Below are positions 1 through 64,000 of a stretch of DNA of 64,000 nt, piece after piece (positions within the stretch are counted from its first letter, which is position 1; each line of letters begins with the position of its first letter). Below the pieces are notes generated by a model that was not told where the DNA came from, made no database searches, and saw only the letters and a list, made by a program, of their open reading frames with translations. The position numbers were made by a program, and so were the translations under genes. The stretch is from an uncultured Paracoccaceae bacterium (GTDB lineage Bacteria > Bacteroidota > Bacteroidia > Flavobacteriales > Flavobacteriaceae): the NCBI GenBank assembly GCA_943788135.1, contig CALSPC010000003.1, forward strand, positions 434,001 through 498,000, in the 5' to 3' direction.

Positions 1-500
1 ACACCGGTAGTTGTTTCTTCACTTAAGCCGTTGATTCCAGCCATTAATTCTGGATAATGATCAAACACTAAATTTGTTAAATCACCTCCATCATCTAATA
101 TCATATTTAAAGGTTGACGATCTTCTCCAAAAAACAAAGTTTGTTCGATACACCAATCAAATTCTTCTTCACTAAGGCCTTTCCATGCATACACAGGAAT
201 TCCTGCTGCTGCAATAGCTGCTGCGGCTTGATCTTGTGTTGAAAATATATTACAAGAACTCCAAGTTACATCTGCTCCGAGTGCTACAAGTGTCTCAATA
301 AGAACAGCGGTTTGAATAGTCATATGCAAACACCCTGCGATTCGAGCGCCTTTCAAAGGTTGACTGTTTTTATATTCTTCTCGAAGACTCATCAAACCTG
401 GCATTTCAGCTTCAGCGAGTTCAATTTCTTTGCGTCCCCAATCTGCAAGAGCGATGTCTTTTACTTTGTAAGGCGTGTAAGGAATAGTTTTTACGTTCAT
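1..500 (-). CDS. ahcY: Adenosylhomocysteinase, N-terminal part (runs off the left edge)
   Basis: Cleaves S-adenosylhomocysteine to adenosine and homocysteine in the methyl cycle; cytoplasmic. Only the first 166 codons are in the window, reading leftward from an ATG at 500. Visible family motifs are [12 protein letters not shown], the cysteine stretch [13 protein letters not shown], and [10 protein letters not shown] with the substrate-contacting aspartates. The NAD-binding domain lies outside the window. It diverges from the phosphopantetheinyl transferase gene, and a TATCTTTG promoter element lies upstream. Identity is clear from the N-terminal substrate domain. Confidence 0.95.
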
Positions 501-577
501 AAGGCAGTTTTTAAATGCACTAGTTTGGAGTTAACCTATAAATTAGTGTATTTTCGTTTTAAAATTATTTTACGCTG

Positions 578-585
578 CAAAGATA
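578..585 (-). promoter_or_regulatory. Bacteroidota -7 promoter element for ahcY
   Basis: On the minus strand this reads TATCTTTG, matching the Bacteroidota -7 consensus TAnnTTTG, about 78 nt before the ahcY start. I see no convincing -33 TTTG at the usual spacing. Confidence 0.5.
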
Positions 586-607
586 ACTATTAACTTTTAA
601 AAATGTA

Positions 608-1240
608 ATGCCACTTTATAAATCCATAGCTTTAAATTCACAAACTATTGTTAAAATCTGGAAGATTACGGAATCTAAAGATTTTTTCTTTGACCAAGTC
701 GTGTTGAAGCCTGAGAGTTTAGAGCGAGTAAATGGTATGAAAAGTGAATTGCATCAACGTGGGTTTATGAGTGTTCGAATGTTACTTGCTGAATTTGGAT
801 ATGGAGATGAGAATTTAGTATACGATGCATTTGGAAAACCCCATTTGAAAGATGGAAAATACATTTCTATTACACATTCTTATACATTTTCAGCAGTAGT
901 GGTGAGCGCCAAAGCAGTTGGAGTTGATATTGAAAAACAACGCGATAAAATAATTAAAATCGCTCCAAAATTTATTGGTTACGAAGCCGTTTACTTGAAA
1001 AAAAACGATTCCAAATTGATTCAAAAATTGACTTGGATTTGGTGTGTTAAAGAATCGTTATACAAATTATTTGCAACACCAGGAATGGTGTTTAAAACCC
1101 ATTTTTTAGTACTCCCATTTGGTTCTGAATCCAATAGCACGTCAGCTTGGATTGTTCAAGACAAACAAAAACTTAAATATAACGCTATAGTTATGGAGTT
1201 TGAAGGCTTTGGATGTGCAATTGTAGGGCCTAATTTTTAA
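608..1240 (+). CDS. 4'-phosphopantetheinyl transferase superfamily protein
   Basis: Transfers phosphopantetheine from CoA to a carrier-protein serine. The two hallmark motifs are present in order: VGVDIE near residue 98, whose Asp and Glu bind Mg2+, and WCVKESLYK near residue 145. The 210 aa length fits the Sfp/AcpT-type superfamily, not the short AcpS. No carrier protein or synthase gene is adjacent, so the target is unknown. An alternative ATG lies five bases upstream at 603 but is out of frame. Confidence 0.85.
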   Translation: MPLYKSIALNSQTIVKIWKITESKDFFFDQVVLKPESLERVNGMKSELHQRGFMSVRMLLAEFGYGDENLVYDAFGKPHLKDGKYISITHSYTFSAVVVSAKAVGVDIEKQRDKIIKIAPKFIGYEAVYLKKNDSKLIQKLTWIWCVKESLYKLFATPGMVFKTHFLVLPFGSESNSTSAWIVQDKQKLKYNAIVMEFEGFGCAIVGPNF

Positions 1241-1249
1241 AACAAGATT

Positions 1250-1510
1250 ATGAATATATCAGTAGAATTTACGCTCACACCCTTACAAACGGATTTTGAG
1301 CTTCCAATTATAAACTTCATAAAGACATTGCGGGCGTCTGAATTTAGAGTTCTTGAAAACCCATTAAGCACACAAATTTTTGGACCGTATGACGCTCTAA
1401 TGGGGTTTTTGACCGCGACTATCAAAGCCACTTTTGAAGATATTGATCATGTAGTTTTAAATATGAAAATAGTAAAAAGCGACCGTAGCGATTATGAGCC
1501 CCATTTTTAA
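1250..1510 (+). CDS. YkoF/MTH1187-type thiamine-binding protein
   Basis: An 86 aa single-domain protein resembling the thiamine/hydroxymethylpyrimidine-binding family (Thiamine_BP, formerly DUF77). The N-terminal strand ISVEFTLTPLQTDFELPI and the pattern LENPLSTQIFGPYDALM match the family core. There is no signal peptide, so it should be cytoplasmic. It starts nine bases after the transferase and overlaps the start of the PnuC-type transporter by 17 bases, indicating one transcript. With the TPP riboswitch further downstream, this points to thiamine or a precursor as the ligand of the cluster. The ligand assignment is inference. Confidence 0.7.
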   Translation: MNISVEFTLTPLQTDFELPIINFIKTLRASEFRVLENPLSTQIFGPYDALMGFLTATIKATFEDIDHVVLNMKIVKSDRSDYEPHF

Positions 1511-2133
1511 TTTTTTATTTGAACAATATAGCAGTTCAAGTCCTTCAGATATAGCTCTAGAAATCACCGCAGTCATTTTTGGTTTCGCTTCTGTTTGGTT
1601 CTCAAAGCAAAATAATATTTTGGTATTTCCAACAGGGCTAATAAGTACCTCTATATTTGTGTATTTATTGTTTAAATGGCAATTGTTAGGAGATCATGAT
1701 GATTAATGGCTACTATTTTATAATGAGTTTATATGGCTGGTATATTTGGACTCGAAAAATTGATTCAGAACAAGTAACGCCAATTTCTAAAACTTCAAAA
1801 CGAGAACAGCTAATTGGAGGAGCTATTTTTATGGCCTCCATATTAGCAGTGTATTTGGTCTATCAAATTTTTGAGATGTGGACAAGTTGGGTTGCTTATG
1901 TGGATACGTTAACCACGGCCTTATTTTTTGTGGGAATGTGGTTGATGGCAAAACGAAAAATAGAAAATTGGATTTTTTGGATTATTGCCGATATTATTTC
2001 AGTGCCATTATACTTTTATAAAGGATTTACATTTACAAGTTTACAATATTTAGGATTTACAATTTTAGCTATATTTGGATTTTTAGCATGGAAAAAACAC
2101 TTGAACAACACCCGTCTAGTTGCATTAAAGTAG
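1494..2133 (+). pseudogene. pnuC: PnuC/PnuT-family vitamin transporter, split by a 1-nt frameshift
   Basis: Membrane permease family for nicotinamide riboside (PnuC) or thiamine (PnuT). The first frame (1494-1706) gives the N-terminal helices with IITAVIFGF-like sequence, NNILVFPTGLIST and FKWQLLGD. The second frame (1696-2133) continues seamlessly with MMINGYYFIMSLYGWYIW and the remaining helices. In intact relatives these two segments are contiguous (LLGD-M-I-N-Y-Y). One extra base, the c at about 1695, breaks the frame. The result may be a pseudogene, a sequencing error, or two coupled half-proteins, since the second frame begins ATG-ATG inside the overlap. The substrate is uncertain: the NadR-type kinase suggests nicotinamide riboside, the thiamine-binding neighbour suggests thiamine. 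Confidence 0.75.
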
Positions 2134-2651
2134 TCTTGTTTGGACCAGAATCAACTGGAAAGACGACCTTGTCAAAAGCACTCGCGGACTTTTATGATAC
2201 CACCTGGGTGGCAGAATTTGCGCGCGAGTATCTCCAAAACAAATGGGATCAAGAACAAAAAACTTGTGAGCGTTCTGATTTATTGCCTATTGCAGTTGGA
2301 CAAATGGAGCTAGAAAATGCTGCGGCTAAACAAACAAATAACCTTTTGTTTTGTGATACCAATCTTTTAGAAACAAAAGTGTATTCGGAAATATATTATG
2401 AGGGGTATTGTGATCCAACTATTGATTTCTTTGCAAAAAATAATTGCTATAATTTACATTTTTTATGTGATATTGATGTACCTTGGGAAGCTGATGATCT
2501 GAGAGATAAACCTCATGAACGAAAAAAAATGTTTTTAGCATTTGAAGATGCTTTGAAAACACTTGATCTTCCTTATGTGGTTTTGAGTGGTTCTAAATCA
2601 GTTCGGCTAAAAACGGCAGTTAATCATGTAAATAAACTTTTAAAACAATAG
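2088..2651 (+). CDS. NadR-type nucleotide kinase (AAA-family ATPase)
   Basis: A 187 aa P-loop kinase like the C-terminal ribosylnicotinamide kinase domain of NadR. The Walker A is LFGPESTGKTTL near residue 18. The conserved WVAEFAREYL follows, then LLFCDTNLLETKVYSE, and the lid-type DLRDKPHERKKMF. The adenylyltransferase and HTH parts of NadR are absent. It overlaps the transporter frame by 46 bases, a coupling typical of PnuC-kinase pairs in which phosphorylation traps the imported nucleoside. In this cluster the substrate could instead be a thiamine-related compound. Confidence 0.75.
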   Translation: MEKTLEQHPSSCIKVVLFGPESTGKTTLSKALADFYDTTWVAEFAREYLQNKWDQEQKTCERSDLLPIAVGQMELENAAAKQTNNLLFCDTNLLETKVYSEIYYEGYCDPTIDFFAKNNCYNLHFLCDIDVPWEADDLRDKPHERKKMFLAFEDALKTLDLPYVVLSGSKSVRLKTAVNHVNKLLKQ

Positions 2652-2653
2652 AT

Positions 2654-4204
2654 TTGAATTATTCATCTTCTGATATAAAACATATTGATAGTCTTGGGCT
2701 TAGTTTAACAGATGTCGAAAAACAATTAGAATACTATGAATCTCCGCCTTCATACGTTAATTTAAAATCCTCGGCAACCATTGGAGATGGTATTCTAAAG
2801 CTGTCCGATTCAGAAGAACAAGAGTACATTGACTATTACAAACGCCACAACGCATCGCTCTCAATAGTTAAATTCACACCAGCGTCGGGAGCAGCTTCAA
2901 GAATGTTTAAGGTTTTGCATCAATTTTTGGAGGATTACGACCCTCAAAAAGAATCGATAAACGCGTATATAAACAAAAATAAAATTACAGAATTGTTTTT
3001 ATTTTTTGTGACTGTCGAAAAATTACCGTTTCACGACGCTACAGTTGATAAAATGCGCGCGATGGTTCCAGATTATGACCTTCTGTCTTTAGATCAAAGG
3101 CGTATATTGTTTGTGAAAACACTGTTAGAGGAAAAACATTTAAATTATAAAAATATCCCAAAAGGGTTGCTGCCTTTTCACAGGTATAAAAACCATGTTT
3201 CAACGGCTTTTGAAGAACATTTTTTTGAGGCCGCTCAATATGCTTCTGTAAACGATAGAGCAGTATTACATTTTACGATTTCTAAAGCTCACCTAGAGCA
3301 ATTTCAAGCAAAATTAAAAGGCACTCAACAGCTCGTCGAATCAAAAACCAACATCAAATTTGAGGTCACGTTTTCGTACCAAGCTTCTAATACAGACGTG
3401 CTTGCCGTAGATTTGAAAAACCGTCCCTTTCGTTTAAAGGGTAAATTACTGTTTAGACCTTCTGGTCATGGGGCTTTAATTAAAAATTTAGACCAAATTG
3501 ACGCGGATATTATTTTTATTAAAAACATAGATAATGTTGTAGTGAACAGATATCAGCAAGAGGTTGTAAAGTATAAAAAAGTACTTGCAGGTGTATTGCT
3601 AGAGACACAACATCAGTTGTTTTCGTACGCAAAAACTCTTGAAGCTAACGATTTATCAGAAAATATGATTAGCGAAATAACACTATTTTTGATAGAAAAA
3701 CTAAATGTTGTGATCAACCCACAATTCGAAAAGTATGCCTATAATCATAAAATTGAGTATTTAAAATCAAAAATTAACCGACCTATTCGTGTTTGTGGAA
3801 TGGTAAAAAATGAAAACGAACCTGGAGGTGGTCCGTTTTGGGTAAAGCATGAAAATGGCGAAATATCTTTACAAATTGTAGAGTCTGCTCAGGTGAATAT
3901 AGCACTTAAAAAACAGAAAGCTATTTTAAAGAACGCAACACACTTTAATCCAGTTGATGTTGTCTGTGGAGTCAAAAACTATAAAGGCGAAGCATTCAAT
4001 TTGGAACAATTTGTTGATTCAAGCACCTACTTTGTTACCACCAAAACTAAATACGGTCATAAACTCAAAACTTTAGAAAAACCAGGGCTATGGAATGGCA
4101 GTATGGCAGATTGGAATACCATATTTGTGGAGGTTCCAATTATTACATTTAATCCCGTTAAAACAGTGAATGACCTTTTAAAATTCACTCATCAAGTAAA
4201 ATAA
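2654..4204 (+). CDS. DUF4301 family protein
   Basis: A 516 aa protein of the Bacteroidota family DUF4301, function unknown. The signature FTPASGAASRMFK lies near residue 76, and a second conserved part reads IRVCGMVKNENEPGGGPFW near residue 380. The glycine-rich PASGAASRMFK resembles the nucleotide-binding loop of sugar-nucleotidyltransferase-like folds, which is only a resemblance. It starts with TTG two bases after the kinase stop, so it is the last gene of the cofactor cluster and ends just before the TPP riboswitch. Confidence 0.75.
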   Translation: MNYSSSDIKHIDSLGLSLTDVEKQLEYYESPPSYVNLKSSATIGDGILKLSDSEEQEYIDYYKRHNASLSIVKFTPASGAASRMFKVLHQFLEDYDPQKESINAYINKNKITELFLFFVTVEKLPFHDATVDKMRAMVPDYDLLSLDQRRILFVKTLLEEKHLNYKNIPKGLLPFHRYKNHVSTAFEEHFFEAAQYASVNDRAVLHFTISKAHLEQFQAKLKGTQQLVESKTNIKFEVTFSYQASNTDVLAVDLKNRPFRLKGKLLFRPSGHGALIKNLDQIDADIIFIKNIDNVVVNRYQQEVVKYKKVLAGVLLETQHQLFSYAKTLEANDLSENMISEITLFLIEKLNVVINPQFEKYAYNHKIEYLKSKINRPIRVCGMVKNENEPGGGPFWVKHENGEISLQIVESAQVNIALKKQKAILKNATHFNPVDVVCGVKNYKGEAFNLEQFVDSSTYFVTTKTKYGHKLKTLEKPGLWNGSMADWNTIFVEVPIITFNPVKTVNDLLKFTHQVK

Positions 4205-4216
4205 TTTCATAAATTC

Positions 4217-4247
4217 TTTTCAAGAATTTAAATCTAAACTATATTTG
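4217..4247 (+). promoter_or_regulatory. Promoter of the TPP-riboswitch transcript
   Basis: TATATTTG at 4240-4247 matches the Bacteroidota -7 element, with TTTT at 4217-4220 nineteen bases upstream as a weak -33 element. The start of transcription would fall just ahead of the riboswitch. Confidence 0.6.
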
Positions 4248-4252
4248 CACCG

Positions 4253-4342
4253 TTCTCAAAAAAGGGGTGCCGATATCGGCTGAGATCATACCCATTGAAC
4301 CTAGAACAGATAATGCTGTTTAGGGATGTGAGTTTCAATTTG
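4253..4342 (+). promoter_or_regulatory. TPP riboswitch (THI element)
   Basis: The conserved THI-box parts occur in order: GGGGTGCC at 4264, GGCTGAGAT at 4278 (pyrimidine-sensor half), ACCCATTGAACCT (4290-4302), GAACAGATAATGCTG near 4304, and the closing GGGATGTGAG near 4323. It senses thiamine pyrophosphate. A GAAGCT-AA-AGCTTC hairpin at 4369-4382 could be part of the switching region, but no U-rich terminator follows it. The controlled gene is the TonB-dependent receptor at 4448. Confidence 0.93.
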
Positions 4343-4447
4343 AGCAATTGTTCAAGTTGGAGTCAAAGGAAGCTAAAGCTTCAAAAATATATATAACTAA
4401 TTTACAAAGAATAATTACCTCTTTTTATTCGATATTATTTTTATCGT

Positions 4448-6571
4448 ATGAAAAAATCTGTTCTTTTAATTGCATGGTCATTAGTGTCTTCTGTGACCAT
4501 TGCTCAACAGAATCCAGTTGAAATGGATTCAACTCAAACACAAACTTTAGACGAGGTATTAGTGCGGTCTGTCCGGGTGAAGCCGAACGCACCAATTACC
4601 CATTCCAACCTCTCAAAACAAGAACTGCAATGCCGGAATCTTGGGCAGGACATTCCTGTTTTGTTAAACTATTTACCTTCAGTAGTGTCTTCTTCAGATG
4701 CTGGAGCAGGTATTGGGTACACGTACTTACGAGTTAGAGGGTCAGATGCGACCCGTGTAAATGTGACGATTAATGGGATTCCATACAACGATGCCGAAAG
4801 TCAGGGTACATTCTGGGTGAATCTTGGTGATTTTGCGTCTTCTGTGGAAAATATTCAATTACAGCGTGGAGTTGGAACTTCTACAAATGGATCTGCTGCT
4901 TTTGGAGCAAGTCTAAATATTTTAACCGATGCTATTTCTCAAAAAGCAGGAGGTCAAATTGCCAATTCCTTTGGTTCCTATAATACAAGAAAACACAGTC
5001 TGAAATTTACTACAGGGCTTCTTAATGATCATTTTGAGTTTGCTGGACGCTTATCAAAAATTTATTCCGATGGTTATGTTGATCGTGCCTCTACAGATAT
5101 GAAATCGTATTTTCTTCAAGGGAACTATGTTGATACAAACACCCTTATCAAAGCGCTGATGTTTGGAGGAAAAGAGAAAACATACCAAGCATGGTATGGA
5201 TTAAGTAAGGATGAATTGGAGGAAGACAGAACACAAAACCCTTATACTTATGACAACGAAACGGATAACTATTGGCAAGATCATTATCAGTTGCATTGGA
5301 ATGAAACTTTAAACTCTAATTGGTCTACAAATATCGGTTTGAATTACACAAGAGGAAAAGGGTATTTTGAGCAATATAAAACGGAAAGAAGTGCTGAGGA
5401 TTATAATAATTTGATTGTTGATGATAGCGATGTGATAGTTCGTCGTTGGTTGGATAACCATTTTTATGTGGCCAATGCGAATGCAACCTACCAAAAAAAT
5501 GGGATTGAAATTAATTCTGGTATTTCTTACAGCGATTACACCAACGACCACTATGGAGAGCTCATTTGGGGAAGTGATTTGGTCGCAGGAACAAGCATCA
5601 GAGACCGTTATTATTTAAGTGCTTCTAATAAGACTGATTTTAGTATTTTTTCTAAAGCCACCTTCAGAATGTCTGAATCCTTACAGGGCTTTTTAGATAT
5701 ACAAGGCCGATTTGTTAACTATTCTACAACAGGTTTAACCTCTAACCGAGTGCCTATTGACATTGACAAAAGGTATAATTTTTTCAACCCAAAACTAGGG
5801 CTCACTTATACGTTTAACTCAAACAACAGTGTGTATGCCTCCTATGCACGTGCCAACAAAGAACCCAACAGAAACGATTTTGAAAGTAATGCAGAAGCGG
5901 TTCAATCAGAAAGTTTGAATGACTTCGAATTGGGATGGCGTCATCAAGGAAAACGCTTTAGTTTGAATGCGAATATGTATTATATGTCCTACAAAAACCA
6001 ATTAGTGCTTACAGGTGCTCTTGATAATGTTGGAGAATATTTAAGAGAAAATGTTGACAACAGCTACCGTTTGGGGCTGGAATTGGATGTGCGCGTAGCT
6101 ATAAGTGATCAAATTGCTTTAAATTCAAATCTTGCTTTAAGTCAAAATAAAATTAAAGCACTGACTATTGATCGTGACGGCAGATTGCAAAACTTAGGGA
6201 CTACTAACATTGCATTATCACCAAATGTGATTACTACTCATGCCATTGAATATGCACCGAACAGCCAATTTAGAGCTGCACTGATTGGTAAATATGTTGG
6301 CGAGCAATACTTGAGTAATACAGATACAGAAGCGTCTAAATTAGAGGGTTATTTTGTTGGGGATTTTAATTTGAATTATGAATTGCCACTCAATAGAATC
6401 TTTAAATCTATTGTATTTAGCGGTATGATTAATAATATATTTGATTTAGAATATGTAGATCGTGGTTACACCTATTTAGACACTTGGAGTGGTTCAACAG
6501 TTTCCGAAGTACAAGGCTATTACCCACAAGCTACTCGAAATTTCTTAGTAGGGATGACCTTAATTTTTTAA
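4448..6571 (+). CDS. TonB-dependent outer-membrane receptor, TPP-riboswitch controlled
   Basis: A 707 aa outer-membrane active transporter. It has a signal peptide ending at TIAQQ, a TonB-box-like LDEVLV near residue 34, and a plug domain with YLRVRGSDATRVNVTINGIP and VGTSTNGSAAFGASLNI. A beta-barrel follows, ending in the aromatic LVGMTLIF. It lacks the N-terminal carboxypeptidase-D-like extension seen in SusC-type receptors. The riboswitch upstream implies uptake of thiamine or a derivative, as proposed for riboswitch-linked receptors in this phylum. A strong hairpin terminator follows. Confidence 0.9.
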   Translation: MKKSVLLIAWSLVSSVTIAQQNPVEMDSTQTQTLDEVLVRSVRVKPNAPITHSNLSKQELQCRNLGQDIPVLLNYLPSVVSSSDAGAGIGYTYLRVRGSDATRVNVTINGIPYNDAESQGTFWVNLGDFASSVENIQLQRGVGTSTNGSAAFGASLNILTDAISQKAGGQIANSFGSYNTRKHSLKFTTGLLNDHFEFAGRLSKIYSDGYVDRASTDMKSYFLQGNYVDTNTLIKALMFGGKEKTYQAWYGLSKDELEEDRTQNPYTYDNETDNYWQDHYQLHWNETLNSNWSTNIGLNYTRGKGYFEQYKTERSAEDYNNLIVDDSDVIVRRWLDNHFYVANANATYQKNGIEINSGISYSDYTNDHYGELIWGSDLVAGTSIRDRYYLSASNKTDFSIFSKATFRMSESLQGFLDIQGRFVNYSTTGLTSNRVPIDIDKRYNFFNPKLGLTYTFNSNNSVYASYARANKEPNRNDFESNAEAVQSESLNDFELGWRHQGKRFSLNANMYYMSYKNQLVLTGALDNVGEYLRENVDNSYRLGLELDVRVAISDQIALNSNLALSQNKIKALTIDRDGRLQNLGTTNIALSPNVITTHAIEYAPNSQFRAALIGKYVGEQYLSNTDTEASKLEGYFVGDFNLNYELPLNRIFKSIVFSGMINNIFDLEYVDRGYTYLDTWSGSTVSEVQGYYPQATRNFLVGMTLIF

Positions 6572-6584
6572 ACTTAAAACTTAC

Positions 6585-6614
6585 AAATAGCGCACTTTGG
6601 TGCGCTATTTTTTT
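6585..6614. terminator. Bidirectional terminator between the TonB receptor and a lipoprotein gene
   Basis: A perfect 10-bp stem (AAATAGCGCA / TGCGCTATTT) with a six-base loop CTTTGG is followed by a T run and preceded by A-rich sequence. It can serve the receptor gene on plus and the convergent lipoprotein gene on minus, whose stop codon overlaps the T run. Confidence 0.85.
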
Positions 6615-7050
6615 AATTGGTGATGTAAAGTGTATTACCGCTACTTTCTACAAAATAGGGTTTGAGCGTGCACCGCAATGTGCTGTTTTCTAAAACAAGA
6701 CCTGTCAATAAACTGTATGTGTTTGCATCTTCACAACCACAAACCGCTTCAAGACCGTTGATGGTTAGTATAGAGCAATCGTTATAAATATGATTAGGGT
6801 CTGCAGCGTCAAAAGCAACATATCCAGCACCAGTATTATTAACGATGATACCCCCATTACCCTCATTAGGGACGTAGACGGGATTATTAGGAAATGTGAG
6901 CTGATTGTATTGCGAGAGATTAAGATTCAACGAGACCATTACATTGATGTTAGCTAAAAAATTACAATTCGGATCAATAGTGTTTTTTTTGGAACAGCTC
7001 GCGTGTACGAACAATATAATGAGGCCAAATGTCAATGCTTTAAATTTCAT
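6613..7050 (-). CDS. Lipoprotein with degenerate Rieske-like domain
   Basis: A 145 aa secreted lipoprotein: signal peptide with lipobox VHASC, Cys at residue 19. The rest resembles a Rieske-like beta fold: GAGYVAFDAADPNHIYNDCS, VCGCEDANTYSLLTG and TLKPYFVESSGNTLYITN follow the strand pattern of Rieske 2Fe-2S domains. The canonical C-x-H and C-x-x-H cluster ligands are missing, with PNH..DC and CGC present instead, so a normal [2Fe-2S] cluster is not expected. Function unknown; I infer a fold, not an activity. Confidence 0.65.
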   Translation of the reverse strand: MKFKALTFGLIILFVHASCSKKNTIDPNCNFLANINVMVSLNLNLSQYNQLTFPNNPVYVPNEGNGGIIVNNTGAGYVAFDAADPNHIYNDCSILTINGLEAVCGCEDANTYSLLTGLVLENSTLRCTLKPYFVESSGNTLYITN

Positions 7051-7125
7051 TTTTTTTGATATATAATTTTATAATAAAGAAAGATCTCAATTTACGATAA
7101 AAACTACAATAAGATAAATATTTTG

Positions 7126-7133
7126 TATATTTG
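7126..7133 (+). promoter_or_regulatory. -7 promoter element for greA
   Basis: TATATTTG, a full match to the Bacteroidota -7 consensus, about 100 nt before the greA start. No clear -33 TTTG is seen. Confidence 0.55.
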
Positions 7134-7137
7134 TAAT

Positions 7138-7164
7138 GCAATCTCGTGAAAACGAGATTTTTGC
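7138..7164 (+). promoter_or_regulatory. Terminator-like hairpin in the greA leader
   Basis: AATCTCG-TGAAAA-CGAGATT forms a 7-bp stem followed by a short T run, beginning within about ten bases of the expected transcription start. It could be an attenuator or a 5' stabilising hairpin. No function is shown by the sequence itself. Confidence 0.4.
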
Positions 7165-7233
7165 ATTTAGTTCTAGTTACTAATTAGACTATGCAAACAC
7201 CTAAATGAACAACTACTTAAAAAATGATTAGTT

Positions 7234-7707
7234 ATGAGCAATGTATCTTATTACACGGCCGAAGGATTAAAAAAACTACGAGAAGAGTTAAAGCAACTCA
7301 AAGATGTAGAACGCATCAAAGCGTCAAGAGCAATCGCTGAAGCGAGAGATAAAGGCGATTTAAGTGAAAATGCCGAATACGATGCGGCTAAAGAAGCCCA
7401 AGGCATGTTGGAAATGCGTATTTCAAAATTGGAAGACGCCCTTGCTGGCGCTCGTTTGATTGACGAATCTCAACTTGATGCCTCCAAAGCATTAGTGCTG
7501 TCAAAAGTGAAAATAAAAAATCAGGCCAATGGTATGGAATTGGACTATCTTCTTGTGGCCGATGGCGAAGCCGATTTGGCTGCCGGTAAGATTTCTGTAA
7601 ATTCACCAATAGGAAAAGGATTATTAGGAAAACGTGTTGGAGAAATTGCTGAAATTCAAGTGCCAAATGGCATCATAAAGTTTGAAATTATTAGTATTTC
7701 AAGATAA
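7234..7707 (+). CDS. greA: Transcription elongation factor GreA
   Basis: Stimulates transcript cleavage by backtracked RNA polymerase. The 157 aa length and two-domain layout are standard: an N-terminal coiled coil with the acidic tip RDKGDLSENAEYDAAKE, whose Asp/Glu act in the polymerase secondary channel, and a C-terminal FKBP-like domain with VSVNSPIGKGLLGK-type sequence (ISVNSPIGKGLLGKRVGE). The HIT-family gene follows after 21 bases, so the two are probably co-transcribed. Confidence 0.97.
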   Translation: MSNVSYYTAEGLKKLREELKQLKDVERIKASRAIAEARDKGDLSENAEYDAAKEAQGMLEMRISKLEDALAGARLIDESQLDASKALVLSKVKIKNQANGMELDYLLVADGEADLAAGKISVNSPIGKGLLGKRVGEIAEIQVPNGIIKFEIISISR

Positions 7708-7728
7708 TTAAAATCCTAATACCATCTG

Positions 7729-8118
7729 ATGAGTTCAGTTTTTACTAAAATAGTCAACAAAGAAATCCCTTGTTATAAAGTAGCGGAAACCTCACAATTT
7801 TTGGCATTTTTGGATGTGAATCCTAATGCAAAAGGCCATACACTTTGTATTCCTAAAAATGAAATCGATAAAATTTTTGATTTAGACACTTCTGCTTATA
7901 TAGAACTGATGAGGTTTTCAAGAACAGTAGCCATTGCGCTAGAAAAAGCAGTGGATTGCAAGCGTGTTGGCATGTCCGTTATTGGTTTAGAAGTCCCACA
8001 CACACACGTACATTTGATTCCTCTAAATAGTATGGAAGATGCGCAATTTACCAAAAAAGAAACGCTTCTTCCAGAAGAATTTCAAGCCTTAGCAAATAAG
8101 ATAGCATCATTCTTGTAG
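7729..8118 (+). CDS. HIT family nucleotide hydrolase/transferase
   Basis: A 129 aa histidine-triad protein acting on nucleoside phosphates linked to small groups. It carries IVNKEIPCYKVAE near the start and the triad HTHVHLIPL (His-x-His-x-His) near residue 94. It lies 21 bases after greA in the same direction, a frequent pairing in Flavobacteria. Its 3' end overlaps the convergent kinase gene by 12 bases. The exact substrate is not determinable. Confidence 0.93.
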   Translation: MSSVFTKIVNKEIPCYKVAETSQFLAFLDVNPNAKGHTLCIPKNEIDKIFDLDTSAYIELMRFSRTVAIALEKAVDCKRVGMSVIGLEVPHTHVHLIPLNSMEDAQFTKKETLLPEEFQALANKIASFL

Positions 8119-9264
8119 GCGTTTTAAGCTAATTCTTATCGTAGTGCCTTTGTCAATTTCAGATTCAAGAACTTTGATTTTCCCTTTGTGATATTCATTA
8201 ATAATTCGTTTAGAGAGCGAGAGACCCAAGCCCCAGCCTCGTTTTTTTGAGGTAAACCCTGTTTCAAAAATGGTATGAAATAATTTTTTAGAAATTCCCT
8301 TTCCAGTATCACTAATATCAATTAAAACCAGTGTGTCAGAGGCATGTATAGTAATTGCTATATTGCCCTCACCTTTCATGGCATCGATTCCATTTTTAAC
8401 CAAGTTTTCGATAGTCCAGCTGTAAAGCTCGAGGTTAATTGCAGCCCTAAGTTCTGTGTTAGGCGCATTCATTTCAAACGTTATTAGCTTACTGCTGCGA
8501 GACTTTAAATAGTCAAAAGAATCCTTTGTGGCAGTTATAATATTTGTTGGTTTCAATAGAGGAATAGAGCCGATTTTGCTAAAACGTTCAGTAATAATTT
8601 CTAAGCGCTGGATGTCTTTTACAATTTCAGAGGTATAACTAGGGTTTACCGCTTCTGTTTTTAAAAGCTCTGTCCATCCTATCAGTGACGATAAAGGAGT
8701 CCCAATTTGATGCGCTGTTTCCTTAGCCATTGCTGTCCAAAGTTTGTTTTGAGACGCCGTTTTAGAACTTGTGTAGAAAAAATATACAACGCCACTAAAT
8801 AATAAAAATATCAAAATAAGCATCAAGGGGTAATATTTTAATTTGTTCAGCAAGTCGGAATTCCCGTAGTACATTGTTGATAAGACTTTACCTTGATAGA
8901 TGACTTCTATAGGCGTATTTTCTTCACGAAATTTTAAACTTAAATTTTTAAGATATTCTTGATTGTTTTTAGATTGCAGTTTGATATTTTTTGATTGAAA
9001 ATACCCTTCAGAATCTTCGCTAATCATTGGGGTTGAAGTATTACTTTGAATTATTTTTAACGGAAAATCACTAATATTTCCATCGATGTCAATGATTTTT
9101 CCAAGTTCTTTCTGCGCTTGTGAAAAATTTTCCATTTTTACACGTTCTTCTTCTTTAAATTTTTGAAAAAACTGGTAGGTATTCCATAAGATCAATGAAA
9201 TAATTAGAAAAGAAATGGTAATTACCACCCAGCGTAGAACGTGTTGTTTTGAATAATTTTTCAT
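8107..9264 (-). CDS. Membrane sensor histidine kinase
   Basis: A 385 aa two-component kinase. Transmembrane helix 1 spans about residues 12-32, a periplasmic sensor of roughly 110 residues follows, and helix 2 is near 143-166. The H-box is ETAHQIGTPLSSLIGW with the phosphorylated His near 186. The ATPase domain has the N-box NLVKNGIDAM, DTGKGI and GWGLGLSLSKRI. No response regulator is adjacent, so it is an orphan here. The sensor domain gives no ligand clue. Confidence 0.93.
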   Translation of the reverse strand: MKNYSKQHVLRWVVITISFLIISLILWNTYQFFQKFKEEERVKMENFSQAQKELGKIIDIDGNISDFPLKIIQSNTSTPMISEDSEGYFQSKNIKLQSKNNQEYLKNLSLKFREENTPIEVIYQGKVLSTMYYGNSDLLNKLKYYPLMLILIFLLFSGVVYFFYTSSKTASQNKLWTAMAKETAHQIGTPLSSLIGWTELLKTEAVNPSYTSEIVKDIQRLEIITERFSKIGSIPLLKPTNIITATKDSFDYLKSRSSKLITFEMNAPNTELRAAINLELYSWTIENLVKNGIDAMKGEGNIAITIHASDTLVLIDISDTGKGISKKLFHTIFETGFTSKKRGWGLGLSLSKRIINEYHKGKIKVLESEIDKGTTIRISLKRLQE

Positions 9265-9358
9265 TGGTATATTTTTTCAATTTTAAATATAATATATTTA
9301 TTGTGAAATTAGTGTTTTATATTATTGCTTTCTGCTTTTAGTTGGAGTGTTAATTTGT

Positions 9359-9366
9359 TAAGTTTG
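9359..9366 (+). promoter_or_regulatory. -7 promoter element for the DUF3127 gene
   Basis: TAAGTTTG matches TAnnTTTG, 46 nt before the start codon at 9413. The 148-base intergenic stretch holds nothing else recognisable. Confidence 0.4.
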
Positions 9367-9412
9367 TATATATTTAAAAAAAGCTATACATTAATTGTCA
9401 ATTTAAAAAAAA

Positions 9413-9790
9413 ATGGAAGTACAAGGAAAAATCAAACTCATTGGAGAAACGCAGTCTATTGGGTCTAATGGATTCAGAAAGCGTGAATTAGTAGTCACTA
9501 CAGAAGAGCAATATCCACAGCACATTATGGTAGAGTTTGTGCAGGATAAAACCGATCTTTTAAATAACTTTCAAGTTGGACAACAGATCAAAGTAGGGAT
9601 CAATTTACGTGGTCGAGAGTGGGTTAATCCACAAGGCGAGACAAAGTATTTTAATGCCATTCAAGGCTGGAGAATTGAGAACCTTCAACAAGCTCAACCC
9701 CCAGTAAATGCTGCACCAGTAGCGCCTGCTCAAGCTTTTGAACCTGCTACAGATTTGACAGCAGATGAGCCAAACGATTTACCGTTTTAA
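9413..9790 (+). CDS. DUF3127 OB-fold protein with SSB-like C-terminal tip
   Basis: A 125 aa protein of the Bacteroidota DUF3127 family. The N-terminal 85 residues look like a small beta-barrel (GKIKLIGETQSIGSNGFRKR, VGQQIKVGINLRGREW). A Pro/Ala-rich linker leads to the acidic tip DEPNDLPF. That tip closely resembles the terminal peptide of single-stranded DNA-binding proteins (acidic-x-x-PF), which recruits repair and replication enzymes. A role on single-stranded DNA or in recruiting SSB partners is inference. Confidence 0.8.
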   Translation: MEVQGKIKLIGETQSIGSNGFRKRELVVTTEEQYPQHIMVEFVQDKTDLLNNFQVGQQIKVGINLRGREWVNPQGETKYFNAIQGWRIENLQQAQPPVNAAPVAPAQAFEPATDLTADEPNDLPF

Positions 9791-9831
9791 TACGCGGTAA
9801 ATAGTGTATAAGAAGCCTACAACACAAGAAG

Positions 9832-10470
9832 ATGAAGTGGCTTAGTAGTGCTATAGAATTCCCGCCGTTGAATCAGGCCAATGCCGATGGACTCTTGGCT
9901 CTTGGTGGAGATTTGTCTCCAGAACGTGTTTTTTATGCCTATCAAAATGGAATTTTTCCATGGTATGAATCGGATCAACCCCTACTGTGGTGGGCACCAG
10001 ATCCACGTTTTGTATTATATCCTGATCGTTTAAGGATTTCAAAAAGTACAAAACAACTATTGAAAAGCCATCAGTTTGAAATTACGGTTAATCGTGATTT
10101 TAAAGCGGTTATCGAAGCTTGTGCAAACGTCAAGCGAAATGCACAATCTGGGACATGGATAACCAATGATATGATTGAAACATATTGTGAATTACACCAA
10201 AGAGGAATTGCTAAATCTGTTGAAGTCTGGCAAAATAAGTCCTTAGTAGGTGGTTTGTATGGAATCGAGTTGGGGGACACAATATTTTGTGGCGAAAGCA
10301 TGTTTAGTCATGTGAGTAATGCGAGTAAAATTGGGTTCATAACCTTTATTCGAAACTCAAACTATACACTCATAGATTGCCAATTACATACAGATTATCT
10401 TGAAAGCTTAGGTGCAGAACATATATCAAGATCACAATTTATGCAGTATATAAAACGAGAAACAACATAA
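9832..10470 (+). CDS. aat: Leucyl/phenylalanyl-tRNA--protein transferase
   Basis: Adds Leu or Phe to proteins with N-terminal Lys or Arg, marking them for N-end-rule degradation by ClpAP/ClpS. Typical motifs: GLLALGGDLSPERVFYAYQNGIFPW, PLLWWAPDPR, GGLYGIELGDTIFCGESMFS and the C-terminal IDCQLHTDYLESLGAEHISR. Length 212 aa is normal. It stands alone 41 bases after the DUF3127 gene. Confidence 0.96.
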   Translation: MKWLSSAIEFPPLNQANADGLLALGGDLSPERVFYAYQNGIFPWYESDQPLLWWAPDPRFVLYPDRLRISKSTKQLLKSHQFEITVNRDFKAVIEACANVKRNAQSGTWITNDMIETYCELHQRGIAKSVEVWQNKSLVGGLYGIELGDTIFCGESMFSHVSNASKIGFITFIRNSNYTLIDCQLHTDYLESLGAEHISRSQFMQYIKRETT

Positions 10471-10502
10471 AGTAAATAATTAGGATTAATTAAATTTTGA
10501 CT

Positions 10503-11351
10503 ATGCTAACCAAAGAACATTTCGAATCATATGCTGGAAAAGAAGCGTTTAAAGAAGTAGTGCAATCTAATAGTACTAAAAAAAACTTCGAATCGTTGAT
10601 GGAAACACTCGACTATGAGTCAGAGTTATTAAAGCTTCAAGCCGAGTTAGTTGATTTGCAACAATGGACTGCTAAGCACAAAAAACGAGTATGTGTATTG
10701 TTTGAAGGCCGCGATGCTGCTGGAAAAGGCGGGGCTATACGTCGTTTTACCGAGCATCTAAATCCACGATCTATGCGTGTTGTTGCGCTTACTAAGCCTA
10801 CAGAGATCGAAAAAGGGCAATGGTATTTTAGACGTTATATAAAAGAACTCCCTGAACCAGGCGAGTTAGTGTTCTTTGACAGAAGTTGGTATAACCGTGC
10901 TGTAGTAGAGCCCGTAATGGATTTTTGTGGGGACGAGCAGTACCAGAAGTTCATGGTGCAAGTGCCTGAATTTGAGCATATGCTCTACGAAGATGGTGTG
11001 ATTATTATTAAATTCTGGTTTTCTATTTCAAAAGAAGAACAAAAAAAACGCTTCAAATCTAGGTTGAAAAACCCATTAAAACAGTGGAAATTCAGTCCAG
11101 TTGATAAAGAAGGTCAAAAGCGCTGGGATAAATATACTTTTTACAAAGAGCAGATGTTCAGTCAAACTCACACCTCGTTTAGTCCTTGGATTATTATTAA
11201 AACAAACAATAAAAAACAAGCCAGATTAGAGAGTATTCGCTACGTCCTATCTCGTTTTGACTACGATCGTAAAGGGAGCTCAAAAACAACAGTGCTTCCA
11301 GATCCAAATGTTGTTCAACGCTATCACAGAATGATCACTCAAATTGATTAG
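10503..11351 (+). CDS. Polyphosphate kinase 2 family protein (first of tandem pair)
   Basis: Transfers phosphate between polyphosphate and nucleotides. Walker A is FEGRDAAGKGGAIRR near residue 75, Walker B-like FFDRSWYNRAVVEPV near 130, and a basic lid reads KKRFKSRLKNPLKQWKFSPVD. I chose the ATG at 10503; a TTG two codons upstream (10497) is also in frame. It has about 45 extra N-terminal residues before the core and is followed after two bases by a paralogue. Substrate class (AMP, ADP/GDP) cannot be fixed by eye. Confidence 0.92.
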   Translation: MLTKEHFESYAGKEAFKEVVQSNSTKKNFESLMETLDYESELLKLQAELVDLQQWTAKHKKRVCVLFEGRDAAGKGGAIRRFTEHLNPRSMRVVALTKPTEIEKGQWYFRRYIKELPEPGELVFFDRSWYNRAVVEPVMDFCGDEQYQKFMVQVPEFEHMLYEDGVIIIKFWFSISKEEQKKRFKSRLKNPLKQWKFSPVDKEGQKRWDKYTFYKEQMFSQTHTSFSPWIIIKTNNKKQARLESIRYVLSRFDYDRKGSSKTTVLPDPNVVQRYHRMITQID

Positions 11352-11353
11352 TT

Positions 11354-12124
11354 ATGGAAGATTTAACACCAAAACACCTAAAGAAACTCAATAGCAAGCG
11401 CGGTTTACAATTATTCCTCGGCGAAGACGATATGACGATTTCTAAAGCCTTACGAATACTTGCTCACGAATCAAAACTAGAGTCTTTACAAGAAGAGTTG
11501 ATCAAGTTACAGCAATGGGTAGAGGCGGAAAATGAGAAATTGGTTGTGATTTTTGAAGGTCGAGATGCGGCTGGAAAAGGGGGCGCAATTCGCCGGATTA
11601 CCCAACATCTAAACCCAAGAGAGTTAAATGTTGTAGCCCTTCCACGACCAACAGATGAAGAAAAAAGTCAATGGTATTTTCAGCGGTATGTCAAAAACTT
11701 ACCTCGAAATGGTCAAATCACATTTTTTGATCGCAGTTGGTACAATCGTGCTGTTGTTGAACCCGTCAATGGGTTTTGTACTAAAAAAGAGTATGAGGTG
11801 TTTATGAATCAGGTTAATGATTTTGAACGAATGATCATCGATTCTGGTGTGCGCCTTGTTAAATTTTATTTCTCGATCTCCAAAGATGAGCAGTCAAGAC
11901 GTTTTGAGGATATCAAAGCGAGTCCTGTCAAAAAATGGAAATTTAGTAAGGTAGATGAAACAGCCCTTGAGCTTTGGGATAATTATACGGAGTATAAAGC
12001 CAAAATGTTTGCGCAAACAAATACTGAGATTGCTCCTTGGATCATTATAAGAGCCAATAAAAAAAGTAAAGCTAGAGTTGAGGTGATAGAAAAACTTTTA
12101 GAGCTTATCCCTTACAAGGATTAA
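11354..12124 (+). CDS. Polyphosphate kinase 2 family protein (second of tandem pair)
   Basis: A 256 aa PPK2 homologue with the same layout as the gene just upstream: FEGRDAAGKGGAIRR, FFDRSWYNRAVVEPV, and the lid SRRFEDIKASPVKKWKFSKVD. The lid differs from its neighbour, with DIKASPVKK in place of SRLKNPLKQ, so substrate preference may differ. The pair is almost certainly one operon. Its end overlaps the convergent tag gene by four bases. Confidence 0.92.
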   Translation: MEDLTPKHLKKLNSKRGLQLFLGEDDMTISKALRILAHESKLESLQEELIKLQQWVEAENEKLVVIFEGRDAAGKGGAIRRITQHLNPRELNVVALPRPTDEEKSQWYFQRYVKNLPRNGQITFFDRSWYNRAVVEPVNGFCTKKEYEVFMNQVNDFERMIIDSGVRLVKFYFSISKDEQSRRFEDIKASPVKKWKFSKVDETALELWDNYTEYKAKMFAQTNTEIAPWIIIRANKKSKARVEVIEKLLELIPYKD

Positions 12125-12690
12125 ACTTCGTTATATCTAAAACAACTTGTTTCATGGTCATTGACCATGCCAGTAGCTTGCATATGCGCATAAATTACTG
12201 TGCTGCCTACAAATTTAAACCCACGACCTTTTAGAGCCTTACTGATTTGATCACTTAATGGCGTATTTGGAGGTGCTTTTTTGTAGTTTTTAACAGCGTT
12301 TTTTATAGGGTTTCCATTTACAAACGCCCAAATATAATTGCTAAAACTTCCGAATTCTTTTTGAATTTCTATAAATGCTTGTGCATTAGAAATCGCCGCT
12401 TTAATTTTTAATTTATTTCGAATAATCCCTTGGTCAGTGATTAAGGAATCAAATTTTGCGGTATCATAATGCGCAATTTTAGTATAATCAAATCCGTCAA
12501 AAGCAGTTCTAAAATTTTCTCGTTTTCGTAGAATTGTAATCCAGCTTAAGCCCGCCTGAAAGGTTTCTAAAATTAAAAACTCAAACAACTTTTGATCATC
12601 ATAAAGAGGAACTCCCCATTCTTCATCGTGATAGGTCTCATAGAGCGGGTCGCCAATACACCATCCGCAACGATTTTGTTGTTGTTTCAT
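12121..12690 (-). CDS. tag: DNA-3-methyladenine glycosylase I
   Basis: Excises 3-methyladenine from alkylated DNA, the first step of base-excision repair. Motifs: RCGWCIGDPLYETYHDEEWG with the zinc-ligand Cys and His, FLILETFQAGLSWITIL, and the C-terminal HMQATGMVNDHETSCFR carrying the other His/Cys zinc ligands. At 189 aa it is a standard-length Tag. Confidence 0.96.
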   Translation of the reverse strand: MKQQQNRCGWCIGDPLYETYHDEEWGVPLYDDQKLFEFLILETFQAGLSWITILRKRENFRTAFDGFDYTKIAHYDTAKFDSLITDQGIIRNKLKIKAAISNAQAFIEIQKEFGSFSNYIWAFVNGNPIKNAVKNYKKAPPNTPLSDQISKALKGRGFKFVGSTVIYAHMQATGMVNDHETSCFRYNEV

Positions 12691-12738
12691 AGGTCAAAAG
12701 GTATTGTTTTTTTTGATAGTCGCATCTGATAAGTATTG

Positions 12739-13428
12739 TCAATTTAGTGCAGAAATAAACTCATCAATAGAAACCGCTTTGTCAACTTGAAACGTTCCGA
12801 TTTTTATACGTCTAAGTGCAGATAGGTGTGCGCCGGAGTCCAATGCTTTTCCAAAGTCATAAGCCAAAGAACGGATGTAGGTGCCTTTGCTACAAGTGAC
12901 ACTAAAGTCAACCGTTAAGCCTTCTATTTTTGTAATTTTAAATTCATTAACAGTAACTTTTCGAGAGTTGATGTTCACGGATTCTCCGGCGCGTGCAAAT
13001 TCATATAAGCGTTTACCTTCCTTTTTTAGCGCCGAAAAAACTGGAGGGAATTGATCAATTTCGCCAATAAATTTTTTGGTCGCTTGATGAATTAATTCAG
13101 TTGTAATATGTGCTGTTGGAAACGTTTTATCTATTTCGGTTTCTAAATCGTAGGAGGGTGTAGTGCTGCCTAGAACAAATGTACCCGTATAGGTTTTGAT
13201 TTGGCCTTGAAACGAGTCAATTTGTTTTGTCATTTTCCCAGTACAAATAATTAACAAACCTGTTGCTAAAGGATCTAAAGTGCCTGCATGACCGACTTTA
13301 ATTTTTTTTAAATTAAAGCTTTGACGGATATGCCAGCGCAATTTATTAACCACTTGAAACGAGGTCCAATTCAATGGTTTATCAATCAGTAAAACTTGAC
13401 CATCTAAATACTCTTGAGCAGTTTTCAT
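12739..13428 (-). CDS. truB: tRNA pseudouridine(55) synthase
   Basis: Isomerises U55 of the tRNA T-loop to pseudouridine. The catalytic motif KVGHAGTLDPLATGLL contains the nucleophilic Asp, and PPVFSALKKEGKRLYEFAR and GTYIRSLAYDFG are conserved. Length is 229 aa, without the C-terminal PUA domain of the longest homologues. It lies three bases downstream of uppP, in the same operon (ftsX, DUF3098, uppP, truB). Confidence 0.96.
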   Translation of the reverse strand: MKTAQEYLDGQVLLIDKPLNWTSFQVVNKLRWHIRQSFNLKKIKVGHAGTLDPLATGLLIICTGKMTKQIDSFQGQIKTYTGTFVLGSTTPSYDLETEIDKTFPTAHITTELIHQATKKFIGEIDQFPPVFSALKKEGKRLYEFARAGESVNINSRKVTVNEFKITKIEGLTVDFSVTCSKGTYIRSLAYDFGKALDSGAHLSALRRIKIGTFQVDKAVSIDEFISALN

Positions 13429-13431
13429 TAT

Positions 13432-14223
13432 TTAATATAGAGTTAGGATAACGGCTAAAGCCCCCACAACAAAACAATAATAGGCAAAGTATTTTAATTG
13501 GCTATTCTTAACCAAGCGAATCATTAGTTTACAAGCAAAAAGGCCTGCTAAAAATGCGGCTATAAATCCGGCGGATAGGCTCCCAAAATTTTCAGTAGTA
13601 TAACTCAAATCGCCACTGAGAAGGTCTTTGGCAATTTTCCCAAAAATTAACGGGATCACCATTAAAAATGAAAATCTAGCGGCTTTCGATTTGTCATTAC
13701 CAAGCAAAACTGAAGTTGAAATGGTGGCGCCTGATCGTGATATTCCAGGAAGCATAGCAATAGCTTGTGATATTCCAATAATAAAAGCATCCCAAAACCC
13801 TACTTTTTTAGCTGTTTTTTTAGCACGATCTGCCATGAATAATAATACTGCAGTAATAATCAACATGAGGCCAACAAGCATAATATTGTTTCCAAAAAGG
13901 GCTTCTAATTCGGATTCAAACACTAGCCCTAAGAACCCAGCCGGTAGCATGGAAATCATGATTTTGACAATAAATTGAGTGTCTTCATTCCATTCAAACT
14001 TGAGTAAAGCGGTTATCAAAGTGACGATGTCTTGCCGAAATATAATTAGTGTACTTAGAGCAGTTGCAAAGTGAAGTACAACGGTAAAAACTAAGCTATC
14101 TTCAGGGATGGAATCATCACCCAAGAGCGCTTTTCCAAGTTCTAAATGGCCACTAGAAGACACAGGTAAAAACTCAGTAAGGCCTTGCACGATACCTAAT
14201 ATAATACTGTCTATGAGGTCCAT
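13432..14223 (-). CDS. uppP: Undecaprenyl-diphosphatase
   Basis: Recycles the undecaprenyl-pyrophosphate lipid carrier for peptidoglycan and other glycans. It is an integral membrane protein with family signatures GLTEFLPVSSSGHLEL near residue 15 and LPGISRSGATISTSVLLG near 158. Length 263 aa is typical of the BacA type. It abuts the DUF3098 gene with no gap. Confidence 0.96.
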   Translation of the reverse strand: MDLIDSIILGIVQGLTEFLPVSSSGHLELGKALLGDDSIPEDSLVFTVVLHFATALSTLIIFRQDIVTLITALLKFEWNEDTQFIVKIMISMLPAGFLGLVFESELEALFGNNIMLVGLMLIITAVLLFMADRAKKTAKKVGFWDAFIIGISQAIAMLPGISRSGATISTSVLLGNDKSKAARFSFLMVIPLIFGKIAKDLLSGDLSYTTENFGSLSAGFIAAFLAGLFACKLMIRLVKNSQLKYFAYYCFVVGALAVILTLY

Positions 14224-14475
14224 TTATTTCTTGAAATTTTTAAGGATGGCATAAATTTGAATCCCAAATCCGATTAATATTAAGGTAGGTGCTACACGAA
14301 TTCGCTGTGCGCTAAAAATTTCAGGATTAAATACATTTGGGTCATCGGAACCACCGCCCGCCATTAATATGAACCCTATAGCTATTAAACCAAGCCCAAT
14401 AAACATCCATTTGTAATTTCGTTTTTCAAAAATGAAATTAGGTTTTGCGGATTCTTTTCGTTTCTGTTCTCCCAT
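14224..14475 (-). CDS. DUF3098 small membrane protein
   Basis: An 83 aa protein with a short basic N-terminus and two predicted membrane helices (KWMFIGLGLIAIGFILMAGG and VAPTLILIGFGIQIYAILKN). This DUF3098 family is regularly found between ftsX and uppP in Bacteroidota, which suggests envelope or division work. Function unknown. Confidence 0.85.
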   Translation of the reverse strand: MGEQKRKESAKPNFIFEKRNYKWMFIGLGLIAIGFILMAGGGSDDPNVFNPEIFSAQRIRVAPTLILIGFGIQIYAILKNFKK

Positions 14476-14554
14476 AATTAATTGAATTTCGTGAATATAA
14501 TAGTGATTATTAAAACTAGAAAAAGGGTTTAAATGTCTTTTTAAATTTTGACTA

Positions 14555-15433
14555 TCAATAATAAAGTTGATCCGTTTTTAGCTTTAGAAAACGTTGAGTT
14601 GCAAAAAATGTACTCCACCATGTAATAAGTATACCTATTAAAAATACTGAAATAAATAATAGGCCAATAGAGAATTGATTTTGAATCAATTTAAACTCTG
14701 GAAAAGATTTATCTACAAAATATAATACCGTGCCCATGCCTGCTATAGCCATAAGCGAACCAATAATTCCAAGCCGAATACTACGCCAAATAAAAGGCCG
14801 TCTAATAAATTGTTTTGTAGCGCCCACCATTTGCATGGTTTTGATTGAAAACCGTTTTGAATACACGGCCAGTCGAATCGAGCTATTTATAAGCAATACA
14901 GCGATAGCTGTGAAAATTCCACTAATGATTAGGATCCAAAAGCTTAATCGTTTGACATTACTATTCATCAAAGACACAAGGTCTCTGTCATATTTAATGT
15001 CTTCAACAAAGGGTTTTTTCATACTAATCTCAGAAATGCTATCTAAGCGATGTGCTGTGACATAATCAGCTTTAAAATTGACTTCAATAGAGTTTTTTAA
15101 GGGGTTATAGCCCACGTCATCTAAAAAATCTTCTCCATATTGTAATTTCATAAAATCGGCTGCAGATTCTTTAGAAACATATTTGGTTTGTTTTACGTAG
15201 TCGGAAAGCGCAAGACTTTTTTTGAGTTGATTGATTTCTACAACTTTAGAAGCGTCTTCTAGGTAGATCGTTAAAACCACTTGTTCTTTAAAATTATCAG
15301 AAACAGATTTTGCATTAATAACTAATAGCCCTAAGACTCCCAACAAAAATAGGACCAATGCAATACTAAGTACGACCGAAAAATAGGACGAAATTAGGCG
15401 GCGTTTTTGGTGTTTTTCAAAAGATGAACTCAT
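14555..15433 (-). CDS. ftsX: Cell division protein FtsX
   Basis: Permease-like partner of FtsE that controls peptidoglycan hydrolases at the septum. It has a cytoplasmic N-terminus (MSSSFEKHQKRRLISSYFS), one helix, an extracellular domain (EQVVLTIYLEDAS ... YGEDFLDDVGYNPLKNSIEV), then three helices. I start at the ATG at 15433, because the sequence 69 bases further upstream is not conserved-looking. ftsE is not in the window, as usual for this phylum. First gene of the ftsX-DUF3098-uppP-truB series. Confidence 0.93.
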   Translation of the reverse strand: MSSSFEKHQKRRLISSYFSVVLSIALVLFLLGVLGLLVINAKSVSDNFKEQVVLTIYLEDASKVVEINQLKKSLALSDYVKQTKYVSKESAADFMKLQYGEDFLDDVGYNPLKNSIEVNFKADYVTAHRLDSISEISMKKPFVEDIKYDRDLVSLMNSNVKRLSFWILIISGIFTAIAVLLINSSIRLAVYSKRFSIKTMQMVGATKQFIRRPFIWRSIRLGIIGSLMAIAGMGTVLYFVDKSFPEFKLIQNQFSIGLLFISVFLIGILITWWSTFFATQRFLKLKTDQLYY

Positions 15434-15563
15434 AGTAAATGTCTTAGGTTTGTAAAAGTATAAAAAAACTTGCTTAAATGGCCTGTATTTCCCTGAAAAC
15501 AAATTAATATGGACTTGTGCGAGTGTTTCATGAAGTAGAGTTTTTTACTTGCCAAATAAACCG

Positions 15564-15571
15564 TAGATTTG
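15564..15571 (+). promoter_or_regulatory. -7 promoter element for leuS
   Basis: TAGATTTG fits TAnnTTTG. It lies 21 bases before the ATG at 15592 and inside the longer open frame, which decides against the upstream start at 15517. Confidence 0.55.
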
Positions 15572-15591
15572 TGCCTATTAATGACGTTTAT

Positions 15592-18408
15592 ATGATATAC
15601 AATTTCAATGAAATTGAAGCCAAATGGCAAAAATACTGGGCAGAAAATCAAACATTTCAAGCTGATAATTCTTCAACTCAACCCAAATATTATGTTTTAG
15701 ATATGTTTCCCTATCCAAGTGGAGCAGGTCTTCATGTGGGGCATCCATTAGGATATATTGCATCCGATATTTATGCACGATACAAGCGTCATAAAGGTTT
15801 TAATGTTTTGCACCCTCAAGGTTATGATAGTTTTGGATTACCCGCAGAGCAATATGCGATTCAAACGGGACAGCATCCTGCGGTAACTACGGAAGCGAAT
15901 ATAAAAACCTACCGCCGTCAACTCGATCAAATGGGCTTTTCGTTTGATTGGTCTAGAGAAGTCAGGACTTCCTCGCCAGCATATTATAAGTGGACGCAAT
16001 GGATTTTTATTCAATTGTTTAATTCCTGGTATAATAAGTCATCAAATAAGGCAGAATCCATAGACACCCTTGTCAAGCTGTTTTCAGAGCATGGCAATGC
16101 TAAAGTAAATGCAGAATGTGATGATGCAGTAGAGCAATTTACGGCCAAAGAGTGGATCTCATATTCGTCCGAACAACAACAACAAATTTTATTACAATAC
16201 AGATTAACATATCTAGCGGAAACTGAGGTCAACTGGTGTCCAGAACTGGGTACTGTTTTAGCGAATGACGAAATCGTAAACGGGATCTCCGAACGAGGAG
16301 GTTATCCTGTGATTCGTAAAAAAATGACGCAATGGAGTATGCGAATTTCTGCTTATGCTGAGCGGCTTTTACAAGGACTAAGCACCATTGATTGGACGGA
16401 TGCTTTGAAAGAAAGTCAACGCAACTGGATAGGGAAATCTGTTGGGGCTTCAGTAGTGTTTAGTCTAAAAAACCATAACGCTACAATCGAAGTATTTACC
16501 ACACGACCCGATACAATTTATGGAGTATCTTTTATGACACTCGCTCCTGAACATGAGTTGGTAAATCAAATTACTACACCCAACCAAAAATCAGCGGTGG
16601 ACGCTTATGTTTTAGCCACAGCAAAACGTAGCGAGCGCGATCGCATGGCAGATGTAAAAACTATTTCAGGTGTATTTACAGGGGCTTATGCTGAGCATCC
16701 TTTGACAAAAGAAGCTATTCCTGTTTGGATTGGAGATTATGTCTTGGCTGGCTATGGAACAGGAGCAGTAATGTCCGTACCCTGTGGAGATCAACGAGAT
16801 TATGATTTTGCAAAACATTTTAATATACCGATTCCAAATATTTTTGAAGGCGTTGATATTAGTAAAGAAGCTTATACAGATAAAGCAAATACAACTATTG
16901 CAAACAGTGCTTTTTTAAGTGGACTTAGCTATAAAGAAGCCTCCAAACAAGCCATTGAAGCCTTGGAAGCCAAAGGCTATGGTTTAGGGAAAACAAATTA
17001 TAGATTAAGAGATGCTGTCTTTTCTAGACAACGCTATTGGGGCGAACCATTTCCTGTATATTATATTAATGGATTGCCGCAAATGATTGCGGAAAAACAT
17101 TTGCCAATACGATTGCCGGAAATTGAAAAATATCTACCAACAGAAGAAGGTGAACCGCCTCTAGGGCGAGCTGAGGTTTGGGCGTGGGATACCAGTTTAA
17201 ACACTGTTGTAGAAAATAGTAAAATTGATCATCAAACGGTATTTCCCTTAGAGCTTAATACAATGCCAGGTTGGGCGGGGAGTTCTTGGTATTTTAATAG
17301 GTATATGGACGCGCACAACCCAAACGAATTTGCGAGTGCCGAAGCATTGAATTACTGGAAGGAAGTTGATCTGTATATCGGTGGAAGTGAACATGCTACA
17401 GGACATTTGCTTTATGCCCGTTTTTGGCAAAAATTCTTATTTGATTTAGATATTGTTCCTGTAGATGAATTTGCCAAAAAACTGATTAATCAGGGTATGA
17501 TTTTGGGTACGAGTGCGTTTGTAGGGCGCGTAGAAGGCACGCATACATTCATGTCTGCAGATAAGATTACCGACGAAAAAATTCAGTGGATTCATGCGGA
17601 TGTATCTTTTGTAAACGCCTCTGATGAATTAGATATTGAAGCCTTTAAAACTTGGAGAGAAGAATTTAAAAGTGCAGAATTTATCACAGAAAACGACGGT
17701 CTTTTTAAAGTTAAAAGAGAAGTCGAAAAAATGTCTAAATCCAAGTACAATGTCGTCAACCCCGATGCCATTTGTGAGAAATATGGTGCCGATGCATTGC
17801 GCTTATACGAAATGTTTTTGGGACCACTTGAGCAATACAAACCTTGGAACACTTCCGGTATTACAGGCGTTCATAATTTTCTAAAAAAATTATGGAAATT
17901 GTATGTTGGTCAAGAGGGGCTTAAAGTCACCGCTATTGAACCTTCAAAAGACCAGCTAAAAACGCTTCATAAAACCATCAAAAAAGTAACTGAGGATATC
18001 GAGAATTTTTCATTTAACACATCGGTATCTACTTTTATGATCGCAGTCAATGAGCTCACTACACAAGGCTGTACTTCTAGAGCAGTACTAGAACCGCTTT
18101 TAGTCTTAATAGCACCTTATGCTCCCCATATCGCCGAAGAATTATGGAGTCAACTAGGACATGATGAATCCATTTCAAAAACTAAATTTCCAGAATTTGA
18201 GGCGAGTCATTTGATCGAAAGTGTAAAAGCTTATCCGATATCGTTTAATGGAAAAATGCGTTTTACCATAGAGTTGTCTCTGGACTTAAGTAAAGATGAA
18301 ATTGAAGCCGCAGTGATGGCAGATGAAAAAACACAAGCGCAGCTAGAGGGTCGAACACCCAAAAAAGTAATAGTTGTTCCAGGAAAAATCGTAAACATTG
18401 TTGGATAA
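15592..18408 (+). CDS. leuS: Leucine--tRNA ligase
   Basis: Charges tRNA-Leu. From the chosen ATG the protein is 938 aa. The HIGH-type motif is YPSGAGLHVGHPLGY near residue 45. The editing domain carries TTRPDTIYGVSFMTLAPEH and YGTGAVMSVPCGDQRDYDFA. The signature KMSKSKYN precedes the anticodon-binding domain, and the C-terminal domain ends KVIVVPGKIVNIVG. An in-frame start 25 codons earlier is rejected because the promoter lies inside it. The last bases overlap the SemiSWEET start. Confidence 0.97.
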   Translation: MIYNFNEIEAKWQKYWAENQTFQADNSSTQPKYYVLDMFPYPSGAGLHVGHPLGYIASDIYARYKRHKGFNVLHPQGYDSFGLPAEQYAIQTGQHPAVTTEANIKTYRRQLDQMGFSFDWSREVRTSSPAYYKWTQWIFIQLFNSWYNKSSNKAESIDTLVKLFSEHGNAKVNAECDDAVEQFTAKEWISYSSEQQQQILLQYRLTYLAETEVNWCPELGTVLANDEIVNGISERGGYPVIRKKMTQWSMRISAYAERLLQGLSTIDWTDALKESQRNWIGKSVGASVVFSLKNHNATIEVFTTRPDTIYGVSFMTLAPEHELVNQITTPNQKSAVDAYVLATAKRSERDRMADVKTISGVFTGAYAEHPLTKEAIPVWIGDYVLAGYGTGAVMSVPCGDQRDYDFAKHFNIPIPNIFEGVDISKEAYTDKANTTIANSAFLSGLSYKEASKQAIEALEAKGYGLGKTNYRLRDAVFSRQRYWGEPFPVYYINGLPQMIAEKHLPIRLPEIEKYLPTEEGEPPLGRAEVWAWDTSLNTVVENSKIDHQTVFPLELNTMPGWAGSSWYFNRYMDAHNPNEFASAEALNYWKEVDLYIGGSEHATGHLLYARFWQKFLFDLDIVPVDEFAKKLINQGMILGTSAFVGRVEGTHTFMSADKITDEKIQWIHADVSFVNASDELDIEAFKTWREEFKSAEFITENDGLFKVKREVEKMSKSKYNVVNPDAICEKYGADALRLYEMFLGPLEQYKPWNTSGITGVHNFLKKLWKLYVGQEGLKVTAIEPSKDQLKTLHKTIKKVTEDIENFSFNTSVSTFMIAVNELTTQGCTSRAVLEPLLVLIAPYAPHIAEELWSQLGHDESISKTKFPEFEASHLIESVKAYPISFNGKMRFTIELSLDLSKDEIEAAVMADEKTQAQLEGRTPKKVIVVPGKIVNIVG

Positions 18409-18670
18409 TATAGATCATATCGAAGTTTTAGGGCTCATTGCAGCGTGTCTGACCACTTATGCATTTTTGCCGCAAGTTTATAAAACTTGGAAAACAAAAG
18501 ATGTGTCGGCATTTTCATTACCAACATTTTCTTTGTTCTTTATTGGTATTGCATTTTGGCTAATATATGGCATATACAAAGAGAGTATCTCCATGATTTT
18601 AGCAAATACAATCACGTTAATGTCGTCTTTTGCACTACTAGTTTTTATTTATAAGTATAGAAACCGTTAA
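18398..18670 (+). CDS. SemiSWEET-type sugar transporter
   Basis: A 90 aa protein with three predicted membrane helices, the half-transporter architecture of bacterial SemiSWEETs, which dimerise to move sugars. The PQ-loop motif FLPQVYKTWKTKDVSAFSL follows helix 1, and AFWLIYGI and ANTITLMSS match the other helices. Start codon is TTG (18398 or 18401), overlapping the end of leuS. The sugar transported is unknown. Confidence 0.88.
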   Translation: MLDNIDHIEVLGLIAACLTTYAFLPQVYKTWKTKDVSAFSLPTFSLFFIGIAFWLIYGIYKESISMILANTITLMSSFALLVFIYKYRNR

Positions 18671-18708
18671 AATTAAGTGTCAATTTTTCAGTTTTAAAAA
18701 ATTGGAAC

Positions 18709-18716
18709 TATATTTG
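18709..18716 (+). promoter_or_regulatory. -7 promoter element for the zinc metallopeptidase gene
   Basis: TATATTTG, 30 bases before the start codon at 18746, a full consensus match. Confidence 0.5.
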
Positions 18717-18745
18717 GTAGATACTAAATCTAAAAATATATACTT

Positions 18746-19438
18746 ATGGGAACGTACTATTTAATCCTTGGAGCCATCGCCTTAGTGAGTTGGCTTGTGA
18801 GCTCGACGTTAAAACGAAAATTTGCAGCCTACTCAAAAATTCATCTGCGCAATGGATTAAGTGGTGCCGAAATTGCTGAAAAGATGCTTTTAGATCACGG
18901 AATTAAAGACGTAAAAGTCGTGTCAACTGCTGGTCGTTTGACAGATCATTATAATCCGACAGACAAAACAGTAAATTTAAGTGAAGCAGTGTATAACCAA
19001 CGAAATGCAGCTGCAGCTGCAGTTGCTGCACACGAATGTGGACATGCTGTTCAGCATGCACAAGCCTATAGCTGGTTACAGCTACGATCAACACTAGTTC
19101 CTGCGGTGAACATCTCATCGAAACTGTCTATGTGGTTAATTTTTGGAGGGCTTATTTTAGGATTTGGAGCTGGCATAGGATTAGGGTATTGGGTCGTTGT
19201 TACTGGATTTTTGCTGATGGCAGTTGCTACACTATTTAGTTTTGTCACATTGCCAGTAGAGTACGATGCGAGTAATCGTGCTCTGGCATGGTTAAAAAAC
19301 AAGCATATGCTTTCTCAAGAAGAGTATAAAGGTGCCGAAGATGCGCTAAAGTGGGCTGCACGAACATACTTGGTTGCTGCACTTGGATCGCTAGCGACTT
19401 TAGTATATTGGGCTTATCAAATTTTTGGTAGAGAGTAA
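18746..19438 (+). CDS. YugP-type membrane zinc metallopeptidase
   Basis: A 230 aa integral membrane protein of the Zn_peptidase_2 (YugP) family. It has an N-terminal helix, the zinc motif AAAVAAHECGHAVQHAQ (HExxH) near residue 95, then further helices and FVTLPVEYDASNRALAWL with a conserved acidic residue near 174. Physiological substrate unknown. It is convergent with the Lrp regulator; the two stop codons adjoin with no overlap. Confidence 0.9.
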   Translation: MGTYYLILGAIALVSWLVSSTLKRKFAAYSKIHLRNGLSGAEIAEKMLLDHGIKDVKVVSTAGRLTDHYNPTDKTVNLSEAVYNQRNAAAAAVAAHECGHAVQHAQAYSWLQLRSTLVPAVNISSKLSMWLIFGGLILGFGAGIGLGYWVVVTGFLLMAVATLFSFVTLPVEYDASNRALAWLKNKHMLSQEEYKGAEDALKWAARTYLVAALGSLATLVYWAYQIFGRE

Positions 19439-19900
19439 TTAGATTTTGATTTGTCGATCTATTTGTTGGTCTAATGAAATGAATGTTTCTGTTCTTGAAA
19501 CTCCTGAAATCGGTTGAATTTGTTTGTTCAATACTGCCATTAAATGTGCGTTGTCCTTACAAAGAATTTTAATCAAAACACTCCAGTTTCCAGTAGTATA
19601 ATGACATTCTAACACTTCAGGAATTTTTTTGAGTTGTTTGACAGCATCTGAGTTGTTTTTGGCTTTATCAAGGAAAACTCCAACAAATGCCATGGTTGTA
19701 TAGCCTAAAACTTTTGGATTCAATACAAACTTAGAACCTGCAATAAGTCCTGAGCTTTCTAGTTTTCTAAGCCGTTGATGAATGGCAGCCCCAGAAATTC
19801 CAACACCACGTGCAATTTCTAGTACAGGAGTCCGGGCATCTTTCATTAATGCTCTAAGAATTGTTTTATCAATACCGTCGATTTCTATAGTTTTATTCAT
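19439..19900 (-). CDS. Lrp/AsnC family transcriptional regulator
   Basis: A 153 aa feast/famine regulator. The N-terminal helix-turn-helix (EIARGVGISGAAIHQRLRKLESSGLI) is followed by an RAM ligand-binding domain (VGVFLDKAKNN, HYTTGNWSVLIKILCKDNAHL). Lrp proteins sense amino acids. It lies just downstream of, and in the same direction as, the saccharopine-dehydrogenase-like gene, suggesting control of lysine or related catabolism. That link is inference. A TATTTTTG promoter element lies upstream. Confidence 0.93.
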   Translation of the reverse strand: MNKTIEIDGIDKTILRALMKDARTPVLEIARGVGISGAAIHQRLRKLESSGLIAGSKFVLNPKVLGYTTMAFVGVFLDKAKNNSDAVKQLKKIPEVLECHYTTGNWSVLIKILCKDNAHLMAVLNKQIQPISGVSRTETFISLDQQIDRQIKI

Positions 19901-19928
19901 TTAGGATGGAATTTATGAATTAACGAAC

Positions 19929-19936
19929 CAAAAATA
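19929..19936 (-). promoter_or_regulatory. -7 promoter element for the Lrp gene
   Basis: Reads TATTTTTG on the minus strand, 29 bases before the start at 19900. It suggests the regulator has its own promoter in addition to any read-through from the dehydrogenase gene. Confidence 0.4.
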
Positions 19937-19963
19937 TAAAAATTATATCATTTTATAACTAAA

Positions 19964-21328
19964 TTATGTATTTAAAGGATTATATCCGAAGTATTTTCCT
20001 TTTTTTTCTTTAAATATGACACCAAAATCTTTTAATTCATTTAAAATTGGGTCGTAAAACTCTTTTTTAGTAGGAATTTGTACGCCATATGTTTTAATTT
20101 TGTTATTTAATATTGCTAATGCTGCAATTCCAACAGGTAAACCTACAGTTTTTGCCATAGCAGTAAACGTTTGATCTTCGCCAGTACACACCATAGTTGC
20201 ATCAATTTGATGTTTTTTGCCCCCTAATTCATATCCAAATTTGTGATACATCACAATCATATCTTTGTCATTAGGACTCAAAGTCCAACTGTCTAAAAGG
20301 ATTTTTTGAAGTATTTGTGCAGGTGTGGCACTTTTCAGTTCCACTTTTTTGTTGGGGTTAAATAGATCTAATTCTTCTAGTTTTTCCCATACAATATCAT
20401 CCTGATCTATTTTTAGTTTGTATCGTAATTTCAATTCTACAGAATCTGTTGGACTATAGGGTAAAAAAGAATTCATAAAATCTCTATAGCTCATATGTTC
20501 ACTTCCTGAGATGCTATAACTATCGTCTGTCATCCCAAGAATTACAAAAATTTGCCAGGCTCTACTAAAACCAACCCGTCTAATTGTGCCTCTATATAAT
20601 GTCTTGACGGCGTCTAATCCATATGCACTTTGGTATTTTAATGAATCTCTATTAGCATAGGCTTCAAATCGTCCATAACCCTCTACCTCAAGAAACTCTG
20701 TACGTCTAAACAATCTGTGGTAAGGAATATATTTAAATTTCCCTTCTTGAAGAAATTTAGCAGCTCCGCCTTGTCCTGCCAATACAACATTCCGAGGGTT
20801 CCAAGTGAATTTATAATTCCAAAGATTAGTGTCGCTCTCAGGCGCCATCAAGCCACCTGTAAAGGATTCAAAAAGAATCATTTTTCCGCCCGACTCTGTG
20901 ATGCGATCAATAACCTGCATGGCACTCATATGATCAACGCCGGGATCTAATCCAATTTCATTTAAAAATACTAAATTTTTCGCTTTTGCTTCTTTGTCTA
21001 GAGCTTGCATTTCTTCACTAACATAAGAAGCTGTGACCATGTGTTTTCTAAATGTTAAACAATCTTTTGCCACTTCGATATGAAACCTAGCCGGCAGCAT
21101 TGAAACAACGAGATCTGCATTTTGAATAGCCTGCTGGCGTGCCGTCTTATTAAATATATCAAGTTTAAGTGCTTTAGCATTTGCATGATTCCCAATCCAT
21201 TTTTTAGCATTAGAAATTTCTAAATCGCCAATAGTGATTTCTAAGTTTTCAGCTTTGGATTTATCTAAAAAATATTGGATGAGGTATGAGGCAGATTTGC
21301 CTGCGCCTATGATTAAAATGTTTCGCAT
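19964..21328 (-). CDS. Saccharopine dehydrogenase family protein
   Basis: A 454 aa NAD(P)-dependent oxidoreductase. The N-terminal Rossmann motif is ILIIGAGKSASYLIQYFLD, with VVSMLPARFHIEVAKDCL and NEIGLDPGVDHMSAMQVID marking the saccharopine dehydrogenase/LYS9-like fold. The family handles saccharopine to glutamate and aminoadipate semialdehyde, or related reactions. No partner lysine-ketoglutarate reductase is adjacent. The Lrp regulator follows after 63 bases. Assignment to lysine degradation is likely but not proven. Confidence 0.87.
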   Translation of the reverse strand: MRNILIIGAGKSASYLIQYFLDKSKAENLEITIGDLEISNAKKWIGNHANAKALKLDIFNKTARQQAIQNADLVVSMLPARFHIEVAKDCLTFRKHMVTASYVSEEMQALDKEAKAKNLVFLNEIGLDPGVDHMSAMQVIDRITESGGKMILFESFTGGLMAPESDTNLWNYKFTWNPRNVVLAGQGGAAKFLQEGKFKYIPYHRLFRRTEFLEVEGYGRFEAYANRDSLKYQSAYGLDAVKTLYRGTIRRVGFSRAWQIFVILGMTDDSYSISGSEHMSYRDFMNSFLPYSPTDSVELKLRYKLKIDQDDIVWEKLEELDLFNPNKKVELKSATPAQILQKILLDSWTLSPNDKDMIVMYHKFGYELGGKKHQIDATMVCTGEDQTFTAMAKTVGLPVGIAALAILNNKIKTYGVQIPTKKEFYDPILNELKDFGVIFKEKKGKYFGYNPLNT

Positions 21329-21424
21329 ATTAAATTGAGATTCTTATTTTTGTAAAAAGTTTGCCTACTAATGTAGTGAAAAAGTTCAAACGAGTTTAGA
21401 AATTAGAATAGGCTATAAATAGAT

Positions 21425-21826
21425 ATGGATAGAAAAATAGTTTTATTGGCAAGTTTTATTGGGGGTTTAGGCGTTGTACTAGGCGCTTTTGCAGCACACG
21501 GATTGAAACCTTTACTTAGTGTTTCTGCCCTCGAAAGTTTCAATACGGGTATTCGCTATCAAATGTACCATGCCTTTTTATTGTTTTTTTTAGCAACCAC
21601 AACACACATCACAGCAAAACAAAAATCCATTTTATATACACTCATTCTCATCGGAGTTTTAGTATTTTCAGGATCTATATATGTATTAGCGACTAATGAT
21701 TTGACTTCTTTTAACTTCAAAGTTATTGGGTTTGTTACTCCAATTGGAGGGCTGTTTTTGATAGCTTCATGGGCGCTTTTGTTTGTGTATTTTTTTAGAA
21801 AAAAAAGTAAATCACACCCTATTTAA
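21425..21826 (+). CDS. DUF423 small membrane protein
   Basis: A 133 aa protein with four predicted membrane helices of the widespread DUF423 (YgdD-like) family. Diagnostic parts are GGLGVVLGAFAAHGLK near the N-terminus and SFNTGIRYQMYHAFLLF. The conserved AAHGL and RYQMYHA segments are both intact. Function unknown. Confidence 0.9.
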   Translation: MDRKIVLLASFIGGLGVVLGAFAAHGLKPLLSVSALESFNTGIRYQMYHAFLLFFLATTTHITAKQKSILYTLILIGVLVFSGSIYVLATNDLTSFNFKVIGFVTPIGGLFLIASWALLFVYFFRKKSKSHPI

Positions 21827-21836
21827 TAATATTTAA

Positions 21837-21844
21837 TACTTTTG
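21837..21844 (+). promoter_or_regulatory. -7 promoter element for pckA
   Basis: TACTTTTG matches TAnnTTTG, 25 bases before the pckA start. Confidence 0.45.
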
Positions 21845-21868
21845 TAAGATTAATTAAATGTAAATAAT

Positions 21869-23482
21869 ATGTACCAACCAGCCCTAGTTACGAAAACGAT
21901 TTCGTTAAATCATATCGGAATCACTTCTAAAACCCTACACTATCAATTACCTCCAAACAAATTACACGAAATCACCCTTAAACTCAAACAAGGTTTCGAA
22001 GCGCGCTCAGGGGCTTTGATAATTCAAACTGGGGAGTTCACAGGCCGCTCTCCAAAAGATCGATTTATAGTCAAAGACGATATTACTAAAGATCACATTT
22101 GGTGGGGAGATGTCAATATCCCTTTTGCTTCGGAAGACTTTGATCAACTCTATAATAAAGTGACAGCCTACCTTTCTGAAAGAGATATTTACGTTCGAGA
22201 TAGTTATGTGTGTTCTGACCCTGCTTACCGTACTAATATTAGAGTGATTAACGAATATCCTTGGAGTAATTATTTTGCGTATAATATGTTTTTACGACCA
22301 AAAGATTCGGAATTAAAAAACTTTGAGCCTGAGTGGACGGTAATTAATGCGCCAGGTTTTAGGGCCGATCCAAAAAAAGATGGCACCCGTCAACATAATT
22401 TTGCGATATTAAACTTCACTAAAAAAATAGCTCTTATTGGTGGTACGGGCTATACAGGAGAAATCAAAAAAGGAATTTTTTCAGCCTTAAACTTTATTTT
22501 GCCAGTGTTTAAAAATACCCTTCCTATGCACTGCAGTGCCAATGTTGGGAAAGAGGGAGGTACTTCCATCTTTTTTGGACTTTCTGGGACAGGTAAAACC
22601 ACACTTTCTACCGACCATCACCGTCATTTGATTGGAGACGACGAACATGGTTGGACTAGTGAAAATACTATTTTTAATTTTGAAGGTGGTTGCTATGCTA
22701 AAGTTGTCAATTTGTCGAGAGACAAAGAACCTGAAATATTTGATGCTATAAAAAAAGGAGCGATTCTTGAAAATGTGATTATGGATGCCAAAGGAGAAGT
22801 TGATTATTCAGATACAACCATCACCCAAAATACGCGCGTGAGTTACCCCATTCATTTTATAGACAATATTCAACCTAACTCAATTGGTAAAAATCCTAAA
22901 AATATATTTTTTCTTACCGCTGATGCTTTTGGTGTATTACCTCCAATTTCCAAACTAACGCCTGGTCAAGCAGCCTATCATTTTATTTCAGGCTATACCG
23001 CCAAAGTTGCGGGGACAGAAGCTGGGATAACAGAACCTGTGCCTAGTTTTTCAGCTTGTTTTGGAGCGCCTTTTATGCCGTTACACCCCACAAAATATGC
23101 TGAAATGTTGAGCGCTAAAATGAAAGCTACTGGGGTTAATGTTTGGTTGGTAAACACAGGTTGGACTGGAGGACCATATGGTATTGGGACGCGCATGAAA
23201 CTGTCCTTTACGCGGGCTATGATCAATGCTGCAATGGATGGTTCCTTAGAAGCTGCTAATAAAAATAATTATCACATTCATTCTGTGTTCGGAGTACTTC
23301 AACCGAGAGTGTGTCCCAATGTGCCTACAGCAGTGTTGAGCCCAAGAAAAACATGGAAAAATGATGAAGGATTTTATAAAACCGCTCATAAATTAGCAGA
23401 ATCATTTAATACCAATTTTGAGAAATTTGAGCCCTATGCAAATAAAGAAATTATTGCTGGCGGACCAAAATATTTACAGTAA
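21869..23482 (+). CDS. pckA: Phosphoenolpyruvate carboxykinase (ATP)
   Basis: Converts oxaloacetate and ATP to PEP, the entry step of gluconeogenesis. At 537 aa it has the family kinase loop FGLSGTGKTTLS near residue 233, the metal site LIGDDEHGW, TGRSPKDRFIV near the N-terminus and FSACFGAPFMPLHP. All catalytic segments look intact. Monocistronic by spacing. Confidence 0.97.
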   Translation: MYQPALVTKTISLNHIGITSKTLHYQLPPNKLHEITLKLKQGFEARSGALIIQTGEFTGRSPKDRFIVKDDITKDHIWWGDVNIPFASEDFDQLYNKVTAYLSERDIYVRDSYVCSDPAYRTNIRVINEYPWSNYFAYNMFLRPKDSELKNFEPEWTVINAPGFRADPKKDGTRQHNFAILNFTKKIALIGGTGYTGEIKKGIFSALNFILPVFKNTLPMHCSANVGKEGGTSIFFGLSGTGKTTLSTDHHRHLIGDDEHGWTSENTIFNFEGGCYAKVVNLSRDKEPEIFDAIKKGAILENVIMDAKGEVDYSDTTITQNTRVSYPIHFIDNIQPNSIGKNPKNIFFLTADAFGVLPPISKLTPGQAAYHFISGYTAKVAGTEAGITEPVPSFSACFGAPFMPLHPTKYAEMLSAKMKATGVNVWLVNTGWTGGPYGIGTRMKLSFTRAMINAAMDGSLEAANKNNYHIHSVFGVLQPRVCPNVPTAVLSPRKTWKNDEGFYKTAHKLAESFNTNFEKFEPYANKEIIAGGPKYLQ

Positions 23483-23594
23483 AACAGTATAAGCTTCTAA
23501 AATAGCGGCCTATACTCTCTAGAGTTACTAATCTTATATACTTTTTTTCAATTTAAAAAATAAAAAGTGTAATTTTAGGCTTCACAAATAACCA

Positions 23595-24071
23595 ATGAAA
23601 TATTTTTCTGTTGCAATACTCTTCTATTCTTTTTTTTCATGTCAGTATTATGAAAAAAAGAAACTCGATTCCAACACGATTTTAATGGAAGAATTAAAAA
23701 CGTTTAATTGGAACGAAGTCGACCGTTATCCAAGCTTTGAAAATTGTGTGGATGCTATAGATTTTCAGGACAGTAAACAGTGTTTCGAAACTACCATTAC
23801 GACACAAATTTCGGACTATCTTTCAGCACAAAACCTAATTGTTTCGCAAACCGTTAGTGATACAATACAAATCAATTTTTTGGTGCTAAAAAGCGGTGAA
23901 ATAAAGATCACTCAACTTCAGGTTCAAGAATTAACTAAACAACAAATACCGGGTTTGGACTCTCTTCTAAACTACAGTTTAAAGGGGCTGCCTAAATTAT
24001 ACCCAGCGATTAAAAGAAGTCAACAGGTGCAAACAGCATTTCAATTGCCCCTAGTCCTTAAAGTTAAGTAA
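23595..24071 (+). CDS. Putative lipoprotein, unknown function
   Basis: A 158 aa protein with a short signal peptide and lipobox-like SFFSC (Cys near 16), so probably lipid-anchored. The C-terminal half (IQINFLVLKSGEIKITQLQV ... LPKLYPAIKRSQQVQTAFQLPLVLKV) resembles the TonB C-terminal fold in layout, though weakly. It heads a co-directional run (outer-membrane protein, ruvC, DinB, hemW, cyclase, MmcQ). Function unknown. Confidence 0.6.
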   Translation: MKYFSVAILFYSFFSCQYYEKKKLDSNTILMEELKTFNWNEVDRYPSFENCVDAIDFQDSKQCFETTITTQISDYLSAQNLIVSQTVSDTIQINFLVLKSGEIKITQLQVQELTKQQIPGLDSLLNYSLKGLPKLYPAIKRSQQVQTAFQLPLVLKVK

Positions 24072-24095
24072 AGATCATCATTATAAATCCCTCAA

Positions 24096-24761
24096 TTGAC
24101 AGTGAAAAGAACGCTCAAATTAGTTTTAAAACAGTATAACATCAGATTACTTTTGGTGTTGTTTCTATTTTTTGGCGTTTTTCATAGTGGGCATGCACAA
24201 CAAGAAGTAGATGTGTTTAGATTGCAATTGGGTCTAGGAATCAATAGTCCATTAGACACTAATTTGACGCCGCAATTTGAGTCGAAAACGATTAATTTCC
24301 CCTCTATTCAATTGGGGTTAAGGTATATGTTTAAAAAGACTCTAGGCGCGAAACTCGATGTTCAATATAATCGATTTTCATCTGCATCGAATTCGTTACC
24401 CTTTAAATCTAACTACTCACGACTCAATCTTCAAGGCATTTATGATGTAACGGATAAATTGAAATTTTTATCCCCGAGAACTTCAATTTTTGTTCATGCA
24501 GGTCCTGGCTTGAGCATTTCAAAGCCTCTTGGAATTTATAATTCGAATACCTATAATTTTTTTAACCTCAATGCTGGGGTTGAGGTTGAATTTATAGTAT
24601 CAAAACGCTTATCTTTATTCTCAGATTTAAATTATACTTACGCCTTTGCGTCGGACGATAAGTATGCTGTTTTGACAGAGGGGTTTTCATTTAACGAAAA
24701 TATGATTCAAGTAACAGTTGGAATTTCAGTTGCATTAAGTGGTTGTAAATATTGTGAATAA
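24096..24761 (+). CDS. Outer-membrane beta-barrel protein
   Basis: A 221 aa protein with a signal peptide (LLLVLFLFFGVFHSGHAQQ) and alternating amphipathic strands typical of small porin-like barrels (LQLGLGINSPLD, LGAKLDVQYNRFSSAS, SLFSDLNYTYAFAS, QVTVGISVALS). The start is TTG at 24096, chosen because the signal peptide begins shortly after it. The final residues CKYCE add two cysteines after the last strand. It overlaps ruvC by one base. Function unknown. Confidence 0.75.
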   Translation: MTVKRTLKLVLKQYNIRLLLVLFLFFGVFHSGHAQQEVDVFRLQLGLGINSPLDTNLTPQFESKTINFPSIQLGLRYMFKKTLGAKLDVQYNRFSSASNSLPFKSNYSRLNLQGIYDVTDKLKFLSPRTSIFVHAGPGLSISKPLGIYNSNTYNFFNLNAGVEVEFIVSKRLSLFSDLNYTYAFASDDKYAVLTEGFSFNENMIQVTVGISVALSGCKYCE

Positions 24762-25315
24762 TGGCAGATGATAAAATTATATTAGGAATTGACCCTGGAA
24801 CCACTATTATGGGCTTCGGTTTGATTAAAGTGAAGGGCAAAACTATGGAGTTTTTACAATTAAATGAATTGTTACTTCAAAAATATGACGATCATTACTT
24901 GAAACTTAAACTTATTTTTGAACGTACTGTAGAACTGATCGATACGTATCACCCCGATGAAATCGCCATTGAAGCCCCTTTTTTCGGAAAAAACGTACAA
25001 AGTATGCTCAAGCTTGGACGAGCACAAGGTGTGGCTATGGCTGCAGGACTTTCTAGAGAAATCCCAATCACAGAGTATTCGCCAAAAAAAATTAAAATGG
25101 CTATTACTGGAAATGGAAATGCCAGTAAAGAACAAGTAGCTAAAATGCTTCAAAGTCTGTTAAGCCTAAAAGAGCTGCCTAAGAATTTAGACTCAACAGA
25201 TGGTCTGGCGGCGGCAGTTTGCCATTTTTATAACCAAGGAAAAGTCACTTCTGGTAAAAGTTATACGGGATGGAGTGCCTTTGTGAAGCAGAACGAGAGT
25301 CGAGTTAAAAGGTAA
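24761..25315 (+). CDS. ruvC: Crossover junction endodeoxyribonuclease RuvC
   Basis: Resolves Holliday junctions with RuvAB. Motifs: IILGIDPGTTIMGFGLI with the first catalytic Asp, DEIAIEAPFFGKNVQSMLKLGRAQG with the catalytic Glu, and STDGLAAAVCHFYN with the C-terminal Asp. Length 184 aa is standard. Its ATG overlaps the stop of the outer-membrane protein gene. Confidence 0.97.
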   Translation: MADDKIILGIDPGTTIMGFGLIKVKGKTMEFLQLNELLLQKYDDHYLKLKLIFERTVELIDTYHPDEIAIEAPFFGKNVQSMLKLGRAQGVAMAAGLSREIPITEYSPKKIKMAITGNGNASKEQVAKMLQSLLSLKELPKNLDSTDGLAAAVCHFYNQGKVTSGKSYTGWSAFVKQNESRVKR

Positions 25316-25325
25316 ATTCACGATT

Positions 25326-25856
25326 ATGGACATAGAAACCCTTAAATACCCAATTGGGAAACCTAAAATTCCAACCAAAATTGAATCTACTCATATAGAA
25401 AATTGGATTCAGACGATTCGACAATTTCCTTTGCTAGTGTCAGCAGAAGTGATTCCGCTTACAGCCAAGGAACTTCGTTATAAATACCGTCCCGAAGGCT
25501 GGACGATTCAACAGGTGGTTGGCCATTGTATTGATAGTCATATGAATAGTATTACCCGTTTTAAATTGGCACTGACAGAAGACAATCCGACAATTAAACC
25601 CTATGATGAAGCCCAATGGGCAACGCTGAACGACACTCTGGATTATAGCATTCAAAGTTCCACAAAGCTTTTGTCAGGAATTCATCAACGTTGGGTGTTT
25701 TTGCTAGAGCAATTAGAAACAAGCCAATTACTGAGAACTTATATCCATCCTGACGGAAATGAATGTATTTCTTTGCAAGAAAGCTTGGCTATTTACGCCT
25801 GGCATTGCACCCATCATTTACAACACATTATTAATGCGAAAGCATTTAAATATTAA
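25326..25856 (+). CDS. DinB/YfiT-family putative metal-dependent hydrolase
   Basis: A 176 aa four-helix-bundle protein of the DinB superfamily, closest in pattern to YfiT/BstA-like proteins (KYPIGKPKIP, WTIQQVVGHCIDSHMNSITRFKLALTED, IKPYDEAQWA). Likely metal ligands are the His of VGHCIDSH and the paired His of WHCTHHLQHI. Some relatives are bacillithiol S-transferases. Activity here is not established. It sits ten bases after ruvC. Confidence 0.82.
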   Translation: MDIETLKYPIGKPKIPTKIESTHIENWIQTIRQFPLLVSAEVIPLTAKELRYKYRPEGWTIQQVVGHCIDSHMNSITRFKLALTEDNPTIKPYDEAQWATLNDTLDYSIQSSTKLLSGIHQRWVFLLEQLETSQLLRTYIHPDGNECISLQESLAIYAWHCTHHLQHIINAKAFKY

Positions 25857-25873
25857 TCGAAAACTTTGAGTTA

Positions 25874-26998
25874 GTGTCAGGTATTTATATCCATATTCCA
25901 TTTTGTAAAAAAGCTTGTCACTATTGTAACTTCCATTTTTCGACGAATCAAAACTCCAAATCAGCATTTATTGAAGCCGTTTCTAGAGAATTGATACTTC
26001 GCAAGTTGGAATATGCATCTGATGAAATTCAATCGATTTACTTCGGAGGAGGCACACCGACAGTCTTAGACGTTACGGAACTAAATACAATTCTTAAGAC
26101 CGTATATAAAAATTATAAAGTATCTGAAACGGCAGAAATTACACTTGAAGCCAATCCGGATGATCTTGATCTCGAAAAAATAAAACAACTCTCAAACACC
26201 AAAATAAATCGCTTAAGTATTGGAATTCAATCGTTTCATGAATCGGAGTTATCAGCTATGAATAGAGCGCACAATGCTGAAGATGCCAGAAAATGTTTAG
26301 AGCTTGCTACGACCTATTTTGATAATATCACCATAGATTTGATGTTTGGAATGCCTACAATGAGCATCGAATTATGGCGGCAAAATTTGCAAATTGCTTT
26401 TGAATTTGGAATCAAACATTTGTCTTGTTATTCACTCACAGTCGAACCAAAAACAGCGCTTGAGCATTTTATAAAAAAAGGAAGTCATCCGCCAATGGAT
26501 GATGAGTTGGCAGCCCAACATTTTGAGGTGTTACTCGAAGAAACTTCCGCACACGGGTTGACCCATTATGAAACCTGTAGTTTTGGACATCCCGATTACT
26601 TTTCAAAACACAATACAAGTTATTGGTTAGGTAAAACCTATATGGGTGTAGGGCCGTCGGCGCATTCGTTTGATGGTAGCAAAAGAAGTTGGAATGTTTC
26701 TAATAACTCAAAGTATATCAAAGCACTAGAAGTCGATAAACTGCCATTTGAATCGGAAGTATTATCTGTTGAAAATCGATTTAATGAATATATTATGACA
26801 GGATTACGAACCATTTGGGGTATTTCACTTGGAAAAATTGAAGCTGATTATGGGGTTAAAATAAAAGACCACTTACTTCAAAATTCCAAAAAATTTATCA
26901 GTTCAAATACTCTTGTAATAGAAGATAATCACCTAAAAATTACAACGTCGGGAAAATTTCTTTCTGATGGAATTGCTTCCGATTTGTTTTTAGTTTAG
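25874..26998 (+). CDS. hemW: Radical SAM heme chaperone HemW
   Basis: A 374 aa radical SAM protein with the cluster motif CKKACHYCNF (CxxxCxxC) near residue 10, IYFGGGTPTVL, and the HemW-specific HNTSYW stretch. It lacks the fourth cysteine of true HemN oxidases, which favours the heme-chaperone role. Start is GTG at 25874. Part of the run from 23595 to 28153. Confidence 0.92.
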   Translation: MSGIYIHIPFCKKACHYCNFHFSTNQNSKSAFIEAVSRELILRKLEYASDEIQSIYFGGGTPTVLDVTELNTILKTVYKNYKVSETAEITLEANPDDLDLEKIKQLSNTKINRLSIGIQSFHESELSAMNRAHNAEDARKCLELATTYFDNITIDLMFGMPTMSIELWRQNLQIAFEFGIKHLSCYSLTVEPKTALEHFIKKGSHPPMDDELAAQHFEVLLEETSAHGLTHYETCSFGHPDYFSKHNTSYWLGKTYMGVGPSAHSFDGSKRSWNVSNNSKYIKALEVDKLPFESEVLSVENRFNEYIMTGLRTIWGISLGKIEADYGVKIKDHLLQNSKKFISSNTLVIEDNHLKITTSGKFLSDGIASDLFLV

Positions 26999-27011
26999 CT
27001 ATATTTAGCCT

Positions 27012-27779
27012 ATGAAAGCAGTCATTTACGCCAATAGTCGCACCTATACCATCTATATCGATCAACCCTTGGACATCTCAATTCCGTTACATGCCTCCAA
27101 AAAAAATGTAAACGCGTGGTATTTGCCACCGCCCAAGATTTATCCCGCTAAAGTAAAAGACTGGACAGGGAGTATTAAAGAAGGTGCTGCGGTTAATTTT
27201 AATAGTATAGAATTCAACCCTCATGCACATGGAACGCACACGGAATGTGTCGGACATATTACCAAAGACGTCTATACGATCAATGCGTGTTTAACACAGT
27301 TTTTGTTTGTGGCTGAGGTTATTACTGTAGTTCCAGAACCATTGAATGGTGACTTTGTTATCTCCGAAAAACAACTGCGTTATGCGATAGGAAATAAAAA
27401 AAGAGAAGCCATCATTATTAGAACGCTACCCAATACTTCCGATAAGCTGAGTCGACAATATGGACATACAAATCCGCCATACCTTACTGAAGCTGCTGCT
27501 ATTTATCTCCGTGAAAAAGGTGTTAAGCACCTATTGGTGGACACACCGAGTGTTGATAAGGAAAAGGATGATGGACAACTTTTGGCACACAAAGCTTTTT
27601 GGAATGTTGGTGGTGCTATTCGTACGGATGCTACGATTACAGAACTTGTTTTTGTACCCAATGCAGTTGAAGATGGAAAGTATATTTTAAATATATTAAT
27701 TGCCCCCTTTGAAAATGATGCGTCGCCAAGTAAGCCCGTTCTCTATAAATTATATGACAAAGAAACCTCTAAACCTTAA
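27012..27779 (+). CDS. Cyclase family protein (kynurenine-formamidase-like fold)
   Basis: A 255 aa metal-dependent hydrolase-like protein. The metal motif reads HAHGTHTECVGHI near residue 72; typical members have HxGTHxD, here with Glu in place of Asp. Other conserved parts are NPPYLTEAAAIYLREKGVKHLLVDTPSVD. Known members hydrolyse N-formylkynurenine or cyclic amides; the substrate here is unknown. It overlaps the next start by one base. Confidence 0.82.
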   Translation: MKAVIYANSRTYTIYIDQPLDISIPLHASKKNVNAWYLPPPKIYPAKVKDWTGSIKEGAAVNFNSIEFNPHAHGTHTECVGHITKDVYTINACLTQFLFVAEVITVVPEPLNGDFVISEKQLRYAIGNKKREAIIIRTLPNTSDKLSRQYGHTNPPYLTEAAAIYLREKGVKHLLVDTPSVDKEKDDGQLLAHKAFWNVGGAIRTDATITELVFVPNAVEDGKYILNILIAPFENDASPSKPVLYKLYDKETSKP

Positions 27780-28153
27780 TGATTACAATTGATGCTATTC
27801 AATCCCATTGTATAAACAAGGAACAAACTACTGAAGAATTTCCTTTTGATGAAAGTACGCTTGTGTATAAGGTTTTAGGTAAAATATTTGCCCTTTGCCC
27901 GTTAGAGGCCTGGGAGCAAGGCAATCCCTCAATTACCTTGAAATGTGACCCCGATTATGCCGAGGAACTCCGTAACGATTATGATGCGATTCAATCTGGA
28001 TTTCATGCCAATAAAAAACATTGGAACACCATTTATTTAAGCAATTGTAGGTTTTCGCCTCAATTTCTTTTTGAACTCATTGATCATAGTTATGCGATGG
28101 TGATTCAAAATATGCCTAAAAAATTAAGAAGTCAGTTATCATCATTTTCTTAA
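27779..28153 (+). CDS. MmcQ/YjbR family protein
   Basis: A 124 aa protein with the MmcQ/YjbR pattern: FPFDESTLVYKVLGKIFALCP, ITLKCDPDYAEELRNDYDAIQSGFHANKKHWNTIYL, and a C-terminal LIDHSYAMVIQNMPKK. The fold is cytoplasmic and CyaY-like; biochemical role unknown. Last gene of the run beginning at 23595. Confidence 0.88.
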   Translation: MITIDAIQSHCINKEQTTEEFPFDESTLVYKVLGKIFALCPLEAWEQGNPSITLKCDPDYAEELRNDYDAIQSGFHANKKHWNTIYLSNCRFSPQFLFELIDHSYAMVIQNMPKKLRSQLSSFS

Positions 28154-28234
28154 AGGCAATGAACTCCATTTATCAGTCTTGTATGCTTGTAACTTCTCAC
28201 ATCGTGAGAGGTCGTATATAGTAAAATTAAGGAC

Positions 28235-29623
28235 CTAAGACTGAAGTTCAGTAAAATACTTATAAAACAGTGGAATAGTTTCAATCCCTTTATAGTAATT
28301 AAATAATCCGTAATGTTCGTTTGGGGAATGTATGGCATCGCTGTCGAGTCCAAACCCCATCAAGATGGTTTTACTTTTTAATTCTTTTTCAAAGAGTGCT
28401 ACAATAGGAATACTTCCACCTCCACGTTGAGGAATTGGTGCGGTTCCAAACGTGTCTTTATACGCCATCGCCGCCGCTTTATAACCAATAGTATCTATGG
28501 GTGTTACGTAGCCTTGACCGCCATGATGAGGCGTCACTTTTACGTTTACGCTTTCTGGAGCAATGCGTTCAAAATGAGATTTAAAAAGTTGTGTAATTTC
28601 ATCACAATCCTGATTAGGTACGAGACGCATCGAAATTTTCGCGTACGCTTTACTCGCAATTACGGTTTTGGCACCTTCTCCAGTATAGCCACCCCAAATA
28701 CCGTTGACATCTAGTGTTGGGCGAATGGAGTTGCGTTCGTTGGTTGTGTAGCCTTTTTCGCCATAGACCGCATTGATCTGTAAAGAATCTTTATAGTCTT
28801 CCAATGAAAACGGTGCTTTTGCCATTTCGGCACGTTCTGCGTCTGATAAGTTTTCGACCTTGTCATAAAACCCAGGAATGGTAATGTGATTATTTTCATC
28901 ATGCAAAGAGGCAATCATCTTGGCTAATATATTAATAGGATTTGCAACGGCACCGCCATAAATCCCTGAATGCAAATCTCTATTTGGTCCAGTTACTTCC
29001 ACCTCAACATAACTTAAGCCTCTAAGCCCAGTGGTGATCGACGGCGTATCTTTTGCAATCATTCCAGTGTCAGAAATTAGGATCACATCATTTTTGAGTT
29101 TGGTAGTGTTGTTTTTTACAAAATCAGCTAAGTTATCACTGCCAACTTCTTCTTCCCCCTCAATCATAAATTTAACATTACAGGGCAATTGATCTGTTGA
29201 GGTCATAAACTCCAACGCTTTGACATGCATATACATCTGTCCTTTATCGTCACACGCACCGCGAGCAAATATGGCACCTTCAGGATGGAGCGCTGTTTTT
29301 TTAATAATAGGTTCAAAAGCAGGGGAGTCCCACAACTCAATAGGGTCAGCGGGTTGCACATCATAGTGTCCATAGACTAAAATTGTTGGAAGCTCAGGGT
29401 CTATTAGTTTTTCACCATAAATAATTGGAAATCCTTTAGTCTGACAAATTTCAACAGTATCACAACCTGCTGTTTTAAGGCTGTCAGCTACAAAATCGGC
29501 TGCTCTAAACACATCTTTACTGTAGGCAGAGTCTGCACTTACAGATGGAATTCGAAGAAGATCGAAAAGCTCTTCAACAAAGCGATCTTTGTTTGCGTTA
29601 AGGTAAGATTGTAATGAATTCAT
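28235..29623 (-). CDS. M20 family dipeptidase/metallopeptidase
   Basis: A 462 aa di-zinc peptidase of the M20 family. Metal ligands and catalytic residues appear in VYGHYDVQPADP (His, Asp), ARGACDDKGQMYMH (bridging Asp), IEGEEEVGSDNL (catalytic Glu) and SIPIVALFE with DAIHSPNEHYG (last His). The insert dimerisation domain carries DLHSGIYGGAVANP. No signal peptide, so cytoplasmic. Probably hydrolyses short peptides. Confidence 0.93.
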   Translation of the reverse strand: MNSLQSYLNANKDRFVEELFDLLRIPSVSADSAYSKDVFRAADFVADSLKTAGCDTVEICQTKGFPIIYGEKLIDPELPTILVYGHYDVQPADPIELWDSPAFEPIIKKTALHPEGAIFARGACDDKGQMYMHVKALEFMTSTDQLPCNVKFMIEGEEEVGSDNLADFVKNNTTKLKNDVILISDTGMIAKDTPSITTGLRGLSYVEVEVTGPNRDLHSGIYGGAVANPINILAKMIASLHDENNHITIPGFYDKVENLSDAERAEMAKAPFSLEDYKDSLQINAVYGEKGYTTNERNSIRPTLDVNGIWGGYTGEGAKTVIASKAYAKISMRLVPNQDCDEITQLFKSHFERIAPESVNVKVTPHHGGQGYVTPIDTIGYKAAAMAYKDTFGTAPIPQRGGGSIPIVALFEKELKSKTILMGFGLDSDAIHSPNEHYGLFNYYKGIETIPLFYKYFTELQS

Positions 29624-29685
29624 AGCTTGGTTTTTGGAAATGTAAAACTACAAAAATCATACGAAATAAATATTTCCTTGTACTA

Positions 29686-29715
29686 TTTGTATTTATAAAC
29701 TATTGTTTATATTTG
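29686..29715 (+). promoter_or_regulatory. Promoter of tRNA-Leu(UAG)
   Basis: TTTG at 29686-29689, an 18-base spacer, then TATATTTG at 29708-29715: a complete Bacteroidota -33/-7 pair, 25 bases before the tRNA. Confidence 0.75.
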
Positions 29716-29740
29716 CGTCCCTATTTATAAGGGATGTTTA

Positions 29741-29822
29741 GCGGGCGTGGTGGAATTGGTAGACACGCTAGACTTAGGATCTAGTGCCGCGAGGTGTGGG
29801 AGTTCGAGTCTCCCCGCCCGCA
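29741..29822 (+). tRNA. tRNA-Leu (anticodon UAG)
   Basis: The 82-nt gene folds as a class II tRNA. Acceptor GCGGGCG pairs with CGCCCGC, the anticodon arm is CTAGA-CTTAGGA-TCTAG giving anticodon TAG, the long variable arm is TGCCGCGAGGTGT, and the T-loop is TTCGAGT. The discriminator is A, and CCA is not encoded. Confidence 0.97.
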
Positions 29823-29836
29823 CTAAACAAAATATC

Positions 29837-29864
29837 AAGCTTCTCATTTTGAGAAGCTTTTTTT
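29837..29864 (+). terminator. Terminator after tRNA-Leu(UAG)
   Basis: AAGCTTCTCA-TTT-TGAGAAGCTT, a 10-bp stem followed by a T run. It separates the tRNA from the BaiN-like gene. Confidence 0.85.
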
Positions 29865-29879
29865 ATATACTTTTATCAA

Positions 29880-31091
29880 GTGAATAATTTTGATGTTTTA
29901 ATCGTAGGTGGTGGTGCAGCAGGTTTTTTTGCGGCCATAAATACCGCAGCTCAAAATCCAAGCCTAAAAATTGCTATTTTAGAACGCGGATCCAACGTGC
30001 TTTCTAAAGTTAAAATTTCTGGTGGAGGACGTTGTAATGTCACTCATGCTGAATTTATACCAGATGAGTTAATCTTAAATTATCCGCGAGGCGAAAAAGA
30101 ATTACGAGGTCCGTTTCACTCCTATATGACAGGCGACACTATGCAATGGTTTGAAGATCGTGGCGTCCCTTTAAAAATTGAAGACGATGGGCGTGTGTTT
30201 CCAGTTTCAAATTCATCACAAACGATCATTGATTGCTTTCTGGAAGAAATTAAAACGCATCAGATAGAGGTGCTTCTCAACCATGCTGTACAAGGGATTA
30301 CCAATGAAAATGACATTTGGGAGCTAGATACAACTAAAGGCGTTTTTAGAGCTCCAAAACTATTAATGGCGACCGGAAGTAATCCTAAAATATGGAAACT
30401 GTTAGAAACACTTGGGCACCAAGTAATTGCGCCAGTACCGTCGTTATTTACATTCAATATTAAAGACAGTCGTCTGAAAAATATCCCTGGTGTTGTGGCT
30501 TCAGATGTTCACGTTTCTGTGGTGAATAGCACTTTGGAATCTGAAGGTCCGTTGTTAGTAACGCACGCAGGTTTAAGTGCCCCGTCAATTCTAAAATTAT
30601 CCGCTTATGGCGCTTTAGAATTAGCAGAGCGGCAGTACAAATTTCAAATTAAAGTTAATTTTATCAAACAAGAATTTACGGCATGTTTGCAACATCTACT
30701 GGAAATTAAAACTGCGTTCTCCAAAAAATTAATGATCAAATCAGCCCAGTTTGACCTTCCAAAACGTTTGTGGGAACAGTTGGTGATTGCCGCACAAATC
30801 CCCAACGATTTGCGTTGGGCTGAGTGTAACAAACAGCAGCTTCAAGCGATTGCTACTCAACTTACAGCGGCTATTTTTAATGTAGCTGGAAAAAGCACAT
30901 TCAAAGACGAATTTGTAACGGCGGGTGGTGTAGAATTGAAAGGCGTAAATTTTAAAACTTTTGAAAGTAAACAGTTCAAAAATCTATTTTTTGCTGGAGA
31001 AGTTTTGAATATTGATGCAGTAACTGGCGGTTTTAATTTTCAAAATGCATGGACAAGTGCTTTTATAGCGGCACAACAGCTCTCAAAATAA
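29880..31091 (+). CDS. BaiN/HI0933-type NAD(P)/FAD-dependent oxidoreductase
   Basis: A 403 aa flavoprotein. The N-terminal FAD motif is DVLIVGGGAAGFFAAI, followed by the family signature ISGGGRCNVTHAE, GRVFPVSNSSQTI and LLMATGSNPKIWKLLETLGH. The C-terminal FAD segment reads FFAGEVLNIDAVTGGFNFQNAW. Start is GTG at 29880. The electron acceptor is unknown in most members. Confidence 0.92.
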   Translation: MNNFDVLIVGGGAAGFFAAINTAAQNPSLKIAILERGSNVLSKVKISGGGRCNVTHAEFIPDELILNYPRGEKELRGPFHSYMTGDTMQWFEDRGVPLKIEDDGRVFPVSNSSQTIIDCFLEEIKTHQIEVLLNHAVQGITNENDIWELDTTKGVFRAPKLLMATGSNPKIWKLLETLGHQVIAPVPSLFTFNIKDSRLKNIPGVVASDVHVSVVNSTLESEGPLLVTHAGLSAPSILKLSAYGALELAERQYKFQIKVNFIKQEFTACLQHLLEIKTAFSKKLMIKSAQFDLPKRLWEQLVIAAQIPNDLRWAECNKQQLQAIATQLTAAIFNVAGKSTFKDEFVTAGGVELKGVNFKTFESKQFKNLFFAGEVLNIDAVTGGFNFQNAWTSAFIAAQQLSK

Positions 31092-31113
31092 CAAATAACT
31101 AAAGCGAAGTTAG

Positions 31114-31121
31114 TATCTTTG
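31114..31121 (+). promoter_or_regulatory. -7 promoter element for mvaD
   Basis: TATCTTTG matches TAnnTTTG, 19 bases before the start codon at 31139. A second such element, TATATTTG at 32224-32231, precedes the mevalonate kinase gene. Confidence 0.45.
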
Positions 31122-31138
31122 TCTTTCATGTTAATTTT

Positions 31139-32221
31139 ATGATTGTAAACGAATTCATTCCAAAGCCCTACACACAACTTTTAGATCGTGGTGCTGTGGC
31201 TTACAGTGCCCCAAGTAATATTGCTTTAGTGAAATATTGGGGAAAAAAAGTACATCAAATTCCGGCCAATTCGTCGATTAGTTTTACGCTTAATAATTGC
31301 AAAACAGCAACCGCACTTAGGTTTGAAAAAAAAACATCTAAAGGCTTTTCTTTTGAGGTGTTTTTGGATGGCAAATTACAAGACGACTTTAAGCCAAAAA
31401 TCGAACAATTTTTCAGTAGAATAGAAGTCTATGTGCCTTTTTTAAGTTCATATCATTTTGTAATCGAAACTTCAAACACCTTTCCGCACAGCTCTGGAAT
31501 TGCCTCTTCGGCATCTGGAATGAGTGCTTTGGCGCTATGTCTAATGCAGATTGAACAGCAATTAGACCCCGCTATTTCAAAAGAATTTTTCAATACAAAA
31601 GCATCCTTTTTGGCCCGGTTGGGATCTGGAAGTGCTTGTAGAAGTATTGAAGGTAATTTGATCGTATGGGGCTCACACGCGAATATTGAGGGAAGTTCAG
31701 ATTTAGTTGGCATTAAATACCCGTATGAAGTTCATCATAAGTTTAAAAACTATCGTGACACCATTCTTTTGGTAGATAAAGGGGAGAAACAGGTTAGTAG
31801 TACTGTTGGTCATAATTTGATGCATGACCATCCGTTTGCCGAACAGCGTTTTGCGCAAGCACACTCCAATATGGAGGCCTTGATTCCGGTACTGAAATCA
31901 GGAGACTTAAAAGCATTTATAAGCATTGTAGAGCAGGAAGCACTCACGCTACATGCGATGATGATGAGTAGCAATCCGTATTTTATTCTCATGAAGCCAA
32001 ACACCCTAGAAATTATAAATAAACTATGGGCATTTAGAGCAAAAACAGGACTTCATGTTTGTTTTACCTTAGATGCTGGTGCCAATGTTCATGTATTATT
32101 TCCTGATAATGAAGCAGATGAAGTTCAGGAATTTATTGCAACAGAGTTGGCAGAACACTGTCAAAATGGGCATTATATAGAAGACAAATTAGGTCTGGGT
32201 GCAGAACCCATAAAAATTTAA
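31139..32221 (+). CDS. mvaD: Diphosphomevalonate decarboxylase
   Basis: Converts mevalonate diphosphate to isopentenyl diphosphate with ATP, the last step of the mevalonate pathway. GHMP-kinase fold with APSNIALVKYWGKK near residue 20 and the phosphate-binding HSSGIASSASGMSALAL near 115. GSGSACRSIEGNLIVWG is the conserved decarboxylase segment. 360 aa. The mevalonate kinase gene follows, confirming a mevalonate-type isoprenoid route. Confidence 0.95.
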   Translation: MIVNEFIPKPYTQLLDRGAVAYSAPSNIALVKYWGKKVHQIPANSSISFTLNNCKTATALRFEKKTSKGFSFEVFLDGKLQDDFKPKIEQFFSRIEVYVPFLSSYHFVIETSNTFPHSSGIASSASGMSALALCLMQIEQQLDPAISKEFFNTKASFLARLGSGSACRSIEGNLIVWGSHANIEGSSDLVGIKYPYEVHHKFKNYRDTILLVDKGEKQVSSTVGHNLMHDHPFAEQRFAQAHSNMEALIPVLKSGDLKAFISIVEQEALTLHAMMMSSNPYFILMKPNTLEIINKLWAFRAKTGLHVCFTLDAGANVHVLFPDNEADEVQEFIATELAEHCQNGHYIEDKLGLGAEPIKI

Positions 32222-32248
32222 TGTATATTTGAAGTCAAACTCAATGCA

Positions 32249-33178
32249 ATGAAAGGACCACTTTTTTATTCTAAAATTTTACTCTTTGGAGAGTATGGGA
32301 TCATCAAAGATTCTAAAGGGTTGTCTATTCCTTATAATTTTTATAATGGCGCATTGAAAAGGGATGATAATTCAAGTCCATCCGCAGTCGAATCCAACCT
32401 TAATTTGATGAAATTTCATCAATACCTTTCTAATATTGATACCGCATTAGTAGTGTTTGACTTAGCTCAACTTGAAGACGATATTAATGCTGGAATGTAT
32501 TTTGATTCTTCTATTCCACAAGGCTATGGTGTTGGAAGTAGTGGCGCGCTCGTTGCGGCCTTGTATGATAAATATGCCCAAGATAAAATTACAGTTTTAG
32601 AAAACTTAACCCGAGAAAAACTATTAAAGCTAAAAGCTATTTTTTCGGAAATGGAATCGTTTTTTCATGGTAAATCATCAGGGTTAGATCCCTTGAATAG
32701 TTACTTGAGCATTCCTATTCTCATAAATTCCAAAGACAATATTGAAGCTACCGGAATACCTTCCCAAAATACTAGGGGGAAAGGGGCCGTTTTTCTATTA
32801 GATAGCGGTACCATTGGAGAAACCGCGCCGATGGTTGGCATTTTTATGGAAAAAATGAAACAAGAAGGTTTCCGTACAATGCTCAAAAATCAATTTATAA
32901 AACACACCGATGCTTGTGTGGATGATTTTTTGAAAGGCGATATAAAGTCTCTTTTCAAAAACACGAAACAATTATCAAAAGTTGTTTTAAATCACTTTGC
33001 TCCTATGATTCCTAAGCAATTCCATTCCATATGGAAAGCAGGAATTGAATCGAATGCATATTATCTCAAACTCTGCGGATCTGGTGGAGGAGGATATATT
33101 TTGGGATTCACTGAGGATTTTCAGGCGGCTCAGAAAGCACTTACCGATTATAAATTAGAAGTCGTTTATAACTTCTAA
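32249..33178 (+). CDS. Mevalonate kinase-like GHMP kinase
   Basis: A 309 aa GHMP kinase. N-terminal KILLFGEYGIIKDSKGLSIPY corresponds to the substrate site, GYGVGSSGALVAALYDKYA is the ATP loop, HGKSSGLDPLNSYLSIPIL follows, and LCGSGGGGYILGF is the C-terminal motif. Position next to mvaD supports mevalonate kinase; phosphomevalonate kinase is less likely. Confidence 0.88.
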   Translation: MKGPLFYSKILLFGEYGIIKDSKGLSIPYNFYNGALKRDDNSSPSAVESNLNLMKFHQYLSNIDTALVVFDLAQLEDDINAGMYFDSSIPQGYGVGSSGALVAALYDKYAQDKITVLENLTREKLLKLKAIFSEMESFFHGKSSGLDPLNSYLSIPILINSKDNIEATGIPSQNTRGKGAVFLLDSGTIGETAPMVGIFMEKMKQEGFRTMLKNQFIKHTDACVDDFLKGDIKSLFKNTKQLSKVVLNHFAPMIPKQFHSIWKAGIESNAYYLKLCGSGGGGYILGFTEDFQAAQKALTDYKLEVVYNF

Positions 33179-33187
33179 ATCTATTCT

Positions 33188-34093
33188 ATGTTTACGCCAA
33201 TTCAAAAACAGGTTATGCTAAAATTGTTTAGCATGTTTGTGGTGGTTAGAGGTTTTAATTTAGTATTGATCGTTTTTGCTCAATACATTACGGCCATTTT
33301 TATTATGGCTCCAAATCAGTCACTATCAGAAGTTATATTTGACCGCCCTCTTTTTGCATTAATATTAGCCACTGTTGGTGCTATCGCTTCTGGCTATATT
33401 ATCAATAATTTCTACGATACTGAAAAAGATATCATTAATCGCCCGCACCAGTCCATTTTGGAGCAATATGTCAGTCAAAATACAAAGTTAGTTCTCTACT
33501 TTATAATTAATTTTATTGTCGTTGTTGTTGCGAGTTATGTGTCTTTCAGATCTGTTTTATTTTTTTCAGTTTATATTTTTGCGATTTGGTTTTATTCTCA
33601 CAAAATCAAAAAAAAACCCATTATAGGAAACTTGATTTCCGCTATTTTAACCATTACGCCTTTTTTCGCTATTTTTCTCTATTACAAAAATTATAGTGGG
33701 TTGATCTTTGTTTTTGGATTTTACTTATTCCTTGTTTTATCGATGCGAGAGTTGGTTAAGGATTTAGAAAATTTAAAAGGCGACTTAACCTTGAATTATA
33801 AAACAATTCCAGTCGTATATGGCGAAAAAGTGGCAAAATTAATGGTGGTTATTTTGGTTACAATTAATATTCTAATAACCTGGTATTTGCTAACTACATT
33901 CGATCTAGGAACAATGGATTATTTCTTTTATTTGAGTGTCAGCCTACTATCGGTAGTTGTAGTGTTAGTGTTTTTAGCTCAGCATCAACAACAGTACATG
34001 CGTATTCATTACCTGTTAAAACTACTTATTTTGTTAGGCGTTTTTAGTATTATATTATTAAACCCTAGCCTTATTCTTTCAAAGCTATTATAA
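33188..34093 (+). CDS. UbiA-family prenyltransferase
   Basis: A 301 aa membrane enzyme with about eight helices that transfers a prenyl chain to an acceptor. The first Asp-rich motif is NNFYDTEKDIINRPHQ near residue 76, the second RELVKDLENLKGD near 190. Flavobacterial relatives are annotated as geranylgeranylglycerol-phosphate geranylgeranyltransferase. It lies nine bases after the mevalonate kinase gene, consistent with using the isoprenoid made there. The acceptor is not known. Confidence 0.85.
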   Translation: MFTPIQKQVMLKLFSMFVVVRGFNLVLIVFAQYITAIFIMAPNQSLSEVIFDRPLFALILATVGAIASGYIINNFYDTEKDIINRPHQSILEQYVSQNTKLVLYFIINFIVVVVASYVSFRSVLFFSVYIFAIWFYSHKIKKKPIIGNLISAILTITPFFAIFLYYKNYSGLIFVFGFYLFLVLSMRELVKDLENLKGDLTLNYKTIPVVYGEKVAKLMVVILVTINILITWYLLTTFDLGTMDYFFYLSVSLLSVVVVLVFLAQHQQQYMRIHYLLKLLILLGVFSIILLNPSLILSKLL

Positions 34094-34127
34094 CCAAAAA
34101 AATTAGATGCATTGCCTATGAATGCGT

Positions 34128-34135
34128 TACATTTG
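34128..34135 (+). promoter_or_regulatory. -7 promoter element for the RsuA/RluB-like gene
   Basis: TACATTTG fits TAnnTTTG, 14 bases before the ATG at 34149, and lies inside the longer open frame starting at 34122. This favours the 34149 start. Confidence 0.5.
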
Positions 34136-34148
34136 CAAAAAATTAATC

Positions 34149-34988
34149 ATGGCAAAAGATAATAAGAAATCAGACAAACGTGTTGGCAAATCTCGACCAT
34201 CAAAGTTGAAGGCGCCTGAAACGTTTTACACTAAGAAAAAGTCAACGGCTTCTAAATCTAAAGCGAAGACAACTTCGAATCCTGATGAGATCCGTCTGAA
34301 TAAATACATATCAAATTCGGGAATGTGTTCCCGTCGTGAGGCAGATATGCACATCAGTATTGGGAGTGTCATGGTCAATGGAAAAGTAATTACCGAAATG
34401 GGATACAAAGTTCGTTTGGATGATGAGGTTCGTTTTGATGGCGCACGCATCAACCCAGAGAAAAAAGCGTATGTAATGCTCAATAAACCCAAAGGTTTTG
34501 CAACTACGACTAGTGAAGGTAAAGGCCGAACAGTGATGGATTTAGTGGCTAATGCTACCGATGCAAAAATTAGACCTATCGGACGTTTAGGGCGAAATTC
34601 ACTGGGATTAATTCTCTTTACAAACGATGAACAATTGCATGCTAAGTTTACCAATTCTAAACATGGTGTAACACGTTTATTTCATATGGAATTGGATAAG
34701 CCCTTGAAATTTGAACATCTAAAAAGTATTCAAGAAGGCTTTAAACACGACGGGAAATTTGTTGAAGTAGAAGCTATAAGTTACATAGATGGCACTCCCA
34801 AAAATGAAATTGGTATCCAAATTAAAAATACGGGGAATACCATATTGAGAATGATTTTTGATCATTTTAAATATGAAATTGTAAAAATGGATTGTGTCAC
34901 TATTGGGCCACTTTCTAAAAAAGATTTGCCTAGAGGCCATTGGAAACACCTCACAGAACAAGAAGTTAGTAATTTAATGATGCTCTAA
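34149..34988 (+). CDS. RsuA/RluB-type rRNA pseudouridine synthase lacking the usual catalytic Asp
   Basis: A 279 aa protein: Lys/Ser-rich N-terminal extension, S4 RNA-binding domain (IRLNKYISNSGMCSRREAD), then the synthase domain (AYVMLNKPKGFATTTSE, GRTVMDLV). The active-site segment reads RPIGRLGRNSLGLILFTND. Family members have GRLD, with Asp as nucleophile, and here the codon is ggg (Gly). RNA binding looks intact, but standard pseudouridine synthesis is doubtful. I recall similar GRLG variants in Bacteroidota, so it may be a conserved, altered function rather than a recent mutation. It overlaps the convergent gene by 15 bases. Confidence 0.85.
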   Translation: MAKDNKKSDKRVGKSRPSKLKAPETFYTKKKSTASKSKAKTTSNPDEIRLNKYISNSGMCSRREADMHISIGSVMVNGKVITEMGYKVRLDDEVRFDGARINPEKKAYVMLNKPKGFATTTSEGKGRTVMDLVANATDAKIRPIGRLGRNSLGLILFTNDEQLHAKFTNSKHGVTRLFHMELDKPLKFEHLKSIQEGFKHDGKFVEVEAISYIDGTPKNEIGIQIKNTGNTILRMIFDHFKYEIVKMDCVTIGPLSKKDLPRGHWKHLTEQEVSNLMML

Positions 34989-36317
34989 TTTCTGAGCATA
35001 GTTTTGATGGTATAATTCCCATATCAAAATACTAATAACGGGAACGTATTCCAGACAAAGCATATACCAAGTTTCGTTCACACTAAATTGATTGTAAGCA
35101 AAATAGCTAAAAATCAAGGTATAACTCCACACACGTGCGAATTTGTAATTCGTAAATACTGTGAGCAAAAGCAGACTAATAATGTACCAAGGATGTACTG
35201 TAGTTGAAATCAAAAAATAGCCACTTAGTAATACTAGTGTATTTTGTATAAGTGCTGTTGTTGTCGTCTTTTTCTGAATCAAAAAGAAGCAGGTTTGTAA
35301 CACAAGATAACTGGCAACGACCAAGCCCATGACTTGAATTAGAGCCACATTAGCTGTGGTTTCTAACACCCATTTGAGGAGGTAATAAAAACTGGCGTTA
35401 AACTCAAACTTAGAGAACCAAAGCCCAATAGTGGCGCTGTAATTTTCATAAAAATCAGCACTTAGAAAAGGAAGAAAAAGGAGTATAAACACCGCACCAA
35501 TACTTAAATAAAATCGAATGCTTTTTTTCCAGCCTAATGTGTTTAGAAATAAGGGTAAGCTTAGAATGGGTACTAGTTTTACAGCGATTGAAAATGCCAT
35601 TGATAGAGCGGCTAAATGCCATTTTTTGCCATGAACGAAATACAGTGTCATTATAAAAAAAAACAGCATTAGTCCTTCGAAATGAAGATTACCCGTCAGT
35701 TCGATAATCACTAATGGATTTAAGATGTACCAATAGATGTTTCTTGTTGGAAGCTGAAGTTTTCGCAGTAATTTTTTTCCAAAAATGAGTAAGCCTAAAT
35801 CTGCACTTATCAAAAGGACTCTGAGCACAACAACGGATCCCAAAATACTAGTTTGAGACAGAATTGCTGCGATGATAAAAGGCAGTTGATGTAAGGGCGG
35901 GTAGTTTGAATAATGGCTAGCGCTTAGCGGTCCCATAGCCTCATATAGAAGTTTCATTTGCGGAAACAAATCAGGCTGTATAAGGAGTAAATCAGGCTTA
36001 GTTATATAAGGGTTGAGTCCTTCCAAAATAAGACGTCCGTCCCATATAAATCGATAGAAATCCTGAGATAAATTGGGTAGTGCAACTAAAAAAACAAGAC
36101 GAAAACCAATCGCTAAATACGTTAGATAACGGCTATTAATTTTAGTATTTTTTAAAATTAAGTAATAACAAATGAACAGAAGACTGTATAGTCCAAGAAG
36201 TTTGAAATGTTCAAATCGGGCCAGTTCATAAGCCCATATACCATATAAAACCAACGAAAAACCACCCCAAATATATACGGCTTTTTTTGAATTTATGAAT
36301 GACGTATTGCTATCCAC
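34974..36317 (-). CDS. Polytopic membrane sugar transferase (mannosyltransferase-like)
   Basis: A 447 aa integral membrane protein with about eleven predicted helices and the layout of lipid-linked-sugar glycosyltransferases (GT-C type). Near residue 87 it has FYRFIWDGRLILEGLNPYITKP, with an Asp in the first loop as in that class. SNYPPLHQLPF and IAVKLVPILSLPLF are also characteristic. Last gene of the long minus-strand series; it follows two GT2 enzymes. Donor and acceptor unknown. Confidence 0.78.
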   Translation of the reverse strand: MDSNTSFINSKKAVYIWGGFSLVLYGIWAYELARFEHFKLLGLYSLLFICYYLILKNTKINSRYLTYLAIGFRLVFLVALPNLSQDFYRFIWDGRLILEGLNPYITKPDLLLIQPDLFPQMKLLYEAMGPLSASHYSNYPPLHQLPFIIAAILSQTSILGSVVVLRVLLISADLGLLIFGKKLLRKLQLPTRNIYWYILNPLVIIELTGNLHFEGLMLFFFIMTLYFVHGKKWHLAALSMAFSIAVKLVPILSLPLFLNTLGWKKSIRFYLSIGAVFILLFLPFLSADFYENYSATIGLWFSKFEFNASFYYLLKWVLETTANVALIQVMGLVVASYLVLQTCFFLIQKKTTTTALIQNTLVLLSGYFLISTTVHPWYIISLLLLTVFTNYKFARVWSYTLIFSYFAYNQFSVNETWYMLCLEYVPVISILIWELYHQNYAQKLEHH

Positions 36318-36335
36318 AAGTCAGGGCGTAAGAGG

Positions 36336-37826
36336 TTATACTTTAGACGATATTGATTTGAAAAACACAAACCCAAATCCTAAAAATAGCATTAAATGAA
36401 AAGGGAATAATCCAAAATCACCACCTTGATCTCCAACAATAAAAGCGCTATACATTCCAAATCCGAAATAAAGCATCAAGAGGCCTTCAAATACAACGTG
36501 AACTGAAATATTTTTTTTCAGATACTTGTTTGACTTCCAGTTATCGGTTAAGGCATTGATGTTAAATTTTGGGGTGCGAACAAAATCACTTCGTTTGCCA
36601 AAATGACCTTCCAAAACAGCAATTGAATTGTGTAAAGAGAAGCCCATAGCTATCGAGAAAAATGTAAAAAATAAAACGACATATTTCACAAAACTTTTTA
36701 GGTCAGACCCATATGTTTTTTTGTACATGAACCAGTAGCAAATAAAGAATATAAGGGTGCTTACTACAAAAAAGCTCATTACATAAAAGTACATTTTCAA
36801 ATGCGCATATTCATTTTTTATGTAGAGCATCGGAATGCTCAGGATTCCCACGATTAAAACATTTAGAAACATTGTGCTGTTGAGTAAATGTAATATACTA
36901 TGTAGTTTTGTTTTTGCAGAAATATGTTTACTTCTTATAACGCGTCGCATCATTTTTTGAAAATTCTCCGCGCCTCCTTTATTCCATCGAAACTGTTGTG
37001 ATCTTGCAGCGCTAATAGCTACAGGGAGTTCAGCAGGCGTCTCAATATGTTCTAAGTATTTAAATTTCCAATTTTTAAGTTGTGCTCTATAACTCAAATC
37101 AAGGTCTTCAGTTAGTGTGTCACCTTCCCAGTTTCCTGCATCGATAATACAGGTTTTTCGCCATACACCTGCCGTACCATTAAAGTTAATAAAGTGTCCT
37201 TTAATGTTGCGTCCTACTTGTTCTAAAGTAAAATGAGCATCCAGAGCAAAGGCCTGTATTTTTGTGAGTATCGAATAATTTCGGTTAAGGTGACCCCAAC
37301 GCGTTTGAACTACACCTACGGCCTCATCTTTAAAAAATGGAATTGTTCGTTTTAACCAGTCTGTCTGTGGTAAAAAATCAGCATCAAAAATAGCGATATA
37401 CTCCCCTTTGGCAATTTTAAGTCCTTCTTTTAAGGCTCCAGCCTTAAATCCTTTACGATTTGTTCTTCGAATGTGTTGTATGTCAAAACCTTCTTTTTTT
37501 AAGGTTTCTATTAAAGATGCAGTTGAGTCTACAGACTCATCTGTTGAGTCATCTAAAACTTGAATCTCTAATTTGTCTTTTGGATAATCGAGAAGCACAA
37601 TGTTCTTTAACAAGCGTTCCATCACATAAATTTCATTAAATACAGGAAGTTGTATGGTCACAAAAGGAATTTCACTATCGATTGAAAAATCAAATTCTGG
37701 AGCAGTGTCTTGTTTTTTTCTAGCGCCTAAGTAATTAAATAAGAGATTCAACTGTGCTAGGGCATACATGAAAATTAGTATGAGCGCAACCGAGTAAATG
37801 AAAATTATAATGATTTCTAAAAGCAT
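36336..37826 (-). CDS. Membrane GT2 glycosyltransferase (cellulose-synthase-like)
   Basis: A 496 aa processive-type family 2 transferase. N-terminal helix, then VTIQLPVFNEIYVMERLL, QVLDDSTDES, the DxD-like IFDADFLPQTDW, TAGVWRKTCI, TLTEDLDLSYRAQ with the catalytic Asp, and QQFRWNKGGAENF (Q-x-x-RW). Four to five C-terminal helices follow. The product could be a glucan- or glycolipid-type sugar chain. It abuts the preceding GT2 gene (one-base overlap). Confidence 0.9.
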   Translation of the reverse strand: MLLEIIIIFIYSVALILIFMYALAQLNLLFNYLGARKKQDTAPEFDFSIDSEIPFVTIQLPVFNEIYVMERLLKNIVLLDYPKDKLEIQVLDDSTDESVDSTASLIETLKKEGFDIQHIRRTNRKGFKAGALKEGLKIAKGEYIAIFDADFLPQTDWLKRTIPFFKDEAVGVVQTRWGHLNRNYSILTKIQAFALDAHFTLEQVGRNIKGHFINFNGTAGVWRKTCIIDAGNWEGDTLTEDLDLSYRAQLKNWKFKYLEHIETPAELPVAISAARSQQFRWNKGGAENFQKMMRRVIRSKHISAKTKLHSILHLLNSTMFLNVLIVGILSIPMLYIKNEYAHLKMYFYVMSFFVVSTLIFFICYWFMYKKTYGSDLKSFVKYVVLFFTFFSIAMGFSLHNSIAVLEGHFGKRSDFVRTPKFNINALTDNWKSNKYLKKNISVHVVFEGLLMLYFGFGMYSAFIVGDQGGDFGLFPFHLMLFLGFGFVFFKSISSKV

Positions 37827-38536
37827 TACTTAAAGCTGTATTTGAATATCCATGTTAATATCTTAATTCCTGCAAATATACTACCTTTTAACGTACCAGA
37901 AACTTTTGAAACCCCTATTCTGTTCCGATATCTTACGGGGATTTCCTCGTAAGTAAAGTTTTGTTTTAGGATTTTAAGTTGCATTTCAACGGTCCATCCA
38001 TAGGTTTGATCTTCCATTTCTAGACTTAATAACGTGTCGTATTTAATAGCTCTAAATGGTCCTAAGTCGGTGAATTTTGAATTAAAAAACACGCGCATTA
38101 AAAACGTTGCTAACCAATTTCCGAAAATTTGTTGTGGTTGCATCGCTCCTTTTTCTCGAAACTTTTCGACGCGACTGCCTATTACGAAGTCAATATCATC
38201 TTCAATAAGGGGTGCTATAATTTTAATAAGTTCTTCGGGATAGTCGCTATAGTCGCCATCTAAAAACACAACAATATCTGGAGTTGTCTTTTGCTGTTTG
38301 ATGTAGTCGATTCCTTTTAGACACGCATTGCCATACCCGGGTTTTGGTTCGGATAAAACAGTGGCGCCAGCTTTTTCTGCATTTTGTACTGTTGCATCTG
38401 TAGAGTTGTTGTTGACTACGATGATTTCATCGACTAGTGAGGGGATATCACGAATCACATTTCTGATCGATGCTTCTTCATTATACGCCGGAATAATGAC
38501 TTTTACGACGCAATTGTCATGTGTGAGTTTATTCAA
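37826..38536 (-). CDS. GT2 glycosyltransferase, dolichol-phosphate-mannosyltransferase-like
   Basis: A 236 aa soluble or peripheral transferase: VKVIIPAYNEEASIRNVIRDI, IVVNNNSTDATVQNAEKAGA, VVFLDGDYSDYPEELIKII and the acceptor region TDLGPFRAIKYDTL. It resembles enzymes that make polyprenyl-phosphate sugars, which would feed the GT-C-type protein at the end of the series. That pairing is inference. Confidence 0.88.
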   Translation of the reverse strand: MNKLTHDNCVVKVIIPAYNEEASIRNVIRDIPSLVDEIIVVNNNSTDATVQNAEKAGATVLSEPKPGYGNACLKGIDYIKQQKTTPDIVVFLDGDYSDYPEELIKIIAPLIEDDIDFVIGSRVEKFREKGAMQPQQIFGNWLATFLMRVFFNSKFTDLGPFRAIKYDTLLSLEMEDQTYGWTVEMQLKILKQNFTYEEIPVRYRNRIGVSKVSGTLKGSIFAGIKILTWIFKYSFK

Positions 38537-38544
38537 GACAGTAC

Positions 38545-40125
38545 CTATTTATCTTGGAGTTGATCCATTAAATTCATCTCATTTCCGAGTAGGATATTAG
38601 AACTTCCAATACGTCCTTCTTCTGGACCATTTTCTAGTTTTAGAACGCCTCTTGGACAAACTGCACTACAAACACCACAACCGACACAACTGGCACGAAC
38701 GATGTTTTCTCCTTTTTGAGCATAAGCCCGAACATCTATACCTTGTTCGCAATACGTAGAACAATTTCCACAGGAAATACACTGACCGCCGTTGGTAGTT
38801 ATTCTAAAACGCGATTTAAATCGTTGAATAACGCCCATGTAAGCCGCTAATGGACAACCAAATCGACACCACACTCTATTGCCAAAAATGGGATAAAATC
38901 CAGTGCCAATAACTCCGGCAAATATAGAGCCAATTAAAAAGCCATAGACGTCTTGTAATGTTTGCACTTTAATACCCAAGACCTCATAGGTCCCTGCAAA
39001 ATAACCATACAAGGTTAAGCCAGTCATGAGTAAAGCAAAAACGAGTACTCCATGAACAAGCCAGCGTTCTACTTTCCAAGATAATAATGATTTACTAGAC
39101 AATTGTCGGTAAGGGTCGCCTAAGGTTTCGGCGAGTCCACCACAACCACATACCCACGAACAGTACCAGCGTTTCCCAAAAAAGTAAACCATTACAGGAA
39201 CAATTACTAAGGTTAATGCGATGCCCCATACTAAAATAAACAAGCCAAAACCGCCACTATCTAGCAGTTCGTTCAGGTTCCAGCGAAAGAAAAAATCATA
39301 ATCTAGTGGAAATGCATTTTTAAAGTCATACCAAGGTTTTTCAAATCGGACTAGAATTTCTGGAATGAGAAATGCAAATACAATCTGAAAAAATAAAACA
39401 GAAGTTGTTCTTAAAGTTTGATACTTATTATGGCGGTATTTTATATACATACGAACGGCCATAACAGTCATAATCACACAATATAAAAACCCATACAAAA
39501 ACCATTGACTTGCGGGGTTTCCGCTAAGCGATTCGCTTATAGGATCCACCAAATAAATCCAATTGACCATATAGCTTGGTCTAAAATATAAAACCAAATA
39601 AAATAGAATTAGAAACGTAAAAACTAGCCATGCAATCCATCCTCTATTGGTGGCACTACTGTGAAATATATGGTTGTTTTTTATTCCTGGTGGACCTTTT
39701 AGATTGAGCGCAGGAAGCATAAACAAAAGTGCGCCTAAAATGCCCAGTCCAAAACTCAAAAACCAAAGACGGCGTTTGTTTTGGACTACAATTCCAGTTC
39801 CTGAAGATTTAACCATTTGATACGCCAAACTGTGTGGTTTTGTCCAAATCACTTGTGCCCATTCTTTATTAGCTTTGTGATAAGTGTTGGCAGATTCGAC
39901 GGCTTCCGCAATCGTATTAGCAAGGTAAAAAGGTGTTGAAAATTCTTTGTCAACAACGGACTGCTCTAAGTCTTTAATAAAAACAGAACTGGTAATATTA
40001 TTTTGAGTTATAAAATTTTCAAAAGTAGCAGATGACAGTGTATACTGTCCCATAAATAGAAGGCTAATAAAAAGGCCAGATACGGCAAGTATAAGACCAA
40101 GACCTAGGGTTCTTAATGTTTTCAT
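38545..40125 (-). CDS. Polytopic membrane 4Fe-4S protein (NosR/NapH/CcoG-like)
   Basis: A 526 aa protein with an N-terminal periplasmic segment and about six helices. Cysteine motifs near CSWVCGCGGLAETLGDPY and WCRFGCPLAAYMG resemble NosR/NapH-type electron-transfer proteins. Two ferredoxin-type clusters follow: CISCGNCSTYCEQGID and CVGCGVCSAVCPRG. It likely moves electrons between the membrane and a partner redox enzyme. The flavoprotein one base upstream is the obvious partner. Placement directly downstream of arsenosugar genes suggests a redox step there, which is unproven. Confidence 0.85.
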   Translation of the reverse strand: MKTLRTLGLGLILAVSGLFISLLFMGQYTLSSATFENFITQNNITSSVFIKDLEQSVVDKEFSTPFYLANTIAEAVESANTYHKANKEWAQVIWTKPHSLAYQMVKSSGTGIVVQNKRRLWFLSFGLGILGALLFMLPALNLKGPPGIKNNHIFHSSATNRGWIAWLVFTFLILFYLVLYFRPSYMVNWIYLVDPISESLSGNPASQWFLYGFLYCVIMTVMAVRMYIKYRHNKYQTLRTTSVLFFQIVFAFLIPEILVRFEKPWYDFKNAFPLDYDFFFRWNLNELLDSGGFGLFILVWGIALTLVIVPVMVYFFGKRWYCSWVCGCGGLAETLGDPYRQLSSKSLLSWKVERWLVHGVLVFALLMTGLTLYGYFAGTYEVLGIKVQTLQDVYGFLIGSIFAGVIGTGFYPIFGNRVWCRFGCPLAAYMGVIQRFKSRFRITTNGGQCISCGNCSTYCEQGIDVRAYAQKGENIVRASCVGCGVCSAVCPRGVLKLENGPEEGRIGSSNILLGNEMNLMDQLQDK

Positions 40126-40126
40126 A

Positions 40127-41479
40127 TTATGATTTTAGGGTAAAAATTTGTGACCAGCTTTTCTTTTTCAGTTTTAGATTCCTGTTGTGTTCGGAGTTGA
40201 ATTTTTTAAGGACGTCGTGGTAATAGGTAGTATAAAATTCTGGATCAAAGTGTGCAATTTGTAAATGCTCAAGTACATAGTCTATAGACTGATTTTGGTC
40301 GAGCCATCGGTTAAAAACCTCGTGTCGCATTCGAATTCCAAACGTATTGATTCCTAGAAATTTTTGGGTAGTTTTATCAAAAGCGATAGTCAAACATTTG
40401 TTGTGATCGGGGTGCATCCAATGGAAATGAGCTTCATTGGGTTTCAAGTGTTGTTCGCTATTGACCCAGCCGTAGGTTTGATATTCAATATCAAAAAATT
40501 TAGCCGAGTTGAACCAATGACCAGGAGTGTATTGCGTTTCTTTTTTGCAAATTGTTTGTGCGACAGTTTCGCCCATAATACGCCCTGTGTACCAAACGGC
40601 TTCGATGGGTCTTCTACCCTCAACAGCATTACGTTGTTCTGCACAATCGCCAATGGCATAAATATCTTTGATGTTGGTTTGCAAATTTCGATCCACCAAA
40701 ACCCCGCGATTGGTTTCAATTCCGGAGGATTCTAAAAATCCAATATTTGGTGAGACGCCAGCAGTAAGACCAACAATGTCACAGTCAATTTCTTCTCCTG
40801 TTTCTGCGATCACAATTGATTTTACACGTCCATTTGCATCAGCGTTTATGTGTTTCAAATTGGATTCTAACCGTAAGTTGATGCCGTTTTTTCTAATTTC
40901 ATTAGTGATCATTTGGCTTTCTCCACTAGGTAAAATGGCATTCCAATAGCTTTGCTCTCTTACTAAAAAGGTAACAGGAATATGACGCGAATGAAACATT
41001 TCGGCAAGTTCGACTCCTATGAGTCCTCCGCCAACAATGACCGCATGTTTGCAAACGCTATTGTTTGGTGCAAAGGTTTCTATAGCATCTAAATCTTGTT
41101 TGTGGTAGAGGCTAACAACCCCTTTCAGATCTTGACCAGGCCATCCAAATTTGTTGGGTTTACTTCCCGTGGCTATGATAAGTTTATCAAATTCGAGTTG
41201 TTCTCCATCCGAAAAAACTAGTGTTTTTTGAGATGTGTCTATTTGTGTTACAAATCCGTTTTTGAGGGCGATGTTATTTTTCTCCCAAAACCAATCTTCA
41301 TAGGGTTGGGTGTGTTTAAATTTCATATGTCCCATATAAACATACATGAGTGCTGTTCTAGAAAAGAAATAGTCTGTTTCGGAGGAGATGACCGTTATTT
41401 TTTTGTGGGATAGTTTTCGAATATGTCTGGCTGCAGTAATTCCAGAAATTCCATTTCCAATAATAGCAATATGTTCCAT
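40127..41479 (-). CDS. NAD(P)/FAD-dependent pyridine nucleotide-disulphide-type oxidoreductase
   Basis: A 450 aa flavoprotein with two Rossmann motifs: IAIIGNGISGITAARHIRKL (FAD) and AVIVGGGLIGVELAEMFHSR (NADH), and the C-terminal FAD-contact DIYAIGDCAEQRN. It resembles nitrite-reductase- or rubredoxin-reductase-type enzymes with a longer C-terminal part. Its stop is one base from the Fe-S protein start, so the two form an electron-transfer unit. Confidence 0.88.
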   Translation of the reverse strand: MEHIAIIGNGISGITAARHIRKLSHKKITVISSETDYFFSRTALMYVYMGHMKFKHTQPYEDWFWEKNNIALKNGFVTQIDTSQKTLVFSDGEQLEFDKLIIATGSKPNKFGWPGQDLKGVVSLYHKQDLDAIETFAPNNSVCKHAVIVGGGLIGVELAEMFHSRHIPVTFLVREQSYWNAILPSGESQMITNEIRKNGINLRLESNLKHINADANGRVKSIVIAETGEEIDCDIVGLTAGVSPNIGFLESSGIETNRGVLVDRNLQTNIKDIYAIGDCAEQRNAVEGRRPIEAVWYTGRIMGETVAQTICKKETQYTPGHWFNSAKFFDIEYQTYGWVNSEQHLKPNEAHFHWMHPDHNKCLTIAFDKTTQKFLGINTFGIRMRHEVFNRWLDQNQSIDYVLEHLQIAHFDPEFYTTYYHDVLKKFNSEHNRNLKLKKKSWSQIFTLKS

Positions 41480-41548
41480 ACTAAATAAGTTTTTGGGGAT
41501 TAGTACTTAAAGATTGGTTTTTAAACTCTATAATTTTAGAATTTAAAG

Positions 41549-42253
41549 TTAATGAATATATTTTAGATAATAGGCTTCTAGTGTTTTGGGTGTTGCTCCA
41601 AAGAATTTTTTTAAGTGAATCATCCAAAAATGAAACTGTAAAGTCCAAATTCCATTGGCTTGATATCGTCGAGAAGAAGTGGTCAGCCAATAGGGAAGTA
41701 CTTCAAAATCGTGATGGTCATAAAGTTTGTAGATAAACTCACTGTCTTCACAAACAATATAGTTTTCATTATAGCCATCTAAAGTTTCAAACACTGTTTT
41801 TTGTACAAATAAACTTTGGTCCCCACCACGGCAAGATTTCCAATTGAGCTGAGTAAGCCACCCCGCCAACTGTAACCACCAATGTGTACTTTTAAACTTC
41901 ATTTGAAAACAACCGGCTTTTACGCCACGATTTATGGCGTCTATTATATAGCGGTCAAAATTTTTGGGCGGAACGGAATCGGCATGTAAAAAATAGAGCA
42001 CTGCTCCTTTTGAATTTAAAGCGCCAAAATTCATTTGTTTTGCTCGTCCTTTTGGGCTATTAAGCCCTATCACTTTAGGGTATTGCTTTGAAAGCTCAGC
42101 GACTATTCTTTGGGATCCATCCGTACTACCGCCATCCACCACCAAGATTTCTGATATTAATTCCGAACTACTATTACAATGTAAATACGGAAGTAGAACC
42201 TCTAAATTTTGAGCCTCATTAAGCACTGGAATAATAATACTGATGCTATTCAT
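41549..42253 (-). CDS. TIGR04283-type arsenosugar biosynthesis glycosyltransferase
   Basis: A 234 aa family 2 transferase: ISIIIPVLNEAQNLEVLLPYL, LVVDGGSTDGSQRIV, YFLHADSVPP (DxD-like HADS) and RGGDQSLFVQK. This matches the transferase-2 family regularly found with the arsenosugar radical SAM protein. It overlaps DUF547 by eight bases. It probably modifies the arsenic-bearing ribose; the precise reaction is not established from sequence. A gap of 69 bases separates it from the flavoprotein. Confidence 0.87.
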   Translation of the reverse strand: MNSISIIIPVLNEAQNLEVLLPYLHCNSSSELISEILVVDGGSTDGSQRIVAELSKQYPKVIGLNSPKGRAKQMNFGALNSKGAVLYFLHADSVPPKNFDRYIIDAINRGVKAGCFQMKFKSTHWWLQLAGWLTQLNWKSCRGGDQSLFVQKTVFETLDGYNENYIVCEDSEFIYKLYDHHDFEVLPYWLTTSSRRYQANGIWTLQFHFWMIHLKKFFGATPKTLEAYYLKYIH

Positions 42254-42944
42254 TAAGCGCCCAATTGTAATTTTGATGGTTAATTTTTGCTTCTGGGGAA
42301 ATTTGCACAGTACTGTAAGTATTTAAATAGTTTATAAAATCAACGCCTTTTGGGAAGTCGGATTTAAACCATTTGAAGATTTTCGAAATGGTAATCTTTG
42401 GTGGGGTGATGCTATTTTTTGTAGGATCATTGATAAATTCATGTGCGGCTTGATCGAGTTGAGAGTCAATGGTCTCGGCCTCAAAAGCACAGTTCAAAAG
42501 TTTTGGACAGGATTCGGAGGCACATACAATAGCAAAATGAATGCGCGAGTCACCCATAGGTCTCAAAATCTTATGTTCAATTGTGTTTAATGTCAATGTT
42601 TTATCGTTTAGGGTAATAAATTTTTGACCCCATGGGTCTTTTAAATCTTTGATGCTTTGGATAGGGTAGTTGTCAAGAATCAATTGAATCGTATAGGCAT
42701 TATACGCATTAATCCAATAGGCTTTTTTTTCAGAAGTACTCCAGGTTTTATCGGGTACATTTGAAGCCAGTGCATTCAAATATCCATTCAAAACAGTACG
42801 GTTGTTTTGTAAGCTTTTGTAGTTCACGTCGCCCTTGTCAGTCACATAGGACTGCAAAATAGCAGTCCATGAGGAGTGGTCCATTTTCTGAGTGTTGCCG
42901 GTCAAGCAACATAGCAAAAAACTGTAGATGAGGAGGTGTTTCAT
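42246..42944 (-). CDS. DUF547 secreted protein
   Basis: A 232 aa protein with a signal peptide (LLIYSFLLCCLTGNTQ) and the DUF547 pattern: KAYWINAYNAYTIQLILDNYPIQSI, HKILRPMGDSRIHFAIVCASESCPKL. Cys residues in the CASESCP segment are conserved in the family. Function unknown. It sits between ArsM and the TIGR04283 transferase in the arsenosugar series. Confidence 0.88.
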   Translation of the reverse strand: MKHLLIYSFLLCCLTGNTQKMDHSSWTAILQSYVTDKGDVNYKSLQNNRTVLNGYLNALASNVPDKTWSTSEKKAYWINAYNAYTIQLILDNYPIQSIKDLKDPWGQKFITLNDKTLTLNTIEHKILRPMGDSRIHFAIVCASESCPKLLNCAFEAETIDSQLDQAAHEFINDPTKNSITPPKITISKIFKWFKSDFPKGVDFINYLNTYSTVQISPEAKINHQNYNWALNE

Positions 42945-42960
42945 AATTTAGGAATAGAGG

Positions 42961-43929
42961 TTAACAGCAGCCGCCACCATCATAATGAAATGTGGAGTCA
43001 CTAAAATAGATGTCGTTTCGGTTTAAGTTTTTCAAAGCATTAGCGGTTTTATCACAAATGGCTAAAGGTTGATTTTTTAGTAACACATGTCCCGCTTTAT
43101 CGTCAAAGTAATCTGCTTCCCCGTAATAGATCGCCGCTTTCCCCGTAAATACACAAGGTCCGTCAGCAGGCATTGGATCTTTAATTGCGGCCACTTCTAT
43201 CGATTCAATATAGATCAATTCGTCGGTGTTGTATTGAACAGGGTCCAAAACGCGATAGGGTTTTCGAGCTCTTATTTCTATAGTTCCAAACCCCGCATCA
43301 GTGAGCATTTTTACATATTCTGCGATAGGAATGCTACCGCTTAGACATAAAGCCCGTAGGCGTTCATCTTCGCGAAGAGCATCATTCATTGGTTGTTCAC
43401 AGGTAGGGTCGCTCATCACCAATTTTCCGTGCGGTTTCAAAACGCGATACATTTCTGAAATTGCTTTTTTGAGGTCTTCAACCTTGAAAATATTAAACAA
43501 ACAGTTTTGCGCTGCTACGTCAATACTATTGTCTTCGACTGGCAAATTGAGCGCATCTCCTTTTTTAAGACTCACAAATTCTTTGTTGAACCAAGGGTTT
43601 TGCGCCTCAGCTTCAACGAAGTTTTTCGCGGAAGCCTCTAGCATTTCATCCACCACATCTACACCAATTACGCCGTCTTTTTGACGACTGAAATAGGCAA
43701 ATTGGAGCAATTCCATTCCACCACCAACGCCAACATACAGAATTTTTGGAGTATTGGTCAGGTCGCGCGCATGAACCGTACTCCCACAGCCATAGTTCAT
43801 TTCTTGCATAATTTTAGGAATTTTTAATCCTGGGAGTTCCCAAATGGGGTTGGTCGTACAGCAAAGTCCAACATCAGGACTGAGGGCTGCTTCTTTGTAA
43901 ACGTCATGGGTTGTGTCTAGGTAGCTCAT
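42961..43929 (-). CDS. arsM: Arsenosugar biosynthesis arsenite methyltransferase ArsM
   Basis: A 322 aa SAM-dependent methyltransferase. It has early cysteines GLCCTTNPIWELPGLKIP, MNYGCGSTVHARDL, the SAM motif VGVGGGMELLQFAYF, LNLPVEDNSIDVAAQNCLFN and the terminal GGGCC. The paired Cys at both ends are likely As(III) ligands. It methylates arsenite to dimethylated forms before ribose attachment. It directly abuts the purine nucleoside phosphorylase gene, in series with ArsS, as in known arsenosugar loci. Confidence 0.92.
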   Translation of the reverse strand: MSYLDTTHDVYKEAALSPDVGLCCTTNPIWELPGLKIPKIMQEMNYGCGSTVHARDLTNTPKILYVGVGGGMELLQFAYFSRQKDGVIGVDVVDEMLEASAKNFVEAEAQNPWFNKEFVSLKKGDALNLPVEDNSIDVAAQNCLFNIFKVEDLKKAISEMYRVLKPHGKLVMSDPTCEQPMNDALREDERLRALCLSGSIPIAEYVKMLTDAGFGTIEIRARKPYRVLDPVQYNTDELIYIESIEVAAIKDPMPADGPCVFTGKAAIYYGEADYFDDKAGHVLLKNQPLAICDKTANALKNLNRNDIYFSDSTFHYDGGGCC

Positions 43930-44742
43930 TTATAAGGTTTTTATGAGTTCTTTAAATAGTGTAATCATATTCGGTTCGGCTTTGGCAGCCGTTTCAATAA
44001 TTTCAGAAATATTTACAGGTTTGAGCTGGTCTGGATCACATTCGTCTGTGAGTACAGAAACGGCTGCCACCTTTAATTTTAGTTGATTTGCCACAATAAT
44101 TTCAGGGACAGTACTCATACCTACAGCATCAGCTCCCATTAGTCTTAACATTTTATATTCTGCGCGTGTTTCCAATTGAGGTCCAAAAACACTTACGTAA
44201 ACGCCTGAATGTAACTTAATATTGTTTTTATGGGCAATGGCTTTGAAACTGGTGTTAAGTGTTGCGTCATAAGGCGCACTCATATCCACAAAACGTTCGC
44301 CCAATTGCTCCACGCCTTTAAATGCTAGAGGTGAGCCGCCTTGTAAGTTGATATGATCTTCAATAAGCATCAAATCACCTTTATTGTAATCTAAATTGAG
44401 AGCTCCAGAAGCATTAGAGACTAAAAGTTTCGAAATGCCCAGCTGTTTCATAATTCGTACGGGATAGGTAATATCCTGTAAGGTGTAGCCTTCATACAAA
44501 TGGAACCGCCCTTGCATCACAATTACTTTTTTACCTTCAAGATTTCCATAGATTAATTTTCCTTTATGAAACTCAACGGTTGCAGTTGGAAAATTAGGGA
44601 TATGGTTATAGCTCACTTCTTTTATAATCTCAACGTGATTCAGAAGTTGTCCTAATCCTGTGCCGAGTATAATTCCAATTTCAGGAGAATCAAAGCCTTT
44701 TTCTTTAAGGTAATCGGTTGTTTCTTCAATGAATTTTATCAT
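43930..44742 (-). CDS. Purine-nucleoside phosphorylase
   Basis: A 270 aa trimeric-type PNP: IGIILGTGLGQLLNHV, VIVMQGRFHLYEGY, LLVSNASGALNLDY and DAVGMSTVPEIIVANQ with the purine-site residues. Phosphorolytic removal of adenine from an arsenic-bearing adenosine intermediate would fit its place between ArsM and ArsS. The enzyme may also serve ordinary purine salvage. Confidence 0.92.
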   Translation of the reverse strand: MIKFIEETTDYLKEKGFDSPEIGIILGTGLGQLLNHVEIIKEVSYNHIPNFPTATVEFHKGKLIYGNLEGKKVIVMQGRFHLYEGYTLQDITYPVRIMKQLGISKLLVSNASGALNLDYNKGDLMLIEDHINLQGGSPLAFKGVEQLGERFVDMSAPYDATLNTSFKAIAHKNNIKLHSGVYVSVFGPQLETRAEYKMLRLMGADAVGMSTVPEIIVANQLKLKVAAVSVLTDECDPDQLKPVNISEIIETAAKAEPNMITLFKELIKTL

Positions 44743-44748
44743 AATGCG

Positions 44749-45348
44749 TTAATTTTTTTTAATAACTCTGGATGCTCCTTGTAAGTCTTCAAATGTATCA
44801 ATGTCATTCAAGGCTTCCAAAAGTTTAACATTTTGTTGTTTTAAGTCCTGTAATGTGGCGTTCAAAACGCTGTCTGTTCCCCATTTTTTATTTTTAAATA
44901 TAGAAGGGTGTAGTGTTTTCATGCCTAGCAAATAATACCCACCATCTAGTGATGGCCCTAGGACAAGTTCATGAGTTTCTAAAGCTCTAAAAGCAGCCTC
45001 TATGTGTAAAGGTTTTAAGTCGAACAAGTCGCTTCCCACAATCACTACATTGTCATAACCCTCTTTGAAAGCTGCTGCAAAGGCGTACCCCATTCGTGCG
45101 CCCAAATCATTTCCTTTCTGTAGTTTTTTTTGATAATGGGTTTTATTCCATAAATCATTGTGTTGAATGTTCTCAGAGTAATATACAACTTTATCTTCAG
45201 ATCGTTTGTCGAGCACAGCTTTTGTGTGGTCGAGGAGTAAGGTATATGTCTTTAATGCCTTTTGGTCCCCAATAGTTTTGGAAAGTCGGGTTTTGACTTT
45301 ACCTAACGCTGGATTTCGTACAAAAATAAGGATCAGATTTTTACTCAT
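44749..45348 (-). CDS. TIGR04282-type arsenosugar biosynthesis glycosyltransferase
   Basis: A nucleotidyltransferase-like protein of about 199 aa: LILIFVRNPALGKVKTRLSKTIGD, GNDLGARMGYAFAAAF, NVVIVGSDLFDLKPLH and LGPSLDGGYYLLGM. This is the transferase-1 family that accompanies the arsenosugar radical SAM protein. The start at 45348 (ATGAGTAA overlap with the rhodanese stop) is preferred to the codon 12 bases upstream. Confidence 0.88.
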   Translation of the reverse strand: MSKNLILIFVRNPALGKVKTRLSKTIGDQKALKTYTLLLDHTKAVLDKRSEDKVVYYSENIQHNDLWNKTHYQKKLQKGNDLGARMGYAFAAAFKEGYDNVVIVGSDLFDLKPLHIEAAFRALETHELVLGPSLDGGYYLLGMKTLHPSIFKNKKWGTDSVLNATLQDLKQQNVKLLEALNDIDTFEDLQGASRVIKKN

Positions 45349-45835
45349 ACACTTTAACACCTTTTAGTAAGTAAGCCCCCCATGTTGTGGAATAGGCGTG
45401 TACGTTTGGGGTTTGTTTGCCCTTACAATAAACAGATTTGTCGGAGTTCACCCATTCAAAAATACCGCCATACAGATTATATACTGCTGTATAGCCTTCG
45501 GCAATGAGTTTTTCCCCAATCTTTTCGGAGCGTACTCCGATGGAACAATAGACCACAATTGTTTTTGTTTTGTCTTGGACTAGAGTTATAATTTTTGAAA
45601 TTTCAAAGTCCTCAAATCCAACATGAATCGCTTTGTCTAGATGACTGACATTATACTCTGCTATTTCACGCGCATCCAGTAAAAGGGGAGGTGTTTCTAA
45701 CTGACTAAGGTTCTCTACCTCTATATAAGGTACGGAATGGGTGTTATACTTTGTGAGGACCTCAGCTATAGAAGGTTGTCCAAATCCATTTGTACTCAGT
45801 GCAATTAAACTTATAAAAACTAATCTTTTTATCAT
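45341..45835 (-). CDS. Exported rhodanese-like protein
   Basis: A single rhodanese domain with a signal peptide (IKRLVFISLIALSTNGFGQ). The active-site loop is VVYCSIGVRSEKIG with the persulfide Cys, and LLDARE marks the first half. The chosen start is the ATG at 45835; a longer frame reaching 45904 lies inside arsS and is not needed. Placement between ArsS and the TIGR04282 transferase implies a periplasmic sulfur- or arsenic-handling role, which is inference. Confidence 0.85.
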   Translation of the reverse strand: MIKRLVFISLIALSTNGFGQPSIAEVLTKYNTHSVPYIEVENLSQLETPPLLLDAREIAEYNVSHLDKAIHVGFEDFEISKIITLVQDKTKTIVVYCSIGVRSEKIGEKLIAEGYTAVYNLYGGIFEWVNSDKSVYCKGKQTPNVHAYSTTWGAYLLKGVKVYE

Positions 45836-45836
45836 A

Positions 45837-46892
45837 TTACACGACGGTTCCTTGACAACTGCTTCCTGCCCCAGCTGTGCAGCCATAACAGTGTTGCGAC
45901 ACACAAATGTTGCGTTTGCTTAGAGTATCTTTATTAAAATCGCGAATATGTTGCACGGGACTATCAACTTTTAGTTCAAGCATTTGATTAAAATCGCAGT
46001 CATAGAGCCAACCGTCCCAACTTACGGATAGGGTGTTGGTACACATCACGTTGTCCACGGCGGCTGGATTAAAGGCGTCAACTAAATTATACATATAGTC
46101 TTCATAATTTTCTGAGGCGATGAGGTAATCTAAAAACCGACTGATGGGCAGGTTGGTGATCGAAAATAAATTGTGAAATTGAATGTCAAAATTTGTGGCT
46201 AATGCTTTTTTAAAATCGGCTTCTAATGCCATTTGATCTCCAGGCAAAAAAGCACCGGAGGGGTTATAGACCAAATCTAATTTCAGTTCAGAATTGGGCA
46301 TGCCATACCCTACAGCATTTAGCATTTTCAAAGCTTTGATAGAGGCATTAAACACGCCATCGCCCCGTTGTTGATCTGTTTTGCCTTCGGTCCAGTGCGG
46401 CATCGATGAAATCACGTGTACATTGTATTTTTTGAAAAACTCAGGAAGATCATTATATTTTTTATTGGCCGTAATGATGGTCAAATTGGAGCGCACAATC
46501 ATATCTTTAATACCGACTTTTGAAGCTTCTTCTATAAACCACCTAAAATCGGGGTTCATTTCGGGAGCGCCTCCAGTAAGGTCTAGGGTATGAGCGCCAG
46601 TGGCTGCAATCACGTCCAAGCATTGCTGCATGGTTTCGCGGGTCATGATTTCTTTTCGGTCAGGTCCAGCATCGACATGGCAGTGTGCACACACTTGGTT
46701 ACACATATAGCCTACATTGATTTGTAGAATTTCTAAGGTTTTTGGCTTGAGCGGAAATTGATCTTGTGCTGCTAGTTTAGTACTAAACTTAGGCAATTCG
46801 TCTTTTTGAAAGATCCCATTAGATAAAATTTCTAATTGGCGTTTGGCGTTGGCAAGTTCATTTTCGCGTTTTTGTAGGGACTTAAGCTTCAT
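45837..46892 (-). CDS. arsS: Arsenosugar biosynthesis radical SAM protein ArsS
   Basis: A 351 aa radical SAM enzyme that forms the carbon-arsenic bond of the deoxyadenosyl arsenical. The cluster motif is GYMCNQVCAHCHVDAGPDRKE (CxxxCxxC) near residue 65, with DLTGGAPEMNPDFR as SAM contact. The C-terminus holds the Cys-rich segment CVSQHCYGCTAGAGSSCQG; family members sometimes have selenocysteine in this part, here all Cys. It lies four bases from the AhpD-like gene and one base from the rhodanese. Confidence 0.93.
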   Translation of the reverse strand: MKLKSLQKRENELANAKRQLEILSNGIFQKDELPKFSTKLAAQDQFPLKPKTLEILQINVGYMCNQVCAHCHVDAGPDRKEIMTRETMQQCLDVIAATGAHTLDLTGGAPEMNPDFRWFIEEASKVGIKDMIVRSNLTIITANKKYNDLPEFFKKYNVHVISSMPHWTEGKTDQQRGDGVFNASIKALKMLNAVGYGMPNSELKLDLVYNPSGAFLPGDQMALEADFKKALATNFDIQFHNLFSITNLPISRFLDYLIASENYEDYMYNLVDAFNPAAVDNVMCTNTLSVSWDGWLYDCDFNQMLELKVDSPVQHIRDFNKDTLSKRNICVSQHCYGCTAGAGSSCQGTVV

Positions 46893-46895
46893 TGG

Positions 46896-47231
46896 TTACA
46901 TGGATAATTTTTTATACTTATTCATCATTTGTACGCTATGTACTAGAGTGGCGCCGCTTTCAATGGCGGCTCCTGCATGGACGGCTTCCATCATCTCTTC
47001 TTTAGTGATGCCCCGTTTTAGGCCATCTTGGGTGTAGGCGTCTATACAATATGGACATTTTACTACATGCGACACCGCAAGGGCGATCAACGCTTTTTCT
47101 CGTGCACTTAAAGCGCCTTCTTCAAAAACACTTCCATAATATTCAAAGAATTTTTTGCCGAGGTCTTCATTCCATTCAGTAATGTTTCCAAATTTCCGTA
47201 AATCTGAGGGCTCATAATAGGTATTGCTCAT
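46896..47231 (-). CDS. AhpD/carboxymuconolactone-decarboxylase-like protein of the arsenosugar locus
   Basis: A 111 aa all-helical protein: KKFFEYYGSVFEEGALSAREKALIALAVSH, then the redox motif KCPYCIDAYTQDGLKRG (CxxC with a following His-like position) and MEAVHAGAAIESGATLVHS. This is the peroxidase-like subfamily associated with arsenosugar genes. It is the first gene of the minus-strand series that runs to 34974. Confidence 0.88.
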   Translation of the reverse strand: MSNTYYEPSDLRKFGNITEWNEDLGKKFFEYYGSVFEEGALSAREKALIALAVSHVVKCPYCIDAYTQDGLKRGITKEEMMEAVHAGAAIESGATLVHSVQMMNKYKKLSM

Positions 47232-47554
47232 GCTTTTTTTTTAAGATCGTTTATATATTTTTTAAAATTAGTGAAAAATCTCTTAAATCCACAACATTGG
47301 CACTTCATATTGGAGTTTTGTCTGGCACGGATTTCTATACATCACCACAACAGAGTCCTGTTTTTCTGTTTATATTATTTCTTTTAAAATGCAATCTATT
47401 TATAGAATTATCAATTATTTTAAGATTATTTTATTAATAATTCAAATTATTTAACTAATAAATGAATAATGTATATTTTTTGTTGTGGTGAATTATTTGT
47501 GCATCAAGGGGGGAATTTCTTAATATTGGAAGTATAACTCTAAATTTATTTATT
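47232..47554. promoter_or_regulatory. Intergenic region between arsenosugar series and first T9SS gene
   Basis: A 323-base AT-rich divergent region that must hold both promoters. CCACAACATTG occurs at 47289-47299. A perfect 10-bp inverted pair, CACCACAACA (47344-47353) and TGTTGTGGTG (47481-47490), lies 127 bases apart. No clean TAnnTTTG element is seen. The motif recurs upstream of the gene at 49315. Confidence 0.4.
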
Positions 47555-48772
47555 ATGAAAAAAATTACTTTATTACTAACCTTATTGCTGACGTCAATGG
47601 GGTTTTCACAAACAATCCCTGTTACTTTCCAAAGCGACATAACTAATGGAGCTAAATCTAATGGTACCGTAACACCTGCAAACGCTAATTGGTATAGTGA
47701 TAGTGGATTGACATCTACTACTGTTGAGGATTTAGCTTCTGATACTCCTGACCACATGAATGCGGGAAAGATTATAAGTTCAAGTACGGGGCAAAAATGG
47801 CAAAATGCCCAATTATTAATGACAAATAATTATATGGATTTAACAACAAATAAAACAATTACTCTAGATGTATATTCTGACAATGCACAAGATTTTTTGT
47901 TAAAAGTTGAGGAGTCTTTAGGTACAGGTGCAAATTCTGAAAAAAGTTTCTCACATCAAGGAAGTGGTTGGGAAACAATAATGGTTGATTTTACAACGCC
48001 AAATTCTGGACAACCCGTTCCAAACGATCAGTACAAGCTATTGGTAATTTTTCCTTGTTATTCACCTAATTTTGTAAATGCTGCATTTGATAGTACTACC
48101 TATGTAGATAATATTTCAACTGCTATTGGGAATGCGATTACTGCACCTGCAGTTCCTTCATCAGGTGCTCCAGCACCTACAAATACTGCAGCTGATGTAT
48201 ATTCCTTATTTGGGGATACTTACACGAATACTGCTCCATCTAGTTATTCTCAAAATTGGGGACAAGGAACCGTCTCAGATTATACCGCAGGTTCAGATGA
48301 TATCGATGAATTTCCAAACACCAATGATTCTGAGTTTGAGGTTCAAAGCTCAACAACTCAATCTGCTGAAGCTTGGGTTGGTCATGACTTTGCAATAGCA
48401 GACTTCACAGGGTTGACAGGAACTGCTAATTTAGGTCAAATACAAGTGTTATTAGGAAGTGCCACAGGGGGAACTATGGGTGATGCTTATATTGACAACA
48501 TTTATTTCTGGAAAGCTCCTACCGCTGGAGTCGATGATTTCTTCGCCAACGCTGTAAAACTACATCCTAACCCCGCTTATGGAGTGGTAAACATTTCTAC
48601 GCCAACCAATGCAGCCTTAGAAGTTTCTGTTCATGACCTGTTAGGCAAACTAGTGATTCCTGTGCAAACGATACAGTCTCAACTTAACATCTCGAGCTTA
48701 AACCCTGGAATGCATTTTGTCAATATGAAACAAGGCACTAATACTGCTACCAAAAAATTACTTGTAAATTAA
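47555..48772 (+). CDS. T9SS-secreted protein with carbohydrate-binding-like domains
   Basis: A 405 aa exported protein: signal peptide MKKITLLLTLLLTSMGFSQ, a beta-rich region resembling carbohydrate-binding modules (KWQNAQLLMTNNYMDLTT ... TYVDNIS), and a second domain starting NTAADVYSLFGDTYTNTA. The C-terminal type A T9SS sorting domain includes LHPNPAYGVVNIS and LNPGMHFVNMKQG, ending TKKLLVN. It shares layout and C-terminus with the gene at 49315. Likely a surface glycan-binding protein; ligand unknown. Confidence 0.8.
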   Translation: MKKITLLLTLLLTSMGFSQTIPVTFQSDITNGAKSNGTVTPANANWYSDSGLTSTTVEDLASDTPDHMNAGKIISSSTGQKWQNAQLLMTNNYMDLTTNKTITLDVYSDNAQDFLLKVEESLGTGANSEKSFSHQGSGWETIMVDFTTPNSGQPVPNDQYKLLVIFPCYSPNFVNAAFDSTTYVDNISTAIGNAITAPAVPSSGAPAPTNTAADVYSLFGDTYTNTAPSSYSQNWGQGTVSDYTAGSDDIDEFPNTNDSEFEVQSSTTQSAEAWVGHDFAIADFTGLTGTANLGQIQVLLGSATGGTMGDAYIDNIYFWKAPTAGVDDFFANAVKLHPNPAYGVVNISTPTNAALEVSVHDLLGKLVIPVQTIQSQLNISSLNPGMHFVNMKQGTNTATKKLLVN

Positions 48773-48801
48773 GTTATAGCTAACCAGCCAGATTTAATTA
48801 T

Positions 48802-48829
48802 AAAGCCTCCACTTGTGGAGGCTTTTTTT
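48802..48829 (+). terminator. Terminator after first T9SS gene
   Basis: AGCCTCCAC-TT-GTGGAGGCT followed by seven T, a 9-bp GC-rich stem. Confidence 0.85.
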
Positions 48830-49314
48830 GTGGGGTCCGTTCACTTTTATAATAAATGAGTATGTTACACAATTTGATAAGGTGATTTTATAAGTCGTTA
48901 TGACTTTTTGTTTCATCATGTTTTCTGTATTTAACTGCATTTACTGCTCTGTGAGTTAGTGCGCATGAAGTAGCGTTGTTTAGTGTAGCGTTATATTTCG
49001 AAAATCACAAACGATTAGTCAAGTATTAGATGATTCTAGCGTTTTTTTATCATTTTTTATGTTAAATGTTTATTTTTTAAACCACAACATTGCAAAATAA
49101 AAACTATACAAAACCTATACATTTTAAATTTTTTCAGCAATTTTATAGGATTTATAGTTTCTATAATATTAAATTTTTACAGATTAAAAGTGTGAATATG
49201 ACAAAAAATATAACGTATAATTAACACTGTATGACATTTGTAGTGTGTTGTTTAATAATTATACATTTATATTAAACTAAATTTACAATAAACTAATTTT
49301 AAAATATTTTAAAC
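48830..49314. other. Non-coding AT-rich stretch upstream of the second T9SS gene
   Basis: No supportable gene. It contains a weak hairpin with T run (AAGTC-GTTAT-GACTT near 48891-48905), three copies of TAGCGTT (48971, 48986, 49037), and CCACAACATTG at 49082-49092. That motif is shared with the region before the first T9SS gene at a similar distance from the ATG (233 versus 266 bases). It probably carries the promoter and regulator sites of the gene at 49315. Confidence 0.4.
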
Positions 49315-51147
49315 ATGAAAAAAATTACATTACTATTAATTATGCTAACTATTAGTTTTAGTTATGCGCAAGATCTTCCTTTAGATTTTGAGACTAGTCC
49401 AGTTACCGCTGACATGTCAGGGTTTGATGGAGGAGTTATAACTGTTGAAGCTGTTGTGGCTCCGCAATCTACAGGGAATTCAAGTGTAAATTTAGCTAAA
49501 TTAGTTAAGGGTGCTGGTCAACCTTGGGCAGGGGCTAAAATTGTTTTAGACACTCCTTTTGATTTCTCAACTAATTCTAATATTGAAGCAAGAATATACA
49601 CTATAGCACCTGTGGGTTCTAAAATTGAATTTAAAGCCGAGGGTGTTGGCGCAGGAAGTGGAGCAAAGTATGCTTATACTACCAAGAGTGGAGAATGGGA
49701 GACTTTAACTTTCGATTTTTTAGGTGTAACGGCTACAAATTTAACAGATTTAGTCATTATTCCTTGGATGCCTGGTGATGCTCAAGGAGATGGTTCGGAA
49801 GCAGCTACTTTTTATTTTGATGACATAATACAAACTGCACCACCTGCAGCTACTTGTGACGATGGTATTCAAAACGGAGACGAAACAGGAATTGATTGTG
49901 GAGGTACTATTTGTGGTGCATGTCCAGAAGTTAAGTTACCTTTAGATTTTAGTGATGCTAGCCAATTATTTACGCATGATGGTGCTGGTGCTGGTGGCTC
50001 TGTAGTCTTGGAAAATGGAAAATTGAGATTTAATGGAAACGGACAGGCCTATGATCAAGCATACCTTGATTTAACAGAAGCTTTTTCTACAATCGATTCA
50101 GATAATAATACATTTACAGTTAGAATGGAACCTTTGTTAGTTCCTGCTGGAGAAGAGCGTACACATTTATTAAAAGTTAGTATTGGTGCAGGTGCAGCTA
50201 TTGAGATTACAGGAAAAAGTATTGGTCCTGATGAACAGGATGTAACCTTCAATTTTGGAACAACGGGTGCTGAACCCTGGAATCGAATTACAATTTTCAT
50301 GGATTTTGGTCCTGATGGTGCAAACACTTACAATGCTAAGGTTACGGATTACTTAATTTCTAGTATATCTCTTGGAGCAGATCCTGCTATTCCTCAGGTA
50401 CCACCAACTGTAGCAGCGCCAACGCCTCCTGCAAGAAATGCTGCGGATGTAATTTCAATATATTCAAAAACAACAGCTTCTGCTAGTGTATATTCAGATA
50501 TTGCTGGTGTAGATTTTCCAAATTGGGGTGGAAATTCTGGAAATGTTACTCCAATAGCTTTCGAAGATGATTTAGCGCTTAAACTTCCGGAATTTACATA
50601 CCAAGGAATTCAATTTCCTGAAACAGATTTATCTGGTATGACAATGTTACACTTAGATATTTGGGCGCAATCTCAGGGTGTAGGTCTTGATTTAATAGCG
50701 ACAGGCGGTGCTTCTAATCGTGTTAATATCGCTTCAAATGATGGTGAATGGAGTTCCGTAGATATTCTTTTAACAGCTTTCCCAAGTTTGGATTTAAGTA
50801 AAATTTTTCAAATGAAGTTTTATGGTCTTGATGGTGCAAACGCAGATGGATCTTATGATATCTATTTGGATAATATTTATCTTTATACAGGGACTGCTTT
50901 GAGTGTAGATAAAATCAACGTACTAAACGTTAATATGTATCCTAACCCAGCAAATGGTGTTGTATATTTCTCAACACCTGCAAATGATGCGTTAACAGTT
51001 TCAGTATTTGACCTATTAGGAAAACAAGTAATGGATGCTCAAAACGTACAGTCACAACTTAATATTTCTAGCTTAAACCCTGGAATGTATTTCGTGAAAA
51101 TGACTCAAGGTTCAAGTTCTGCTACTAAGAAATTAGTCGTAAAATAA
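49315..51147 (+). CDS. T9SS-secreted multi-domain protein, paralogue of the 47555 gene
   Basis: A 610 aa exported protein: signal peptide MKKITLLLIMLTISFSYAQ, a carbohydrate-binding-like module (residues about 20-175, ending TFYFDDI), and a cysteine-rich linker CDDGIQNGDETGIDCGGT. A second beta-rich module (about 205-350) is followed by a third beginning NAADVISIYSKTTASASVY. The T9SS domain contains YPNPANGVVYFS and LNPGMYFVKMTQG, ending TKKLVVK. The T9SS domain is roughly 60% identical to that of the 47555 gene. Likely surface glycan binding. Confidence 0.8.
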   Translation: MKKITLLLIMLTISFSYAQDLPLDFETSPVTADMSGFDGGVITVEAVVAPQSTGNSSVNLAKLVKGAGQPWAGAKIVLDTPFDFSTNSNIEARIYTIAPVGSKIEFKAEGVGAGSGAKYAYTTKSGEWETLTFDFLGVTATNLTDLVIIPWMPGDAQGDGSEAATFYFDDIIQTAPPAATCDDGIQNGDETGIDCGGTICGACPEVKLPLDFSDASQLFTHDGAGAGGSVVLENGKLRFNGNGQAYDQAYLDLTEAFSTIDSDNNTFTVRMEPLLVPAGEERTHLLKVSIGAGAAIEITGKSIGPDEQDVTFNFGTTGAEPWNRITIFMDFGPDGANTYNAKVTDYLISSISLGADPAIPQVPPTVAAPTPPARNAADVISIYSKTTASASVYSDIAGVDFPNWGGNSGNVTPIAFEDDLALKLPEFTYQGIQFPETDLSGMTMLHLDIWAQSQGVGLDLIATGGASNRVNIASNDGEWSSVDILLTAFPSLDLSKIFQMKFYGLDGANADGSYDIYLDNIYLYTGTALSVDKINVLNVNMYPNPANGVVYFSTPANDALTVSVFDLLGKQVMDAQNVQSQLNISSLNPGMYFVKMTQGSSSATKKLVVK

Positions 51148-51173
51148 GGTTTAACCAACCCAATTTAATTTTT

Positions 51174-51204
51174 AAAAAGGCTTCCATTTGGGAGCCTTTT
51201 TTTT
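51174..51204 (+). terminator. Terminator after second T9SS gene
   Basis: AAAGGCTTCC-ATTT-GGGAGCCTTT followed by a T run; one G-T pair in the stem. Confidence 0.8.
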
Positions 51205-51296
51205 GGAGGTATTTAAACTGTACACAAAGAGGGATTAAAGCTCTTGGTTATTTTTTTCCAAAAGTGCCGCTTTGTTAATCAAAACCTTACAAAAAC

Positions 51297-51329
51297 AAAA
51301 AAGCAAGCGTTATGTTTTCGCTTGCCTTT
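51297..51329. terminator. Hairpin terminator next to repeat copy 1
   Basis: GCAAGCG-TTATGTTTT-CGCTTGC with A-rich and T-rich flanks can end transcription on either strand. Read on minus it follows the cassette at 51616-52304 and repeat copy 1. Its sequence differs from the hairpins before copies 2 and 3. Confidence 0.6.
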
Positions 51330-51339
51330 TATTTTATTC

Positions 51340-51402
51340 GTACACAACGTAGTCCAATTATCGAACTTTTTCTTGAAAGACCTTGAAAAACTTAGAGAGT
51401 TT
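51340..51402. repeat. Island direct repeat, copy 1
   Basis: A 63-bp unit beginning GTACACAACGTAGTCCAAT and containing TTATCGAACTTTTT. It differs from copy 3 (53880) at two positions and from copy 2 (52476) at about twelve. On the minus strand the changes are mostly synonymous or conservative in one frame (SFSRSFKKKFDNWTTLCT), as if each copy were the end of a coding sequence. Confidence 0.85.
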
Positions 51403-51473
51403 ACAGAATCCTGTAAAAAATATGAGGTTAAGAGAATTTAGTAAAGAGTTTAAAAATCAAAAAGTAGTATTAC

Positions 51474-51605
51474 TCAGGATTTAATATTTGAGAACAAGTT
51501 AATTGCAGTTTTATCGTTTGCTATAGCAACACCTATTGTATATATAGAACCAAGGCTATCTGAATCAATCACTTCACCAGTGTATGTAACAACCGACTCA
51601 AACTG
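51474..51605 (-). pseudogene. Possible gene remnant (open frame without start)
   Basis: A stop-free minus-strand frame of about 43 codons (VVTYTGEVIDSDSLGS ... INLFSNIKS) with protein-like composition but no start codon and an in-frame stop just before it. It follows the 166-residue gene and precedes repeat copy 1. It may be the end of a decayed gene; chance is possible at this length. This and the repeat account for most of the non-coding stretch 51205-51615. Confidence 0.3.
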
Positions 51606-51615
51606 TTATTTAACT

Positions 51616-52116
51616 CTATTTCTTATTAAATTCTGGTATCTCTTTTAAAATTCTATCATTAATATCGGACAATGCAAAACAATGAATAATCATCCTTGTA
51701 TCTTTTAGATATTTAGCAAATGCTAAATGCTCATCAGATCCATTTAACGATTTCAGATGTGTCATTTTTAGTTTAGCTGTACCATTTGCAAAAATTTTCG
51801 CAAAATCTTCAGTAATGGTGGGCATCTCAAAATGTATGAAACTTCTTTTATCTGCTAAAAATTTTGCTGCAGTATTAGACAAATCATACACTTTTGCAAG
51901 ACTGATTGACTTATTATGTATTGCTAAACACTCGGCAGCTTTGTCGGTTAGGACTTCTAAATCTCTAAGATCTAATACTTTCTCGGACTCAGCTAATACA
52001 ATGGCAGCTTCATCATCCATTTGACTGTACTCTCTCAAATCGATATCCCATTCATCATTTTTAATAGCTTTTTTAACCTTACGCTTGGCTATGTGTGCTT
52101 TAAGAACTTTTTCCAT
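51616..52116 (-). CDS. Small protein with LRR-like 22-24-residue repeats
   Basis: A 166 aa protein. After a basic N-terminus it has repeats of the form L-x-D-x-AA-x-x-LA-x-x-x-x-x-x-L-x-L: MDDEAAIVLAESEKVLDLRDL, LTDKAAECLAIHNKSISLAKV, LSNTAAKFLADKRSFIHFEM. Then come two degenerate units. This is a bacterial leucine-rich-repeat-like pattern, suggesting protein binding. No signal peptide. It follows the 61-residue gene by two bases within an AT-rich island bounded by repeat copies 1 and 2. Function unknown. Confidence 0.6.
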   Translation of the reverse strand: MEKVLKAHIAKRKVKKAIKNDEWDIDLREYSQMDDEAAIVLAESEKVLDLRDLEVLTDKAAECLAIHNKSISLAKVYDLSNTAAKFLADKRSFIHFEMPTITEDFAKIFANGTAKLKMTHLKSLNGSDEHLAFAKYLKDTRMIIHCFALSDINDRILKEIPEFNKK

Positions 52117-52118
52117 AA

Positions 52119-52304
52119 TTATTTCAATTTGACATTTATTAAAAATTTTTTTAAATCTTCTTTTATGAAATCAAGATACTGTGCAAAGTGCCAGTCTTTA
52201 CTATCAAGTTTTTTTTTGGTAGCATCAATCTTTTTTAGGATACTTTCTGAATCCGCTGCAAATTCTTCTCGCAACTTTTGCTTTTCATCATTTGTTAATA
52301 TCAT
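52119..52304 (-). CDS. Small helical protein of unknown function
   Basis: A 61 aa, Lys/Asp/Glu-rich, probably alpha-helical protein (EKQKLREEFAADSESILKKI, DFIKEDLKKFLINVK). It lies immediately upstream of, and in line with, the LRR-like gene, so the two form a small operon. No family recognised. Paired small genes between repeats resemble toxin-antitoxin or immunity cassettes, but there is no direct evidence. Confidence 0.5.
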   Translation of the reverse strand: MILTNDEKQKLREEFAADSESILKKIDATKKKLDSKDWHFAQYLDFIKEDLKKFLINVKLK

Positions 52305-52434
52305 TTGGACCTATTTATGATTATTTTTTTTTGTTCGTTCTAACTTATTGCTAATTTAATCAAAAAATATTCTTACAAAACCTGGTAATATTTAAGTCCC
52401 ATTTATATGTGACTGTTTGTGATAAACTTTAAAT

Positions 52435-52538
52435 AATTATCCCCAAAAACAATAAATTATTTTTGAGGATAATTTGTACACAACGTACTCCAATTATCGA
52501 ACTTTTTTTTGAAAGATTTAGAAAAGTTAAGGAAATTT
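52435..52538. repeat. Island direct repeat, copy 2, with hairpin
   Basis: A long hairpin AATTATCC...GGATAATT (52435-52474) is joined to the 63-bp unit at 52476-52538 (GTACACAACGTACTCCAATT...). The hairpin is nearly the same sequence as the terminator behind tRNA-Leu(CAA) at 54633-54672. The 63-bp unit differs from copies 1 and 3 at about ten positions, so it is the oldest or most diverged copy. Confidence 0.85.
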
Positions 52539-52599
52539 AATCTTAAGTTAAATTCAAAAAAAATTCTTATATTTAAGCTTAACTAATTTTAAAACTATT

Positions 52600-52971
52600 T
52601 TGTACTTTATTGGAATTAATGTCCCGTTTAATTGTTCTATGGAAGACCCGGTTGAAGATTATATTTTAAAAGAAAAATTGGATAATGACAGAGATTTATG
52701 GGATGAGCAGTGCTGGGGTTTTTATGATGAAATTGATTTAAAACTATTTAGGGAAGATTTGTTTTTAGATGTTGACGAGGACGGTATACAAACCAATATA
52801 AAATCAGATAATAAATTTAGTAAAGAGTTTATTGATTTATCTCTGTCGATTGGGTATAACTTTATTTATTTTGATAAAGATTTTAATAAAATTAGTAAAG
52901 ACGCTTTTATTAAATTAACAAAAAGTTCTACGGAATTCACATTATCTATATGTCAATGTTCACCAGACTAA
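52600..52971 (+). CDS. Strongly acidic small protein, cassette gene 1
   Basis: A 123 aa protein with about 27 Asp/Glu against about 13 Lys/Arg; no family recognised. Start is TTG at 52600 (an ATG 13 codons later, at 52639, is possible). Segments such as EDPVEDYILKEKLDNDRD and DLFLDVDEDG make it very acidic. It lies 17 bases upstream of the GIY-YIG-like gene on one transcript. The acidity would suit an inhibitor or DNA-mimic partner of a nuclease, which is inference. Confidence 0.55.
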   Translation: MYFIGINVPFNCSMEDPVEDYILKEKLDNDRDLWDEQCWGFYDEIDLKLFREDLFLDVDEDGIQTNIKSDNKFSKEFIDLSLSIGYNFIYFDKDFNKISKDAFIKLTKSSTEFTLSICQCSPD

Positions 52972-52988
52972 TCTTTTGTCCATAGGAA

Positions 52989-53483
52989 ATGAAAAAAAAC
53001 ATAACTAAAAGTTATTTATTTGTGACAGAATTGGTTGAAGAGTTTAATTCGATGTTTCATATAGAAAAAATTGAGTTAAAAAGATTTGATGAATTCAAAT
53101 CAAGAGATTATTTCAAGAAAAAAATAGATTCAAATTTAAACAAAACAAAAGGAGTTTATTTATTTCAAACAAAAAAAGATGGAATTATTTATATTGGGTC
53201 ATCAGGTAAAGTAATTGATGAAGAGACTAAATCAAGTCAAGGAATAAGAAGTAGAATACTAAATGGTTCATCACCTTATAAATTAGATGGAGAATTTTTA
53301 AAATACATAGATTCTAAATCAAATAATTATTCTGAAAAGAACTATAGGTTAAAGAATTTAGAGATTTATTATTACGAAATTGGTGATGGAATTTTCACAA
53401 TACCTTCAGTTTTAGAACATTTAATGATTCAGGTTTTTTTTAATAAAATAGGAAGAATTCCTAAAATTAACAGAAAATTATAA
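52989..53483 (+). CDS. GIY-YIG nuclease-like protein, cassette gene 2
   Basis: A 164 aa basic protein with the GIY-YIG catalytic pattern: G-V-Y at residues 55-57, Y-I-G at 68-70 (IIYIGSSGK), Arg near 87 (GIRSRI), Glu 143 (VLEHLMIQ) and Asn 161 near the end. The roughly 45-residue N-terminal extension is helical and unlike UvrC or homing enzymes. GIY-YIG domains cut DNA in restriction, repair and mobile-element systems. AT-rich codon use. Flanked tightly by two acidic small genes. Confidence 0.65.
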   Translation: MKKNITKSYLFVTELVEEFNSMFHIEKIELKRFDEFKSRDYFKKKIDSNLNKTKGVYLFQTKKDGIIYIGSSGKVIDEETKSSQGIRSRILNGSSPYKLDGEFLKYIDSKSNNYSEKNYRLKNLEIYYYEIGDGIFTIPSVLEHLMIQVFFNKIGRIPKINRKL

Positions 53484-53493
53484 AAATTTAATT

Positions 53494-53769
53494 ATGCAAG
53501 AATATAACAAAGAAAAATATCGTGTTTGCTTAGATAAATACCTAAACGAAGATGGAGATGCCTATGCGCACGCTATAGAATTAGCTATAACAGATGGAGT
53601 AGATGGTTTTGGAGTAGAACCTTTAAAATATGCAAAAACTGAGGGAGAAGATTTAGACGATAACTGGGGAGTAGAAATAACTAGATTGGTGTACTTTAAT
53701 GACCTTGATAAAGCTAATAAAAGTTTTGCCGAATCTTGTGAAGACTATGATTTAAATATTCATGTATAA
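53494..53769 (+). CDS. Acidic small protein, cassette gene 3
   Basis: A 91 aa protein with about 22 acidic and 10 basic residues. Segments: LDKYLNEDGDAYAHAIELAITDGVDGFG, TEGEDLDDNWGVEITRLVYF, FAESCEDYDLNIHV. It begins ten bases after the GIY-YIG-like gene. No family recognised with confidence. It may be an immunity or antitoxin-type partner; this rests only on context and charge. Confidence 0.55.
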   Translation: MQEYNKEKYRVCLDKYLNEDGDAYAHAIELAITDGVDGFGVEPLKYAKTEGEDLDDNWGVEITRLVYFNDLDKANKSFAESCEDYDLNIHV

Positions 53770-53840
53770 TAATTTATTCTGGTTTTTTAGTTATTTAATT
53801 ACTTATAATAGTACCTCGTTAGCGGTCGGTTTAAAAATAT

Positions 53841-53942
53841 TTATCCCCAAAAAAAATAAATTATTCTTGAGGATAATTTGTACACAACGTAGTCCAATTA
53901 TCGAACTTTTTCTTGAAAGACCTTGAAAAGCTCAGAGAGTTT
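53841..53942. repeat. Island direct repeat, copy 3, with hairpin
   Basis: Hairpin TTATCC...GGATAA (53841-53876) followed by the 63-bp unit at 53880-53942, almost identical to copy 1. The hairpin matches the tRNA-Leu(CAA) terminator over about 40 bases, including AAATTATTCTTG. It closes the GIY-YIG cassette on the right. Confidence 0.85.
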
Positions 53943-53972
53943 GCATTTGATTATAAAATTAAGCATTTATAA

Positions 53973-54602
53973 TTATTGTCTGAGTAAATTCATTTCAATT
54001 CTAAGGGTTGTTGGTATACTGGCATTAAGACCACTACCACCTTCTCCTAAAGTTGCAAAGTAAACAGTTTTTTCATAAGTGGCTTTGAAAGTTCTTGAGC
54101 CAGATTGTCCTAAGTCTGTTATTTGTATATCAGTCATCATTCGGTTTAAATGAGAATTTTCAGACCAATCCCCCGGGATTTCTCTAAAAACGAGACCTAC
54201 AATTTCTGAATTTGAAGTGCCTGTGGCATTATTCATAGCATCGTGCATAAATCCTCCAGTTAAATTAAGTCCTATACCGACATTAGAATTCCCAACTTGA
54301 GGTTCTTCAATTGATAATTGAAATGTAAAGTATTCACCAGTCACAAAATCGTTATTAGTAATGTCGGCAATAGATAGCCAAACATATGTTTCGGCTCCAT
54401 AAATAGTGAAACAACTGTTGGGGCTTTGTCCCATAGGCGGTGTTGTCAAATTCGCGATACCTTCAACTCGATTAATAACTCCAAACACTTCTAATTCAAA
54501 AAAATAACTTATTTCACTATCACTAATATTATTATTTTGATTGCTTTCATCTCCGGAACATCCAAGGATTAAAAAAGCGGAGAGTAAGAACAGTTTTTTC
54601 AT
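53973..54602 (-). CDS. Putative lipoprotein, unknown function
   Basis: A 209 aa protein with signal peptide and lipobox LILGCSGD (Cys near 15). The mature part is beta-rich (YFFELEVFGVINRVEGIANL, YVWLSIADIT, FTFQLSIEEP, RTFKATYEKTVYFATLGEGG). No family recognised. It sits between repeat copy 3 and the tRNA-Leu(CAA) terminator, so it belongs to the same insertion-prone spot. Confidence 0.65.
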   Translation of the reverse strand: MKKLFLLSAFLILGCSGDESNQNNNISDSEISYFFELEVFGVINRVEGIANLTTPPMGQSPNSCFTIYGAETYVWLSIADITNNDFVTGEYFTFQLSIEEPQVGNSNVGIGLNLTGGFMHDAMNNATGTSNSEIVGLVFREIPGDWSENSHLNRMMTDIQITDLGQSGSRTFKATYEKTVYFATLGEGGSGLNASIPTTLRIEMNLLRQ

Positions 54603-54632
54603 TGGTTAATTATTTGAATGCCAAGTTAAAAA

Positions 54633-54672
54633 AATTATCCCTAAAAACATTAAATTATTCTTGGGGATAATT
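54633..54672 (-). terminator. Terminator after tRNA-Leu(CAA)
   Basis: AATTATCC...GGATAATT with an A/T-rich inner part, followed on minus by a T run. It lies three bases beyond the tRNA 3' end. The same hairpin recurs beside repeat copies 2 and 3. Confidence 0.75.
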
Positions 54673-54674
54673 TG

Positions 54675-54756
54675 TACTCAAGGTGGGAATCGAACCCACA
54701 CGACCGAAGTCACTGGATTTTGAATCCAGCGCGTCTACCAATTCCGCCACTTGAGC
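54675..54756 (-). tRNA. tRNA-Leu (anticodon CAA)
   Basis: Class II tRNA of 82 nt. Acceptor GCTCAAG pairs with CTTGAGT (one G-T pair), the anticodon arm is CTGGA-TTCAAAA-TCCAG giving anticodon CAA, the long variable arm is TGACTTCGGTCGTG, and the T-loop is TTCGATT. CCA is not encoded. A TAGTTTTG promoter element lies upstream (complement of 54769-54776). It marks the right border of the accessory island. Confidence 0.96.
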
Positions 54757-54842
54757 CTAAGTAGATTGCAAAACTATAAAATTATTTTTTCAATCCTATT
54801 AAAAATAGTCGCTTTTATCCTTTAAGAGTTCAAATAAAGTTC

Positions 54843-54850
54843 TAAATTTG
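54843..54850 (+). promoter_or_regulatory. -7 promoter element for prs
   Basis: TAAATTTG matches TAnnTTTG, 50 bases before the start codon. Confidence 0.5.
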
Positions 54851-54899
54851 CAGCTCGATTAAAAAATCAATTTAAAGCTCTCAAAAACAGAACGCTATC

Positions 54900-55841
54900 A
54901 TGTCTAACGTCATACCACAGCCAAAAATATTCACCTGTACCAATTCCATGGTACTTGGTAAAAAAATTGCGGCTTCCTACGGAATCCCTCTGGGAAATGT
55001 GATTACATCGACTTATAGCGATGGAGAATTTCAACCCTCTTTTGAAGAATCTGTTCGAGGAACACGGGTGTTTTTGATTGGTTCTACTAATCCGGGACCT
55101 GAAAATTTAATGGAACTTTTGCTGATGCTTGACGCCGCAAAACGCGCATCTGCTAGACATATTACAGCCGTGATCCCGTATTTTGGATGGGCACGACAAG
55201 ATCGAAAAGATAAACCAAGAGTACCTATTGCGGCAAAATTAGTCGCTAAAATGCTGGAAACGGCTGGTGCTACACGTATTATAACGATGGACTTACATGC
55301 CGATCAAATTCAAGGGTTTTTTGAAAAACCCGTAGATCACATGTTTGCGTCTACGATATTTTTACCCTATTTAAGAGATTTAAAATTAGACAACCTAACC
55401 ATAGCATCACCCGATATGGGCGGATCTAAACGTGCCTATGCCTATTCTAAAGCATTGGAAAGTGATGTGGTGATCTGTTACAAGCAACGCGCCAAGGCCA
55501 ATGTAATTTCACATATGGAACTGATCGGTGATGTTTCTGGTAAAAATGTAGTATTGGTCGATGATATGGTGGATACTGCTGGTACGCTCACCAAAGCTGC
55601 AGACCTCATGATGGAACGTGGCGCCTTGAGCGTAAGAGCCATCTGTACCCACCCAATTTTATCAGGGAGTGCGTATGAACGCCTTGAGAATTCAAAATTA
55701 GAAGAACTTATTGTGACAGATTCTATTCCGGTTTCTCAAGAAAGCCCTAAAATTAGAGTCTTAAGCTGTGCAGATTTATTTGCCGATGTGATGACAAAAG
55801 TACATCGTAACGAGTCTATCAGTTCAAAATTTATAATGTAA
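54900..55841 (+). CDS. prs: Ribose-phosphate pyrophosphokinase
   Basis: Makes PRPP from ribose 5-phosphate and ATP for nucleotide, His and Trp synthesis. 313 aa with YSDGEFQPSFEESVRG, the ATP loop YFGWARQDRKDKPR, and the PRPP-binding NVVLVDDMVDTAGTLTKAAD. Followed 25 bases later by rplY, a common pairing. Confidence 0.97.
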   Translation: MSNVIPQPKIFTCTNSMVLGKKIAASYGIPLGNVITSTYSDGEFQPSFEESVRGTRVFLIGSTNPGPENLMELLLMLDAAKRASARHITAVIPYFGWARQDRKDKPRVPIAAKLVAKMLETAGATRIITMDLHADQIQGFFEKPVDHMFASTIFLPYLRDLKLDNLTIASPDMGGSKRAYAYSKALESDVVICYKQRAKANVISHMELIGDVSGKNVVLVDDMVDTAGTLTKAADLMMERGALSVRAICTHPILSGSAYERLENSKLEELIVTDSIPVSQESPKIRVLSCADLFADVMTKVHRNESISSKFIM

Positions 55842-55866
55842 AACAATTAAACACTAAATAATAAAA

Positions 55867-56499
55867 ATGAAATCAATTACAATTAATGGATCGAAAAGAG
55901 AAAGCGTAGGCAAAAAAGCAACACAAGCCTTACGTAATGCTGGACAGGTACCTTGCGTATTATACGGAGGAGACAAGCCAGTACATTTCTCAGCAGAAGA
56001 ATTGGCATTCTCTAAACTAGTATACACACCAAACGCGCATACAGTTGTGATTGCATTGGCAAGTGAAACTTTTAATGCCGTGCTACAGGATATTCAATTT
56101 CACCCTGTAACAGACCGCATTTTACACATCGATTTTTATCAACTATTTGATGATAAAGAAATTACTATGGACATTCCAGTACATGTTATTGGAAAATCTA
56201 TTGGCGTTGCAAACGGTGGGTCTCTACGAAGAAATAAACGTAAACTTAGAGTAAAAGCATTACCAGTAAATTTACCAGATTTTATAGAAGCGGATATTAC
56301 ACCATTAAAAATTGGTGGTAAACTAACCATTGCACAACTCGCAAACGATGCTTTTAAATTTTTACACCCAGACAACACTGTTGTGTGTCAAGTGAAACGT
56401 TCTAGAGTATCTATCGATGTTGAAGAGGAAGAAGAAGAAGGAGAAGAAGGTGCGGAAGCAGCTGCTCCAGCGGAAGGTGCTGCACCAGCAGACGCTTAA
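55867..56499 (+). CDS. rplY: 50S ribosomal protein L25 (Ctc form)
   Basis: Binds 5S rRNA. A 210 aa two-domain Ctc-type L25: N-terminal 5S-binding domain ([40 protein letters not shown]) and a C-terminal TL5 domain ([16 protein letters not shown]). An acidic/Ala-rich tail rich in Glu closes the protein. Co-transcribed with prs by spacing; a terminator follows. Confidence 0.96.
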
Positions 56500-56526
56500 A
56501 CCGTTTCCTTAAAACTCATTATTTAC

Positions 56527-56558
56527 AAAAGCATTCTGTTATTCAGAATGCTTTTTTT
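56527..56558 (+). terminator. Terminator after rplY
   Basis: AAAAGCATTCTG-TTATT-CAGAATGCTTTT followed by T, a 12-bp stem. Confidence 0.88.
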
Positions 56559-56569
56559 ATTTTTACACT

Positions 56570-57190
56570 ATGTTTAACTGGTTCTTTAAAACTAAACTCA
56601 ACACAAACACCGCTACTGAAATGTCTAAAAAATACTTGATTGTTGGACTTGGAAATGGTGGTGCCGACTATGTGCACACCCGTCATAATATTGGGTTTAA
56701 GATTGTAGAAAAATTAGCACAACTCAATGCTGCTAATTTTGAAACTAAAAAACTAGGCGACATCGCACGTTTTAGATTTAAAGGCCGTACGTTTCTACTT
56801 TTAAAACCAAATACCTACATGAATCTAAGCGGTAAAGCCGTGAAGTATTGGTTGGAAAAAGAAGCCATCCCACGCGAAAATCTTTTGATAATTACAGACG
56901 ATTTAAACTTGCCATTTGGAACCCTTCGCCTAAAAACAAAAGGGAGTGCAGGCGGGCACAATGGTCTTAAGGACGTGCAAGACAAACTAAATACCACGCA
57001 ATACAACAGACTCCGTTTTGGAATTAGTGATGAGTTTGCTAAAGGCAGACAAGTTGATTATGTACTTGGAGAGTGGACTTCAGAAGAAACAGACAAACTC
57101 AAAGAACGTTTAGAGCAGTGCAGCGCCTGTATCAAAAGTTTTGTCATGGCTGGCGTTCAAAATGCGATGAATACTTTTAACGGCACTTAA
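56570..57190 (+). CDS. pth: Peptidyl-tRNA hydrolase
   Basis: Releases peptides from peptidyl-tRNA dropped by ribosomes. Conserved parts: LIVGLGNGGADYVHTRHNIGFKIV with the catalytic His, KPNTYMNLSGKAV, ITDDLNLPFGTLRLKTKGSAGGHNGL and RFGISD. The usual GNPG reads GNGG here. The start at 56570 adds 17 residues; the Met at 56621 gives a canonical N-terminus and may be the true start. Confidence 0.95.
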   Translation: MFNWFFKTKLNTNTATEMSKKYLIVGLGNGGADYVHTRHNIGFKIVEKLAQLNAANFETKKLGDIARFRFKGRTFLLLKPNTYMNLSGKAVKYWLEKEAIPRENLLIITDDLNLPFGTLRLKTKGSAGGHNGLKDVQDKLNTTQYNRLRFGISDEFAKGRQVDYVLGEWTSEETDKLKERLEQCSACIKSFVMAGVQNAMNTFNGT

Positions 57191-57202
57191 ATTGGTACCG
57201 TT

Positions 57203-59239
57203 TTAATGGACCAGAATTCGTTTAGTTACTTGTTCACTATCACTTGAAACCGTCATGAGATAGATACCCGTCTGCATACCTCCTAAGTCAATCATTTGAT
57301 TAAAATTAATCCGATTTTTAAATTCTTTAGAATAAATTCGACGTCCTCTAATATCATAAATATGAACTTTAAAATCTGCGGACGAATTGGTTTGAAATTT
57401 TAGAGTAAAGCTTCCAAATGTTGGGTTGGGAAAAGCCACTAAATCAATAAATTCATCCCCATAACCTGCTATTGATTCTAGCACATTAACGGAATAATCT
57501 TCAACCTCACCATCAAAACCAGTTTCACAGGCAGAAAAATTAGGATTAGTATTCACAAATCTAGTCGATACACGCATCGTCGTGGTGCCTAAAGCGGCAT
57601 CACTAGGAATGACAATAGCGCGTGGCGAATTGGTCGTAGGTTCATCAAAAACAGCAGTAGCAGTTCCAAGATCATAAGTTTCTCCAGGATCTGAAAAATT
57701 ACAGTTTTGGTTCCAATCGATCCATACTGTTGTAGCCACCTCAAAATCGCCATCCGTATGTACACGGACACTTAGGTCATAACTGCTTTCTCTATTAATA
57801 TCAGTGTATTCAGAAGTAAAGTCTGTGTAAGGCGCTGTTTTTGTCGAGCGGTCGCGTTGATTGATGTTATTAAAAACAACTGCAGTTGTCGCCGTCTCAA
57901 AATCTAAATTCCCTGCTGCACTACAAACAGTATCTACAATAGATAACGTTAGATTTGCCGATGCTGTTAGTTCCGCAGCCGAAGCCGTCACGGTAATACT
58001 ATAGTCTGCCAAGTCTAATTGCTCAATGTTTGTCAGTGCTAAGCTAAAAGTCCCAGGAGCATTAATTTCATCTTGACTTAAAGTCGCTGATACTCCTGGA
58101 GGGATATTACTAACGTTCAAGGCTACTGTAGCATTGAACCCATCAATAATAGAATAATTTATGTCAAATACAGCATCATTTCCACAAGTACTATAGGAAT
58201 TATTCGTCGCTAAAAGATTAAAACTTGCTGTGCTTTCACAGGGCGTTGTGTTTTGTTTAAACTGGTTTTGTATCGAATTGATATAAGTGTCAACAACTGT
58301 AGTCTGTCCTTCGGTTAACATATACATACAGGCGTCATTCACATAATCCATATAATTCATAGTAAGTGCTTTTTCACTGGGTTCACAAGCGTTTACACTT
58401 CCAGGAGCTGGACAGCCCCCGTTAGAATTTGAAATATTGGGCGTATCCGCAATTCCATCATCTTGAGTGCAGGAGAATCCTACAAAGGGATGTTTTAGAT
58501 TATAAAAATGGCCGAGTTCGTGAGTGACCGTACGGCCTAAGTCATAAGGCGCACTAGGGACAATTCCAGAACCTGGGCAACCTGCGCCAGAGCCAAAGGC
58601 GTTCAAACTCATAACTACAGATTCACCTGCTAAAACATTACCGCCCAATGGTGAGTAACCCAATATAGTAGAACCAATATCCTTCACTAAAAAATTCATA
58701 TAGCCACTCCAATTAGAATCTTGATCTGCGCCGTTCCCAAAATCATAGCCAATAGTGACGGCGGGATTACCTTCCAAAAGTTCTGGATCTAAGCCTGGTG
58801 GGTGATTTTTGGTTGCCATACAAAATTCAATATTTACACTTCCAGAATTTATGCCGGGGTAGAAACTACTGGCGGTACTCCATAAATTGAAGTCACTATT
58901 TGTTGCCGTATAGTCGGCATTTAAAATGTCTATTTGGTTTTGAGCGAGAGCTTCCAAACAGGCTCGATCCGCTTCTTGGGCTTCTGGAAAATGAACAGCA
59001 ACAGGAATTATTATAGGACTTGAACGGTTAAAAATGGGAGTCCTGACTTTCAGTCGTTGAGCTAAGGCTACTCTAAATTCCGTTTGGTTTTTTTGATGTG
59101 CTTTTATATAATCCGGATCTTGCAGTTGCGTGTTCATATAGTCTTCCATACCACAAGTACGAGTTTGAGCAGAAGCAATAAGTCCTGAAAGGAAGAGCAG
59201 TACGAATAAGCAAGGGGTTATAAATAATTTGAGTACCAT
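57203..59239 (-). CDS. T9SS-secreted M43 (pappalysin-type) metalloprotease
   Basis: A 678 aa secreted protease. Signal peptide ends near LIASAQ; the zinc site is TVTHELGHFYNLKHPF (HExxHxxxxxH) near residue 240, followed by DDGIADTP and the Met-turn LTMNYMDYVND. A GEVED-type domain (WIDWNQNCNFSDPGE ... GEVEDYSVNV) lies about 450-595. The C-terminal T9SS domain starts at AFPNPTFGSFTLKF and ends in TKRILVH. Extracellular protein degradation is likely. Confidence 0.92.
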   Translation of the reverse strand: MVLKLFITPCLFVLLFLSGLIASAQTRTCGMEDYMNTQLQDPDYIKAHQKNQTEFRVALAQRLKVRTPIFNRSSPIIIPVAVHFPEAQEADRACLEALAQNQIDILNADYTATNSDFNLWSTASSFYPGINSGSVNIEFCMATKNHPPGLDPELLEGNPAVTIGYDFGNGADQDSNWSGYMNFLVKDIGSTILGYSPLGGNVLAGESVVMSLNAFGSGAGCPGSGIVPSAPYDLGRTVTHELGHFYNLKHPFVGFSCTQDDGIADTPNISNSNGGCPAPGSVNACEPSEKALTMNYMDYVNDACMYMLTEGQTTVVDTYINSIQNQFKQNTTPCESTASFNLLATNNSYSTCGNDAVFDINYSIIDGFNATVALNVSNIPPGVSATLSQDEINAPGTFSLALTNIEQLDLADYSITVTASAAELTASANLTLSIVDTVCSAAGNLDFETATTAVVFNNINQRDRSTKTAPYTDFTSEYTDINRESSYDLSVRVHTDGDFEVATTVWIDWNQNCNFSDPGETYDLGTATAVFDEPTTNSPRAIVIPSDAALGTTTMRVSTRFVNTNPNFSACETGFDGEVEDYSVNVLESIAGYGDEFIDLVAFPNPTFGSFTLKFQTNSSADFKVHIYDIRGRRIYSKEFKNRINFNQMIDLGGMQTGIYLMTVSSDSEQVTKRILVH

Positions 59240-59391
59240 AGGTATAGCGTTAAGGATCTCGAGATTTAAGGTTCAAATCAGTATAAATGTACTTCAAATA
59301 ATTCACACAAAAAAAATAAAAATGAATCCTCTTAAAAATGAACCCTTTTTTTATCTTCGTACTTTAATAGTAGCAATTCTAAAATTAGCTT

Positions 59392-60330
59392 TTGAAAATT
59401 AAATCTGCCGCCGATTACGATCAAATTAAAGACTCTGTTGTGACTATAGGGACATTTGATGGTGTGCACAGAGGGCATCAAAAAATCATTAAACGTCTTG
59501 TCACTATTGCAGATACCGAACAACTTCAGGCGTTGGTGTTGACTTTTTTTCCGCATCCGCGTATGGTAGTGCAAAAAGATTCTTCCATAAAGCTCATAAA
59601 TACCATTGACGAAAAAGCGAATTTAATTCAGGATTTAGGGGTTGATCATCTGGTTGTTAAAGCCTTTACAAAAGAGTTTTCTAGATTAACAGCTTTGGAA
59701 TATGTGCGTGATGTGTTGGTAAACACCTTGCATGTCAAACATATTATTGTCGGTTATGATCATCATTTTGGTCGCAACCGTACCGCTAATATTAAGGACC
59801 TCAAGGAATATGGCGCTTTTTACGGCTTTAAAGTCACAGAAATTGATGCACAAGAAGTTGGAGATGTTGCCGTTAGTTCCACTAAAATTAGAACAGCCCT
59901 AAAAGAAGGGGCTATTAAAGAAGCCAATCAGTTTTTAGGCTATCCGTTTATGCTTAACGGCACCGTTGTTAAAGGGAAAGGTTTAGGGAAAACAATTCAG
60001 TTTCCCACAGCAAATTTAAAAATTGAAGAACCTTATAAGCTCATCCCAAAAAAAGGAGTGTACCTCGTTCAAGCTCTTATAGAAAAGGAATTGGTATATG
60101 GAATGCTAAACATTGGCACCAACCCAACGGTCAGTTCTGCTAATACACTTTCTATAGAGGTGTTCTTTTTTAATTTCAATAAAAATCTTTACGACACGGA
60201 ACTCCATATTCAATTGCTCGATAGAATCCGCGATGAAATTAAGTTTACGGATCTTGAAGCTTTGAAAACACAATTGGAACGCGATCAACAAACTGCTCAA
60301 ACCAAAATAGCACACCTCACAAAAAACTAA
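59392..60330 (+). CDS. ribF: Bifunctional riboflavin kinase/FAD synthetase
   Basis: Makes FMN and FAD. The adenylyltransferase part has TIGTFDGVHRGHQKII (HxGH) and GYDHHFGRNR; the kinase part has GKGLGKTIQFPTANL and YGMLNIGTNPTV. 312 aa. Start is TTG at 59392. serS follows after a separate promoter. Confidence 0.96.
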   Translation: MKIKSAADYDQIKDSVVTIGTFDGVHRGHQKIIKRLVTIADTEQLQALVLTFFPHPRMVVQKDSSIKLINTIDEKANLIQDLGVDHLVVKAFTKEFSRLTALEYVRDVLVNTLHVKHIIVGYDHHFGRNRTANIKDLKEYGAFYGFKVTEIDAQEVGDVAVSSTKIRTALKEGAIKEANQFLGYPFMLNGTVVKGKGLGKTIQFPTANLKIEEPYKLIPKKGVYLVQALIEKELVYGMLNIGTNPTVSSANTLSIEVFFFNFNKNLYDTELHIQLLDRIRDEIKFTDLEALKTQLERDQQTAQTKIAHLTKN

Positions 60331-60374
60331 GACGATTTAGCCGTAAAACCAATTCTTGTTTTATTCTAAATGAT

Positions 60375-60382
60375 TAAATTTG
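60375..60382 (+). promoter_or_regulatory. -7 promoter element for serS
   Basis: TAAATTTG matches TAnnTTTG, 19 bases before the start codon; a TTG at 60356-60358 could be a weak -33. Confidence 0.5.
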
Positions 60383-60400
60383 TGACTTAAAATAAGAACC

Positions 60401-61672
60401 ATGTTACAAGTTTCCTTTATAAGAGAGCATCAAGTTGAAGTGCTAGAACGTTTAAGTAAACGAACAAGCGATGCGCAGTCGCTTATCGATAACGTCCTAA
60501 AACTCGATGAATCGCGTAGAGGACTTCAAACACAAGCCGATGCGGTTTCTGCCGAATTGAATGCGATTTCTAAAGAAATTGGGGAGTTATTTAAATCAGG
60601 TAAAGCTCAAGAGGCCAATACATTAAAACAAAAAACAACCGAACTAAAGGACACAAAAGTGGCGCTTTCTGAGCAGTTGAATACCACATCAGAAGACCTT
60701 AAAACGCTGTTGTATAAAATTCCAAACCTTCCAAATGCGATTGTTCCTGTTGGGACTTCTGAAGACGATAACGAAGAGGTTTTTCGTGCTGGAACTATTC
60801 CAACACTTTCTGAGAAAGCACTGCCGCATTGGGAGTTGGCCAAAAAATATGATATCATTGATTTTGAATTGGGAAATAAAATTACCGGTGCAGGATTTCC
60901 AGTATATAAAGGCAAAGGAGCACGTTTACAACGTGCGCTAATTAATTATTTTTTAGATAAAAATACGGCGGCGGGCTATAATGAAATTCAAGTGCCACAC
61001 TTAGTTAATGAAGCCTCGGGATACGGAACAGGACAATTGCCAGACAAAGAAGGCCAGATGTACCATGTCACTGCAGATGATTTATATTTGATTCCAACAG
61101 CCGAAGTTCCAGCAACTAATATTTTTAGAGATGTTTTATTACAAGAAAGTGACCTTCCAAAACAACTCACTGCATATACGCCTTGTTTTCGACGGGAAGC
61201 GGGAAGCTATGGTGCCCACGTTCGTGGTCTAAATCGATTACATCAATTTGATAAAGTAGAAATTTTAAGAGTAGAGCACCCCTCAAAATCGTATGAAGCA
61301 CTTGACGGGATGGTGGCACATGTGAAGACAATTTTAGAAGACTTGAAATTACCGTATCGAATTTTAAAACTCTGTTCTGGAGATCTAGGATTTACAGCAG
61401 CATTAACCTATGACTTTGAAGTCTTTTCAACGGCTCAAGACCGTTGGTTAGAAATATCTTCGGTATCTAATTTTGAAACCTTTCAAGCCAACCGCTTAAA
61501 ATTACGTTTTAAAAATAGTGATGGAAAATCTGAATTAGCCCATACATTGAACGGTAGTGCATTAGCATTACCACGAGTATTAGCGGGGATTTTAGAGAAT
61601 TATCAAACCGATGCCGGAATTCAAATTCCTGAGGTCTTAATTCCATACACAGGCTTTGCGATGATTGATTAA
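60401..61672 (+). CDS. serS: Serine--tRNA ligase
   Basis: Charges tRNA-Ser. The N-terminal coiled-coil arm (residues about 25-105) is followed by the class II core: LIPTAEVPATNIFRD, motif 2 CFRREAGSYGAHVRGLNRLHQFDKVE, and motif 3 HTLNGSALALPRVLAGILENYQ. 423 aa, intact. Confidence 0.97.
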   Translation: MLQVSFIREHQVEVLERLSKRTSDAQSLIDNVLKLDESRRGLQTQADAVSAELNAISKEIGELFKSGKAQEANTLKQKTTELKDTKVALSEQLNTTSEDLKTLLYKIPNLPNAIVPVGTSEDDNEEVFRAGTIPTLSEKALPHWELAKKYDIIDFELGNKITGAGFPVYKGKGARLQRALINYFLDKNTAAGYNEIQVPHLVNEASGYGTGQLPDKEGQMYHVTADDLYLIPTAEVPATNIFRDVLLQESDLPKQLTAYTPCFRREAGSYGAHVRGLNRLHQFDKVEILRVEHPSKSYEALDGMVAHVKTILEDLKLPYRILKLCSGDLGFTAALTYDFEVFSTAQDRWLEISSVSNFETFQANRLKLRFKNSDGKSELAHTLNGSALALPRVLAGILENYQTDAGIQIPEVLIPYTGFAMID

Positions 61673-61724
61673 TGTCCGTCTCGACAGCTGATCGAGAATT
61701 TAGTATAGTTACAAACCCTCTTTG

Positions 61725-63502
61725 ATGAAATCGATAGTAACTCTTTTTGTAAGCATTTTTTGCCTCGTTGCTTCGGCACAAGTCGATCCGGGCTTGGCCA
61801 AAACTTATTTTGAAAAAGGAGCGTTTGAAAAGGCTGCTTTACTTTACAAAAAACTACTCAATACTCAACCTACCAATTCGTATTACAGTCTAAAACTAAT
61901 TGAATGTTATCAGCAACTCAGTCAGTTTAAAGCAGCTCAAAACGAAATCGAAACCCAGCTAAAGTATTCAAAAAACCCTCAATATATTGTTGAATTAGGA
62001 TACAATTATCAGCTTCAAACCTGTTGGTAAAAGCAGAAGAGAATTATAAAAAAGCCCTAGAACGTATAGACACCCAGCCCAATTATATCTATGCTATTGC
62101 ACAACAATTCGAAGCCCACGGAAGGATCGATAATGCCATTCAAGCCTATGAACGTGGTCTTGAGCTTGCTCCTAATCCGGTGTTTTACTACAAGCTGGCT
62201 GTGCTGCATGGTGTGCAGAAAAACATCGAGAAAATGATGGAACGCTTTCTGGATTATGTCGAAACCAACCCCACTTACACAACTCAAGTGATGCGCTTAT
62301 TGGCAGAATATATTTCAGAAGATGCCAGTCAACCCTATAATCAATTGTTTAAAAATATACTCTTAAAAAAAATACAATCCACACCAAATACATTATGGAA
62401 CCAGTGGTTGAGTTGGTTATATATTCAACAAAACGATTACAAAAAAGCATTTATTCAAGAGAAAGCAATTTTTAGACGAGAACCGGAATCTTTCCAGGGC
62501 TTGATTAATTTGGCTTTATTGACAAAAGAGTCTAAGGCATATAAAACAGCACTGACAATTTTTGAGTTTATAATTCAAAATGCGACTGCTCCCCGTTTGA
62601 TTATTCAAGCCAATACCCAATGTTTAGAACTTCAATTAGAAGTATCTACAACAGACTATAACGTCATAAAAGCATCATATCTCGAGCTGTTGGATACCTA
62701 TAAGCTTGGCGTTGAAACACTCGATTTGCAAGTATCGTATGCTGATTTTTTAGCGTTTTATGACAACAATCCAGATGCGGCGATTACATTTCTAAAAAGC
62801 GCTTTAAAAGCAAATTTAACTGCTTTAGCGTCTTCAACATTAAAGATGAAACTTGCCGATATTTTAATTACTCAAAATAAATTTAATCAAGCCTTGCTCT
62901 ATTATACACAGATTCAAATGCGTGTTAAAAATAGTACCCTAGCTCAGGAGGCACGTTTCAAAGCCGCAAAAACTAGCTATTATAAAGGCGATTTTGATTG
63001 GGCTGAAACTCAATTAAAAGTATTGAAATCATCCACCTCTCAGCTCACGGCCAATGATGCGTTAGATTTGCAGCTATTGATTTCTGACCATAAAGCAAGT
63101 GATTCCCTTCACACAGCTCTAAAGTTATATGCCAAAGCCGAAGTGTTGACGCTTCAGAACAAACCAACAGAAGCCATTAGCGTTTTAGAGTCTATTCTTG
63201 AAAATCACAAAACAGATCCTATTATCGATCAAGCGCTTTTGGCCCAAGCTCAATTGTATGAGTCCGAAAAAATGTATTCAAAAGCAGAAGCTAATTATAT
63301 ACGGATTATTACGGCTTATAAAGATGATATTCTTGCAGATGACGCCTATTTTTATCTAGCGGAGTTGTATCGACTTCACTTAAATCAGCCAGAGAAAGCA
63401 AAGCTTAATTATGAAACGATTATCTTTAACCACGAAGATAGTATTCATTTTGTTGCTGCTCGAAAACAGTACCGCATACTAAGAGGGGATGCAATTAATT
63501 AA
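61725..63502 (+). pseudogene. TPR-repeat protein split by a 1-nt frameshift
   Basis: First frame (61725-62030): signal peptide SIVTLFVSIFCLVASAQ and TPR-like helices to NPQYIVELGYNYQLQT. Second frame (62024-63502) continues with LVKAEENYKKALERI and further TPR units over about 490 residues. One missing base near 62016-62019 (caaac instead of caaaac) would join them as YQLQNLLVKAEENYKKAL. It is a pseudogene or a sequencing error. The intact product would be an exported TPR scaffold of about 590 aa, unknown function. Confidence 0.75.
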
Positions 63503-63519
63503 TGACAACATATTAACCA

Positions 63520-63843
63520 ATGATAATTTATAACATAACCGCCAATATTGATGATAGCATTCATGACGACTGGCTAGAGTGGATTCAACAGCACATTCCA
63601 AAGGTGCTCGCCACAGGATTTTTTATTAAAGCTACATTTACAAAAGTTTTGGTGGAGGAATCTATGGGAGGATTAACCTATTCGATTCAGTATCTAGCAT
63701 CTTCAAAAGCCGCTTTAGAGGCTTACTACCAGCAGCACGCAGCACATTTTCAAGCGGAAGAATCTCAGCGATTTGCAGATAAAATGCTTGCCTTTAGAAC
63801 CGAATTAGAATGGATTGATGAGTTTACCTTAACCCCACACTAA
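63520..63843 (+). CDS. DUF4286 family protein
   Basis: A 107 aa small cytoplasmic protein: IIYNITANIDDSIHDDWLEWIQQHIPKVLATGFF, LTYSIQYLASSKAALEAYYQQHA. This Bacteroidota family commonly precedes rsmA, as here with no gap. Function unknown. Confidence 0.88.
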   Translation: MIIYNITANIDDSIHDDWLEWIQQHIPKVLATGFFIKATFTKVLVEESMGGLTYSIQYLASSKAALEAYYQQHAAHFQAEESQRFADKMLAFRTELEWIDEFTLTPH

Positions 63844-64000
63844 ATGACTGTAAAAGCAAAAAAATATTTAGGGCAACATTTTCTGAACGATGAATTGATC
63901 GCAAAGCAAATAGCGGATACCTTAACCCTTAAAGGCTACTCAGATGTTTTAGAGATTGGCCCCGGAATGGGCGTTTTGACCAAGTATATTCTAGAGAAAC
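63844..64000 (+). CDS. rsmA: 16S rRNA dimethyladenosine transferase, N-terminal part
   Basis: The first 52 codons are in the window: [13 protein letters not shown] followed by the SAM motif [16 protein letters not shown]. Dimethylates two adjacent adenines near the 3' end of 16S rRNA. The gene runs off the right edge. Its ATG directly follows the DUF4286 stop codon. Confidence 0.94.

Follow-up and report, generated by a model that had tools for sequence, protein, structure and literature searches.

The locus

The window considered here, a stretch of 64,000 nucleotides (G000:C3:434001-498000), comes from a 1.91-Mb source genome (G000) that is 92% complete. Its gene content points to Flavobacteriaceae, as does the relative L058, an uncultured MAG of that family. 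At positions 52600-53769 it holds three ORFs on the + strand, designated P1, P2 and P3, that are separated by gaps of 17 and 10 bases (Table 1). A preceding sequence-only reading of this DNA had remarked on this spacing and on the pairing of a basic nuclease with small acidic neighbours, and both observations are confirmed by the coordinates and the computed isoelectric points. The tight spacing suggests that the trio is co-transcribed. Strong acidity is uncommon in the window, but it is not unique: a pI below 4.5 is computed for 5 of the 53 ORFs of at least 150 aa, and a 209-aa lipoprotein encoded in the adjoining unit is also acidic (pI 4.36). The true start of P1 is uncertain, since an in-frame ATG at 52639 would yield a protein of 110 aa; P2 may start near Met22, the point at which its relatives begin.

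Table 1. Features of the tRNA-Leu(caa) array (window coordinates; R, repeat; T, hairpin)
Feature	Position	Strand	Basis or remark
P1, acidic orphan protein, 123 aa from TTG	52600..52971	+	ORF; computed pI 4.19
P2, divergent GIY-YIG-type nuclease-like protein, 164 aa	52989..53483	+	profiles, aligned catalytic columns; computed pI 9.49
P3, acidic protein, 91 aa	53494..53769	+	70% identity to L058:5001-5270; computed pI 4.24
tRNA-Leu (caa), intact target gene	54674..54756	-	
Cassette A, 794 bp, closest to tRNA: R3, lipoprotein gene 53973-54602(-), T1	53880..54673		repeat spacing 794
Cassette B, 1404 bp, carries the trio: R2, trio, T3	52476..53879		repeat spacing 1404
Cassette C, 1136 bp, farthest from tRNA: R1, two - strand genes (51616-52116, 52119-52304), T2	51340..52475		repeat spacing 1136
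R3 repeat, tRNA-3'-end-like core GTACACAACGTAGTCCAATTATCGAAC and conserved tail	53880..53942	+	
R2 repeat	52476..52538	+	26/27 core bases
R1 repeat, outermost, adjoins displaced tRNA-Leu terminator	51340..51402	+	
T1 palindromic hairpin, flush with tRNA-Leu 3' end	54632..54673	-	fold z -4.8
T2 palindromic terminator-like hairpin	52437..52475	-	fold z -6.5
T3 palindromic terminator-like hairpin	53841..53879	-	fold z -4.2
Displaced tRNA-Leu terminator (CAAGCG hairpin)	51300..51330		alignment with relative G307

The genes are part of a larger arrangement. Three units lie head to tail behind tRNA-Leu(caa), each with a hairpin, T, on its tRNA side and a repeat, R, on its far side, so that the order away from the tRNA gene is T, lipoprotein gene, R, T, trio, R, T, two genes, R. 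The stretch that they make up (51340-54673) is AT-rich, with 28.7% GC vs 36.3% for the window. It is flanked on one side by a gene (49315-51147) for what we take, from reading its sequence, to be a secreted protein of T9SS type; on the other side, beyond the tRNA gene, lies what is presumably prs, named in the same way. The 27-base R core occurs three times in the window (allowing up to 3 mismatches) vs 0.00 times expected from 100 shuffles, and the T palindromes fold with z scores of -4.2 to -6.5 (five copies tested). The repeats in which the trio had earlier been placed are accordingly real, but they are not parts of a module; what they mark is the boundaries of tRNA-associated units. Integrase and transfer families were sought among the six array proteins in Pfam, NCBIfam and PHROGs, and none was found. 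One of these proteins, the 166-aa product of 51616-52116 in cassette C, has a repeat pattern that looks by eye like a leucine-rich-repeat variant and has no Pfam match.

Beyond R1, the outermost repeat, lies a CAAGCG hairpin that in the relative G307 follows an uninterrupted tRNA-Leu directly on its 3' side; the array has for this reason most likely been inserted between tRNA-Leu(caa) and that tRNA's own terminator. Of the two R-free flanks that were aligned, G307 and G311, the latter has other sequence behind its tRNA-Leu and does not share the displaced terminator. GTAC is present at both edges of the array. Past its core R reads as SNFFLKDLEKLREF, and this tail (51360-51441, 52496-52585 and 53900-53971, and the R copies in L018, L083, L084 and L094) resembles coding sequence though no gene runs into it. 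When eight copies are compared, the codon-pair differences in the SNFFLKDLEKLREF frame, mostly third-position changes, comprise 76 synonymous and 69 non-synonymous ones, the corresponding figures being 13/139 and 5/140 for the other forward frames and 64/81 (also high), 2/150 and 15/137 for the reverse frames. It is possible, on this pattern, that R has kept the 3' end of a recombinase gene which, in an ancestral element, ran across the attachment site.

The repeated ends at other tRNA genes

A query of T and R together has 17 listed matches in its own genome, eight of them at E<=0.01. These eight are the T and R copies of this array, a T and an R at tRNA-Arg, a reverse read of T1 and, on contig C9, one T-like hairpin; the nine listed matches that remain extend over 18-35 bases at E 0.055 or worse. 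Behind tRNA-Arg(tcg) of the same genome the arrangement is T, an 82-aa gene and R (core 26/27). Behind tRNA-Leu(taa) of G043, which belongs to another genus, it is T, a 363-aa gene whose product has MORN and aspartyl-protease domains, R (core 27/27, identical to R1) and then a different hairpin. The stretch from T to the start codon is alike at the left ends of the G043 unit and of the lipoprotein unit, and no integrase family is found in the cargo of either the tRNA-Arg unit or the G043 unit. The R core is thus conserved at 26-27 of 27 bases at all three tRNA genes. R is beyond doubt in two of the 397 genomes sampled from the family, G043 being the clear case besides G000. A further match, in G266, was judged likely to be due to chance and was not counted: it has one mismatch, its 19.5 kb contain no tRNA gene, and a control pattern produced two matches by chance in other genomes.

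Within the genus (18 genomes), three were accepted as having R, namely G000, G304 and G306, and G307 has an R-like sequence. The G304 contig, on which the genes neighbouring the locus are shared at 97-100% identity, has at the same place a counterpart of R (23/27) followed by other cargo. In G306 two other genes, one of them for a tRNA_anti-like protein, lie between an R whose core has a one-base gap and a further copy that consists of the tail only. The combined query matches 14 of the 18 at E<=0.01, mostly, as judged by eye, through T alone or over short lengths. T could, taken alone, be an ordinary tRNA terminator that is copied along with the tRNA end, because it follows tRNA genes in several congeners that have no visible R. 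Searches for R among viral_contigs, phages and plasmids gave no match.

G307 also provides the nearest candidate for an autonomous relative of the units: an island at tRNA-Leu(taa) (L085:1551-5653) that encodes a 382-aa tyrosine recombinase of its own (Phage_integrase, E 2.4e-39) and whose distal end is R-like, not identical to R. No integrase with att ends matching R or T was found and an assembly cannot show excision or circles, so that we infer the mobility of the units rather than observe it. At tRNA-Leu(caa), the site of the array, a different island is present in G314, where the C-terminus of what we take, from its sequence, to be a serine-recombinase-like ORF (L073:10822-12438) runs into that tRNA-Leu. 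The draft contigs L074, L075 and L076 (of G309, G299 and G300) stop at this tRNA gene, that of G300 just inside it, as would be expected if repeated cassettes break assemblies there.

The basic protein, P2

The GIY-YIG pattern that had been noticed in P2 (GVY at 55-57, YIG at 68-70, R89, E143, N161) has stood up to profile comparison. The Pfam model GIY-YIG (PF01541) itself scores P2 at only 10.3 bits (E 0.92), below its curated cut-off of 22.6. A profile of P2 and four relatives, aligned by hhalign with three GIY-YIG domains, gives a probability of 85.9, E 5.3e-6 and a score of 38.5, and the alignment spans 84 columns, in which GVY, YIG, R, E and N coincide; the best of 60 column-shuffled profiles of the same group scores 17.25 vs 38.46 for the real one, and a P3 profile used as a control gives E 0.56 against the same domains. 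These results support the assignment of P2 as a divergent member of the GIY-YIG family. The N-terminus that had looked unfamiliar corresponds to about the first 21-28 residues, which all four relatives lack, and Pfam recognises no second domain. The single-sequence structure model is too poor to use (mean pLDDT 39.1, pTM 0.34); its order of elements around the motif, strand-strand-helix-helix-strand-helix, matches the family and proves nothing at this confidence. An earlier PDB search reached UvrC only weakly (E 0.41). A PDB match of the profile to 8fje (E 0.0013) was dropped, the chain being repetitive and a short motif being matched in three of its repeats. P2 aligns with the N-terminal GIY-YIG domain of UvrC through GVY, YIG, R, E and N; it differs in being small and free-standing, and identity in the alignment is 19%. 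For the trio as a whole, NCBIfam, PHROGs and PADLOC yield weak matches only, that to UzuA in PADLOC having E 0.001 over 40 residues. Searches of phages, plasmids and viral_contigs with P2 give no match.

Relatives of P2 are scattered. A search with the single sequence finds three other genomes at E<=0.001 among 299 of the family; a profile of P2 and two of those proteins extends this to nine of the 299, of which five (G000, G134, G225, G181 and G127) have full-length members. The remaining matches, in G043, G193, G264 and G275, are partial. That in G043 (E 1e-4) is a 608-aa frame that we read as UvrC, a GIY-YIG protein; that in G193 is a 451-aa frame, presumably of an exonuclease type with a GIY-YIG stretch; that in G264 is part of a 607-aa frame; and that in G275 is short and weak. 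In the 18 genomes of the genus the profile finds P2 in G000 only. Pfam GIY-YIG scores the distant relative L025 at 20.9 bits, under the 22.6 cut-off, and does not match L023 or L024 at E<=0.1. The motif is eroded in the relatives from G181 (EVY for GVY, Lys for Arg) and G127 (GIF, MVG, Lys), and part of the group may for this reason have lost activity.

Two of the four other full-length relatives are situated in type I restriction operons, as labelled by Pfam. In G181, Methylase_S (HsdS) directly precedes the gene, HsdM_N/N6_Mtase lies farther upstream and HSDR_N/T1RH-like_C (HsdR) is found downstream; the G134 gene has HsdM on one side and HsdR on the other, and adjoins a gene for a Mrr_cat protein. 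From reading of the surrounding sequence, we take the G225 gene to lie amid small genes with a recombinase-like fragment near, the G127 gene between housekeeping-like and sigma-factor-like genes, and a more distant match, in G031, behind an HsdS-like gene. The restriction loci make a defence role for P2 plausible. GIY-YIG nucleases with roles in defence are also known, CMoRE/PD-T4-3 (PMC12923530) and SNIPE (PMC13190303), which P2, going by the partial descriptions of these systems, would resemble in its GIY-YIG catalytic domain and its likely defence setting; it differs in that Pfam detects no second domain in it. That P2 is a free-standing nuclease acting on foreign DNA is a tentative proposal, drawn from the family to which P2 belongs, from the relatives in restriction loci and from these defence proteins, and we hold it at somewhat less than even odds. 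The portions of the literature available on GIY-YIG proteins in type I loci contain no apparent description of the present case. If the assignment is right, GIY-YIG proteins gain, in the P2 group, a divergent lineage that is partly housed in restriction loci.

The acidic proteins, P1 and P3

Both acidic proteins had been called unrecognised, and for P1 the description holds throughout the family searches. No family in Pfam, NCBIfam, PHROGs or PADLOC matches it above chance, it occurs in G000 only among the 18 genomes of the genus, it has no match in plasmids and viral_contigs, and 299 genomes of the family yield weak matches and no convincing relative. Matches at E<=0.1 in 38 of these 299 (its own included) were set down to chance: the best other one has E 0.003, and the frames are very unequal in length, some with stops.

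For P3 one relative was found. It comes from an uncultured Flavobacteriaceae MAG (L058, 70% identity) and was detected by one pattern-based scan of a collection of 84,980 species, a procedure that detects close relatives only. No relative was accepted among 299 genomes of the family, a two-row profile finds none among 296 genomes of the order, and phages, plasmids and viral_contigs hold no match; nor do viral_contigs match a further query, A2. Matches in G239 and G276 fall inside ORFs that read as a peptidyl-prolyl-isomerase-like and a MiaB-like protein, and were rejected as chance. The structure model of P3 (pLDDT 43) is too poor to use. Between P3 and its relative dN is 0.16 and dS 0.29, a pair of values that suggests mild purifying selection at most. 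The L058 gene stands alone, with no P1 or P2 in the surrounding 10.3 kb. The gene of a tyrosine recombinase (442 aa, domains Arm-DNA-bind_5 and Phage_int_SAM_5) is 52 bases away, and just past it a tRNA-3'-end-like stretch can be seen by eye.

A proposed mobilizable unit and its cargo

Taken together, these observations are best accounted for if the trio is cargo carried by one of several tiny, integrase-less, CIME-like elements arrayed in tandem behind tRNA-Leu(caa), a reading to which we assign a probability of about 0.6. R and T would serve as attachment ends for a tyrosine recombinase provided in trans; site-specific integration, either at the tRNA end or into an R/T junction already in place, would have brought in each unit; and the stacking of units would be accretion, as for CIMEs. 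P1, P2 and P3 would have been brought together by capture and not as an obligate toxin-antitoxin set, P2 being a stand-alone divergent GIY-YIG nuclease directed most likely against foreign DNA, and P1 and P3 small acidic accessory proteins, each independent or, at most, a facultative partner. The accretion reading is preferred because the ends are repeated, insertion is behind intact tRNA genes, the cargo is varied, the units are stacked in tandem and integrases are absent from them. CIMEs are cis-mobilizable elements, and their tandem accretion at the 3' end of a gene has been described (PMC5704250). The units here have direct-repeat, att-like ends on both sides and are inserted at the 3' end of an intact target gene, tRNA-Leu, the features by which CIMEs are recognised; as far as the part of that description available extends, they also share the lack of integration and transfer genes and the head-to-tail arrangement. 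They differ in size (~0.5-1.5 kb, with one to three genes) and in that the searches revealed no autonomous partner sharing their ends. The tandem islands at ssrA of Dehalococcoides, 15 of which have no integration module, are parted by direct repeats of the ssrA 3' end (PMC3146451), and on the partial account at hand they are likewise stacked behind an RNA gene with repeats between them and without integrases. Their repeat is the ssrA 3' end itself, whereas R is merely tRNA-like and is near-identical at three tRNA genes. Judged from the assembled sequences, the small unit size and the near-identity of R at three different tRNA genes are what is unusual relative to known elements, and no precedent for such arrays in Flavobacteria is apparent in the portions of the literature available.

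The sequence-only reading had proposed that the three genes form a toxin-antitoxin, effector-immunity or anti-phage module, in which a basic GIY-YIG toxin, P2, would be neutralised by acidic P1, P3 or both. The notion draws on the tight same-strand spacing, the opposite charges (pI 4.2/9.5/4.2), the confinement of the trio to one unit, the weak UzuA match and the occurrence of GIY-YIG domains in CMoRE and SNIPE, insofar as the descriptions of those proteins extend. It fares badly when the genes are followed elsewhere. A search for co-occurrence found P1, P2 and P3 together nowhere else; tblastn of P1 and P3 around the four full-length P2 relatives (9.9-16.0 kb each) finds nothing at E<=1, and the result is the same when the G031 stretch is included (five stretches, 3.2-16.0 kb). 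P3 occurs in L058 without the other two, P1 has no convincing relative in the family or the genus, and the acidity is shared by the lipoprotein of another unit. An obligate trio was rejected on account of the solitary P3 and the partnerless P2 relatives, and a true three-gene module is improbable, though a genuine operon of three genes could still lie within a small unit bounded by R. A resemblance to integron gene cassettes, in an integron or in a cluster lacking an integron integrase, is suggested by one- to three-gene units of diverse cargo parted by a repeated site; with cargo genes on both strands, units flush behind tRNA genes, a tRNA-3'-end-like R core with no obvious attC (by eye) and array proteins without an integrase, this identity is scarcely credible.

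Two further accounts retain the tRNA gene as a target. The array might be what is left of genomic islands that integrated repeatedly at a tRNA hot spot and then suffered deletions, leaving att scars and a few genes, with no small cassette ever having been mobile. That tRNA-Leu(caa) is a hot spot is apparent from the island of presumed serine-recombinase type in G314 and from the other contents in G311. Decay of this kind is, in the part of the account available, the origin described for CIMEs (PMC5704250). The same small T-cargo-R format at three tRNA genes in two genera, with R cores as alike as those found here, is not easily obtained by independent decay, and we consider this history unlikely. 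At the other extreme, the T-cargo-R units could constitute a distinct, actively moving class of cassettes: sub-2-kb, integrase-less, caught serially at tRNA 3' ends through the tRNA-mimic R by a recombinase acting in trans, in the manner of an integron with the tRNA gene as its attI, and spreading orphan genes, new nucleases among them, between genera. This proposal goes further than the CIME-like reading and is doubtful. If the CIME-like reading is right, the guessed three-gene system gives way to a mechanism of delivery, in which tiny cassettes whose ends can be read stack behind tRNA genes, and T and R can be used to search this bacterial family for orphan cargo genes.

Two other stretches bear a resemblance to such arrays. 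On contig C9 of the source genome (L019:5520-5700), two tRNA-3'-end-like stretches in tandem, parted by a T-like palindrome, can be seen by eye upstream of a large secreted-protein gene, and this is possibly another relic array. L058:1000-7000 presents an array of a second kind, in which decayed 3' tail copies of a small ORF (MPRPKGSPNK...MPLFVD) separate single-gene stretches; one of these stretches holds P3 together with the 442-aa tyrosine recombinase, and is perhaps an autonomous unit among integrase-less ones.
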